Positions 1 through 33,529 of a DNA stretch of 33,529 bases are shown piece by piece. The notes below the pieces were generated by a model. That model searched no databases, was not told where the DNA came from, and saw nothing but the letters and a program-made list of their open reading frames with translations. The stretch comes from an uncultured bacterium (GTDB lineage: Bacteria > Cyanobacteriota > Vampirovibrionia > Gastranaerophilales > Gastranaerophilaceae). The stretch covers positions 1 to 33,529 of the forward strand of contig CASEDF010000019.1 in assembly GCA_949286705.1 (NCBI GenBank), in the 5' to 3' direction. How positions within the stretch are numbered: the first letter of the stretch is position 1; every line of letters starts with the position of its first letter. The position numbers were made by a program, and so were the translations under genes.

Positions 1-117
1 GACTTGTTCCCTTTCGTTTTTTTCCTTGTGCTCATGTCTACGGCTTTTTTATTTTTTTCTTTAATCTTTTTATTCTTTTTCTTAATATTTCGTTACAATG
101 GAGGATGCAAAAAAGTT

Positions 118-1368
118 TTATAAAATCTGTTTTAATCGTTCTATGACCACGTTTAGGGCTCCTTGCTGGTCTTTGAAAACAGTTTCACAATCTTTACAAG
201 CTTGAGTATAAAATTCTTTATCCGATAACAAAATTCTCATATAATTTTCGAGTTCCTGAGGATTTTTCACGACTTTACCGGCTTTAGTTCTTCCCAGAAT
301 CCAGTAAATATCTCGGAAATTATGTATTGAAGGCCCTGATATCGCAGGTTTTGAATATACGGTTGCTTCTAAAGGGTTATGTCCGCCCGTTTTATTAAAA
401 CTTCCGCCTATAAATGCAAATTCGCAAATTGCGTACATTTTGCTTAATTCGCCTATTGTGTCTAAAATTATTATATCTTTTTCTTTAAAATTATCATTAT
501 TTGAGCGGGTACCGAAAGTAAGCTTTGTTTTCTTTATCAAATCTTTTATTTGCGGTACTCTCTGCAGGTGCCGCGGTGCAATCAACAATTTTATATCCGG
601 AAAATCTTTTTTCAGGTGTAAAAAAGTATTAATTACTATTTCGTTTTCTTCATGGTGTGTACTGCCTGCAATAATAATACGATTGTTATTATTTTCTATA
701 GATACAGTTTCAGTGGATTTTTTCACGTCAAATTTTAGATTTTTCATAACGTGAGTGCGTTCTTCCGGCGCCCCTATGGAGATTAATTTTGTTCTGTCTT
801 CGTTGCTCTGAGTAAGAATTTCTGTGTAATTTACAAATACGTGTTTGAAAAATCCTTTGAAGGATTTGTAAAGTTTATAGGTACTGTCGGATATTCTGCC
901 GTTGATTGTAAACAAAGGGATATTTCTTTTTTTGCAATAAGCTGCAAAAATCGGCCAGATTTCGGTTTCAGCAATCAGAACAACCGTAGGTTTGATTTTG
1001 TTGAGAAATTTTGTAACTCCCAGAGGTATATCGTATGGGAAATATGTTATGTAATCAGCTATATTTCCATACTTTTTTTTAGCTGTATCTTGCCCTGTTT
1101 TGGTTCCCGTTGTTACAACAATTTTATAATCAGGAAAAATTTCTTTTGTTTTTTTGATGAGATTTTCAAGAGCAATAATTTCACCAACGGAAACCCCATG
1201 ATACATAATAACTTTTTCGCCGAGGTCCGGTTGTTTAAAAAATCCCAGTTTTTCCCGCCAGCCGTATAAAAATTTCCCGTTAAATACCCTTATAACATAA
1301 TATATCGGTAAAAATATCGCAAATAATAATGTTGATAAAATTTCGTAAATAAGCATTTCATTTATCAT
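118..1368 (-). CDS. waaA: 3-deoxy-D-manno-octulosonic acid (Kdo) transferase
   Basis: This GT30-family enzyme transfers Kdo from CMP-Kdo to lipid A precursor at the inner membrane, the first step of LPS core assembly. Seen: an N-terminal hydrophobic segment (about residues 6-26), then YHGVSVGE (about 56-63, holding the catalytic Glu of the family's H-x-x-SVGE motif), TTGTKTG (about 86-92), AETEIWP (about 133-139), NGRISD, and the second-domain start QSNEDR...GAPEERT followed by NLKFD. The C-terminal half has a GGHNPLEA motif typical of the nucleotide-sugar site. The 416 residues match the usual length of about 420. An alternative ATG lies four codons in (1356); neither start has a clear SD. 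It is transcribed divergently from folK, with a 58-base gap. It implies an LPS-bearing outer membrane. Confidence 0.95.
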   Translation of the reverse strand: MINEMLIYEILSTLLFAIFLPIYYVIRVFNGKFLYGWREKLGFFKQPDLGEKVIMYHGVSVGEIIALENLIKKTKEIFPDYKIVVTTGTKTGQDTAKKKYGNIADYITYFPYDIPLGVTKFLNKIKPTVVLIAETEIWPIFAAYCKKRNIPLFTINGRISDSTYKLYKSFKGFFKHVFVNYTEILTQSNEDRTKLISIGAPEERTHVMKNLKFDVKKSTETVSIENNNNRIIIAGSTHHEENEIVINTFLHLKKDFPDIKLLIAPRHLQRVPQIKDLIKKTKLTFGTRSNNDNFKEKDIIILDTIGELSKMYAICEFAFIGGSFNKTGGHNPLEATVYSKPAISGPSIHNFRDIYWILGRTKAGKVVKNPQELENYMRILLSDKEFYTQACKDCETVFKDQQGALNVVIERLKQIL

Positions 1369-1391
1369 TATATATCAAACATGAATGTATA

Positions 1392-1426
1392 TTGACAATG
1401 TTTGAAAAAATTTATAAAATGTTAGT
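1392..1426 (+). promoter_or_regulatory. folK promoter, predicted leaderless
   Basis: A perfect -35 TTGACA (1392-1397), a 17-base spacer and a -10 TAAAAT (1415-1420) sit so close to folK that the expected transcription start falls on or next to the ATG at 1427. No Shine-Dalgarno motif precedes that ATG, so a leaderless mRNA is inferred. Confidence 0.6.
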
Positions 1427-1939
1427 ATGGCAATAGTATACTTAAGTTTGGGCTCAAATAAAGGCGACAGAATCGGGTACGTTCAACAGGCAACCAGCCT
1501 GTTGGGTGCTGTTGACGGAATTAATATTATAAGGACATCTGCTTTTTATGAAACTGAACCGTGGAATATGACATCAGATACGTGGTTTGTAAATGCGGTT
1601 GTAGAAATTAAAACTACTTTAAAGCCTGAAGATTTGCTCAATGAATGCCAGAGAATTGAAAAACAGTTAGGGCGTGAACGCGAAAGAGAAGACGCTTATG
1701 ACGACAGAACAATAGATATTGATATATTATTTTATAATCAGGATATTATTAACGAAAAAGATTTGATAATTCCGCATAAATATGCTCATTTAAGAGCATT
1801 TACACTCGTCCCGATGCTTGAATTGGCACCGGATTTTGTGCATCCCGTATTGCATAAGACAATAACCGAACTTCACAGTGATCTGGAAAATCCTGAAATG
1901 GTATTTTTATATGGAACAAGAGTTGAATTCAATTTCTAA
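1427..1939 (+). CDS. folK: 2-amino-4-hydroxy-6-hydroxymethyldihydropteridine pyrophosphokinase (HPPK)
   Basis: HPPK transfers pyrophosphate from ATP to 6-hydroxymethyl-dihydropterin in folate synthesis. Seen in order: SLGSNKGDR (residues 7-15), FYETEPWN (pterin-site region, about 41-48), NAVVEI, IEKQLGRER, and the ATP/Mg signature DDRTIDIDILFY (about 92-103) with its paired Asp residues, then IPHKYAHLRAF. At 170 residues it is a stand-alone HPPK, not fused to FolB or FolP. The ATG sits directly behind a strong predicted promoter without an SD. The 3' end overlaps the start of the FAD oxidoreductase by 29 bases if that gene begins at 1911, so the two are probably co-translated. Confidence 0.96.
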   Translation: MAIVYLSLGSNKGDRIGYVQQATSLLGAVDGINIIRTSAFYETEPWNMTSDTWFVNAVVEIKTTLKPEDLLNECQRIEKQLGREREREDAYDDRTIDIDILFYNQDIINEKDLIIPHKYAHLRAFTLVPMLELAPDFVHPVLHKTITELHSDLENPEMVFLYGTRVEFNF

Positions 1940-3026
1940 GGTCGCAATAATCGGTGCGGGACCTGCAGGATGTATGTGTGCATATTTTTTGCAGAATTAT
2001 TGTGATGTAACTGTATTTGATTATGCAAGCCCTTTGCGGACACTTTTGCCCACAGGCGGCGGAAGGTGTAATCTTTCCTATGCCGAGTATGATTTTAAAG
2101 AACTTGCTAAAAATTACCCTCGCGGAGAAAAGTTTTTGTATTCAGTTTTTTCAAGGTTCGGGGTTTCTGACACAATTGATTTTTTTGAAAAAATTGGAGT
2201 AAAAACGTATGTTCAGGAGGATTTTAGAATTTTTCCGGTTTCGAACAGCTCAAAAGATGTAAGAGAAAAGTTCTTAAAGGCGCTTAATAAAGTCAGATTT
2301 AAAAAAGAAATGGTGTCTGAAATTGATTTTAAAGCTTATAATTATATTGTCATTGCAACAGGCGGGCATTCATCTTATGCAATGCTTAAAAATTCAGGAC
2401 ATAGTATAATCCCGCCGAAACCCGCACTTGTCGGGTTAAAAACGGAAGAAAAATTCCCCGCGGGTGTTGTTGTAAAAAATGTTTTATCCTGCGGCTTTCA
2501 GGACGACTTATTATTTACGCATGAAGGTGTTTCAGGTCCTTTGATTTATAAAATTTCTTCAATATATGCAAGGCATGATTTTCCTTATAATATCAGTTTT
2601 GACTTTTGCGGAAAGATTGATTTACAGGATTATCTGAATAAAAATCCGCATAAATCAATTAAAAATCTTCTTGCGGATTTTGTCCCGAAATCGTTTGCCG
2701 AATTTATCCTGTTTAAGGCGGCGATAAGTCCCGAGCAAAAATGTCATAATATTAATGCCGGTCTGCGCGATAAAATTCTGAAGTTATTAAATAATTTTGA
2801 GGTAAAAATGACAGGGGTTGCAAAGGGTGGTGAAGTTGTAACCTCAGGCGGGGTTCATTTGAATGAAGTTGATTCAAAAACAATGCAGTCAAAGATTGTT
2901 CCGAATTTATATTTTTGTGGAGAAGTGCTGGATATAGACGGTTTTTGCGGAGGTTTTAATTTACAGAACTGCTGGTCTACAGCTTATGCCGCATCACAAG
3001 GTATTATTGAAAAATTAAGCGTTTAG
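1911..3026 (+). CDS. HI0933/BaiN-like FAD-dependent oxidoreductase
   Basis: This is a flavoprotein of the HI0933-like family (aminoacetone oxidase/BaiN group); the substrate is not predictable. Seen: the Rossmann motif GAGPAGCMCAYFL near the N-terminus, the family hallmark TGGGRCNLS, YVQEDFRIFPVS, TGGHSSY, HEGVSGP, and the C-terminal FAD-closing segment GGVHLNEVD...LYFCGEVLDIDGFCGGFNLQ. All family landmarks are present. I chose the ATG at 1911 because it places the Rossmann strand about 13 residues in; a GTG at 1878 is the other in-frame option and would lengthen the overlap with folK. Length is 371 residues, slightly short for the family (about 390-410). Its 3' end overlaps the convergent gene at 3015 by 12 bases, with no terminator between them. 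Confidence 0.9.
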   Translation: MEQELNSISKVAIIGAGPAGCMCAYFLQNYCDVTVFDYASPLRTLLPTGGGRCNLSYAEYDFKELAKNYPRGEKFLYSVFSRFGVSDTIDFFEKIGVKTYVQEDFRIFPVSNSSKDVREKFLKALNKVRFKKEMVSEIDFKAYNYIVIATGGHSSYAMLKNSGHSIIPPKPALVGLKTEEKFPAGVVVKNVLSCGFQDDLLFTHEGVSGPLIYKISSIYARHDFPYNISFDFCGKIDLQDYLNKNPHKSIKNLLADFVPKSFAEFILFKAAISPEQKCHNINAGLRDKILKLLNNFEVKMTGVAKGGEVVTSGGVHLNEVDSKTMQSKIVPNLYFCGEVLDIDGFCGGFNLQNCWSTAYAASQGIIEKLSV

Positions 3027-4352
3027 AGCAAGTTCTTTTTCAATATCTTCTTTTACCTGAAAATCCTTGCTGCCGCTTAAATATCTTACTGCAATCATTA
3101 TAGCAGGTACAGCAATACCTAAAGCTGCAATACATGCGCCGAGGTTTTTAAGTACGGATTTTCTTTTTAGATTTTTTACTTTGTCTAAAAATGCGTCTAA
3201 AGTTTCGCCGGAATCGTTGTATTGCTTTAAAAGATTTTCGATTTTTGCATAGACTCCTTTGACGCCGGTTTTATTTTCATAGCTGCCGAAATCTATGAAT
3301 TTTCTGTTATCTATTAAATCTGATTTTGGCAGGGTTGGAATCTCATCACATTTTTTCGCTATTTTTACCAGAAAATCATCGGGATTTTTGTGTAAATATT
3401 CAAAAATTTCAACGTCTTTAGCATCTTTGGGAAAATTTTTAAGGCTTTCTTCAACTATTTTTTTGTCCGCAAATGCATTTTTAAGTTCTTCGCTTTCAAT
3501 TACTCTTGCATCAAGATCTATTGATTTGTTGTATTTTGCAACAGCTTGTTTCTCAAGAAATTTTTGTATGGGTTTGCTCGCAAAATACATGAATCCCCAG
3601 GTTGCACCCTCTTTTATTGTGTAACCGACAAATTCCTGTCCGTTCCTTGATTGTGATAATCTTTCGGCGGTTATAGAACCGTCGACTATCATAAGGTTTT
3701 GAACAGGGTCAAACATGAAGCCTTGAAGTTTTGAAACAAGATTACCTGTGAAGGAAATTTTAGGAGAAGCTTGCTGTTCATCTTCGGCATTTTTAATAAA
3801 TTCACCAAAACTTGTTCTTATATTGTTAAATTTTGTTTGTTTATTTTTTACTTTTGCGTGTTCCGCAAGAATTTCTTTTTTGGCTGCTTCTTTTGTTTGT
3901 TTGTGTCTGTATTTTGTAAGCATCGTATATGATGCAATAGTTAATGCAGTTGCTATCCCGAATTTTGTCAGGGCAAGTGATTTTGAAAATTTGGGATTGA
4001 TTTTTAAATTTTCAAGACTTTTTTTAATTTTTGTATTTTTTTCAAGTTCAATTGCTTTATCCAAGACTTCCGGATTTTGCAAAAGTCTTACATCGACTTT
4101 GGGGTCAATTTTGAGTGCCTTGTATAAAGTTAAATCAGTAATTTTTTTAAATACGGGTAATCCGAAAAGCCATATTGCCTGAGTTCCGAATTCGTCTAAA
4201 AACCGGTCTTTACCTTCCAGTTTGTCTCCTACGATATATGATCCTGCGGTAAGTCCTAAGCTGTTTGCTACATCTTTGACGGCAAGAGGGACAAGTGAAC
4301 TGGTATTTCCTAATGTTGAATATATTTTGCTTGCATTAATTGCGGGTATCAT
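3015..4352 (-). CDS. hypothetical protein with two membrane segments
   Basis: I do not recognise a family. The 445-residue protein is Lys-rich. It has hydrophobic stretches near residues 150-165 (FGIATALTIASYTML) and near the C-terminus (about 408-428, NLGACIAALGIAVPAIMIAV), and a moderately hydrophobic N-terminal third with Gly-rich turns. A central part (about 185-265) contains ISFTGNLVSKL and VDGSITAERLSQSRNGQEF. No catalytic motif stands out. Many hypothetical proteins of this lineage carry an F-[TK]-G-like motif, and ISFTG may be one, but that is recollection and not proof. The ATG at 4352 is preceded by AAGGAAA as a modest SD. The gene is transcribed alone, convergent with the FAD oxidoreductase. 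A membrane-anchored structural or cell-envelope role is possible but unproven. Confidence 0.75.
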   Translation of the reverse strand: MIPAINASKIYSTLGNTSSLVPLAVKDVANSLGLTAGSYIVGDKLEGKDRFLDEFGTQAIWLFGLPVFKKITDLTLYKALKIDPKVDVRLLQNPEVLDKAIELEKNTKIKKSLENLKINPKFSKSLALTKFGIATALTIASYTMLTKYRHKQTKEAAKKEILAEHAKVKNKQTKFNNIRTSFGEFIKNAEDEQQASPKISFTGNLVSKLQGFMFDPVQNLMIVDGSITAERLSQSRNGQEFVGYTIKEGATWGFMYFASKPIQKFLEKQAVAKYNKSIDLDARVIESEELKNAFADKKIVEESLKNFPKDAKDVEIFEYLHKNPDDFLVKIAKKCDEIPTLPKSDLIDNRKFIDFGSYENKTGVKGVYAKIENLLKQYNDSGETLDAFLDKVKNLKRKSVLKNLGACIAALGIAVPAIMIAVRYLSGSKDFQVKEDIEKELALNA

Positions 4353-4680
4353 TTTGTTATTTCCTTATTTTATAACCTACTACAAGCCCCAAATTAAATT
4401 CATTAATTTGACGATAGGGGCATTCGCCTTTTTTATTAAGTTTCGTCGCAGATTATAAATCATTTGAATTCCTTCCACATTTAGTTAAATTCGTAAAATA
4501 TTTTTATTGCTCTGTTATTATAATAATTTTACGTTTTTTTACAAAAAACAAGACCTTTTCATAAAAAAGGTCTTGTTTATATTTTTTTAACAATTAACAA
4601 TGTTCTCGTTATATAAACAAGCCCTTTTTATAGTTATTTGCTAATCGTCGTAATTGTTTTAACATTTTTTCCCTAAAAAA
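4353..4680. other. intergenic region between hypothetical gene and tRNA-Glu
   Basis: This AT-rich stretch holds no credible gene. Its right part carries a 14-bp terminator hairpin (4546-4578). Its left part, in the presumed 5' UTR of the minus-strand gene at 4352, has an imperfect hairpin with a GCCCC/GGGGC outer stem (4386-4390 and 4417-4421) enclosing AAATTAA/TTAATTT. A TATAAT on the minus strand (4457-4452) could be that gene's -10. No known riboswitch was recognised. Confidence 0.5.
4546..4578 (-). terminator. bidirectional Rho-independent terminator after tRNA-Glu
   Basis: The arms 4546-4559 and 4565-4578 pair perfectly over 14 bp around a 5-base loop. On the minus strand it is followed by a T-rich run and lies about 100 bases past the tRNA-Glu 3' end. 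A T tract also follows on the plus strand (4581-4588), so it can act both ways. Confidence 0.8.
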
Positions 4681-4753
4681 TACTCCCAGGGGAATTCGAA
4701 TCCCCGTCTACACCGTGAAAGGGTGTTGTCCTAGGCCTCTAGACGATGGGAGC
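4681..4753 (-). tRNA. tRNA-Glu (anticodon TTC)
   Basis: The 73-base minus-strand sequence begins GCTCCCATCGTCTAGAGG and folds as a full cloverleaf. The acceptor stem GCTCCCA pairs with TGGGAGT, with the G1-U72 wobble also typical of cyanobacterial/plastid tRNA-Glu. The anticodon arm is ACACC-CTTTCAC-GGTGT, giving anticodon TTC, and the T arm is GGGGATTCGAATTCCCC. The discriminator is A and CCA is not encoded. The D arm and sequence style resemble cyanobacterial tRNA-Glu, which supports the taxonomic reading. Confidence 0.97.
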
Positions 4754-4790
4754 AAGTGTATTCACGTTTTTTATAATAACCGAAGCATAA

Positions 4791-5846
4791 TTAATTGTCA
4801 ACCATAACTTTTGATTTTGTGGAAGTTTTTTCTATTTCGGTTATTATATCTGCAATTTCAGGTGAAATGTCCCTTTTATCTTTAAGGTTTTCTTTTACCA
4901 TTTGTGCAAATTCTGATTTTTTGAACTCATGCATGCCTCGGTGTTTGAATATTTCTTCTAATATTTTCACCATGCGTATATCCTGTTTTATAGCCTCAAG
5001 TTCTATCATTGAGATATTTTTCAAGCCGTATGACAGTGTTCTCTTTATTAATTCCAGCGGCAGTGCATCTTCAAATTCGCCGCATTTAAGAACATGTACT
5101 TTATCAAATTTTCTTAATCGCGGTTGTATTTCTTTAAAATTGATTTCTGCATCATTATCCAGTAAGACAAAAATAGGAATTTTTAATTCATACGAAAGGT
5201 TATAAAACAGCTTAACAACCTGATTTTTGCCTCCTGCTGATAATATGTATACGCCGTTTTTCCCAAAATCATATCCGTAAATTCGCGCTAATTCGGGCAG
5301 TAGTATTTCTTCGGTTATTCCTTCCGAAATTATGACCTTTTCAAGCGGGAATTTTAACCCGAGTTTTTCCCGATCTTTTATTAAATCTTTTGAATCAGCA
5401 AGATTTTTTAGCCATTTTAAGTTGAATGGTCCGGTGTCGTCAATAAGTTCAAGACATGCTTTATAATTTATCCGGTTTTTCAATAGTTCAGCAGTGTTTT
5501 TATCAATTTTGAATATAGAATTTTCATAATCAAATAATTTTTGATTTATATGGTAATCTTGTTTTAAAGTAAATCCTAAGCTTTGTAGTGAAAAATTTAT
5601 AATTTCTTCCGCAATATTTTTTATTTCTGTATATTCCATTGTATCAAGATCGGATTTTTTAAATTTCGGATATATGAGGTTATTTATAATAACATCTTTA
5701 AATACCCGCAAATATTTTGTTTCGGGTATTTTAAATCTGGTAAGCCTGTCTATTGATATTAATATTTGTTCTTTTGTAAGCGGTTTTATTTTCAGCAAGT
5801 TAGCCTCATTGTTACATTTTTTATAAATATATAAATTTTTTAGCAA
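4791..5846 (-). CDS. TOPRIM (OLD-like) domain protein lacking an ATPase domain
   Basis: The C-terminal half carries a TOPRIM fold like that of OLD-family nucleases: VIISEGITEEILLP (Glu175 as the first metal ligand), LSAGGKNQV (about 202-210), then IFVLLDNDAE with Asp230 and Asp232 forming the DxD pair. OLD proteins cleave DNA with this domain but normally carry an N-terminal ABC ATPase. Here the first 165 residues show no Walker A, no signature motif and no clear family. The C-terminal tail (HRGMHEFKKSEFAQMVKENL) is of the kind seen in OLD TOPRIM regions. The start is a TTG at 5846 directly after an in-frame stop, with no good SD, so the true start may lie further in; the first ATG is residue 70. 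It is divergent from the gene at 5888. Nuclease activity is inference. Confidence 0.75.
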   Translation of the reverse strand: MLKNLYIYKKCNNEANLLKIKPLTKEQILISIDRLTRFKIPETKYLRVFKDVIINNLIYPKFKKSDLDTMEYTEIKNIAEEIINFSLQSLGFTLKQDYHINQKLFDYENSIFKIDKNTAELLKNRINYKACLELIDDTGPFNLKWLKNLADSKDLIKDREKLGLKFPLEKVIISEGITEEILLPELARIYGYDFGKNGVYILSAGGKNQVVKLFYNLSYELKIPIFVLLDNDAEINFKEIQPRLRKFDKVHVLKCGEFEDALPLELIKRTLSYGLKNISMIELEAIKQDIRMVKILEEIFKHRGMHEFKKSEFAQMVKENLKDKRDISPEIADIITEIEKTSTKSKVMVDN

Positions 5847-5887
5847 TTTTTATTGTGTTTCATTTTTAATAATAATGTGGAGTAGGA

Positions 5888-7264
5888 ATGGTAGATTCAG
5901 TTAATAATATTCATCAATATAATTATAACACAGTCGCAAATATCAGACCTGATAAACTTGATAATGCGGCAAAAATTTCTGCGTCTTACCTTTCCAATCC
6001 CATAAATTCACTTCCGTTTAATTCGTCAAACAGAGTGTTAAATAAGCGTACAGAGCTTGCATCCGCTGATGAAAAACAAAAATACAACGATCTTTTAAAA
6101 TTTGTGGATAAGAATACCAAAAAGCAGTTAGAATTACTTTTAAAGAGCGGAATACTTTTAAACAGTGAATCCAATGATCACTCCACAGTATTGGATAATC
6201 TTTATAAAATGGCAACTACTCCACGTGCGCAAGGTTTGAGCAAAGAGGGTATCCTGAAGGATACTATTGATACTATTGCGTATCCGTTTATCATTACCCA
6301 ACAATTCGGCGATATTCCGTCATCATACCGCCAGAGGGCATTGGATGCGAACACCGATGGTGAAACAAATCTTGTAAAACATTTTGTAGCTAAGAATGAC
6401 ATTGATGTTGAACATTCGGGTACTTGTGTTGCAGCAAGTATAGAATTCAATCTCGCTGAAAAAATGCCTGCGGAATTTGTGCGTTTCGCGGAAGGTTTGT
6501 CATCACCTTCTATGTCAGTAAAAAAAGAAATCAAGCTGCGTAATCTGGCAGATCATGCCCTTGATGCCATATGGCTTTTAAATGCTTTTGAAATTCCTTA
6601 TGAAACCAATAGTTTTGACAGAGCATTGTTGACATTTGCACCTGATAAAAACGCGATTATCCGTGCACAAATTCAAACAACGGATAGAGATCCTCTTGAA
6701 CGTTCTCCCCTTGATGTATTGATGCAGTCTACTTTTATGCAGGTAGGCTCTCAACAATCTTATAACACATTAACTGACAGACGCCTCGGAAAGTTTAATC
6801 AGAATGATAAAGGGTTAATTGAATTTGAAAAAACGTTTACCGAATCAGTTGTCGAAGATAAAAGTAAACTTTCCGTTACTTATCAAACTGTTGATGAAAA
6901 TGCAAGACTTATAGGCTATGAAACTGATTTTGATACGATGAAAAAACATCTTTTGACAGCTCTTGATATGGGTGAAAATGTCATAATAGGTTATACTCAG
7001 GTTGACCAGAATAATATTATAATTAACGGGCATGAAATTACTATCATAGGTTATAAGCATAGTCCTGAGGGTAAGTTGATATTTATTTGCAACGATACCG
7101 ATGACAATCAGACAAAACCCGTAGAATATACGGAAGATTATCTGCTTCCAAAAATTCATCACGCAGCGTTACCGGAAAGTATTGTTGCGGACGATTTAAC
7201 AGTTACACCTAATTGGGTGGAAGGTTTGAATATATATAAAGAAATGAAAAATAAGGCGGCTTAA
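5888..7264 (+). CDS. putative papain-like Cys-His protein
   Basis: No close family is recognised. The 458-residue protein has no signal peptide or membrane segment. Two motifs suggest a cysteine-peptidase-like fold: EHSGTCVAASIEF with Cys180 at a helix start, and INGHEITIIGY with His382 followed about 20 residues later by ICNDTDD (Asn402/Asp403). The order Cys, then His, then Asn/Asp and the strand pattern around the His match papain-like and C39-like enzymes, but overall similarity cannot be judged by eye. The N-terminal 60 residues are Asn/Ser-rich and look disordered. The ATG has a strong SD (GGAGTAGGA). One base separates its stop from the nucleotidase-like gene, so the pair is certainly co-transcribed and probably acts together. 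Confidence 0.8.
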   Translation: MVDSVNNIHQYNYNTVANIRPDKLDNAAKISASYLSNPINSLPFNSSNRVLNKRTELASADEKQKYNDLLKFVDKNTKKQLELLLKSGILLNSESNDHSTVLDNLYKMATTPRAQGLSKEGILKDTIDTIAYPFIITQQFGDIPSSYRQRALDANTDGETNLVKHFVAKNDIDVEHSGTCVAASIEFNLAEKMPAEFVRFAEGLSSPSMSVKKEIKLRNLADHALDAIWLLNAFEIPYETNSFDRALLTFAPDKNAIIRAQIQTTDRDPLERSPLDVLMQSTFMQVGSQQSYNTLTDRRLGKFNQNDKGLIEFEKTFTESVVEDKSKLSVTYQTVDENARLIGYETDFDTMKKHLLTALDMGENVIIGYTQVDQNNIIINGHEITIIGYKHSPEGKLIFICNDTDDNQTKPVEYTEDYLLPKIHHAALPESIVADDLTVTPNWVEGLNIYKEMKNKAA

Positions 7265-7265
7265 A

Positions 7266-8762
7266 ATGATACAACCGGTTCAGTCATCACAACCGAATAA
7301 TACAACAAAGGCAAGTATATTTTATATGAATGATTTTCATGCCAAGCTGCCTAATCTTGAACGTGTTTATACAGCATCTAGAATGTTTGACAGTTTTGAA
7401 ACCTCTGCCGATAAGTTAAAGCTTTCATCAGGTGATGACGGACTCGGGGAAGATCCTGTATTAAGTAAAGCGGTCAGCAAAATGCTTGATATGATCGGAA
7501 TTACAAAAAGACAGAACGGCAACCACGAATTTGACGTTGTGCCGTCTGTACATGCAGAAAATGCAAAAAGTTCAAACTATCAGGAGTTGGGCGCAGTTAA
7601 TATTCATGCGAAAGATGCAAGCCCTTTGAAGGACGTAATGGTCAGATCAGCTATTGAAGAACATAACGGCAATAAATACGGTATAGTCGGGATAGGACCT
7701 TCCGATATGTTTAAAAGATTGAAAGACGGGGTTTCAAAAGGCGATTTAACGGTTGATGATTTGCCGACAACTATCGTTAATCTTCAAAAAGAAGTTGATA
7801 AATTGAAATCGCAGGGCGTAAATAAAATATTTCTTTTGTCACACAGCGGTTATACAAATGACATTCAGATAGCACAGCAGACAAGGGGTATTGATGTTAT
7901 TCTGGGTGGTCATTCCCATGATTTGATTAAAGATGTAAAAGAGGGTAAAAATCTTTTTTATAATCTTGATAATGAACCTGTTGTTATAACTCAAGCAGGA
8001 AAGGACGGAGAATATTTCGGAATTTTGAATGTTGATTTTGACGAAAATGGAATTATTAAATCTGTCCAAAATAATGTTATTCCCACAGGTATATTTGCAA
8101 GAACATTACCTGCTAAATTTGTAGTGGAAAAAATTATAGGAAAGCCTGAACATGTCGGTGAAATCAATTCGGTACCGCCTGTTCCGGTAAACAGATTAAT
8201 TGAAAACAACCCGCACGGGAATTTTCTTGTAGATGCAATGAGAAAAGAATTAGGTGTTGACGTTGCATTATTAAACGCGGCAAATATTCGCGGTAATTTT
8301 GAAAAAGGTAAAGTGGACACAAGAAAAGTCGCCGAAATTACTCCGTTTAAAAACAATCTTGTTGTTGCCAAAATAAACGAAAAAGAACTTGTTGACGCAA
8401 TAAAACTCGGCGGCAGATCTTTTGTCCATCCTGATAACAAGCCCGGAATTGTCATGGTTTCAGGTTTAAAATATACAATGAATGACAGGGGTGAATTGTT
8501 AAAGCTTGATTATGTTGATGATAACGGTGTTGAAACACCGATTGATATAAATAACCCTAATCCGAATAAAGTGTTAAGAGTCGCAATGGATGACTTTTAT
8601 GCAACAGGCGGTGACGGATTTTCTATGCTGAATAAAAAACACGAAGCCGAAGCGGTTTATAATTTCGATAAAGATAAACTCGCTTGCGATTATATCAAAA
8701 AGCAAAACGGACCGGTTGATATTGTTGATGATAAAAGAATTAATATAGTTAAGACAAATTAA
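7266..8762 (+). CDS. 5'-nucleotidase/UshA-family metallophosphatase without signal peptide
   Basis: This two-domain calcineurin-like phosphoesterase matches UshA/YfkN-type 5'-nucleotidases, which hydrolyse nucleotide phosphates. Metal-site motifs in order: MNDFH (Asp23, His25), SGDDG (Asp57), NGNHEFD (Asn86-His87), LLSHSG (His193), GGHSHD (His216, His218). The 5'-nucleotidase C-terminal substrate domain follows from about residue 290, with NAANIRG, TPFKNNLV and a late ATGGDGFSM (nucleoside-stacking region). Length is 498 residues, near the family norm. Family members are usually exported, but the N-terminus (IQPVQSSQPNNTTK) is polar with no signal peptide. Either it works in the cytoplasm or it leaves by a non-Sec route. 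It is coupled to the upstream Cys-His gene, and its stop overlaps the convergent sigma gene by four bases. Confidence 0.93.
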   Translation: MIQPVQSSQPNNTTKASIFYMNDFHAKLPNLERVYTASRMFDSFETSADKLKLSSGDDGLGEDPVLSKAVSKMLDMIGITKRQNGNHEFDVVPSVHAENAKSSNYQELGAVNIHAKDASPLKDVMVRSAIEEHNGNKYGIVGIGPSDMFKRLKDGVSKGDLTVDDLPTTIVNLQKEVDKLKSQGVNKIFLLSHSGYTNDIQIAQQTRGIDVILGGHSHDLIKDVKEGKNLFYNLDNEPVVITQAGKDGEYFGILNVDFDENGIIKSVQNNVIPTGIFARTLPAKFVVEKIIGKPEHVGEINSVPPVPVNRLIENNPHGNFLVDAMRKELGVDVALLNAANIRGNFEKGKVDTRKVAEITPFKNNLVVAKINEKELVDAIKLGGRSFVHPDNKPGIVMVSGLKYTMNDRGELLKLDYVDDNGVETPIDINNPNPNKVLRVAMDDFYATGGDGFSMLNKKHEAEAVYNFDKDKLACDYIKKQNGPVDIVDDKRINIVKTN

Positions 8763-9421
8763 AATCCGTATTGTTCTTTTGAATTAAGGTATTCACGGAC
8801 ACTGTTTAAGGACGCCTGAACTATACGCGTAACACGTGATGATGAAAGACCTACCTGTTTTGCAATATCTTTCACCTGCATATTTCTGTAAAATCTGTAT
8901 TCAACAACGGTTCTTTCTTTTGGCGGGAGTTTAGCGATTGCCTCTCTAATCATTCTGCCCATTTCGGTAATTTCTGCATTTTCATCAGGAAGCGCATGAG
9001 GATCTTTTACAAAGTCAAACGGAGAATCGTTATCACTTGCGGCGGCAGCAAGACCGTCAATAGAGAGAATTGTTTCATAGACAGCTTCACGGACTTTAGC
9101 CTGCTGCATATCCATGCCTTCTACTGCTTCATCCTCATCGTATTCTCCTTCTGCTTTATGTTTCATTGCGTACCATTTGTAGCGAATTCGGAGTTCGTTT
9201 CGGATTGCCCAGCGGACAGCCGTTGCAATGTATGCAGCATTATATTTTTCTAATTGTTCGGGAGTTTTGTTTTTGATTAAGACCTGAACGGCAATAATAC
9301 CAATAGAAAGCAGTTCTTCGTATTCCACCATGTGCGACGGAATTCTGCGGTGTTCCACCCTCGCAACTTTTTGTACGATATCTATATATTCTTGTAATTT
9401 ATTTTTATCTTGCATAACCAT
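8759..9421 (-). CDS. sigma-70 family RNA polymerase sigma factor (FliA/SigB-like)
   Basis: This alternative sigma factor of 220 residues has region 2 at about 28-85 (EYEELLSIGIIAVQVLI, then YIATAVRWAIRNELR, which contacts the -10 element). A linker carries an acidic insert. Region 4 lies at about 160-215: LPPKERTVVEYRF, then the helix-turn-helix VKDIAKQVGLSSSRVTRIVQ. Region 1 and the long non-conserved region of primary sigma factors are absent. It follows flhB by 44 bases in the deoC-flhB-sigma unit, so a role in flagellar or export-gene transcription is a fair inference. FliA-type anti-sigma binding cannot be judged. An alternative ATG is two codons in (9415). No anti-sigma gene is adjacent. 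Confidence 0.88.
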   Translation of the reverse strand: MVMQDKNKLQEYIDIVQKVARVEHRRIPSHMVEYEELLSIGIIAVQVLIKNKTPEQLEKYNAAYIATAVRWAIRNELRIRYKWYAMKHKAEGEYDEDEAVEGMDMQQAKVREAVYETILSIDGLAAAASDNDSPFDFVKDPHALPDENAEITEMGRMIREAIAKLPPKERTVVEYRFYRNMQVKDIAKQVGLSSSRVTRIVQASLNSVREYLNSKEQYGF

Positions 9422-9465
9422 GATTACAGAATTATATTATTACAGTTTAAATTTATTGAACCCAT

Positions 9466-10527
9466 TTATTTGGTGGATTTTTTCATATTATAAACAAAAA
9501 GCAGAATTTCGGCAATTGCTTTGTACAATTCCGGCGGAATCATATGGTTAAGTTCAACCATTTTGAATAATGCGCGCGCAACGGGTGCGTTTTCAATGAC
9601 AGGAACATTATGTTCTTTTGCTATATCAATAATTTTTTTTGCAATAAGCTCTGTTCCTTTTGCAATAAGCATAGGTGAATCCATTTCATCTGCTACGTAT
9701 TTAAGCGCACATGCAATATGGGTCGGGTTTGTTACGACAAAATCCGCTTCGGGAACAGCGTCCATCATGCCCTGCTGAAGCATTTGCATACGTCTTTGTC
9801 TTAAGGCTGCTTTTACATTCGGGTCGCCTTCGGTGTTTTTATATTCGTCTTTAATTTCTTTAAACGACATTTTTTGGTCTTTTAAAAATTTCCATTTTGT
9901 AACACCGTAATCCGCAGCAGATATTACCAGAAACGCAATGCAGGCTTTGAAAATAAATTCCGTGATTAATTTGCCGAATTCAATCATAACAGCAAAATTG
10001 TTATCTATTGCCGCGAGCATTAAAATGTTTTCAATGTGCGACATATATACGCTCCAGCCGATATAGCCTAAAATTACAACTTTTAGAATATTTTTTAAAA
10101 GTTCAAATAAAGTTTTAATAGACATAAGGTTTTTGAAATATTTTGTCGGGTTTAACTTATCGAGTTTAGGAACCAGGGGTGCCGTTGCAACCAGCGGTCC
10201 AACCTGAATAAAATCCGCCATAATCGCCACAAACCATGCTAAAAATAAAATAGGACCGATAATTAATACAGCTGTTTTCAAAGTGATTGTAAGAATATAC
10301 ATATATCCGACATCAGACAGATGACCGTTTGGTATTTGTTCGTATAACAGCGTGAATAATTGTACAATTTGATTCCATATAAAAGGAGCCAGCCCGACAA
10401 TTGCAGAGAAAAGAATTAACAATGATATGGCGGTTGAAAAATCTTTAGATTTTACGACCTGCCCTTCTTTTCTTGCCTGCTCCAATTTTCGTGGCGTGGC
10501 ATCAAACTGTTTATCTTCATCAGCCAT
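9466..10527 (-). CDS. flhB: flagellar/type III export switch protein FlhB
   Basis: FlhB sits in the flagellar export gate and switches substrate class after self-cleavage. Seen: a cytoplasmic N-terminus with the family signature DATPRKLEQARKEGQVVKSK (about 9-28), four hydrophobic segments (about 32-52, 78-106, 145-165, 180-205), the linker KDEYKNTEGDP, and the autocleavage motif NPTH at residues 267-270, followed by the compact C-terminal domain (IAKGTELIAKKIIDIA...ENAPVARALF). Length is 353 residues, typical for FlhB. It starts two bases after the deoC stop, implying translational coupling, and a sigma factor follows. No other flagellar gene is in the window, so a non-flagellar type III role (YscU-like) cannot be excluded. 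FlhB is the better match in gene context. Confidence 0.93.
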   Translation of the reverse strand: MADEDKQFDATPRKLEQARKEGQVVKSKDFSTAISLLILFSAIVGLAPFIWNQIVQLFTLLYEQIPNGHLSDVGYMYILTITLKTAVLIIGPILFLAWFVAIMADFIQVGPLVATAPLVPKLDKLNPTKYFKNLMSIKTLFELLKNILKVVILGYIGWSVYMSHIENILMLAAIDNNFAVMIEFGKLITEFIFKACIAFLVISAADYGVTKWKFLKDQKMSFKEIKDEYKNTEGDPNVKAALRQRRMQMLQQGMMDAVPEADFVVTNPTHIACALKYVADEMDSPMLIAKGTELIAKKIIDIAKEHNVPVIENAPVARALFKMVELNHMIPPELYKAIAEILLFVYNMKKSTK

Positions 10528-10529
10528 AG

Positions 10530-11174
10530 TTATCCGTTAATTATTTTTACACCAGAACTTGTGCCGAGTCTTTGGGCGCCTGCTTTAATTAATTTTTCGG
10601 CAGTTTCTCTGTCGCGGATTCCGCCGGAGGCTTTTACCTTTAAGCCGAAGGGTGACACTGTGTCATACATAAGCTTAACGTCTTCTTCTTTTGCACCGAC
10701 GCCGTTTTTTACAAAACCCGTTGAGGTTTTTACAATATCGGCTCTGGCTTCTATACATAATTCACAGGCTTTTTTGATTTCTTCTTTGGTTAACAAATCC
10801 GTTTCAAGAATTACTTTCAAAATATGTGAGCCTGCAGCTTCTTTTATCTTTTTAATTTCATTTACGATAAAGTCATATTTTTTATCTTTAAGCCATGTAA
10901 CATTTATTACCATGTCTATTTCGTCAGCGCCGTCTTCTATAGCGCATTTGGTTTCGTAAACTTTCACGTCGGTTTTATTTGCACCGAGAGGAAATCCCAC
11001 AACCGTTACGATTTTTACGTCAGTATTTTTTAAATATTCTTTTGCCGGTTTTACGTAACACGGATTTATGCAGACCCCTAAAAAATTGTATTTTTTAGCT
11101 TCTTCAAATAAATTGATAAAATCCTGTTCTGTTGCATCCTGCTTTAAAAGAGTATGCTCTATATATTTTTCCAT
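10530..11174 (-). CDS. deoC: deoxyribose-phosphate aldolase
   Basis: DeoC cleaves 2-deoxyribose-5-phosphate to glyceraldehyde-3-phosphate and acetaldehyde in deoxynucleoside breakdown. Seen: the TIM-barrel landmarks IEHTLLK, VVGFPLGA, DEIDMVIN (Asp87 of the proton relay), VILETDLL, the Schiff-base lysine in VKTSTGF (Lys149), and KASGGIR (Lys181), then GTSSGVKI for phosphate binding. Length is 214 residues, standard for the bacterial class. The ATG has an excellent SD (AAGGAGAG, 4 bases upstream), and an extended -10 promoter lies at 11208-11216. It heads a deoC-flhB-sigma unit, an odd pairing of catabolism with motility. It is divergent from pilin locus 1. Confidence 0.96.
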   Translation of the reverse strand: MEKYIEHTLLKQDATEQDFINLFEEAKKYNFLGVCINPCYVKPAKEYLKNTDVKIVTVVGFPLGANKTDVKVYETKCAIEDGADEIDMVINVTWLKDKKYDFIVNEIKKIKEAAGSHILKVILETDLLTKEEIKKACELCIEARADIVKTSTGFVKNGVGAKEEDVKLMYDTVSPFGLKVKASGGIRDRETAEKLIKAGAQRLGTSSGVKIING

Positions 11175-11207
11175 AATCTCTCCTTAAAAAACCTTATCCG
11201 TAATATA

Positions 11208-11216
11208 ATTATATCA
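11208..11216 (-). promoter_or_regulatory. deoC extended -10 promoter
   Basis: Read on the minus strand this is TGATATAAT, a consensus extended -10, about 34 bases before the deoC ATG. No good -35 is visible, as is common with extended -10 promoters. It lies back to back with the pilin locus 1 promoter. Confidence 0.55.
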
Positions 11217-11240
11217 TGGAGTTTTCAAAATAAAAAAAGA

Positions 11241-11269
11241 TTGTCAAATTGTTAATTATATATTATAAT
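11241..11269 (+). promoter_or_regulatory. promoter of pilin locus 1
   Basis: The -35 TTGTCA (11241-11246) and -10 TATAAT (11264-11269) are separated by 17 bases. Transcription should begin near 11276, just before the SD AAGGAGAG at 11278. This supports the ATG at 11291, upstream of the G tract, as the intended start. Confidence 0.75.
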
Positions 11270-11277
11270 TTACTAAA

Positions 11278-11338
11278 AAGGAGAGCTAAAATGGAAGATA
11301 TGACTAGTTTAAATCACGGGGGGGGGCGACTCTCCTAG
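11278..11338 (+). promoter_or_regulatory. poly-G translational switch, pilin locus 1 (9 G, off frame)
   Basis: SD AAGGAGAG (11278-11285), ATG 11291 and nine codons lead to a run of nine G (11318-11326). In the sequenced state the frame reads MEDMTSLNHGGGRLS and stops at TAG 11336-11338. One more G continues GGGATLLDRQDKGF... without a stop into the pilin ending at 12309 (339 residues). Two more G, or one fewer, stops at the TAG at 11340. CTCTCCT (11330-11336) is the exact complement of AGGAGAG in the SD, so the mRNA can form a 7-bp hairpin hiding the SD with the ATG and G tract in the loop. The switch reading is inference; the frames are seen. Confidence 0.8.
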
Positions 11339-11376
11339 ATAGACAGGACAAGGGTTTTGACGGTACTGTTTGGGAA

Positions 11377-11578
11377 AAGTTACTAAGATACTATGGCACT
11401 AAGGCACTAAGAAGTAACAGAAACGTAGGTGGTCATTACCGGACCGACAACAAAATTGACAAAGGAGCAAATACAAATTATAATTCCAATATGACAAATT
11501 ATAATTCAGAAAACAAAAACGCGAGCAAAGCTCACAGTAAACCCTTAGTGCCTTACTGCCTTAGTAACTTAGTATCTT
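11377..11578 (+). repeat. 35-base imperfect inverted repeat flanking the leader of pilin 1
   Basis: The left arm 11377-11411 and right arm 11544-11578 are inverted copies matching at 31 of 35 positions (core AAGGCACTAAG). The 132 bases between are leader sequence. Copies of the same arms flank the leaders of loci 2 and 4, and a left-arm copy lies at 32671. Translated in the pilin frame the right arm gives LVPYCLSNLVS, directly before the prepilin motif. Confidence 0.75.
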
Positions 11579-12309
11579 TTAAGAAGGCAGCGTTTACTCT
11601 TGCAGAGGTTCTGATAACCCTCGGGATAATCGGGATTGTTGCAGCGCTTACTATTCCGACATTGGTAAGTAATTATCAAAAAAGACAAACAGTCGTGAAA
11701 TTAAAGAAAGTGTTTGCAGATATAAATAATGCGGTAAAGTTGTCCGAAGTAGATAACGGTCCCGCTTACACATGGGAGTATCCCCAAAATGATACTTCAA
11801 GTGATGAAACATTATTTGCATTTATAAAAAAATATTATCTTCCGTATTATAAATCGGCAAAATTGTATGATGTATACAATTTTGATAAAAATTATCACGT
11901 GATGCAGATGAATAAGGACGAAAAATTACCTACAATAGCCAACTATTTGGTATTATCTGACGGGACTATACTGTCATTTTTTTCAAATTTACCGGCAGGA
12001 TATTTGTGGATATTTGCTGATATAAACGGAAAAAATCCTCCCAATATAGTTGGCAGAGATGTATTTGTTTTTACGGGTTACATAAGGACGGCAGCGCAAA
12101 GTCGTACTTATGGACGTTATAGTATACGTTTTTGGTCAAAAGATCTTGGCGATACCAATATTGTGACACGAGATGACCTGACAAATCCTTCATCTATGTA
12201 CGGGTGTAGTAAAGCTGCTGTTATGGATGATTTTTACGGCGCAGGATTTTATTGCGGAGCTTTGATACAGTATGACGGCTGGAAGATAGCAGACGATTAT
12301 CCCTGGTAA
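11491..12309 (+). CDS. type IV pilin-like protein 1 (prepilin N-terminus)
   Basis: This pilin/pseudopilin-like protein has a class III signal: SFKKAAFTLAEVLITLGIIG, with predicted prepilin-peptidase cleavage between Ala and Phe (Ala replaces the usual Gly at -1), Glu at +5 and a hydrophobic helix. The globular part has LSDGTILSF and DINGKNPPNIVGRDVF, a motif shared by the other pilins here. The open frame from the ATG at 11491 has no usable SD. The strong SD/ATG lies at 11291 in front of the nine-G tract, and a tenth G would join them, so this may be only the downstream part of a 339-residue precursor. It has its own promoter, divergent from deoC. The function could be type IV pilus, competence or type II-like secretion subunit; the window has no assembly genes. 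Confidence 0.85.
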   Translation: MTNYNSENKNASKAHSKPLVPYCLSNLVSFKKAAFTLAEVLITLGIIGIVAALTIPTLVSNYQKRQTVVKLKKVFADINNAVKLSEVDNGPAYTWEYPQNDTSSDETLFAFIKKYYLPYYKSAKLYDVYNFDKNYHVMQMNKDEKLPTIANYLVLSDGTILSFFSNLPAGYLWIFADINGKNPPNIVGRDVFVFTGYIRTAAQSRTYGRYSIRFWSKDLGDTNIVTRDDLTNPSSMYGCSKAAVMDDFYGAGFYCGALIQYDGWKIADDYPW

Positions 12310-12350
12310 GTCATTTATACGTGCAAAATTTTTATGTTAAAATTCAGAAT

Positions 12351-13979
12351 ATGATTTTAACATTAAAAACAAGAGCTGAAATTTTTGCGGGCGATGTTTT
12401 AGGCGGAATTAATTCCGCGATAATTGCTTTGCCTCAGGCTCTTGCATTTGGTGTTGCAACAGGGTTTGGAGCGGGAGCAGGGTTATGGGGTGCAATAATT
12501 TTGTGTTTTGTCGCGGGAATTCTTGGCACTAAAACACCTATGATATCCGGAATTACGGGTCCTGTTGCAATTGTTACCGCATCAATTATGCATTCAATGG
12601 GGCAGGATATTAATTCTGTTATTCTGATTATCGCAATGGCGGGAATTTTGCAGATTATTCTTTCAATGACACAGCTTTTAAATATTGTGAAGTATGTTCC
12701 ATATCCCGTAATATCGGGTTTTATGAACGGGGTCGGGGTAATTATTATAATATTGCAAATAAATCCTATCCTCGGGCATCCCACGCTGTCCAGCACTATT
12801 GAAAGTATTCAAAAATTGTTTGTGAATTTACAATCAGTAAATTTTGATGCTTTATTTTTGGGAATATTGACGCTTTTAATAGTATTTTTAATGCCGAAAC
12901 GTGTTAATAAATTTGTTCCGTCAACAGTAATTGCGCTTATAATCTGTACGTTTGTTTCAATAAAATTCGGTTTAGACGTGGAAAAAATCAACACAATTTC
13001 CGTGGAATTTCCAAAGTTTATTTTGCCGCATGCTAATTTTATTGAACTTGTGAATAATCTTCAGTATGCTGTAATTCTTGCAATAGTTTTGTCTGCGGAA
13101 AGTCTTTTGACAGGACTTGTGTGCGATTCTTTAACAAAATCAAAAAATAATCCGAAACATCTGATTGCGGCGCAGGGAATCGGTAATATCTGCTGTGCCA
13201 TGTCAGGGTGTGTGCCCGGGTCTGCCGCCACAATGCGTACGGTTGCAGCTTTAAAAGCCGGTGCAACTACAAAAATGGCTTCTGTTGTCAGTCCTGTTGT
13301 GCTTTTATTGCTGTTGTTTAAATTTTCGGGTTTTGTTGCGGAAATTCCGCTCGCTGTTCTTGCGGGGATTTTGATTAAAATAGGTTATGATATAATTGAT
13401 GTAAAACTTTTAAAAGTCTTAAAATACGCCTCAAAAGATGATTTGTATGTTTTGTGGACAGTGTTTTTCCTGACTGTTTTCTATAATCTTATTGTAGCTG
13501 TCGGCGCTGGAATTGTTCTGGCAGCGCTTTTATATGCCAAAAAGACGGCTGACAGCGCCAAATTGGTTCAAAAAACAGTTGTTGACAGCGATATTTTTGA
13601 GCTTGAAAAGAGTTTGGAACATGACTATCACCATAAAATCCGCGTTGTGCATATTGAAGGGCAGTTTTTCTTCGGTTCCGCAACTCATTTGATTGCTCAA
13701 TTTGACGAACTATTGGGTACAAAATATCTTATACTTAATTATGATGTGAATGATTTGCTGGATATATCGGCAATATTCGCGTTTGAAGATATTGTTATGC
13801 GTCTGAAAAGTCAGCATATTAAGATATTGCTTGTAATTCACGATAAAAAATTGTATGACCAGCTGGAAAAACATTCCATAATTAAAGAAATCGGCGAACA
13901 CCACATATTTTATTCAGAAATTGAGGCTATTGATTTTGCAAAAAATTCATTGAAGAAAATTATAAAAAGACATAAATAG
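12351..13979 (+). CDS. SulP-family anion transporter with STAS domain
   Basis: This SulP/SLC26 transporter moves anions such as sulfate or bicarbonate across the inner membrane. Seen: the SulP entrance motif DVLGGINSAIIALPQALAFG (about 15-34), roughly 10-12 hydrophobic segments to about residue 410, the conserved NPILGHPTL and SAESLLTGLVCDSLT, then GCVPGSAATMRTVAALKAGA (the family's substrate-site helix). A cytoplasmic STAS domain follows from about 435 (VVHIEGQFFFGSATHL...YLILNYDVNDLLDISAIFAF). It resembles BicA-type cyanobacterial bicarbonate transporters in layout, but the substrate cannot be read from sequence. I chose ATG 12351; a GTG at 12321 is the alternative, and neither has an SD. 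A TAAAAT at 12338-12343 could give a nearly leaderless message. It sits between two pilin loci, apparently unrelated to them. Confidence 0.92.
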   Translation: MILTLKTRAEIFAGDVLGGINSAIIALPQALAFGVATGFGAGAGLWGAIILCFVAGILGTKTPMISGITGPVAIVTASIMHSMGQDINSVILIIAMAGILQIILSMTQLLNIVKYVPYPVISGFMNGVGVIIIILQINPILGHPTLSSTIESIQKLFVNLQSVNFDALFLGILTLLIVFLMPKRVNKFVPSTVIALIICTFVSIKFGLDVEKINTISVEFPKFILPHANFIELVNNLQYAVILAIVLSAESLLTGLVCDSLTKSKNNPKHLIAAQGIGNICCAMSGCVPGSAATMRTVAALKAGATTKMASVVSPVVLLLLLFKFSGFVAEIPLAVLAGILIKIGYDIIDVKLLKVLKYASKDDLYVLWTVFFLTVFYNLIVAVGAGIVLAALLYAKKTADSAKLVQKTVVDSDIFELEKSLEHDYHHKIRVVHIEGQFFFGSATHLIAQFDELLGTKYLILNYDVNDLLDISAIFAFEDIVMRLKSQHIKILLVIHDKKLYDQLEKHSIIKEIGEHHIFYSEIEAIDFAKNSLKKIIKRHK

Positions 13980-14008
13980 TTGCAAAATTTGTTAAAATTT
14001 TGTATAAT
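13980..14008 (+). promoter_or_regulatory. promoter of pilin locus 2
   Basis: The -35 TTGCAA (13980-13985), a 17-base spacer and -10 TATAAT (14003-14008) place the start near 14015, five bases ahead of the SD at 14020. The promoter begins immediately after the SulP stop codon, so pilin locus 2 is its own transcription unit. Confidence 0.7.
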
Positions 14009-14019
14009 CAGTAAAAATG

Positions 14020-14074
14020 AAGGAGAGTGATTGATATGACTAGTTTCTATAACGGGGGGGGGCGACTCTCCTAG
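14020..14074 (+). promoter_or_regulatory. poly-G translational switch, pilin locus 2 (9 G, off frame)
   Basis: SD AAGGAGAG (14020-14027), ATG 14036 and six codons lead to nine G (14054-14062). As sequenced the frame reads MTSFYNGGGRLS and stops at TAG 14072-14074. One more G opens the long leader frame ending at 14619. ACTCTCCT (14065-14072) complements AGGAGAGT (14021-14028) over 8 bp, the longest SD-hiding hairpin of the four loci. The first bases after the tract are nearly identical to locus 1. Confidence 0.75.
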
Positions 14075-14619
14075 ATAGACAGGACAAGGGTTTTGGCGGT
14101 ATGTTTTGGGAAAAGTTACTAAGATACTGTGGCACTAAGGCAGTAAGAAGTAACAGAAAAGCAGGTCGGCATTACTATGCCGACAGAAAAATTAACAGTC
14201 GGATTAGTAAATCCGACCTACAGAATGTCATCCTGAAGTGCCTGAGGCAGGACACCATACTTGACATTGGTCACCCTATAAACGTCATCCCGCATTTATT
14301 GCGGGATCTCAATAAAAAAAGATCCCGGAACGAGTCCGGGATGACGGAAGTATCATGTCATTGCGAGGAGCGAAGCGACGTAGCAATCGCAACACCGTTT
14401 AAATTGAATGAGATTACGACGTCGTGTGTTATGCACACTCCTCGTAATGGCAAAAATGCAAGTCTGCATTACCAGACCGACAACAAAATTGACAAAGGAA
14501 CAAATACAAATTATAATTCTAATATGATGAATTATAAATCAGAGATCCTGCGGAAAAACCGGACATTTTTCACAAAATCGAAGATTTTGGAAAAAGTAGA
14601 GCTCATGATGAGATTCTGA
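14062..14619 (+). other. open leader frame of pilin locus 2, packed with repeats
   Basis: With a tenth G this frame runs 185 codons from the tract to a TGA at 14617-14619. It begins GATLLDRQDKGFGG like loci 1 and 4 and passes through several palindromic repeats without a stop. It does not reach the pilin in frame: the pilin frame is open only from 14538 and overlaps this one by about 80 bases, one frame away. A single-base insertion in that overlap would join them. I read it as a leader broken by a second frameshift, not as an independent gene; the ATG at 14101 inside it has no SD. Confidence 0.5.
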
Positions 14620-14739
14620 AACAAGTTCAGAATGACAAAAATTTTGGTTCGCTTTGCAAAGTTCAGGATGACAAAAAACCTCACGCCATTCAATCTAAAA
14701 AATTCTTAGTGCCTTACTGCCTTAGTAACTTAGTATCTT
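14113..14739 (+). repeat. inverted repeat arms flanking the leader of pilin 2
   Basis: The left arm 14113-14147 and right arm 14705-14739 match as inverted copies at 29 of 35 positions. The right arm is identical to the right arm of locus 1 (11544-11578), and the identity continues to the AAFTL codons. The 557 bases between the arms are mostly palindromic repeats. Confidence 0.7.
14165..14393 (+). repeat. cluster of palindromic repeats
   Basis: Consecutive hairpin-forming units lie inside the leader: GTCGGCAT-TACT-ATGCCGAC (14165-14184), GTCGGATT-AGTA-AATCCGAC (14198-14217), a GTCATCCTGA...CAGGAC unit (about 14228-14253), ATCCCGC-ATTTATT-GCGGGAT (14287-14307), ATCCCGGA-ACGAG-TCCGGGAT (14322-14342) and a TTGCGAGGAGCGAAGCGAC unit (14359-14393). 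These are dispersed-repeat types; related copies lie in loci 3 and 4 and at 30650 and 32714. Confidence 0.8.
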
Positions 14740-15458
14740 TTAAGAAGGCAGCGTTTACTCTGGCAGAAGTTCTGATAACCCTCGGCATAATCGGGATTGT
14801 TGCAGCGATGACAATACCGACGCTGGTTTCCGATATCACTAATAAAGGTTTTGTAGAAAAACTTAAAAAGAATTATGTGTTAATTCAAAATGTTACAAAA
14901 ATGGTTATAGCGGAAAACGGTGACCCTGCTTATTGGCAATGGTCTGAGTATAATAGCCCGAATTTTGATGCGAATGATAATATTGCAGAAATGTACAAAA
15001 AGCATTTAAAAGTTACGGATACTTGTCCGCCGTCTTCTGATTCGAGGTTGTCAGCAAAATGTGTATTGGATAAGGATGATTATTCATATCTCAACGGTAG
15101 TCATGATAATGTGGGAGATTATGGTGGGTCCGGATTTAAATTATTTTATTGTAACTATATATTTATGCTTTCTGATGGAACTACACTCGGACTGCGTTTT
15201 AATTCAGGACGCTGCGGGAAATTTTGGGGTACTCCCGATTTGACCTTTACTATTGACGTAAATGGTAAAGCCGGACCTAATACTATAGGTCGTGATATAT
15301 TTTATGTTTATATGAATAAGTCTGATCACGGACAGGTAAAACCATATACCAATGTGATTTTTCCGGGAACAATTGATAATACCAACACCTGTGATATTAA
15401 CAGTACAGGTCAAAGTTGTGCTTATAGAGTCTTGACCGAAGGTAAAATGAATTATTAA
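14709..15458 (+). CDS. type IV pilin-like protein 2, start unresolved (frameshifted leader)
   Basis: The class III signal SFKKAAFTLAEVLITLGIIG is intact, followed by a helix (IVAAMTIPTLV) and a globular domain with three or more Cys pairs, LSDGTTLGLRF, and the shared motif DVNGKAGPNTIGRDIF. The only start in frame ahead of the signal is GTG 14709, without an SD. Upstream the frame is open to 14538 but has no ATG. The SD/ATG/nine-G leader at 14036 is in a different frame and would still end at 14619 with a tenth G. So as sequenced this gene needs two corrections and may be silent or a donor cassette. It ends at a strong terminator shared with the convergent phosphohexomutase. Confidence 0.75.
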   Translation: MPYCLSNLVSFKKAAFTLAEVLITLGIIGIVAAMTIPTLVSDITNKGFVEKLKKNYVLIQNVTKMVIAENGDPAYWQWSEYNSPNFDANDNIAEMYKKHLKVTDTCPPSSDSRLSAKCVLDKDDYSYLNGSHDNVGDYGGSGFKLFYCNYIFMLSDGTTLGLRFNSGRCGKFWGTPDLTFTIDVNGKAGPNTIGRDIFYVYMNKSDHGQVKPYTNVIFPGTIDNTNTCDINSTGQSCAYRVLTEGKMNY

Positions 15459-15484
15459 AAAAGAGGCTTTTAATGCCTCTTTTT
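15458..15484 (+). terminator. bidirectional terminator between pilin 2 and the phosphohexomutase
   Basis: The arms AAAAAGAGGC (15458-15467) and GCCTCTTTTT (15475-15484) form a 10-bp stem around a 7-base loop, with A and T runs that serve both strands. It lies between two convergent stop codons. Confidence 0.85.
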
Positions 15485-17738
15485 AAAAATCATATTTCGG
15501 GATTTCAAACTTCTCGTTATTTGCGTCTTTATCGACAAATGCAAGATAATATTCCATGGCTTTTTCTTTTGTTGTGTCATAGAATTCCTGCGGAATGAAT
15601 TTTTTATGCAATTCGGTTCTGTCGCCTGAATAGTTGCCGAGGATTGAGGCATATTTTTCAATGTTGTGTTTGTCCAGTCCGCCGCCATAGGCTTTTGTTT
15701 TTGCGTCTGTACCTGAGGGTCGAATTTCAATATATTTGTCCGAGAATTCCATATAAGTCCCGTCGCCGACAAATTTTATTGATTTAAGATTTGAAAAATC
15801 AAGCTCTTTAAAAGCATCCGAGAGAATATTTTTGACGTCATCAAGAGTCAGGATGTTTTCTTTTATGCCCATTGCAAGAGCAAGGTAAAACAGGTCGTTT
15901 TTCGTCCTTAATTCTTCTCCTTTAACTTTTGCAAGTTTTAATTTTTCAATATCGGGTTCTGATTCGTTATAGTAAGCAATGTCAACTCTTGTATCAAAGC
16001 GTCCGATAATCTTATTTTCTTCAAAAACTTTGACAAGATATTCCGACATCGGAATATTGTCTTTTTCAAGTTTTGCAATCAAAGATGATGCCACAACAAT
16101 TGCCTCTGTCGCGCTTTTTTCTCTCATTGCAACGGCAAAACGTCCGTGCTGCGACTTAATTAAATCTTCGCAGCCCATAATCATTCCGCCGGATTCTTCT
16201 CCGCCGAATAAAAGCCTCGGGTTTGTGCCTAAATTAATACTGCTGCCGAATACATCATCAAGGATAACATCTTTTTCAGGATTGTTTTTGAGCTGCAGTT
16301 CAACTTTTTTCATTATGTTGGCAATTTCTTTGAACCCGACAGGAACATTTATGACTTTTACGCCGTTATTTTTTGCCCATTCGTCCCAGGAAAGCGCGGA
16401 CGCTGTTGTTTTTATCATAAATCTCGGGTGATTATCCCATAAATTTTGTGCTTTTAACTGTTTTGACCAGAAATCCGTAAGCATTAAAAATGCCTGATTT
16501 GCCGTAAATATTGTCAAAATTGTTTTGTCATTTAATTTTATATAGTCAATTCCGGCTTTTTCAAGTTCCGGAATGCGCGAAATATTTTCCGTCTGGGTGA
16601 TTGTCAGCCTGTCATGGTCGGGGTCGGTTATTAAAACGGCAGTTCCTTCCGGCATATCTTTTAATTTTTCTTCGTAATGCATTGTATTTATTACGGGGAA
16701 AAATTTTGTGCCGTCTGGCTTTTGCGCAATTACCGTCGCGTCAACCGAATAATCGTAGAACGCTTTTTCACCTTTCGGTGTTACATCGTATTTGCCTATT
16801 GAGTGGAAAAACGGATCTTCTTCCGTATTGAACCATACAAATTTATCCGAAATGCCAAGTTTTTTCAGAACTCTTGAAAGTGTTCTGAAAGCCGAGCCGC
16901 CTACATTTTCAATTACAATTTTGTCTTTTGTATTTTTTATCAAATTGAGGTTGATATCTTTTGCAACTCCTGATTTCAGATATTCAACGTAAAGGTTTAC
17001 ACCGTCCTCAAGTTCGGTCATGACTTTTTCGTCAATAAGCGGGTTGTCATCGCGTGCAATTTTGATTTCATAGGTGCCTTTTTGACGGGTTAATTCAAAA
17101 ATTTCTCTGATTTTATCCACAAATTCCATGGATTCTTCCGGCAAATACTGGCTGCCCTGAGAATTCAGGTCTTTTGTGGCATTTTTTACGGAAATCCCGT
17201 GGCTTGAGGTAATATATTCCCCGCCTAACAGATCAAGTTTAAATGCTAAAAATGATGCAAGCCAGATAGGAATTGTTTTTTTGCCTCCCGGAACAAGAGT
17301 TCTTATCCCCTGTGCTGCCTGAACGCGCGCTATTGCATCCAGATATAAATCAGAATTGTATCTGACTTCACGTCCCGCAATTTTTACGATTTTTTTATCA
17401 GGATATTTTTCTTTTGCAACAAGTGCTTTTGCTAATGTTGCAAGTACTATTCCGACTAAATTTATCGGAAAACGTGTGTCTTGCGGGTATAAAATGTTTT
17501 GCGGCCCTCTTATGCCGGCTGTGGAAACTTTTGCCTCTTTTTCGTAGTTTTCAAACCATTCTTCCAAATTCAGACCTTCAGGATTTGTTTTTTCGTCGTA
17601 TGGTTTTAAATGTTCTTTTTTTAGTGTAAAAATAAATTCATTCTTGTCGTTGAATGTCATTAATGCAAGCTCTTTTATATGCTGCGGTGTCTTTTCGTAA
17701 ACACTGTCAAACAGTTTTTCTTCAAGTATGTTCGTCAT
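15483..17738 (-). CDS. phosphoglucomutase/phosphomannomutase (alpha-D-phosphohexomutase)
   Basis: This enzyme interconverts hexose 1- and 6-phosphates via a phosphoserine, feeding glycogen and cell-envelope sugar synthesis. Motifs in order from the ATG at 17738: STAGIRG (about 72-78), the catalytic-serine loop TSSHGI (Ser179), metal loop DPDHDR (372-377), sugar loop GGEESGG (512-518) and phosphate loop RPSGTD (673-678). All four active-site loops are present, but the catalytic loop departs from the usual TASHNP. At 751 residues it is long for the family (450-600). The ATG at 17738 has SD GGGGAGAG seven bases upstream, so an earlier in-frame start at 17774 is rejected. Whether it prefers glucose or mannose phosphates cannot be told. 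Confidence 0.9.
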   Translation of the reverse strand: MTNILEEKLFDSVYEKTPQHIKELALMTFNDKNEFIFTLKKEHLKPYDEKTNPEGLNLEEWFENYEKEAKVSTAGIRGPQNILYPQDTRFPINLVGIVLATLAKALVAKEKYPDKKIVKIAGREVRYNSDLYLDAIARVQAAQGIRTLVPGGKKTIPIWLASFLAFKLDLLGGEYITSSHGISVKNATKDLNSQGSQYLPEESMEFVDKIREIFELTRQKGTYEIKIARDDNPLIDEKVMTELEDGVNLYVEYLKSGVAKDINLNLIKNTKDKIVIENVGGSAFRTLSRVLKKLGISDKFVWFNTEEDPFFHSIGKYDVTPKGEKAFYDYSVDATVIAQKPDGTKFFPVINTMHYEEKLKDMPEGTAVLITDPDHDRLTITQTENISRIPELEKAGIDYIKLNDKTILTIFTANQAFLMLTDFWSKQLKAQNLWDNHPRFMIKTTASALSWDEWAKNNGVKVINVPVGFKEIANIMKKVELQLKNNPEKDVILDDVFGSSINLGTNPRLLFGGEESGGMIMGCEDLIKSQHGRFAVAMREKSATEAIVVASSLIAKLEKDNIPMSEYLVKVFEENKIIGRFDTRVDIAYYNESEPDIEKLKLAKVKGEELRTKNDLFYLALAMGIKENILTLDDVKNILSDAFKELDFSNLKSIKFVGDGTYMEFSDKYIEIRPSGTDAKTKAYGGGLDKHNIEKYASILGNYSGDRTELHKKFIPQEFYDTTKEKAMEYYLAFVDKDANNEKFEIPKYDF

Positions 17739-17788
17739 AAATTTCTCTCCCCTTTTGATTATACTATAAAACATAATTTTATGTCCAT

Positions 17789-17817
17789 TTGCTAAAATAA
17801 CTCTTTTTATGTATAAT
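17789..17817 (+). promoter_or_regulatory. promoter of the plsC pair
   Basis: The -35 TTGCTA (17789-17794), 17-base spacer and -10 TATAAT (17812-17817) give a short leader with the SD CGGGAG before ATG 17837. It faces away from the phosphohexomutase gene. Confidence 0.7.
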
Positions 17818-17836
17818 TTTGTCGGGAGTTATAATA

Positions 17837-18508
17837 ATGACTTTAACTAAAGAAAAAAAGAAAAAAGAGAGAAGAAGCTACAGCAAGCGCGAAGCTTCAG
17901 AATATAATTTGTTCAGAAAAATATTTCTTATTCTTGTAACTAAAATCGGTTACATGATTAGATTCAAACTTGTTTACCGTTTGAAGGTTTACGGAAAAGA
18001 AAATATTCCGAAAGACAATAATTACATTGTCGCGGCAAATCATTTATCAACGCTTGATCCTCCGCTTGTTGCCGCGATTATGCCGAGACCTGTTTGTTTT
18101 ATGGCGAAACAGGAACTGTTTGAAATAAAATTTTTGCGCTGGTGGCTCGATTGGCTGGGTGCTTTTGCGGTGAATAGAGAACACTTAGGCGCCTCGACCA
18201 TAAAGACTGCTAAATCTATTAAGCAGACTGAATGGGTTTTAGGCTTATTCCCTCAAGGTACAAGATGTGAACCCGGTGAAATCAGAGATATTACAAAAGG
18301 CTTTGCAAGCCTTGCAAAGGTTACAAAATGCGGGATTCTGCCTGTGGGAATCACCGGTACAAATGAGGTTAAGCGCTGGCCGTTTACCGGAAATATTGTC
18401 GCACGTATCGGTAAAATTATTCCGTATAATGACAATTTGGATTTGATGGTCGAACAGTGGATAAAGTCAATTGAAGAATTGACCGGTTTCAAGTATGTTG
18501 AAGATTAG
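17837..18508 (+). CDS. plsC: 1-acylglycerol-3-phosphate acyltransferase, copy 1
   Basis: PlsC-type enzymes acylate lysophosphatidic acid at the membrane to make phosphatidic acid. Seen: a Lys/Arg-rich N-terminus, a hydrophobic segment (about 24-40), acyltransferase motif I NHLSTLDP, motif II around GAFAVNRE, motif III FPQGTR (FPEGTR in most members) and motif IV LPVGITGT. Length is 223 residues. I start at ATG 17837 (SD CGGGAG, about 9 bases upstream) and not the TTG at 17819. A second, diverged copy follows after 10 bases; the two are about as long and align throughout, so they come from a tandem duplication. The substrate position (sn-2) is inferred from the family. Confidence 0.9.
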   Translation: MTLTKEKKKKERRSYSKREASEYNLFRKIFLILVTKIGYMIRFKLVYRLKVYGKENIPKDNNYIVAANHLSTLDPPLVAAIMPRPVCFMAKQELFEIKFLRWWLDWLGAFAVNREHLGASTIKTAKSIKQTEWVLGLFPQGTRCEPGEIRDITKGFASLAKVTKCGILPVGITGTNEVKRWPFTGNIVARIGKIIPYNDNLDLMVEQWIKSIEELTGFKYVED

Positions 18509-18518
18509 GAGTTAAGAA

Positions 18519-19211
18519 ATGAAAGAAAGAAATTACAACAGACGCTATGCAAAAGAGTACAACTGGTTCCGCTCGTTGTTCTATCTGTCTTTTTTGAATA
18601 TAGTTGTTGATAATTTTTTAAGAATTTTTTATGATTATAAAGTCTACGGCCGTGAAAATCTGCCTAAAGATAACGGCAAATATATTTATGCCGCAAACCA
18701 TGTTTCAAATTTTGATCCTCCGATAGTTTCTTTTGCGACAAGAAAACTTATTGCATTTATGGCAAAAGAGGAGCTTTTTGAACCTACTGATAAGCGCCAA
18801 TGGCTTGTAAAACGTCTGGGAGCGTTTGCGGTCAATAGAACCAAACCCGAAATCGCAACATTTAAAACGGTTCGTGATATCTTCACAACAAAATGGTCAC
18901 TGGGGGTTTTTCCGCAGGGCGGGACAAATCCTTACGGAAAACTCGAAGGAATTAAAAAAGGTTTTGCGGTTATTGCTAAAAATGCAAAAGCCGATATTGT
19001 CCCTGTTGCAATCGCTGAATTTACAGGCTATCCGAAATTAAAACCCTTTACAAGACGTAAATTTAGAATTTATATTGGAAAACCTATATCATATAAATTA
19101 TCAGAAGATGAAATAATTTATGAATGGTGCAAATATATATCGGAACATGCTGACTATGAAAATTGTGCCAAACCGCCTGAAAGCTTGGAAAAAGATAAAG
19201 TATTGAAATAA
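18519..19211 (+). CDS. PlsC-like acyltransferase, diverged copy 2
   Basis: This paralogue of the preceding PlsC has 230 residues. The N-terminal pattern NYNRRYAKEYNWFRSLFYL mirrors copy 1. Motif I is NHVSNFDP with catalytic His and Asp kept, and motif II GAFAVNRT is kept. Motif III reads FPQGGTN where copy 1 has FPQGTR: a Gly insertion/shift removes the Arg expected to bind the glycerol phosphate. Motif IV is VPVAIAEF. The ATG has SD TAGGAG. The changed motif III suggests a different acceptor, or reduced activity. The gene is co-transcribed with copy 1. Its stop is just upstream of the SD of pilin locus 3, so pilin 3 may be read from the same transcript; no separate promoter is obvious. Confidence 0.88.
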   Translation: MKERNYNRRYAKEYNWFRSLFYLSFLNIVVDNFLRIFYDYKVYGRENLPKDNGKYIYAANHVSNFDPPIVSFATRKLIAFMAKEELFEPTDKRQWLVKRLGAFAVNRTKPEIATFKTVRDIFTTKWSLGVFPQGGTNPYGKLEGIKKGFAVIAKNAKADIVPVAIAEFTGYPKLKPFTRRKFRIYIGKPISYKLSEDEIIYEWCKYISEHADYENCAKPPESLEKDKVLK

Positions 19212-19272
19212 AAGGAGAAAAGCTGCCATGAAAGAATTTTGCACAAGAAACGGGGGGGGGCGTCTCCTCTAA
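19212..19272 (+). promoter_or_regulatory. poly-G translational switch, pilin locus 3 (9 G, off frame)
   Basis: SD AAGGAG (19212-19217), ATG 19228 and eight codons lead to nine G (19252-19260). As sequenced the frame reads MKEFCTRNGGGRLL and stops at TAA 19270-19272. The two-G-longer frame stops at a TAG six codons later. One more G gives GGGASPLTSNSNGFGD... and runs to 20423 (398 residues). TCTCCT (19263-19268) complements AGGAGA (19213-19218). The pairing is kept although the flanking bases differ from loci 1 and 2. Confidence 0.8.
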
Positions 19273-20423
19273 CTAGTAATAGCAATGGTTTTGGAGATTA
19301 TGGAACCCCTCTACCTTTGGGAGAGGGTGGCTCGAAGTGCCGGGTGAGGGTTTGTCATAGCGAGGTGCCAAATGCACGAAATCATGTAATACAATATTCG
19401 TGTAATGTACTACCAACACCTAATGTGTTGTCCTGCCTCAGACAGTGTCATTGCGAGGGAGCGAAGCGACCGTCGCAATCGCAAAGTTGTCTAATAAAAA
19501 AAGAGATCCTGAACCGAGTTCAGGATGACAGAAATAATGGGATTACTACGTCGGACATACGTCCTCCTCGTAATGACTTGGATAGTTGTACCCAAATTGT
19601 GAAAAATGATATCGTGCCTTTGGCACCTCGTAATGACAGTAAAGAACTTAACGACTTTAAAAAGAAAGCTGCCTTCACTTTGGCCGAAGTGTTAATAACC
19701 CTTGGAATAATCGGAGTAGTTGCGGCACTGACAATACCGACATTGATAAACAATTATCAAAAAAAGGTATTAAAAACGCAATTTATGAAAAAATATGCAG
19801 AGATATCGCAGTCAGTATTATTGGCCAAAAGTGAAACAAACGGAAATTTTAAGTCGTATTGTATACAATATGATGGAAATAGCTATTATAATACAGAAGA
19901 GTGCAAGGCAATGTTTGACAAATATTTTAAAGTGGTTGACCGCTGTAAATACAAAGGTGATGTATTAACTTATAACAAAAAACTTGCGGCTCATGTTGAT
20001 ATTGGTGCTTTAGCAAAACCTACCAAACTTCTTTCTGACGGTAGTTGCTATGATATAAAAATAAATTCTAGGCAGCTTGGCTTTGTATTTGATATGAACG
20101 GACCGGATAAGGGACCAAATGCGTTAGGACATGATATATTTTCCTTCCATGTGGATGAAAATGATTACTTGCAGCCGGTTAAACAGACTGCAACATATAC
20201 AGAGGATGAAATAATTGCAGACATGGAAGATTGTGAAGAAAAATATGGTGGTACACCGGGAAATTCTTTAGCGGCATGTTTGTCTGCACTCAGACAAAAA
20301 GGATACCCGTGCAATAAGGCCTCAACGCAGCAGGGGAACGGACTGGGTTGTTCATGGTTTGCCTTGCATGATGTTTGTCCTGATGATGAGACAAAAGGTT
20401 ATTGGGATTGTTTGCCTAAATAA
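19239..20423 (+). CDS. type IV pilin-like protein 3 with long repeat-derived leader
   Basis: The pilin part begins at FKKKAAFTLAEVLITLGIIG, about 145 codons into this frame; it continues VVAALTIPTLINNYQKK and has a Cys-rich globular domain with LLSDGSCYDIKI and DMNGPDKGPNALGHDIF. Upstream the frame is open back through the G tract, with no ATG between the tract and the signal; only a TTG at 19239, lacking an SD, is nominally available. The likely real start is ATG 19228, reachable with a tenth G (398 residues). The leader translates palindromic repeats (for example CHCEGAKRPSQS), which is unusual for a prepilin, whose leader is normally 5-30 residues. Cleavage before Phe would discard the leader. 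It ends at a strong terminator. Confidence 0.82.
   Translation: MHKKRGGASPLTSNSNGFGDYGTPLPLGEGGSKCRVRVCHSEVPNARNHVIQYSCNVLPTPNVLSCLRQCHCEGAKRPSQSQSCLIKKEILNRVQDDRNNGITTSDIRPPRNDLDSCTQIVKNDIVPLAPRNDSKELNDFKKKAAFTLAEVLITLGIIGVVAALTIPTLINNYQKKVLKTQFMKKYAEISQSVLLAKSETNGNFKSYCIQYDGNSYYNTEECKAMFDKYFKVVDRCKYKGDVLTYNKKLAAHVDIGALAKPTKLLSDGSCYDIKINSRQLGFVFDMNGPDKGPNALGHDIFSFHVDENDYLQPVKQTATYTEDEIIADMEDCEEKYGGTPGNSLAACLSALRQKGYPCNKASTQQGNGLGCSWFALHDVCPDDETKGYWDCLPK
19308..19577 (+). repeat. palindromic and dispersed repeats inside the pilin 3 leader
   Basis: The units seen are a CTCTACC...GAGAGGGTG...GGTGAGGG block (about 19310-19349), a TTGCGAGGGAGCGAAGCGAC unit (19449-19484) and GAGATCCTGAACC...TTCAGGATGAC (19503-19529), with CCTCGTAATGAC repeated at about 19566-19577 and near 19627. 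Related units occur in loci 2 and 4 and in the 30.6-31.1 kb repeat region. All are read through without a stop in the pilin frame. Confidence 0.75.
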
Positions 20424-20425
20424 TG

Positions 20426-20455
20426 AAGAAGTCCTCTTTTTGAAGAGGACTTCTT
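20426..20455 (+). terminator. Rho-independent terminator after pilin 3
   Basis: A perfect 13-bp stem (20426-20438 with 20443-20455) with a 4-base TTTG loop is followed by a T-rich run. It closes the plsC-plsC-pilin 3 unit and may also serve the convergent gene ending at 20492. Confidence 0.88.
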
Positions 20456-20491
20456 TTTCTATTTAAAGAAAGGAATTCGGTTTATGGTTAA

Positions 20492-21655
20492 TTAGATTTG
20501 ATTTAACTTATCAAGAGCTGCTGTTGCTGCTTCTTGTACCCCTTTGTCCTGATCGTTCTTAGCGATCGTGAACAGTGTTGTTAAATCTTTTTTGTATTCG
20601 GGGTTTTGGATATAGCTTAATGCTTCAATTGCTGATGTTCTAACCATCGGGTTCGGGTTGTCTTTTAATTGATCAACAATTGTCATTGCAGCCGGTAATT
20701 CCGTCAATGGAACTGTTGTACCGGTTAGTTTTTGTACTTCATCAGCGTATAATTTTTCTAAGATTGCTGATGTGAACATTGCATAGCTTTTATTTCTTTC
20801 AGCTTGTTCCATCGGAGTTATTGTTGTTGCTAATGCTTTTTCCTGATCTGAAATCTGCTGACCTGACATTAATTTTTGTCTTGCAGTAATTTGTTCCTGT
20901 GTCGGACCTGCCAGTTTGCTTGAATCTGTATTAATTATGTTTGTCAAAGCATCTATAATTTTTGAATCTAATAGTTCAGTTGCTTTTGCCTTTTGGGTTT
21001 CATCATTTACCATATTGGCAATTTCTTCCATTGTGTTTGCCTGAACTTCAAAATCAGGGTCGTTCAATTTCGCGATAAAACCGTTTAAGTCAACCTGCGG
21101 TGCTGCTTCTACAGGGGGGACAACTTCTACTTTAGGCGCTTCTGCCGGAGCTGCCGGATTCATTTGAGGTGCAGTTGCAACAGGTGCCGGCTGCGGTGCC
21201 TGATTAATATTTACCTGTTGCGGAGCCGGTTGAACGGTTGCGGCTGCGGCAGCTGCTGCTTGTGCTACCTGCGGTGCAGGTACTGCCGGACACGGAGGGC
21301 ACGGCTGGCATGCTACAGGTTGTGCTGCGGGCTGTTGAGCTACAGGCTGTTGGACAACCGGCTGCTGAACTGCTGCTGTTGCATTTGCTGTAGCGTTAGC
21401 TGAAGCGTTAACATTTACAGGTTGTACTGCCGGTTGATAATATGGTTGTGCATTGTTTACCTGCGGGTAATCATATAATTGTGTCTGCGGGTATGTATAA
21501 TACGGCGCAGTTACAGGTGCATATTGTGAATTGTATTGAGGCTGCTGTACAGGGCATGTTGTATTGCCTACTGTCGGATTGTGAATATCAATTTTTACAG
21601 CATTGTAGTTCGGCTGAGGTAATTGATAATTGGGTAAAGTTGGAACTTGTAACAT
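20492..21655 (-). CDS. Pro/Gln/Ala-rich protein with C-terminal HEAT-like repeats
   Basis: No named family is recognised. Residues 1-75 are Tyr/Pro/Gln-rich. About 75-190 is low complexity (VQQPVVQQPVAQQPAAQP, CQPCPPCP and a run of seven Ala). From about 190 a helical domain follows: FIAKLNDPDFEVQANTMEEI near its start and, at the end, NPNPMVRTSAIEALSYIQ and DQDKGVQEAATAALDKL, which fit HEAT-type helical repeats used in protein binding. There is no signal peptide. I start at ATG 21655 (SD AAAGGAAG), six codons inside the longest frame. It is a monocistronic gene between two plus-strand units. A scaffold role is plausible. The low-complexity part is conspicuously more GC-rich than its neighbours because of Pro/Ala codons. 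Confidence 0.82.
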   Translation of the reverse strand: MLQVPTLPNYQLPQPNYNAVKIDIHNPTVGNTTCPVQQPQYNSQYAPVTAPYYTYPQTQLYDYPQVNNAQPYYQPAVQPVNVNASANATANATAAVQQPVVQQPVAQQPAAQPVACQPCPPCPAVPAPQVAQAAAAAAATVQPAPQQVNINQAPQPAPVATAPQMNPAAPAEAPKVEVVPPVEAAPQVDLNGFIAKLNDPDFEVQANTMEEIANMVNDETQKAKATELLDSKIIDALTNIINTDSSKLAGPTQEQITARQKLMSGQQISDQEKALATTITPMEQAERNKSYAMFTSAILEKLYADEVQKLTGTTVPLTELPAAMTIVDQLKDNPNPMVRTSAIEALSYIQNPEYKKDLTTLFTIAKNDQDKGVQEAATAALDKLNQI

Positions 21656-21854
21656 TAGTAAACTTCCTTTCAATAAATATTGTCATATTTCTATTCTACC
21701 GTTTAAATGCTCCTCAAGAAATTTAATTGCCCAAATTCGTGGATTTTTTAATAAAACTTAACAATAAAATTTTAAAATGCATATATTAAGGGCATTTCAG
21801 CGATATTTAGATTGTAAATATTGAGTTAAATTATTACAATTGGTAATTTGTTTA

Positions 21855-21863
21855 TGATATAAT
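21855..21863 (+). promoter_or_regulatory. extended -10 promoter of the transketolase-ftsEX unit
   Basis: TGATATAAT is a consensus extended -10, the same form as at deoC. The -35 is weak (TTACAA at 21834-21839). The 5' UTR would be about 50 bases to ATG 21922. Confidence 0.6.
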
Positions 21864-21921
21864 GTTCTTAAAGAGGCTGTGTTATGCCTCAAATACAGTG
21901 ACAGACTTGTATGGGGATATA

Positions 21922-22875
21922 ATGAAAGTAGATAAAAATAACAAAAAATCTATTCGTTCAGCTTTTGGTAATGCATTAGCTGAAATAGGCGAAATTAATT
22001 CTAAAATTGTAGTCATGGATGCGGATTTGTCATGCTCTACTCAAACTCAAATATTTGGAAAAAAGTTTCCGGATAGATTTTTTGATTGCGGTATCGCAGA
22101 ACAGGATATGATTGCAACGGCAGCAGGTTTGGCGTCAGAAGGTAAAATTCCTTTTGTTTCAAGTTTTGCAATGTTTGTAACCGGCAGGACGTATGATCAA
22201 ATCAGAAATTCGGTTTGTTATCCGGAATTTAATGTTAAAATTGTCGGGACACACGGCGGGATTACGGTAGGGGAAGACGGAGCGAGCCATCAGGCATTGG
22301 AAGATGTGGCTTTGATGCGTAATATCCCTCACATGACGGTAATTGTACCGGCAGATTCTAAAGAATGCGAAGAAGTTATTAAATATGCGGCTTTGCATGA
22401 CGGTCCTATGTATATAAGAATTTCAAGAAGTAACGTGCCGGTAATTTTTGGTGAAGATTATCATTTTAATATACATAAAGCTATTGTATTAGAAGAAGGG
22501 CATGATGTTTCTGTTTTTACAAACGGTGAAACTCTGGCTGAAACATTAGGCGCAGCCGAAATTCTTAAATCCGAAGGTATATCGGTTGAGGTTATTCATG
22601 TTCCGGTTGTGAAACCTCTGGATATTGATACAGTTATTACCAGTGTTAAGAAAACAAATTATGCAATTACCGTTGAAAATCATTCTGTTATCGGCGGTTT
22701 AGGGTCTGCGATTTGTGAAGCTTTGTGCGGATATTATCCCTCAAAAGTCTACAGAATAGGTATCCATGATGAGTTCGGACAAAGCGGTGAAGCAGGTGAG
22801 CTTTTGGAATACTACGGGCTTACTTCCGAAACCCTTGCTAAAAGAATTAAATCAAAGTTAAAGGATGAGAAATAA
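21922..22875 (+). CDS. transketolase, C-terminal subunit
   Basis: This is the pyrimidine-binding plus C-terminal half of a split transketolase, which moves two-carbon units in the pentose phosphate pathway and needs the N-terminal (diphosphate-binding) subunit. Seen: VVMDADLSCSTQT, the TPP-activating Glu in GIAEQDMIATAAGLA, HGGITVGEDGASHQALED, IPHMTVIVPAD, MYIRISRS, and C-terminal VENHSVIGGLGSA and DEFGQSGE. Length is 317 residues from ATG 21922 (weak SD GGGGA). No N-terminal subunit gene lies in the window, so it must be elsewhere. DXS-like annotation is possible but the motifs fit transketolase better. The stop overlaps the ftsE ATG by one base, so this metabolic gene leads the ftsEX operon. 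Confidence 0.92.
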   Translation: MKVDKNNKKSIRSAFGNALAEIGEINSKIVVMDADLSCSTQTQIFGKKFPDRFFDCGIAEQDMIATAAGLASEGKIPFVSSFAMFVTGRTYDQIRNSVCYPEFNVKIVGTHGGITVGEDGASHQALEDVALMRNIPHMTVIVPADSKECEEVIKYAALHDGPMYIRISRSNVPVIFGEDYHFNIHKAIVLEEGHDVSVFTNGETLAETLGAAEILKSEGISVEVIHVPVVKPLDIDTVITSVKKTNYAITVENHSVIGGLGSAICEALCGYYPSKVYRIGIHDEFGQSGEAGELLEYYGLTSETLAKRIKSKLKDEK

Positions 22876-23552
22876 TGATTCAATTTCGTTCAGTTACAAA
22901 AAAATATGATAATGACCATTATGCTTTAAAAAATGTCAATCTTGATATTTTATCAGGTGAATTCGTATTTATAGTCGGAGCGTCAGGTGCGGGAAAATCA
23001 ACCTTGATGAAGCTTTTATACAGTGAAGAAAAACCTACAAGCGGCACTGTTACTATCGGCGGAATTAATGTTGCGAATCTTTCAAATGACAGAATTCCGA
23101 ATTTAAGACGCTGCATGGGAATTGTTTTTCAGGATTATAAATTATTGCAGAACCATACGGTTTTCGATAATGTTGCGTATGTTATCAGAACCCTCGGGAT
23201 AAGTTCCCGTGAAATCAACGCGCGTGTTTCAGGCGCATTAAAAATTGTAGGGCTTTACGATAAAAAGCATGCCAAACCGTCGGAACTTTCAGGCGGCGAA
23301 CAGCAAAGAGTCGGGATTGCCCGCGCAATTGTTAACGGACCGCCGCTTTTGATTGCGGATGAACCTACGGGAAATTTGGATCCGAAAAACTCTATGGAAA
23401 TCATGCAGATTTTGGATCAGATTAATCAAAGAGGAATTACTGTTATTGTATCTACCCATGATAATGCTATGGTGGATTATTTCAGAAAACGCGTAATTAC
23501 ACTTGACAATGGCGAAATTGTCAGAGATATTCAGGCAGGTACTTATGAATAG
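22875..23552 (+). CDS. ftsE: cell division ATP-binding protein FtsE
   Basis: This ABC ATPase works with FtsX to control peptidoglycan hydrolases at the septum. Seen: Walker A GASGAGKST (about 35-43), Q-loop VFQDYKLL with the FtsE-typical HTVFDNVAYVIRTLG after it, signature LSGGEQQR (about 138-145), Walker B LLIADEPTGNLDP (about 158-170) and H-loop STHD. Length is 225 residues, standard. The ATG overlaps the transketolase stop, and the 3' end overlaps ftsX by eight bases. The combination with ftsX fixes the assignment over other short ABC ATPases such as LolD. Confidence 0.96.
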   Translation: MIQFRSVTKKYDNDHYALKNVNLDILSGEFVFIVGASGAGKSTLMKLLYSEEKPTSGTVTIGGINVANLSNDRIPNLRRCMGIVFQDYKLLQNHTVFDNVAYVIRTLGISSREINARVSGALKIVGLYDKKHAKPSELSGGEQQRVGIARAIVNGPPLLIADEPTGNLDPKNSMEIMQILDQINQRGITVIVSTHDNAMVDYFRKRVITLDNGEIVRDIQAGTYE

Positions 23553-24453
23553 TCAAAGAATGCAAATAAAGAAAAAGGTTAAAAAACACATTCCTAAAGA
23601 CTGGTTGTGTGAGTTAAGAATATTATACAGAATTTCAATGGAAACGTTTAACGATGTGAGGAGAACCGGTATTGTCAATCTTGTTATTATAACAACAATG
23701 GCGGCAATTCTTACGATATTCGGCGCATTTTTCAGAACAGCGCTTTCGGTATCCACTTTTGCGCATGAATTGGGTAATGTCCTTGAAATTTCAGTATATC
23801 TAAAGCATGGAACTGATACCAATACTGCTAAAAAACGTATAAAAGATTTTGATCATGTTGAGGCTGTCAGGGTGATTTCACGAGATGTTTCGTGGGTTAA
23901 TTTGAAAAGAGAAATGGGACTTCCCGATATAGAAAATCCTTTGCCAGATACTTTGCATGTTAAGGTTGATAAGCCGGAGAATATTGATAAAGTATTTAAT
24001 GATGTAAAAGCTCTTTCTATAGTTGAAGATATGAGTTATGCTCAGGATTTGGTGCAAAAAATTGAAACCTTGAACAAAGTCGTTAATTCAATTACTGTTG
24101 TTGTCATAATAATAATGGCAATACTCACTATAACTATTATAAACAACACTATCCAGCTTGTAATCCAATCCAGAAAGGATGAGATTGAGATTATGCGGCT
24201 TATGGGGGTAAGCAACTGGTATATAAGGTTCCCGTTAATTATTCAGGGAGCGTTTTACGGATTTATGGGATCTGTAATTGCTTTGTTCCCGCTTAATATT
24301 GTTCAAAACGGTTTGAATAATATGCATCAGTTCTTTATGATTCCGTCACCGCTTTTTGCTCAGAATATTGTTGTGATTACAATGTTTGCTATGGGAATTT
24401 TATTCGGTGCCGGCGGAAGTTTTTTGTGTATTAAAAAGCATTTACAGGTATAG
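23545..24453 (+). CDS. ftsX: cell division membrane protein FtsX
   Basis: FtsX is the membrane partner of FtsE and transmits ATP hydrolysis to periplasmic hydrolases. Seen: a basic cytoplasmic N-terminus, TM1 (about 45-67, IVNLVIITTMAAILTIFGAF), an extracytoplasmic domain (about 70-185) with VYLKHGTD and NPLPDTLHVKV, then three TM segments (about 187-210, 230-260, 275-298). The coupling-helix region is DEIEIMRLMGVSNWYIRFPL. Length is 302 residues from ATG 23545, which overlaps the ftsE stop; a longer in-frame start inside ftsE (23503) is less likely. The downstream gene begins two bases after its stop. Confidence 0.94.
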   Translation: MNSQRMQIKKKVKKHIPKDWLCELRILYRISMETFNDVRRTGIVNLVIITTMAAILTIFGAFFRTALSVSTFAHELGNVLEISVYLKHGTDTNTAKKRIKDFDHVEAVRVISRDVSWVNLKREMGLPDIENPLPDTLHVKVDKPENIDKVFNDVKALSIVEDMSYAQDLVQKIETLNKVVNSITVVVIIIMAILTITIINNTIQLVIQSRKDEIEIMRLMGVSNWYIRFPLIIQGAFYGFMGSVIALFPLNIVQNGLNNMHQFFMIPSPLFAQNIVVITMFAMGILFGAGGSFLCIKKHLQV

Positions 24454-24455
24454 AG

Positions 24456-25685
24456 ATGATTGACGATAATATATTGCTGGTTACAGATGATGAAGATGTT
24501 GCAGAAGTTGTTCTTTCAAAACTTGTATTGTTGAGGGAAAGCGACAGTATCGCTGTCTGTAATTATAAAATGGCAAAGAAATTATTGGAAAATCCAAGTG
24601 TTTCTATTGTAATTGTTCATGAAAACAAAGATAAAGAAAAAACGTTAAATTTTTTGAATACAATTATTTCGCCTGAATATGAAACAATTTTGTTAGTTAA
24701 TGAGTATGATCAGGATTTTATACTTGCAGCGTATGATCTGGGTTTGTCCGATTATTACTCGGTAAAATCCGAATCATATGAAATGCTTATAAGAACGGTA
24801 AATTGTTTTAAAAGAAGGTCTTTTAAGGTAAGGTATTCAAGAGATTTTGCATTACTTGCTAAAATGGGTGTTGTTGATGAAGAAACCGGATTTTACAAGT
24901 ACAAATACAGTCGTGAACTTCTTGCGGAATTTATAAAAGACAGAAGAGTACAAAACGGTATGTTTATCGTGCTTATTTTGGATGATTCCTGCAAGACACG
25001 TTTTTCTGCCGATAAATTATCGAGGGCGATAAAAAAATCCGTGCGCTGCGATGATGTTGTGTCAGTTGCAAAGGGCGGAAAATTTTATATGATATTGCCA
25101 AATGTAGATAAACTGGGAGCATTCGCGGTTGTTAACAAAGTTCAGGATATATTGGGTACAAAACTTATAGTAAGGGCAGGTGTCTGCAGGATTGAAAATA
25201 AAAGTTTTGACAGGCTTGAAAAAGAGGCTTTTGCTGCGCTTTCGGAGGCTTGTCAGACCAATGAAACAGCCGTATTTTTGGAAGAACATGTAAAAACTCT
25301 TGATGAGTGGCTTGATGAAGGTGAAAAAGATGACAAAAATTTTAAGTTATTCCAAAATGCTTATAATAATAAGCTTGAAAAGGTTATTGCTCCGGTATTT
25401 TTCAGATTGCAAAAAGCTTATGAAGAAAAACTTTTTAATACAAAGATTGATCAGTATTCCGATGAATTGCAGAGTGTATTCCAACTTAAGCACGGTGACA
25501 GAGAAAGCAGACTGAAAATTACATATCCCGGTTTTGCAAAAATTATGATATATATTATCCATGAAGGTTTGGATACTCCGGAAAATAAAGAAATAAGCCT
25601 TAATTTGAATGCGGTTACACAAAAAGGAATTGCAAAAATTGTTGAAGATTTTATAAAAGAGTTTAAACAGTCTGTAAAGGATTAA
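24456..25685 (+). CDS. degenerate receiver plus degenerate GGDEF-like protein
   Basis: Residues 1-115 have the alternating strand/helix pattern of a response-regulator receiver (ILLVTDDEDVAEVVLSKL with the acidic pair), but the strand that should end in the phosphoacceptor Asp reads IVIVHENKD, with His55-Glu56-Asn57 and no Asp in place. Residues about 135-275 resemble a GGDEF domain (TGFYKYKYSRELL, then KGGKFYMILPN at about 206-216 where the motif GGDEF would be). The GGDEF acidic residues are lost, so no diguanylate cyclase activity is expected. A helical tail of about 130 residues follows (about 275-409). It lies two bases after ftsX, so a regulatory or scaffolding role tied to FtsEX is the natural inference. 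The domain reading is by pattern only. Confidence 0.7.
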   Translation: MIDDNILLVTDDEDVAEVVLSKLVLLRESDSIAVCNYKMAKKLLENPSVSIVIVHENKDKEKTLNFLNTIISPEYETILLVNEYDQDFILAAYDLGLSDYYSVKSESYEMLIRTVNCFKRRSFKVRYSRDFALLAKMGVVDEETGFYKYKYSRELLAEFIKDRRVQNGMFIVLILDDSCKTRFSADKLSRAIKKSVRCDDVVSVAKGGKFYMILPNVDKLGAFAVVNKVQDILGTKLIVRAGVCRIENKSFDRLEKEAFAALSEACQTNETAVFLEEHVKTLDEWLDEGEKDDKNFKLFQNAYNNKLEKVIAPVFFRLQKAYEEKLFNTKIDQYSDELQSVFQLKHGDRESRLKITYPGFAKIMIYIIHEGLDTPENKEISLNLNAVTQKGIAKIVEDFIKEFKQSVKD

Positions 25686-25689
25686 AATT

Positions 25690-26229
25690 ATGTTAAATAT
25701 CGATAATAGTGCAGTTGTAATAATTGATATTCAAGAAAGATTGGTGAATGCTGTCGGCAAGTATTCTCCGGTAGGAAAAGCCTGTAAATTGGCTGAGGCT
25801 GCAAAAATTTTGAATATTCCGGTTATTGTTACGGAACAGTATCCGAAAGGTTTAGGGCAGACTGTAGAACAGTTAAAAAATGTGCTCGCGGCTGATACAT
25901 GTTTCGTCGAAAAAACAGGTTTTTCAGCGTTATTGACACCTGAATTCAAGGATAAACTTGTTGCTTCAGGCAAGAAACAGGTTGTTATCTGCGGAATTGA
26001 GGGTCATATTTGTGTTTACCAGACAATATGCGACTTACTGGCTGACGATTATGAAGTTTATTTTGTTAAAGATTGTTCAGCAAGCAGAAATAAGTATGAA
26101 TTTAAGACAGGTGTTGATTTAATAAAACAGTGCGGTGCAAAAGTTACCTGTTGTGAAATTGTTTTATTTGAATGGCTAAAAACGTCTAAACATCCGGATT
26201 TTAAATCAGTTCAGGCACTTATAAAATAA
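25690..26229 (+). CDS. isochorismatase-family hydrolase (YcaC-like)
   Basis: A cysteine hydrolase of the isochorismatase-like fold, 179 residues. The catalytic triad is in place: Asp13 in VVIIDIQERL, Lys75 in FVEKTGFSA, and Cys108 in GIEGHICVYQT, with the family cis-peptide segment just before the Cys. The pattern TEQYPKGLG...TPEF is typical of the YcaC/hydrolase subgroup and not of nicotinamidase, whose metal-binding Asp-x-His-x-His is absent. The substrate is unknown. It starts four bases after the preceding gene, the last of the transketolase-ftsEX run, and its stop is just before the SD of pilin locus 4. Confidence 0.9.
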   Translation: MLNIDNSAVVIIDIQERLVNAVGKYSPVGKACKLAEAAKILNIPVIVTEQYPKGLGQTVEQLKNVLAADTCFVEKTGFSALLTPEFKDKLVASGKKQVVICGIEGHICVYQTICDLLADDYEVYFVKDCSASRNKYEFKTGVDLIKQCGAKVTCCEIVLFEWLKTSKHPDFKSVQALIK

Positions 26230-26230
26230 T

Positions 26231-26340
26231 AAGGAGGAAAATATGGGAAAAGATAAGTTTAGAAACCTCGGGGGGGGGCGACTCCTCAAGGTAGGCAGGA
26301 CAAGGGCTTCGGCGGTATATTTGGAAAAAAGATACTAAGA
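26231..26340 (+). promoter_or_regulatory. poly-G translational switch, pilin locus 4 (9 G, off frame)
   Basis: SD AAGGAGG (26231-26237), ATG 26243 and nine codons lead to nine G (26270-26278). As sequenced the frame reads MGKDKFRNLGGGRLLKVGRT... and stops at a TAA at 26336-26338, later than at the other loci. The frame two G longer stops at once (TAG near 26294). One more G gives GGGATPQGRQDKGFGG... and runs to 27306 (354 residues). CTCCT (26282-26286) complements AGGAG of the SD. No independent promoter is clear, so it may ride on the isochorismatase transcript. Confidence 0.8.
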
Positions 26341-26566
26341 TACTATGATACTAAGGCAGTAAGAAGTAACTGTCGGCATGGTAAATCAGACTTACAATAT
26401 GTCATCCTGAACTGCCAAAGGCAGGACAACACTTTAAACATTGGTGGGAGTCACCCTGTCATCCTGAACTTGTTTCAGGATCTCAATAAAAAATACAGAG
26501 ATTCTTCGCAGGTGCTCAGAAAAAATACTTTCTTAGTGCAGTACTGCCTTAGTAACTTAGTATCTT
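26329..26566 (+). repeat. inverted repeat arms and dispersed repeats in the pilin 4 leader
   Basis: The left arm 26329-26363 and right arm 26532-26566 are inverted copies of the same family as in loci 1 and 2. Between them lie a degenerate GTCGGCAT unit (about 26372) and two GTCATCCTGAAC-type units (26401-26430 and 26457-26482). In the pilin frame the right arm reads LVQYCLSNLVS. Confidence 0.7.
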
Positions 26567-27306
26567 CTAAAAAAGCCGCCTTCACCTTAGCAGAGGTCTT
26601 GATAACCCTCGGCATAATCGGTATTGTGGCAGCTATGACAATCCCGACATTGATAAGCAATTATCAAGAAAAGGCAACTGTAACGAAATTAAAAGAGACA
26701 TATAGTATGCTTTCGCAAGCATACCAGTTTGCTGTAAATGAAAATGGTTCACCTGCATCGTGGAAATTCGGCATAGATATGTACGATCAAAATGCCCATG
26801 TTGCAATGGCAAATTATTTTAAGCCTTATCTTAAATTAAGTGCTGATTGTGTTGGTAAATCAAAAGAATATGTGATTGAACATTGTTCTTCTATATTTCC
26901 TGAAATGAGTGAGGAAAAAAACGCAACGGCTATGCGATTAAATAATGGTTCTACACTTTATTTTCGTCTATTTGTGCCGGATTGCACAGGTATTTATGCA
27001 TCGGCAACAGAAAAATCTACCTGCGGTTGGATTATTGTGTTGACAAATCCTATGAAAAGTTCAGAGAGAGGTAAAGATACTTTTTACTTCTATCTTACAA
27101 CTAAAGGAATCATTCCGGCAGGGAGTGTCGGAAGTCGTTTAGAGTTTGAACGCGCATGTAATCCGGAAATTGATCTTCCGTATCCAACGTTTAGTGCTAA
27201 TAATATGTATGCCTGTACAGCCTGGGCAATTTACAATAACAATATGGACTACTGGAAGTGTCCGGGTGAATTGTCTTGGGCTGGCAAGCATTCTTGCGAT
27301 GATTAA
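26470..27306 (+). CDS. type IV pilin-like protein 4
   Basis: The class III signal SSKKAAFTLAEVLITLGIIG is followed by a helix (IVAAMTIPTLISNYQEK) and a globular domain with several Cys and a variant form of the shared C-terminal motif (SSERGKDTFYFYL). There is no ATG in frame between the G tract and the signal; TTG 26470 is the nominal start and lacks an SD. With a tenth G in the tract at 26270 the ATG at 26243 becomes the start of a 354-residue precursor. The stop overlaps the convergent ribF stop region by four bases with no terminator between. Confidence 0.83.
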   Translation: MFQDLNKKYRDSSQVLRKNTFLVQYCLSNLVSSKKAAFTLAEVLITLGIIGIVAAMTIPTLISNYQEKATVTKLKETYSMLSQAYQFAVNENGSPASWKFGIDMYDQNAHVAMANYFKPYLKLSADCVGKSKEYVIEHCSSIFPEMSEEKNATAMRLNNGSTLYFRLFVPDCTGIYASATEKSTCGWIIVLTNPMKSSERGKDTFYFYLTTKGIIPAGSVGSRLEFERACNPEIDLPYPTFSANNMYACTAWAIYNNNMDYWKCPGELSWAGKHSCDD

Positions 27307-28190
27307 ATGACGGAATTTATATCACTTTGTATTTGTTTTTTTAATTCGTCAACGGAGTTGAATTTTTGTTCTCGTCTGAGCATTTTTATAAATTCAACTC
27401 TTAGTATTTTGCCGTATATATCTTTATCAAAATCCAATATGTGAGTTTCTAAAACAGCTTTTTTCGTACTGCTCACGGTCGGACGGATGCCGAAGTTTGT
27501 AATACCTTTACCGTATGTAGTCATTACTTCGTAGACACCAAAGGGGATATCAATAATTTCTTTAGGGTATAATAAATTTGCCGTTCTGAACCCTAACGTT
27601 CTGCCAAGCTTTTGACCTTCTACGACTTCGCCTTTAATTGAAAAATTTGAACCGAGCATTTGATTTGCTTTTTCAATTTTCCCCTGTTGAAGATATGTTC
27701 TTATCGCCGTGCTGCTTATAATTTTGTCATTAACTTTTTCAGGTGAAATCTCAAAATATTTATATCCGTATTTAGTCTGGTTTTGACGTAAAAATTCGGC
27801 ATTACCTGATTTTTGTGCTCCGAAATGATGGTTAAAGCCTGTCGAGATTGATATAGGTGAAAAATATTTTTCAAGAATTTCTTTTAAATATTCTTCTGCC
27901 GTAAGTGTGCATAATTTATCGTCAAAATCCAGTTCGTACAGATAATCAACTCCGAGTTTTGCAATTTCTTCTTCACGTTGTTTTCCTGAAAGAATATATT
28001 TCGGGCAAACTCCGTAAAAATAACAGCAAGGATGGTCTTTAAATGTAATTACAGCGGATTTTGTATTGTTTTGGTGTGCAAATTCCACTGCGGATTTTAT
28101 GACTTTTTGATGCCCTAAGTGTACTCCGTCAAAGTATCCGAGAGCCAGTGCTAAATTGTTATTTTGGTTTAATTCGTAAAATACCTGCAT
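27303..28190 (-). CDS. ribF: bifunctional riboflavin kinase/FAD synthetase
   Basis: RibF phosphorylates riboflavin to FMN and adenylates FMN to FAD. The N-terminal FAD synthetase domain shows LGYFDGVHLGHQKVI (nucleotidyltransferase HxGH-type site), the ITFKDHP region, GFNHHFG, and ISSTAIR. The C-terminal kinase domain shows GQKLGRTLGFRTANL, GVYEVMTTYGKGITNFGIRPT (with the N-x-G-x-RPT motif) and ETHILDFDKDIYG. Length is 295 residues from ATG 28190; a TTG six codons earlier is the alternative, and neither has a clear SD. It supplies FAD for flavoproteins such as the one at 1911. Confidence 0.95.
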   Translation of the reverse strand: MQVFYELNQNNNLALALGYFDGVHLGHQKVIKSAVEFAHQNNTKSAVITFKDHPCCYFYGVCPKYILSGKQREEEIAKLGVDYLYELDFDDKLCTLTAEEYLKEILEKYFSPISISTGFNHHFGAQKSGNAEFLRQNQTKYGYKYFEISPEKVNDKIISSTAIRTYLQQGKIEKANQMLGSNFSIKGEVVEGQKLGRTLGFRTANLLYPKEIIDIPFGVYEVMTTYGKGITNFGIRPTVSSTKKAVLETHILDFDKDIYGKILRVEFIKMLRREQKFNSVDELKKQIQSDINSVI

Positions 28191-28279
28191 AAATTTATTA
28201 TAATACAAATTAATAAACCGTTACAATCTGACAAAAAATATTTTCAGTGCATTTATACTTTATATTAAAGGAGAAAAAA

Positions 28280-28609
28280 ATGTTAGCAATTCAACCGGTT
28301 GGAGTGAATAAACAGCCCGCCTTCAAGGCGCACTTGCCAAAAACTTTTGCATCTATGATGAATTATATTTATAAGAAAACACCTGAAGATATGTTTCAAT
28401 ATAAGGATGTAATGCATGTGGAAACAGTTTTGGAAGACGGACGAGAAGTAGGCGGTATTGTCACATTTTTGCACGGCAAATACTGCGGACTTATTATGGA
28501 TGAAGGGTTTGAAAATTTGCGTCAAGACTTTATGCGCACTGCACTAAAACGTTATAATAAGCATATTTCAGATCGTCAATTACAGGAAAAGTTAGGATAT
28601 TTGGCATAA
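28280..28609 (+). CDS. small hypothetical protein
   Basis: A 109-residue protein of unknown function. The start ATG 28280 has a textbook SD (AAAGGAG), so an in-frame start 11 codons earlier is rejected. It begins MLAIQPVGVNKQPAFKAHLP. Short proteins opening with a polar tail and an F-K-[GA] motif are common in this lineage, by recollection. The middle (VETVLEDGREVGGIVTFL and GKYCGLIMDEGFENL) looks like a small beta-rich domain, and the C-terminus is helical. No membrane segment or catalytic motif is seen. It is a single-gene unit ended by its own hairpin. Confidence 0.75.
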   Translation: MLAIQPVGVNKQPAFKAHLPKTFASMMNYIYKKTPEDMFQYKDVMHVETVLEDGREVGGIVTFLHGKYCGLIMDEGFENLRQDFMRTALKRYNKHISDRQLQEKLGYLA

Positions 28610-28635
28610 AAAAAGAGCCTTTAAGCTCTTTTTTT
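28608..28635 (+). terminator. bidirectional terminator
   Basis: AAAAAAAGAGC (28608-28618) pairs with GCTCTTTTTTT (28625-28635), an 11-bp stem with a 6-base loop. It overlaps the stop codons of the small hypothetical (+) and aspS (-), and serves both. Confidence 0.85.
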
Positions 28636-30415
28636 ATTTATGTAATTGAACGGTACTTTTTAAATGCAGTTCTCTTAATTGCTGCAGAGATGCTTCACCC
28701 GGTGCGTCGCTCATAAGATCTTTTGCCCCTGAATTTTTCGGGAAAGCAATTACATCGCGGATGGAATCCGTTCTTGCAAGAAGTGCAACAAGTCTGTCCA
28801 AACCTATCGCAAGTCCGGCATGCGGCGGAGTTCCGTATTGAAGCGCATTAACCATAAATCCGAATTTTTCTTTGGCTTCGTCTTCGGTTAATCCTAATGC
28901 TTTGAATATAGCTTTTTGAACTTCGGATGAGTGAATTCTCACGCTGCCTCCGCCGAGTTCTGTTCCGTTGTAAACTATATCATATGCAATTGACTTAACA
29001 TTTCCTAAGTCGCCGCTGTTTAATTTATCCAAATCCTCAATACAAGGAGATGTGAACGGGTGGTGCATTGCCATATAACGGTTTTCTTCGTCGCTCCATT
29101 CAAACATCGGGAAATCAACAACCCAGAGTAAATTGTGTTTGCTTTCGTCAATCAGGTTAAGAGATTTGCCGAAGTGTAATCTCAATCTGCCCATAATATC
29201 GTAAACAAGTTTCGGCTTGTCAGCGACAAAGAAGATAATATCGCCTGCTTCAGCGCCCGCTCTGGTTTGAATTTGTTTTGCCTGTTCTTCGGTTACAAAT
29301 TTCAAGACAGGAGATTTTGCGGAACCGTCTTCAAGGTAAATAATATTTGCCAGTGCTTTTGCACCGAATGATACGGCAAGTTTTGTAATGTCGTCAATAT
29401 CTTTTCTTGAGAATTTCGCACCGCCGGGAATTCTTATACCGCGGACTATACCGCCGTTAAGCAGAGTGTTTTTAACAATATCAAAGTTTGATTCAAGAAT
29501 GATATCTCCTATGTCAAACAATTCCAAACCGAAACGGGTATCCGGTTTGTCGGAACCGAATCTGTCCATAGCTTCCTGCCATGAAATCTGGATAAACGGA
29601 GGTTTAATCTCAACTCCTGCTGCCTTAAACGCGTCAACAAGAAGTCCTTCAACAACTCTTATAACATCCGGCTGTTCAACAAAAGACATTTCAAGGTCAA
29701 TTTGAGTGAATTCCGGCTGTCTGTCGGCACGAAGGTCTTCATCACGGAAACATTTTGCTATCTGGTAATATCTTTCAATACCGCCGACCATCAATAATTG
29801 TTTGAAAATTTGCGGTGATTGCGGAAGCGCATAGAATTTACCTTCCTGAACTCTTGAAGGAACCAGATAATCTCTTGCACCTTCGGGAGTTGTTTTAATT
29901 AAGATAGGTGTTTCGACTTCCAAAAAGTCCAGATTGTTGAGATAGTTTCTGACTGCCTGAACTATATTGTGGCGCAAAATCAGCTTGGATTTCATTGAAT
30001 CGCGTCTGATATCGAGATATCTGTATTTTAGGCGGACATCTTCTGAAACATTTTCATCATCAAGAACAAAAGGCAATGTTTTAGCTTCTGAAAGTATTTC
30101 AACTGATTCCGGATACATTTCAACCTGACCTGTAGGGTATTTTTCGTTATAAGTTTCCTCGGGACGTTTGGTTACTTTGCCTTTAACGGTTATAACGTAT
30201 TCGCTTCTGACTTTTTCAAAAACTTTGTGAACATCGGGGTTAATCTGCGGGTTTGCAACCAGCTGGAAAAATCCTGAACGGTCGCGCAATTCAATAAATA
30301 AAATTCCGCCAAGGTCGCGAATTGTTGAAACCCAGCCGGATAAAGTAATTTCTTCGCCAATATTATTGAGGTTAAGCTCCCCGCAATTGTGGTCTTTCAT
30401 TCTTGTTTTAATCAT
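28634..30415 (-). CDS. aspS: aspartyl-tRNA synthetase
   Basis: A class II synthetase that charges tRNA-Asp. The N-terminal OB-fold anticodon domain (about 15-100) contains LSGWVSTIRDLGG and ELRDRSG. Class II motif 1 is around FLEVETPIL, motif 2 is CFRDEDLRADRQPEFTQID, and the bacterial GAD insert lies at about 290-420. Motif 3 is GLAIGLDRLVALL near the C-terminus. Length is 593 residues, normal for bacterial AspRS. The residue after the conserved Asp in the OB fold is Leu (RDLGG), as in enzymes specific for tRNA-Asp, where many relaxed enzymes have His; this is weak evidence of a discriminating enzyme. It is a single-gene unit. Confidence 0.97.
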   Translation of the reverse strand: MIKTRMKDHNCGELNLNNIGEEITLSGWVSTIRDLGGILFIELRDRSGFFQLVANPQINPDVHKVFEKVRSEYVITVKGKVTKRPEETYNEKYPTGQVEMYPESVEILSEAKTLPFVLDDENVSEDVRLKYRYLDIRRDSMKSKLILRHNIVQAVRNYLNNLDFLEVETPILIKTTPEGARDYLVPSRVQEGKFYALPQSPQIFKQLLMVGGIERYYQIAKCFRDEDLRADRQPEFTQIDLEMSFVEQPDVIRVVEGLLVDAFKAAGVEIKPPFIQISWQEAMDRFGSDKPDTRFGLELFDIGDIILESNFDIVKNTLLNGGIVRGIRIPGGAKFSRKDIDDITKLAVSFGAKALANIIYLEDGSAKSPVLKFVTEEQAKQIQTRAGAEAGDIIFFVADKPKLVYDIMGRLRLHFGKSLNLIDESKHNLLWVVDFPMFEWSDEENRYMAMHHPFTSPCIEDLDKLNSGDLGNVKSIAYDIVYNGTELGGGSVRIHSSEVQKAIFKALGLTEDEAKEKFGFMVNALQYGTPPHAGLAIGLDRLVALLARTDSIRDVIAFPKNSGAKDLMSDAPGEASLQQLRELHLKSTVQLHK

Positions 30416-30512
30416 TATAATACCTCTTCTAGTAAATCTCTACCTCAAATTCTATCAAAAACATAAAAAAAACACCAGATTTAATTAAAAGTTATTAAGA
30501 TACTGTCGGCTA

Positions 30513-31149
30513 CTCTTTTACATAAAAACTATTATGGGTACATGGTACTTTCTTGTACCGACAAGAAAGTACCCAAAGAAACTCTCGACCGGAACTACAC
30601 TCGCTAATCATTACTATAACTCAGCCTGAGCTCGCAAACTCGCTAAACGTCATCCCGCACTGGTTGCGGGATCTAAAAGACTTGCCGCTCAGACAACGCT
30701 CGCTTTGTAGCTGCTTCGTTATGTAATGATTGCTCGTTCCGTTAAGGTCGAATATTTGTTCAAGCCGCGCCGTGATTATAGCGCGAGCGAGCAGAGGCTG
30801 AAGGTCGGCGGAGAACTCCGCCGCCGTAATGCCGTTTATTGCGAGCGAGTAAGAAGGCGCGTAAGAGATTGCAGGATTTTAGCCCCTCTCCCGTCCTTCG
30901 GACACCCTCTCCCGGGCGAGGGATAAAATACTGCAACGGCACGTATGTGCGCCCGTTAGGGTTTGAGCAATCCAAATGATTGCAAATAAACAGCGTGTTT
31001 TTCTTTTTACATCGCAATAAAGCGGATTGCGAGCAAATGGCGAAACGGCGGCGTGGAGGCGACGGCGTTGCAGTCCCGTTTATTGCGAGCAACCAAGCAA
31101 AGAAAGAGTGAACAAAATAAGATACCTATAATAGTTTTTATGTAAAGAG
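30513..31149. mobile_element. 637-base non-coding element with terminal inverted repeats (MITE-like)
   Basis: The ends are inverted copies about 29 bases long (30513-30541 and 31121-31149), sharing an exact 18-base core TTACATAAAAACTATTAT with one indel and one mismatch near it. Inside are a 12-bp hairpin (30544-30555 with 30562-30573), an ATCCCGC...GCGGGAT unit (about 30652-30672), a CCCTCTCCC...GGGCGAGGG block (about 30885-30922) and repeated CGTTTATTGCGAGC. The interior is clearly more GC-rich than its surroundings. No transposase is encoded. Target-site duplication is not obvious. It could be a MITE or a composite of nested repeats. Confidence 0.55.
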
Positions 31150-31161
31150 TTACTTTTATGT

Positions 31162-31187
31162 AAAAAATTCCTCGCGAGTGCGAGGAA
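31162..31187 (-). terminator. terminator of the nfeD-qmcA-like unit
   Basis: On the minus strand TTCCTCGC-ACTC-GCGAGGAA (31187-31168) is followed by six T. It is a perfect 8-bp GC-rich stem seven bases past the stop codon. Confidence 0.88.
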
Positions 31188-31193
31188 CCTTTT

Positions 31194-32174
31194 TTACTTA
31201 CCTGCTGTGCCTTTGAACATTTCTTTGATGCCGTCAACGGATGAGAGAATTCCGGTTGCTTCATAAGGCATATAGACGATTTTGTTGTTTTCGCCGCTTG
31301 TGATTGTCTGCATTGTTTCCAGATACTTCATAGCAACCAGATATTGATCAGGTTTGCCTTTATCTGCAAGTGCAGCAATAATTCTGCTGATAGCTTCTTT
31401 TTCGGCATCAGCTTCAATAACTCTTGCCTGTGCAATACCTTCGGCTTTGAGGATAGCTGCCTGTTTTTCACCTTCTGCCTGATTAATTGCGGCTTCTTTT
31501 TGCCCTTCGGCTTTAAGAATTGCGGATTTTTTCTGACCTTCGGCTTCCAAAATAGCTGCACGGCGGTCGCGTTCGGCTTTCATTTGTTTTTCCATTGCGG
31601 ATTGGATATCGGAAGGCGGGATAATATCTTGCAGCTCAACGCGGTTGACCTTTACGCCCCATTTGTTTGTTGCTTCGTCAAGTATTGCGCGGAGTTCGTT
31701 GTTAATCTTGTCGCGCGATACAAGCGTTTCATCCAAATCCAGCTGCCCGACAAGGTTTCTCAATGTGGTTTGAGTTAATTTTTCTATGGCATCAGGAAGA
31801 TTTTGGATTTCGTAAACAGCGCTTTTGGGGTCAATAATCTGGAAATACAAAAGCGCGTTAATGCTTATTGATACGTTATCTTTTGTAATTACGGTTTGTC
31901 TGGGAAAATCATAAACGGATTCTCTTAAGTCGATTTTGGAACGTTCTTTTATGTAAGAATAAGTCGTTCCGTCAAGCCCTCTTTGGGTAACTTTCCAGGC
32001 AATTCCTCTCGGAGCTTCCAAAATCGGGATTATGTAATTCAAACCGGATTCAAGAGTTCTGTCGTATTTACCTAGTCTTTCAACAATAACAACCTCTGCC
32101 TGTTGAACGATTACAACGCCTTTTGCAACAAAAATTGCTGCGGCAATAATTAAAATCAATAAAAATAAGCTCAT
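31194..32174 (-). CDS. qmcA: SPFH/Band 7 (QmcA/stomatin-like) membrane protein
   Basis: SPFH proteins form membrane-bound oligomers that organise membranes and modulate proteases. Seen: an N-terminal TM segment (about 3-22), the SPFH core beginning VVIVQQAEVVIVERLGKYDR, PFRL-like region LRESVYDFPRQTVITKDNVS, the stomatin signature RVELQDIIPP, and a long coiled coil of repeated EGQK/AEGEK units (about 215-260) before a short hydrophobic tail. Length is 326 residues. It begins one base after the NfeD-like stop; this pairing (NfeD with a slipin/QmcA) is the standard operon partner in bacteria, as with E. coli qmcA-ybbJ. The symbol follows that context; paraslipin is an equally fair name. Confidence 0.92.
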   Translation of the reverse strand: MSLFLLILIIAAAIFVAKGVVIVQQAEVVIVERLGKYDRTLESGLNYIIPILEAPRGIAWKVTQRGLDGTTYSYIKERSKIDLRESVYDFPRQTVITKDNVSISINALLYFQIIDPKSAVYEIQNLPDAIEKLTQTTLRNLVGQLDLDETLVSRDKINNELRAILDEATNKWGVKVNRVELQDIIPPSDIQSAMEKQMKAERDRRAAILEAEGQKKSAILKAEGQKEAAINQAEGEKQAAILKAEGIAQARVIEADAEKEAISRIIAALADKGKPDQYLVAMKYLETMQTITSGENNKIVYMPYEATGILSSVDGIKEMFKGTAGK

Positions 32175-32175
32175 T

Positions 32176-32595
32176 TTATTCCCTTTCTTTAACGTACATA
32201 ACTAAACTTTCATTTCTTTCAATGATAACTTCGCTGCCCTGCGGGATTTCGTGGTCAGAGCGTGCTTCCCAGCGTTCGTCATAGATTGATATAACCCCGC
32301 TGTTCGGCGTAACTGTTTCAACAACTTTCGCTGTTTTACCTATATATTTGGCCGCAAGCCCTGTTTCCTGATTTTTATGTGTTTGTTTGACAAGCAAAGG
32401 TCTTAAAAATATTAAAGAAACCATTGAAACTGCAACAAAAATAATTGTCAGCGCGTACCAGTTGAAAATATAAATTGCGCAAACAGCCGTGACAAAAGCA
32501 CCTACCGCAAAGTTAAGAAAAAACATTGTAGGAATAGTCATTTCCAATATTAAAAACAAAAGACCGAGTCCTGCTAAAATCTGCCATGCGCCCAT
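32176..32595 (-). CDS. NfeD-family membrane protein
   Basis: A short NfeD (NfeD1b/YbbJ-like) protein that partners SPFH proteins. Seen: three hydrophobic segments (about 4-22, 27-46, 48-68), a basic loop, then a C-terminal OB-fold (about 80-135) with GKTAKVVETVTPNSGVISI and the typical DERWEARSD and IPQGSEVIIE. Length is 139 residues from ATG 32595, which has SD AAGGAG; the longer in-frame start at 32625 is rejected. The ClpP-like protease domain of long NfeD proteins is absent. Gene order is nfeD then qmcA, nearly overlapping, so they are translationally coupled. Confidence 0.9.
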   Translation of the reverse strand: MGAWQILAGLGLLFLILEMTIPTMFFLNFAVGAFVTAVCAIYIFNWYALTIIFVAVSMVSLIFLRPLLVKQTHKNQETGLAAKYIGKTAKVVETVTPNSGVISIYDERWEARSDHEIPQGSEVIIERNESLVMYVKERE

Positions 32596-32670
32596 ATAAT
32601 TCTCCTTTTGGATTAATTTTAACATTTATTTTAAACGCGGTCAATAGATAAATTGCATGCCTAAAATTGT

Positions 32671-32740
32671 AAGTTACTATGATACTACGGCGGTAAGGCA
32701 CTGAGAATTTACTGTCGGCATAGTAATGCCGACCTACAAG
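32671..32740. repeat. copy of the pilin-leader repeat with GTCGGCAT palindrome
   Basis: 32671-32705 matches the left-arm family (AAGTTACTATGATACTACGG then CGGTAAGGCACTGAG), followed by the palindrome GTCGGCAT-AGTA-ATGCCGAC (32714-32733) and CTACAAG. It lies downstream of the fifth pilin-like gene and upstream of nfeD. So the repeat is not confined to leaders and is probably mobile. Confidence 0.7.
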
Positions 32741-32805
32741 CTCTTTTTGTGTTTATAAAAGTTTTTGTCAGACGAGTTATCCAAAATACAAGATATAATA
32801 TAGTT

Positions 32806-33529
32806 TTACTTTGCAAGACATATTGCTTGAAAATTTGCATTACCGCGGTTAAGATAATTTGTGTATCCAAATCCTGTATTTCGGGGGTTAAATGCACGAG
32901 CTTCAGCACTGTAAACGCTGTCTTCATGCTTTGACCATATATATACTGAGCCTCTTGAAGTATCAAATCCCATATCCTGAATAATGTCCTCATGCCAAAA
33001 CACAGCGTCATATCCGCTATCTGCAGATATCGTGGTTCCATATGCGACGCTTGCCAGAGCCGCTAATTGTGCCTTATCCGGTAAATTGTCAACTCCTCCG
33101 CAAGCTTTAACTGTTCCGCCCCAACGGTCATCGTCACCACTTCTACAATGTTCTATGCCTAATTCGGATTGTTTTTCAATGCATTCATCATGTGTCAAGG
33201 GATCAGGCTTAAAAGGTTTAGTAAAGCAAGTTCCATCGGAGAGTTCAATAGAGCATGGCATATGCCCGTCAATTTCTGTAACATTGATATATCTCAAATC
33301 TTTACCGTCAGAATTAGGGGATTTAAACCCTGTAGTATCGTAGAGTAAAGAGATACAACTGGTACCTGTAAACTGGTTAGTGTAAGGATTTTCTCTGCAC
33401 GATGGGTTATATGCGAGAATACCGGAGGTACCGTTAGCGAATTGGACACCGATAGTTTCAGTATTCCAATCTTGTCCTAATTGAGCAGCGGTTTTAACAT
33501 TTTGAGTACTGACTTCGAGTTCATTTTTC
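32806..33529 (-). CDS. type IV pilin-like protein 5, C-terminal part, runs off the window
   Basis: The frame is open from the right edge to the stop at 32806, so the N-terminus and any G tract lie outside. The visible 240 residues start NELEVSTQNVKTAAQLGQDW and include two Cys-rich stretches, IELSDGTCF (like the LSDGT of pilins 1-3) and a C-terminal AFNPRNTGFGYTNYLNRGNA with a final NFQAICLAK. It lacks the DVNGxxGPN motif of pilins 1-3. The assignment is by style and by the nearby repeat; the prepilin signal cannot be seen. TTG 33297 is a false start. Orientation is opposite to pilins 1-4. Confidence 0.6.
   Translation of the reverse strand, partial: KNELEVSTQNVKTAAQLGQDWNTETIGVQFANGTSGILAYNPSCRENPYTNQFTGTSCISLLYDTTGFKSPNSDGKDLRYINVTEIDGHMPCSIELSDGTCFTKPFKPDPLTHDECIEKQSELGIEHCRSGDDDRWGGTVKACGGVDNLPDKAQLAALASVAYGTTISADSGYDAVFWHEDIIQDMGFDTSRGSVYIWSKHEDSVYSAEARAFNPRNTGFGYTNYLNRGNANFQAICLAK

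Follow-up and report, generated by a model that had tools for sequence, protein, structure and literature searches.

The window, by which we mean the whole 33,529-nucleotide stretch analysed here from an uncultured member of the Gastranaerophilaceae, encodes a small OLD-type TOPRIM protein that stands without an ATPase domain. We consider it rather likely that this protein acts as a metal-dependent nuclease or nickase with a catalytic core (TOPRIM and helical part) like that of class 2 OLD proteins, joined to a basic, all-helical N-terminal domain that is specific to the family and stands in place of the ABC ATPase, and that it is vertically inherited and probably serves a housekeeping function. 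The gene occurs in the Gastranaerophilales and in a number of sister lineages within the class, and it is not universal in that class. OLD proteins have mostly been described as ATPase-nucleases of phage defence in which the ATPase restrains the nuclease. Because the search for the ATPase of this family was negative, we refer to the protein as OLD-like and not as an OLD protein. The source genome comprises about 1.85 Mb, and MAGs of Candidatus Gastranaerophilales are the nearest to it among named genomes.

The open reading frame 4791-5846 on the reverse strand, from which the earlier note started, is present in the window. An alignment of homologues points to a shorter coding sequence (Table 1). 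Since same-family relatives mostly align from residues 16-19 of the longer frame, many of the aligned upstream regions have a TTG behind a GAGG-like ribosome-binding site, and the TTG at 5846 sits within a conserved A-rich TTGCT box, we have placed the likely start at the TTG at 5798. The N-terminal part would thus measure about 149 residues instead of the 165 given previously, and all residue numbers below refer to the 335-residue form. The TTGCT box may be a promoter element; a consensus promoter scan called nothing in its region. With a GC content of 30%, compared with 33-40% for eleven neighbours, the gene has the lowest value among the twelve measured (eleven named genes, including the nuclease gene, plus the window).

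Table 1. Positions of the nuclease gene, its domains and adjoining features in the window.
Feature	Position	Strand	Remarks
Stand-alone OLD-type TOPRIM protein, CDS	4791..5798	-	335 aa; likely TTG start 5798-5796 after GAGG
N-terminal all-helical domain, residues 1-146	5361..5798	-	predicted model and homologue alignment; not an ABC ATPase
TOPRIM domain, residues 153-236	5091..5342	-	E159, E163, G189-G190, D214, D216
C-terminal helical part, residues 237-329	4812..5090	-	G240-E241-x-E243-D244 and K294
Upstream extension of the longer ORF	5799..5846	-	probably untranslated/promoter; conserved TTGCT box 5846-5841
tRNA-Glu (TTC)	4680..4754	-	36 bases 3' of the nuclease gene, same strand; synteny in close relatives
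TTGACA-17-TATTAT	4773..4801	-	11/12 consensus matches; overlaps CDS 3' end/stop region
Divergent neighbour, predicted papain-fold protein	5888..7264	+	458 aa; invariant Q138, C180, H382

The assignment to the OLD-type TOPRIM group comes from both sequence and predicted structure. OLD-like_TOPRIM (PF20469) was the sole Pfam family found up to an E value of 1 (55.9 bits, cut-off 23.2), PADLOC likewise recognised the TOPRIM part through its GajA and Old models, and HMMER profile matches to the PDB led to the C-terminal regions of the class 2 OLD proteins 6njv (5.3e-8) and 6nk8 (4.6e-5). When an AlphaFold2 model (73-sequence alignment; mean pLDDT 92.3, pTM 0.87) was compared with solved structures, the top Foldseek matches were again C-terminal regions of class 2 OLD proteins (6njv, E 3.2e-4). 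The best solved match of VIA-align 2 was 6nk8_A with a Z score of 15.5 and an rmsd of 3.0 Å over 169 aligned residues; GajA and TsOLD scored about 10, retron Eco2 9.0 and RNase M5 7.2, the last value lying in the background range. The earlier note had named a non-nuclease fold as one outcome that would speak against its reading; the fold predicted here is that of the OLD nucleases.

In 25 of 25 diverse homologues, which share 25-83% identity with the window protein overall and 15-79% in the N-terminal part, the residues E159, E163, G189, G190, D214, D216, G240, E241, E243, D244 and K294 are identical. They include the glutamate, glycine and DxD pattern typical of the OLD-family TOPRIM motif (E159, G189-G190, D214, D216), and the three catalytic residues already noticed as Glu175, Asp230 and Asp232 correspond to E159, D214 and D216. 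For BpOLD, the structural study assigns E400, D455 and D457 to metal A and E404, T506 and E508 to metal B, with K562 as a critical lysine (PMC6755086). E159, E163, D214 and D216 align with E400, E404, D455 and D457 of BpOLD in HMMER, and E243 and K294 correspond to E508 and K562 by order and position. Likewise, candidates for the metal-B and lysine set of the family are the invariant E163, E241, E243, D244 and K294, where the pair E163-E404 is aligned by HMMER and the others are matched by position. We thus propose, on positional grounds, the GExED motif (G240-E241-x-E243-D244) and K294 as the metal-B and lysine positions. In the enzyme, metal A would be bound by E159, D214 and D216 and metal B by E163 together with the GExED motif, and K294 would assist cleavage. 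As a TOPRIM site by itself is no proof of cleavage, the nuclease activity is a predicted one.

The N-terminal domain has a different character. Because the high-confidence model of residues 1-146 is helical, its strand content being limited to short bridges and a single stretch of three residues, the domain contains no ABC sheet. In the model the TOPRIM spans residues 154-236, and what follows it is helical. It is basic (pI 9.1 for residues 1-150) and carries an LTRF motif that is conserved in most members. No Pfam ATPase family exceeded its cut-off in the nuclease protein, and AAA_14 appeared in one of the 25 members at E 0.08. A Walker A motif was found neither in the 25 alignment members nor in 80 homologous frames from the class, that is, stop-to-stop frames of class genomes scoring over 60 bits, a set outside which lie OLD-sized frames with weak TOPRIM matches (e.g. 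L224, L227 and L228). The suggestion that this part is not an ABC ATPase is therefore upheld, and homologues with an ATPase that had been lost here, the second outcome named as adverse, did not turn up among the 80 class frames. Full-length structure searches, whose lists barely test the N-terminal domain, reported no match to it. The domain might provide substrate recognition and restraint, the job of the ATPase in OLD and GajA.

Of 59 genomes, namely the source genome and 58 relatives, 57 gave a match to the window protein. Members of the same family have it at one place per genome, the exception being G026, which shows an additional weak match within a frame of 607 aa; a complete-looking genome of this family (G143) gave no match to the nuclease family. 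The profile matches 260 of the 289 class genomes, a count that includes a few weak, non-orthologous matches such as the one in G071. Among the genomes listed, nearly all class members without a match belong to families f10-f12: the listed f11 and f12 genomes gave none, and f10 gave a single weak match in a 689-aa frame. Owing to this absence from the listed f11 and f12 genomes, the gene cannot be essential everywhere. Across the phylum, 109 of the 244 genomes sampled match, and the only ones outside the class (G323 and G425) do so weakly. The scan of genome contigs lists the best 80 of 319 relatives.

Identity falls with kinship, from 61-83% within the genus to 36-60% within the family and 34-40% within the order (there often for the C-terminal part only), as expected for vertical descent. 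The NG86 dN/dS ratio lies between 0.08 and 0.16 in all twelve pairs compared; these values are rough, as dS ranges from 0.8 to 2.6 and is partly saturated. A few of the same genomes hold second, weak TOPRIM matches at separate places, in frames of OLD size (602-704 aa). That the gene is what decay has left of a complete OLD gene, which its shortness relative to OLD proteins and its GC content, the lowest of the twelve genes, might suggest, is extremely improbable and was rejected, given an intact and invariant catalytic set, purifying selection, the presence in 57 of 59 genomes and the lack of Walker A in all 80 family frames of the class.

Several deviating gene forms were observed. Open frames of about 200 aa in G050 and G053 match to the TOPRIM and C-terminal part only. 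TOPRIM-only versions at L052 4351-4914 and L053 4856-5410 adjoin a papain-fold gene, the N-terminal domain being unmatched. Two f3 genomes (L050 near 4117-4468, L051 near 2001-2469) have the N-terminal part in an open frame that offers no ATG, GTG or TTG start; the ATA located behind an AGAAAGG-like site in L050 hints at a start codon of a non-standard kind. One MAG (BRZ_AK__bin103; G005/L118 4949-5536 / L017) has the gene in two frames, through either an assembly error or a pseudogene. The short frame of G201 ends at a contig end and says nothing on truncation.

Mobile elements yielded little. The IMG/VR scan returned 112 stretches with the pattern, none of them a relative, and among 72,556 plasmid records a single one matched at E 1e-3, by a short match inside an AAA ATPase. 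At E 1e-2, three of 50,697 phage records matched, the best being that of Microcystis phage MaAM05 (MW495066.1; L247 3299-4645). Its homologue is located near pxpA and guaD genes, and since it is 91.5% identical over 448 aa to that of a class bacterium (G092), the record probably holds bacterial DNA.

The gene does adjoin a tRNA, as had been noted, and the idea that this marks an acquired gene has to be given up. Both in the window and in 36 of the 80 named loci (L095-L174), tRNA-Glu lies 3' of the gene and shares its strand, at offsets of 30-89 except for 462 at the split gene of L118, and 57 of the 59 genomes gave a match to the gene itself. No tRNA was found within 600 bases at another 42 loci from other relatives (L059-L078 left out). 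An insertion at the tRNA was consequently rejected: an arrangement of this orientation that recurs in close loci is conserved synteny, not an insertion scar. The TTGACA-17-TATTAT sequence is a possible promoter of tRNA-Glu, a suggestive reading only, as the scan called 4 sites in the region compared with 7.0 expected in shuffles. A tRNA promoter over the last codons may explain the VDN terminus that the window protein shares with four close relatives. Beyond the tRNA, a 445-aa protein (3015-4352, reverse strand) without a Pfam match over the cut-off has N-terminal patterns like those of other proteins in these genomes. With gene names read off the sequences, pyrH comes next after the nuclease gene in 7 of 28 loci examined; six of these seven continue with frr, cdsA and rpe, and rnc precedes rpe in five. 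The operon neighbours vary between lineages.

Taken as a whole, the best reading is a stand-alone, Mg-dependent nuclease or nickase of housekeeping-like character, as predicted from sequence and model. DNA is slightly favoured over RNA as the presumed substrate, given that the nearest relatives of known structure are DNA-cutting enzymes. A tentative alternative is a ribonuclease that processes or controls tRNA, rRNA or mRNA in the manner of RNase M5, AriB or the TOPRIM of retron Eco2. The ATPase-less OLD-type TOPRIMs of known activity, namely that of Eco2 and AriB, which reportedly cuts RNA, are RNA-cutting enzymes. For Eco2, the isolated TOPRIM is described as toxic and as cutting RNA (PMC12405507). 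RNase M5 has no match in the source genome, and pyrH and rnc stand in some of the loci described above. Against a ribonuclease speak the closest structural matches, which are DNA-cutting class 2 OLD proteins (PMC6755086), the absence of a match between the nuclease protein and any NCBIfam model, and operon neighbours that change from lineage to lineage. RNase M5 itself is a TOPRIM nuclease with a comparable metal site (PMC6755086), whereas the present protein is longer, carries other accessory domains and shows no sequence membership. An RNase M5 orthologue was thus rejected, as TIGR00334 has no match in the whole genome, the nuclease protein included.

A functional link with the divergent neighbour, either as a protease-controlled nuclease or as a co-regulated module, appears unlikely. 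The neighbouring protein matches no Pfam or NCBIfam model; its structural model (pLDDT 81.4) has its first 48 residues below 50, so that a disordered N-terminus is probable, at least as modelled. Papain-fold chains dominate its structure list (best Z 10.2, no Foldseek E below 0.001). All 20 sequences compared share Q138, C180 and H382, the conserved glutamine, cysteine and histidine of a putative papain-fold peptidase. Among the 55 order genomes whose locus could be used, the divergent pair occurs in 47 (46 of 54 relatives, and the window). This count leaves out G019 and G056, which gave no match, G051, whose partial match runs into a contig end, and G058, which belongs to another order; within it, G043 has tandem genes and G055, at a contig end, is scored as unpaired. 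It is also seen in 15 of 20 loci of families f2-f7, beside which BLAST found none of the window's sigma and flhB proteins and its 5'-nucleotidase in L046 alone. On the other hand, the partner lies elsewhere in six order members of the same sample, and in the own family at least 13 further g41 genomes and three of g46 have the two genes apart or on different contigs. The genomes compared from f9, f14 and f15 carry both genes, at a great distance from each other or on separate contigs. In f8 the TOPRIM is present and the partner gave a single weak match, and no partner match came from those f13 genomes that the class profile had matched. The shared position may be neutral. Pairing is a feature at the level of the order that has been broken repeatedly, and it does not imply function.

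Even less probable is a single-gene anti-phage defence protein resembling class 1 OLD. The PADLOC matches to GajA and Old concern the TOPRIM part, and the parent families have mostly been described from defence (PMC10568477); this family resemblance is the sole positive argument, and we rate a defence role lower than that of a DNA or RNA enzyme. The near-universal occurrence in the own family at one place per genome (except G026), the constraint on the gene (dN/dS 0.08-0.16) and the absence of recognised defence genes beside it all argue against such a role, as do the separate OLD-sized frames of 602-704 aa with weak TOPRIM matches in a few of the same genomes and the IMG/VR scan, which confirmed no relative. 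Moreover, the protein lacks the ATPase domain, which is reported to be essential for the phenotypes of E. coli YbjD (PMC13261556). From the original proposal of a defence or DNA-processing protein with a new architecture we retain nucleic-acid processing and the unusual architecture, while defence is left with the family resemblance.

We regard it as very unlikely that an ATPase acts in trans, be it in the style of AriA-AriB or through RecF. The division of ATPase and TOPRIM between two genes has a model in PARIS (PMC12796447), and RecF is present in the genome (TIGR00611, 308.7 bits). Yet AAA_15 picks up, apart from the RecF gene, just one frame, 1171 aa long and of SMC size; the six AAA_21 matches include these two frames and three others of 227-324 aa, and no ATPase was noticed among the recurring neighbours. 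A replacement of RecR was rejected since RecR itself is found in the genome.

The favoured reading, a housekeeping-like nuclease, can be set against known systems. The class 2 OLD proteins (BpOLD 6nk8, XccOLD 6njv, GajA of Gabija) are alike in TOPRIM and helical domain, give the best structure matches and, judged by position, would share the two-metal residue set and the lysine; they differ in having an ABC ATPase, whereas the protein described here has none and shows the distribution of a core gene. A UvrD-like helicase corresponding to GajB does not adjoin it in the window, where its surroundings are the papain-fold protein, tRNA-Glu and a protein for which no Pfam family scored above its cut-off. 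In class 4, the ABC ATPase is encoded by an adjacent gene; the two adjoining window proteins match no ATPase family. AriB of PARIS, which belongs to this class, likewise carries a TOPRIM nuclease on a protein separate from any ATPase, but an AriA-like neighbour of the nuclease gene is lacking in the window. DUF4435, which we take to be the family label of AriB, was matched by one of the 25 members, weakly (E 0.013). Retron Eco2 RT-TOPRIM combines an OLD-type TOPRIM without ABC ATPase and a complete two-metal site, but is fused to a reverse transcriptase with msDNA (PMC12405507), in place of the helical domain found here. No reverse transcriptase was matched in the nuclease protein, in which TOPRIM is the only Pfam match.

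In its distribution, the Gastranaerophilales nuclease comes closest to Cran1, the class 5 OLD protein of the Sulfolobales, which is OLD-related, conserved in its order and apparently not a defence protein (PMC12796447), and which is the precedent for a non-defence OLD protein. Cran1 differs in that it keeps an ABC ATPase, needed by its nickase, and belongs to another domain of life (PMC12796447). ATPase-less OLD-type TOPRIMs are already known from PARIS AriB and retron Eco2; the form with a helical domain, encoded by a core gene, is a new variant, and a limited literature search found no published report of this family.

Core genes that retain this nuclease core across much of a bacterial class while lacking the ATPase would reveal the non-defence work of the nuclease and how it can be restrained without ATP, and a small stand-alone enzyme would be convenient for biochemistry. 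It is improbable, though conceivable, that the protein is a class-wide OLD-derived nuclease of housekeeping type, essential in places, in which a helical regulator of its own replaces the ATP switch and a divergently encoded papain-like peptidase exerts control by cleavage. If true, a non-photosynthetic cyanobacterial class would possess an ATP-independent, proteolysis-controlled nuclease module, which is paired in most Gastranaerophilales.

Follow-up and report, generated by a model that had tools for sequence, protein, structure and literature searches.

The DNA analysed here, referred to as the window, is a stretch of 33,529 nucleotides that forms contig 19 of a 41-contig genome of 1.85 Mb. 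On its forward strand, to which all coordinates refer, an acyltransferase-like gene ends in a TAA (19209-19211) that is immediately followed by a Shine-Dalgarno (SD) sequence, AAGGAGAA (19212-19219), and, after 16 nt, by an ATG (19228-19230). This ATG opens the precursor of a prepilin, pilin 3, in a frame that is -1 relative to the pilin. It reads MKEFCTRN, crosses a tract of nine G (G9; 19252-19260) as GGG GGG GGG, continues as CGT CTC CTC and closes at a TAA in the fourth codon past the tract (19270-19272). Within this short stretch lies TCTCCT (19263-19268), the complement of the SD core AGGAGA (19213-19218).

The pilin frame is open back to the stop at 19209-19211, with no ATG in between. 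Past the tract it comprises a long, stop-free pre-leader (19261-19673), also lacking an ATG and partly made up of interspersed repeats, followed by the prepilin N-terminal cleavage/methylation motif KKKAA/FTLAEVLITLGIIG (19659-19733) and the mature pilin domain through to its stop (19674-20423). A hairpin with a T run (20427-20461), found by eye, is a probable intrinsic terminator. Inserting one G into the tract yields a single open frame, MKEFCTRNGGGASPLTSN...FKKKAAFTLAEVLITLGIIG; lengths of 7, 10 or 13 are ON, while 8, 9 and 11 are OFF. Pilin 3 carries a feature of phase-variable contingency loci, a simple sequence repeat inside a reading frame whose length decides the frame. Palindromic repeats are interspersed within the pilin pre-leaders of the window, at 19420-19540 and 14200-14680 (CATTGCGAGG..GCGAAGCGACG and GATCCTGAAC..GTTCAGGATGAC).

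Matches of pilin 3 to PF07963 (22.9 bits, cut-off 21.2) and TIGR02532 (18.3 bits, cut-off 16.3) mark it as a type IV-like prepilin, and its leader is predicted to be cleaved by a prepilin peptidase. All models for specific equivalogs (GspG, ComGC, PilA and the like) scored far below their cut-offs. Usual prepilin leaders are far shorter than those of the related tract loci, whose lengths span 19-212 residues with a median of about 92 and in which interspersed repeats make up part of the sequence. Because the leader is normally cut off, the pre-leader sequence is presumably free except for having to stay open.

Tract families in the genome and its relatives

Three further G9 tracts occur in the window: those of pilin 1 (11318-11326, ATG 11291) and pilin 4 (26270-26278, ATG 26243), both ON at 7, 10 or 13, and that of pilin 2 (14054-14062, ATG 14036). 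Each of the four sits behind a good start and ahead of a prepilin, and three are exactly one G short. Given this placement, and eight 8-G matches in the window against 0.17 expected, the tracts are not chance occurrences. Pilin 2 (14054-14741) differs in that G10 opens its leader only to about 14617, with the pilin in the third frame, so that the frame has to change twice; this gene may be decaying or may contain a second switch.

The genome holds 75 tracts of at least 7 G, most of them upstream of prepilins, and 70 prepilins matching PF07963, of which about 50-55 are tract-controlled. The genome probably encodes more than 70 prepilins, since many contigs (C5, C8, C9, C15, C18 and C21 of G000) end within prepilin N-terminal sequence. 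An odd block of G13, G7 and C12 (L072, G000:C16:19586-19630) forms a G/C palindrome with no pilin linked to it. Scans of viral contigs found no relevant tract loci.

The tracts fall into several families. Family A, to which most of the counts below refer, has the signature CG9CGACTCTCCT, and family B has GGAGGTTAA-ATG-G10-CAGTAGCTTAACCTCC. Family C consists of C9 in coding orientation, the reverse complement of the family-A core. C-tract prepilins, mostly C9 on the coding strand (L039, L054, L056, L061, L069, L074 and L075), carry the reverse complement of the core CG9CGACT and are mostly one base short of ON. The family-A motif was found repeatedly in MAGs labelled Candidatus Gastranaerophilales, which places the host of the window in this gut group, and is essentially confined to its genus; in sister species that lack the motif, prepilins are preceded by other families of G and C tracts. 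One pilin family stands behind both G-type and C-type tracts. In the sister species G001 (loci L290, L306 and L334-L351), a G9 ORF with a TAG directly past the tract precedes prepilins most of which possess an SD and an ATG of their own, some 70 nt ahead of FTLAE.

A complement of the SD just after the tract recurs in families A and B, where it was computed, and in family D, where it was read from the sequence. In family B it reaches up to 9 bp (GGAGGTTAA / TTAACCTCC). The duplex between SD and post-tract sequence averages -9.3 kcal/mol, compared with -5.5 for letter-shuffled sequence and -3.7 for a control stretch. The complement could weakly mask the SD or make an inverted repeat around the tract. 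Covariation between SD and anti-SD was considered as a mechanism, but the complementarity surpassed that of locus-permuted pairs by a modest margin (z -2.4) and is kept here as an observation.

Starts and reading frames at the pilin loci

The first-pass annotation had proposed that pilin 3 lacks an ordinary start of its own and depends on the ATG at 19228, and the start sites bear this out. The ATG has a good SD (duplex energy -8.0 kcal/mol), the TTG at 19239 has none (+0.4 kcal/mol), and direct reading of the sequence found no in-frame ATG from 19239 as far as the pilin signature. Its further claim, that expression requires a changed tract length or a frameshift, needs narrowing: initiation at 19228 with a frame change at the tract is supported by the sequence as the sole well-formed path to pilin 3, but only lengths of 7, 10 or 13, not any changed length, restore the frame. 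In-frame GTG or TTG codons lie at 19317, 19344, 19365, 19425, 19428, 19578, 19599, 19614 and 19620, and most have no SD-like sequence; the exceptions are the GTGs at 19344 (-6.0 kcal/mol) and 19365 (-6.1 kcal/mol), whose SD-like sequences are weak (background 5th percentile -5.8).

Comparison across loci, whose counts mix related and non-independent members, indicates that the pilin frame matters well upstream of the pilin. In 108 family-A loci from several genomes, the stretch from tract to pilin contains 29 stops in 9,531 codons of the pilin frame versus 948 and 799 in the other two, and it is completely open in the pilin frame at 102 loci and at none in either other frame. Over 133 comparable loci this depletion begins at the tract itself, with 5 stops in 2,576 pilin-frame codons over the first 60 nt versus about 270 in each other frame. 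Distances on both sides of the tract are constrained as well: ATG and tract are separated by a multiple of three at 127 of the 133 loci, and the tract-to-pilin distance is 2 modulo 3 at 125. No in-frame ATG occurs between tract and FTLAE at 56 of these 133 loci, and at 128 there is none preceded by an SD-like sequence. By the measure of stop codons, selection acts on the pilin frame right up to the tract, and the same pattern signals that this frame is translated through it.

These relations bear directly on the idea that an internal non-AUG start, for example the GTG at 19344 or 19365, makes the pilin and that the tract ORF encodes a mere upstream peptide. The weak SD-like sequences at these two codons are in its favour, as are the many G001 pilins that possess an SD and an ATG of their own, placed downstream of a distinct tract ORF. 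However, such a start would not call for a pilin frame that is almost free of stops up to the tract across 130 loci, nor for frame-locked distances on both sides, and an in-frame ATG with an SD-like sequence is present in just 5 of the 133 loci. An internal start is thus very unlikely.

Tract length and phase

Each species is represented here by one genome, and each consensus assembly gives one tract length per locus. Family A has nine G in 112 of its 138 tracts. An ON length could be defined for 126 loci, of which 104 stand at -1, 18 are ON and 4 stand at +1; the remaining 12 include L011 and L012, two loci whose assignment to the family by regular expression is doubtful. The ON share is below one third (binomial p 1.6e-6, indicative only, as for all p values here). 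Family C resembles family A, with 12 of 13 loci at -1. In this genome, plain reading puts 8 of the 56 family A, B and C loci counted in the ON state, with tracts of 7 or 10 bases. Family B behaves differently, its tracts in G000 and G005 having lengths of 7, 8, 10, 11 and 12 in mixed phases, albeit in small numbers. Free slippage would usually be expected, though not by strict definition, to give several lengths and about one third ON; family A does not fit this spectrum, whereas family B does, in its small numbers. Selection for OFF could be the reason for this difference.

The offset of one base below ON is also preserved where a substitution has altered the pure run (G8A in L045 and L326, ctG10 in L250), and in a family of G014 that stands at G10 and is ON at 11. 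Loss of mismatch repair was rejected as the cause, as a near full-length MutS1 match is present; MutS1 was found in 16 of 16 genomes. A mutational equilibrium at nine bases was likewise considered as a full explanation; it loses weight in view of the 7-12 range of family B and the G10 of the G014 family, though numbers are small.

Both ON and OFF alleles of pilin 3 occur in nature, in different species. Its orthologues in two sister species, L417 (G011) and L087/L418 (G005), carry G10, share 72-73% amino acid identity with it and form an intact ORF of about 407 aa from the ATG; the G005 copy, for which synteny was checked, has the same upstream gene. A loss of one G from a true G10 in sequencing or assembly could mimic such a difference, as recorded homopolymer lengths can err and discrepancies in G tracts have been reported (PMC9187656). 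Yet lengths from 7 to 13 were assembled within this same genome, G9 at -1 turns up again in independently assembled genomes from other species, and the G8A variants hold the same offset, all of which makes an artefact highly improbable.

Syntenic loci that share one flank in different species carry tracts of 10, 9, 9, 9, 11 and G8A. At some sites shared between species (L014 vs L101, L051 vs L250, L010 vs L091) the flank is near-identical as far as the tract and is then followed by another leader or pilin; L014 and L101, for instance, are 98% identical through +43 from the tract start and then unlike until the pilin. On this sequence comparison, syntenic loci exchange leaders and pilins past a shared flank and tract in a cassette-like manner. 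Since leaders and pilins are swapped behind a shared flank, and one pilin family stands behind G-type and C-type tracts alike, the repertoire also recombines. The same features could suggest that the tract is primarily a DNA site for recombination or gene conversion between pilin loci, its effect on frame being secondary: similarity often ends about 15-50 nt past the tract start, and family C is the reverse complement of the family-A core CG9CGACT. However, a mere DNA site would have no need of the frame relations conserved on both sides of the tract, and the breaks in similarity vary in position, with similarity often resuming at the pilin. This reading is exceedingly improbable.

More weight attaches to programmed recoding, in which G9 and C9 would be functional as they stand and the frame would be shifted either by some ribosomes, slipping by -1 on G GGG GGG, or by some RNA polymerases, adding one G. 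The ratio of full-length pilin to a peptide of 14-15 residues would then be low and fixed. At pilin 3, an in-frame slippery heptamer of the type X XXY YYZ is present with a nearby 0-frame stop (GGG GGG GGG CGT CTC CTC TAA). Consistent with recoding are the exact -1 offset of families A and C across many species and its persistence in altered runs, the approximate match of 9 bp to the length of the RNA:DNA hybrid, and the position of the ATG-frame stop, which falls exactly four codons past the tract at 92 of the 110 family-A loci with G9. In addition, family B tracts of these genomes do not stay at nine bases (Fisher p 6e-7). Set against this, ON alleles (G10 and G7) occur naturally at homologous loci, including G10 at this very locus in the two sister species; family D of G001 is also G9 but needs the opposite shift; and runs of G and of C would both have to work. 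Family D and the natural alleles speak against a pure recoding system, and programmed recoding is rather unlikely.

The explanation that probably holds is that pilin 3 is a contingency gene in its OFF phase and part of an unusually large, mostly-OFF prepilin repertoire. Ribosomes would begin at the ATG at 19228, read MKEFCTRN, cross G9 and end four codons on, so that no pilin is made. Slipped-strand mispairing during replication to 10 G (or 7 or 13) would join this start to the leader and the type IV-like prepilin. As the prepilin peptidase would remove the whole pre-leader, any in-frame sequence could be tolerated there. With about 55 loci in homologous G-tract and C-tract families, mostly OFF, each cell would show a small, stochastically chosen subset of pilins. 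Tract lengths would accordingly be expected to change within a population, at some rate of switching, and the repertoire would serve surface variation.

The G10 orthologues that are ON in two sister species argue for phase variation, as do the mixed phases of family B in G000 and G005, with lengths from 7 to 12. So do the differing tract lengths at syntenic loci of different species, the ON loci of this genome, the open pilin frame between tract and pilin, and the use of such a device by Bifidobacterium breve. Points against free slippage are the low ON share of family A and its OFF loci, nearly all of which are at -1 (104 vs 4 at +1), a sharper pattern than predicted. G9 may slip slowly, given the MutS1 in all 16 genomes. 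Selection for a repertoire that is mostly OFF but within one expansion of ON would explain the low share of ON loci, although taken alone it would not account for the missing G8 and G11, while programmed slippage at G9 would explain the strict offset of one base from ON. Phase variation and recoding can coexist. A two-layered arrangement is offered tentatively and is on balance unlikely: programmed slippage at G9 or C9 would supply small amounts of every pilin, selection would on that account hold the repertoire at ON minus one, and an occasional G10 or G7 allele would fix one pilin at high expression.

Parallels and significance

Homopolymeric G tracts near the start of a pilus gene, with out-of-frame OFF alleles, are familiar from Neisseria pilC and other poly-G contingency genes. 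Unlike the loci described here, pilC is present in one or two copies per genome and is not the pilin itself, and to our knowledge no SD complement follows the tract in these genes. Known bacterial slippage sites are mostly runs of A or T. Programmed -1 frameshifting and transcriptional slippage, as in dnaX and IS elements (reviewed in PMC5009743), share with the pilin loci a conserved -1 relation at a homopolymer and a nearby stop in the original frame, but natural in-frame alleles exist at the pilin loci.

Among published systems, the closest is that of the sortase-dependent pili of Bifidobacterium breve UCC2003, which are switched by G tracts at bbr_0113 and bbr_1889. There the alleles on record (G11 and G10) are OFF, the second ORF has no active start and the mouse gut enriches for ON lengths (PMC9187656). 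Both cases concern a gut commensal with a G tract in the first pilus gene that is turned ON by an altered tract length. They differ in that B. breve has sortase pili, two loci and tracts of 10-12, whereas the present loci number about 55 per genome, encode type IV-like prepilins, mostly have G9 or C9 at one base below ON and carry the tract in a pre-leader that is expected to be cleaved. In Campylobacter jejuni, strain NCTC11168 has 29 phase-variable polyG/polyC loci (PMC4965091), and dozens of G or C tracts of at least 7 per genome likewise lie inside reading frames; they belong to other gene classes, unlike the single prepilin family with one dominant length and offset found here. The kind of device is thus already known, while its scale and the organism are apparently unreported, and our literature search found no paper on surface variation in Gastranaerophilales.

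Gastranaerophilales are common gut residents, largely uncultured and non-photosynthetic relatives of cyanobacteria. For annotation, the loci carry a warning, as most such genes would be called truncated, wrongly started or pseudogenes. Because ON and OFF lengths are one base apart, metagenomic reads could serve to test, with no need for a culture, whether pili switch in the gut. If the interpretation is true, some 50 tract-controlled members of one family in 1.85 Mb would be among the largest contingency repertoires of a single protein class. In all, this genome seems to contain a large set of pili that is off by default and can be switched on by a slip of one base.
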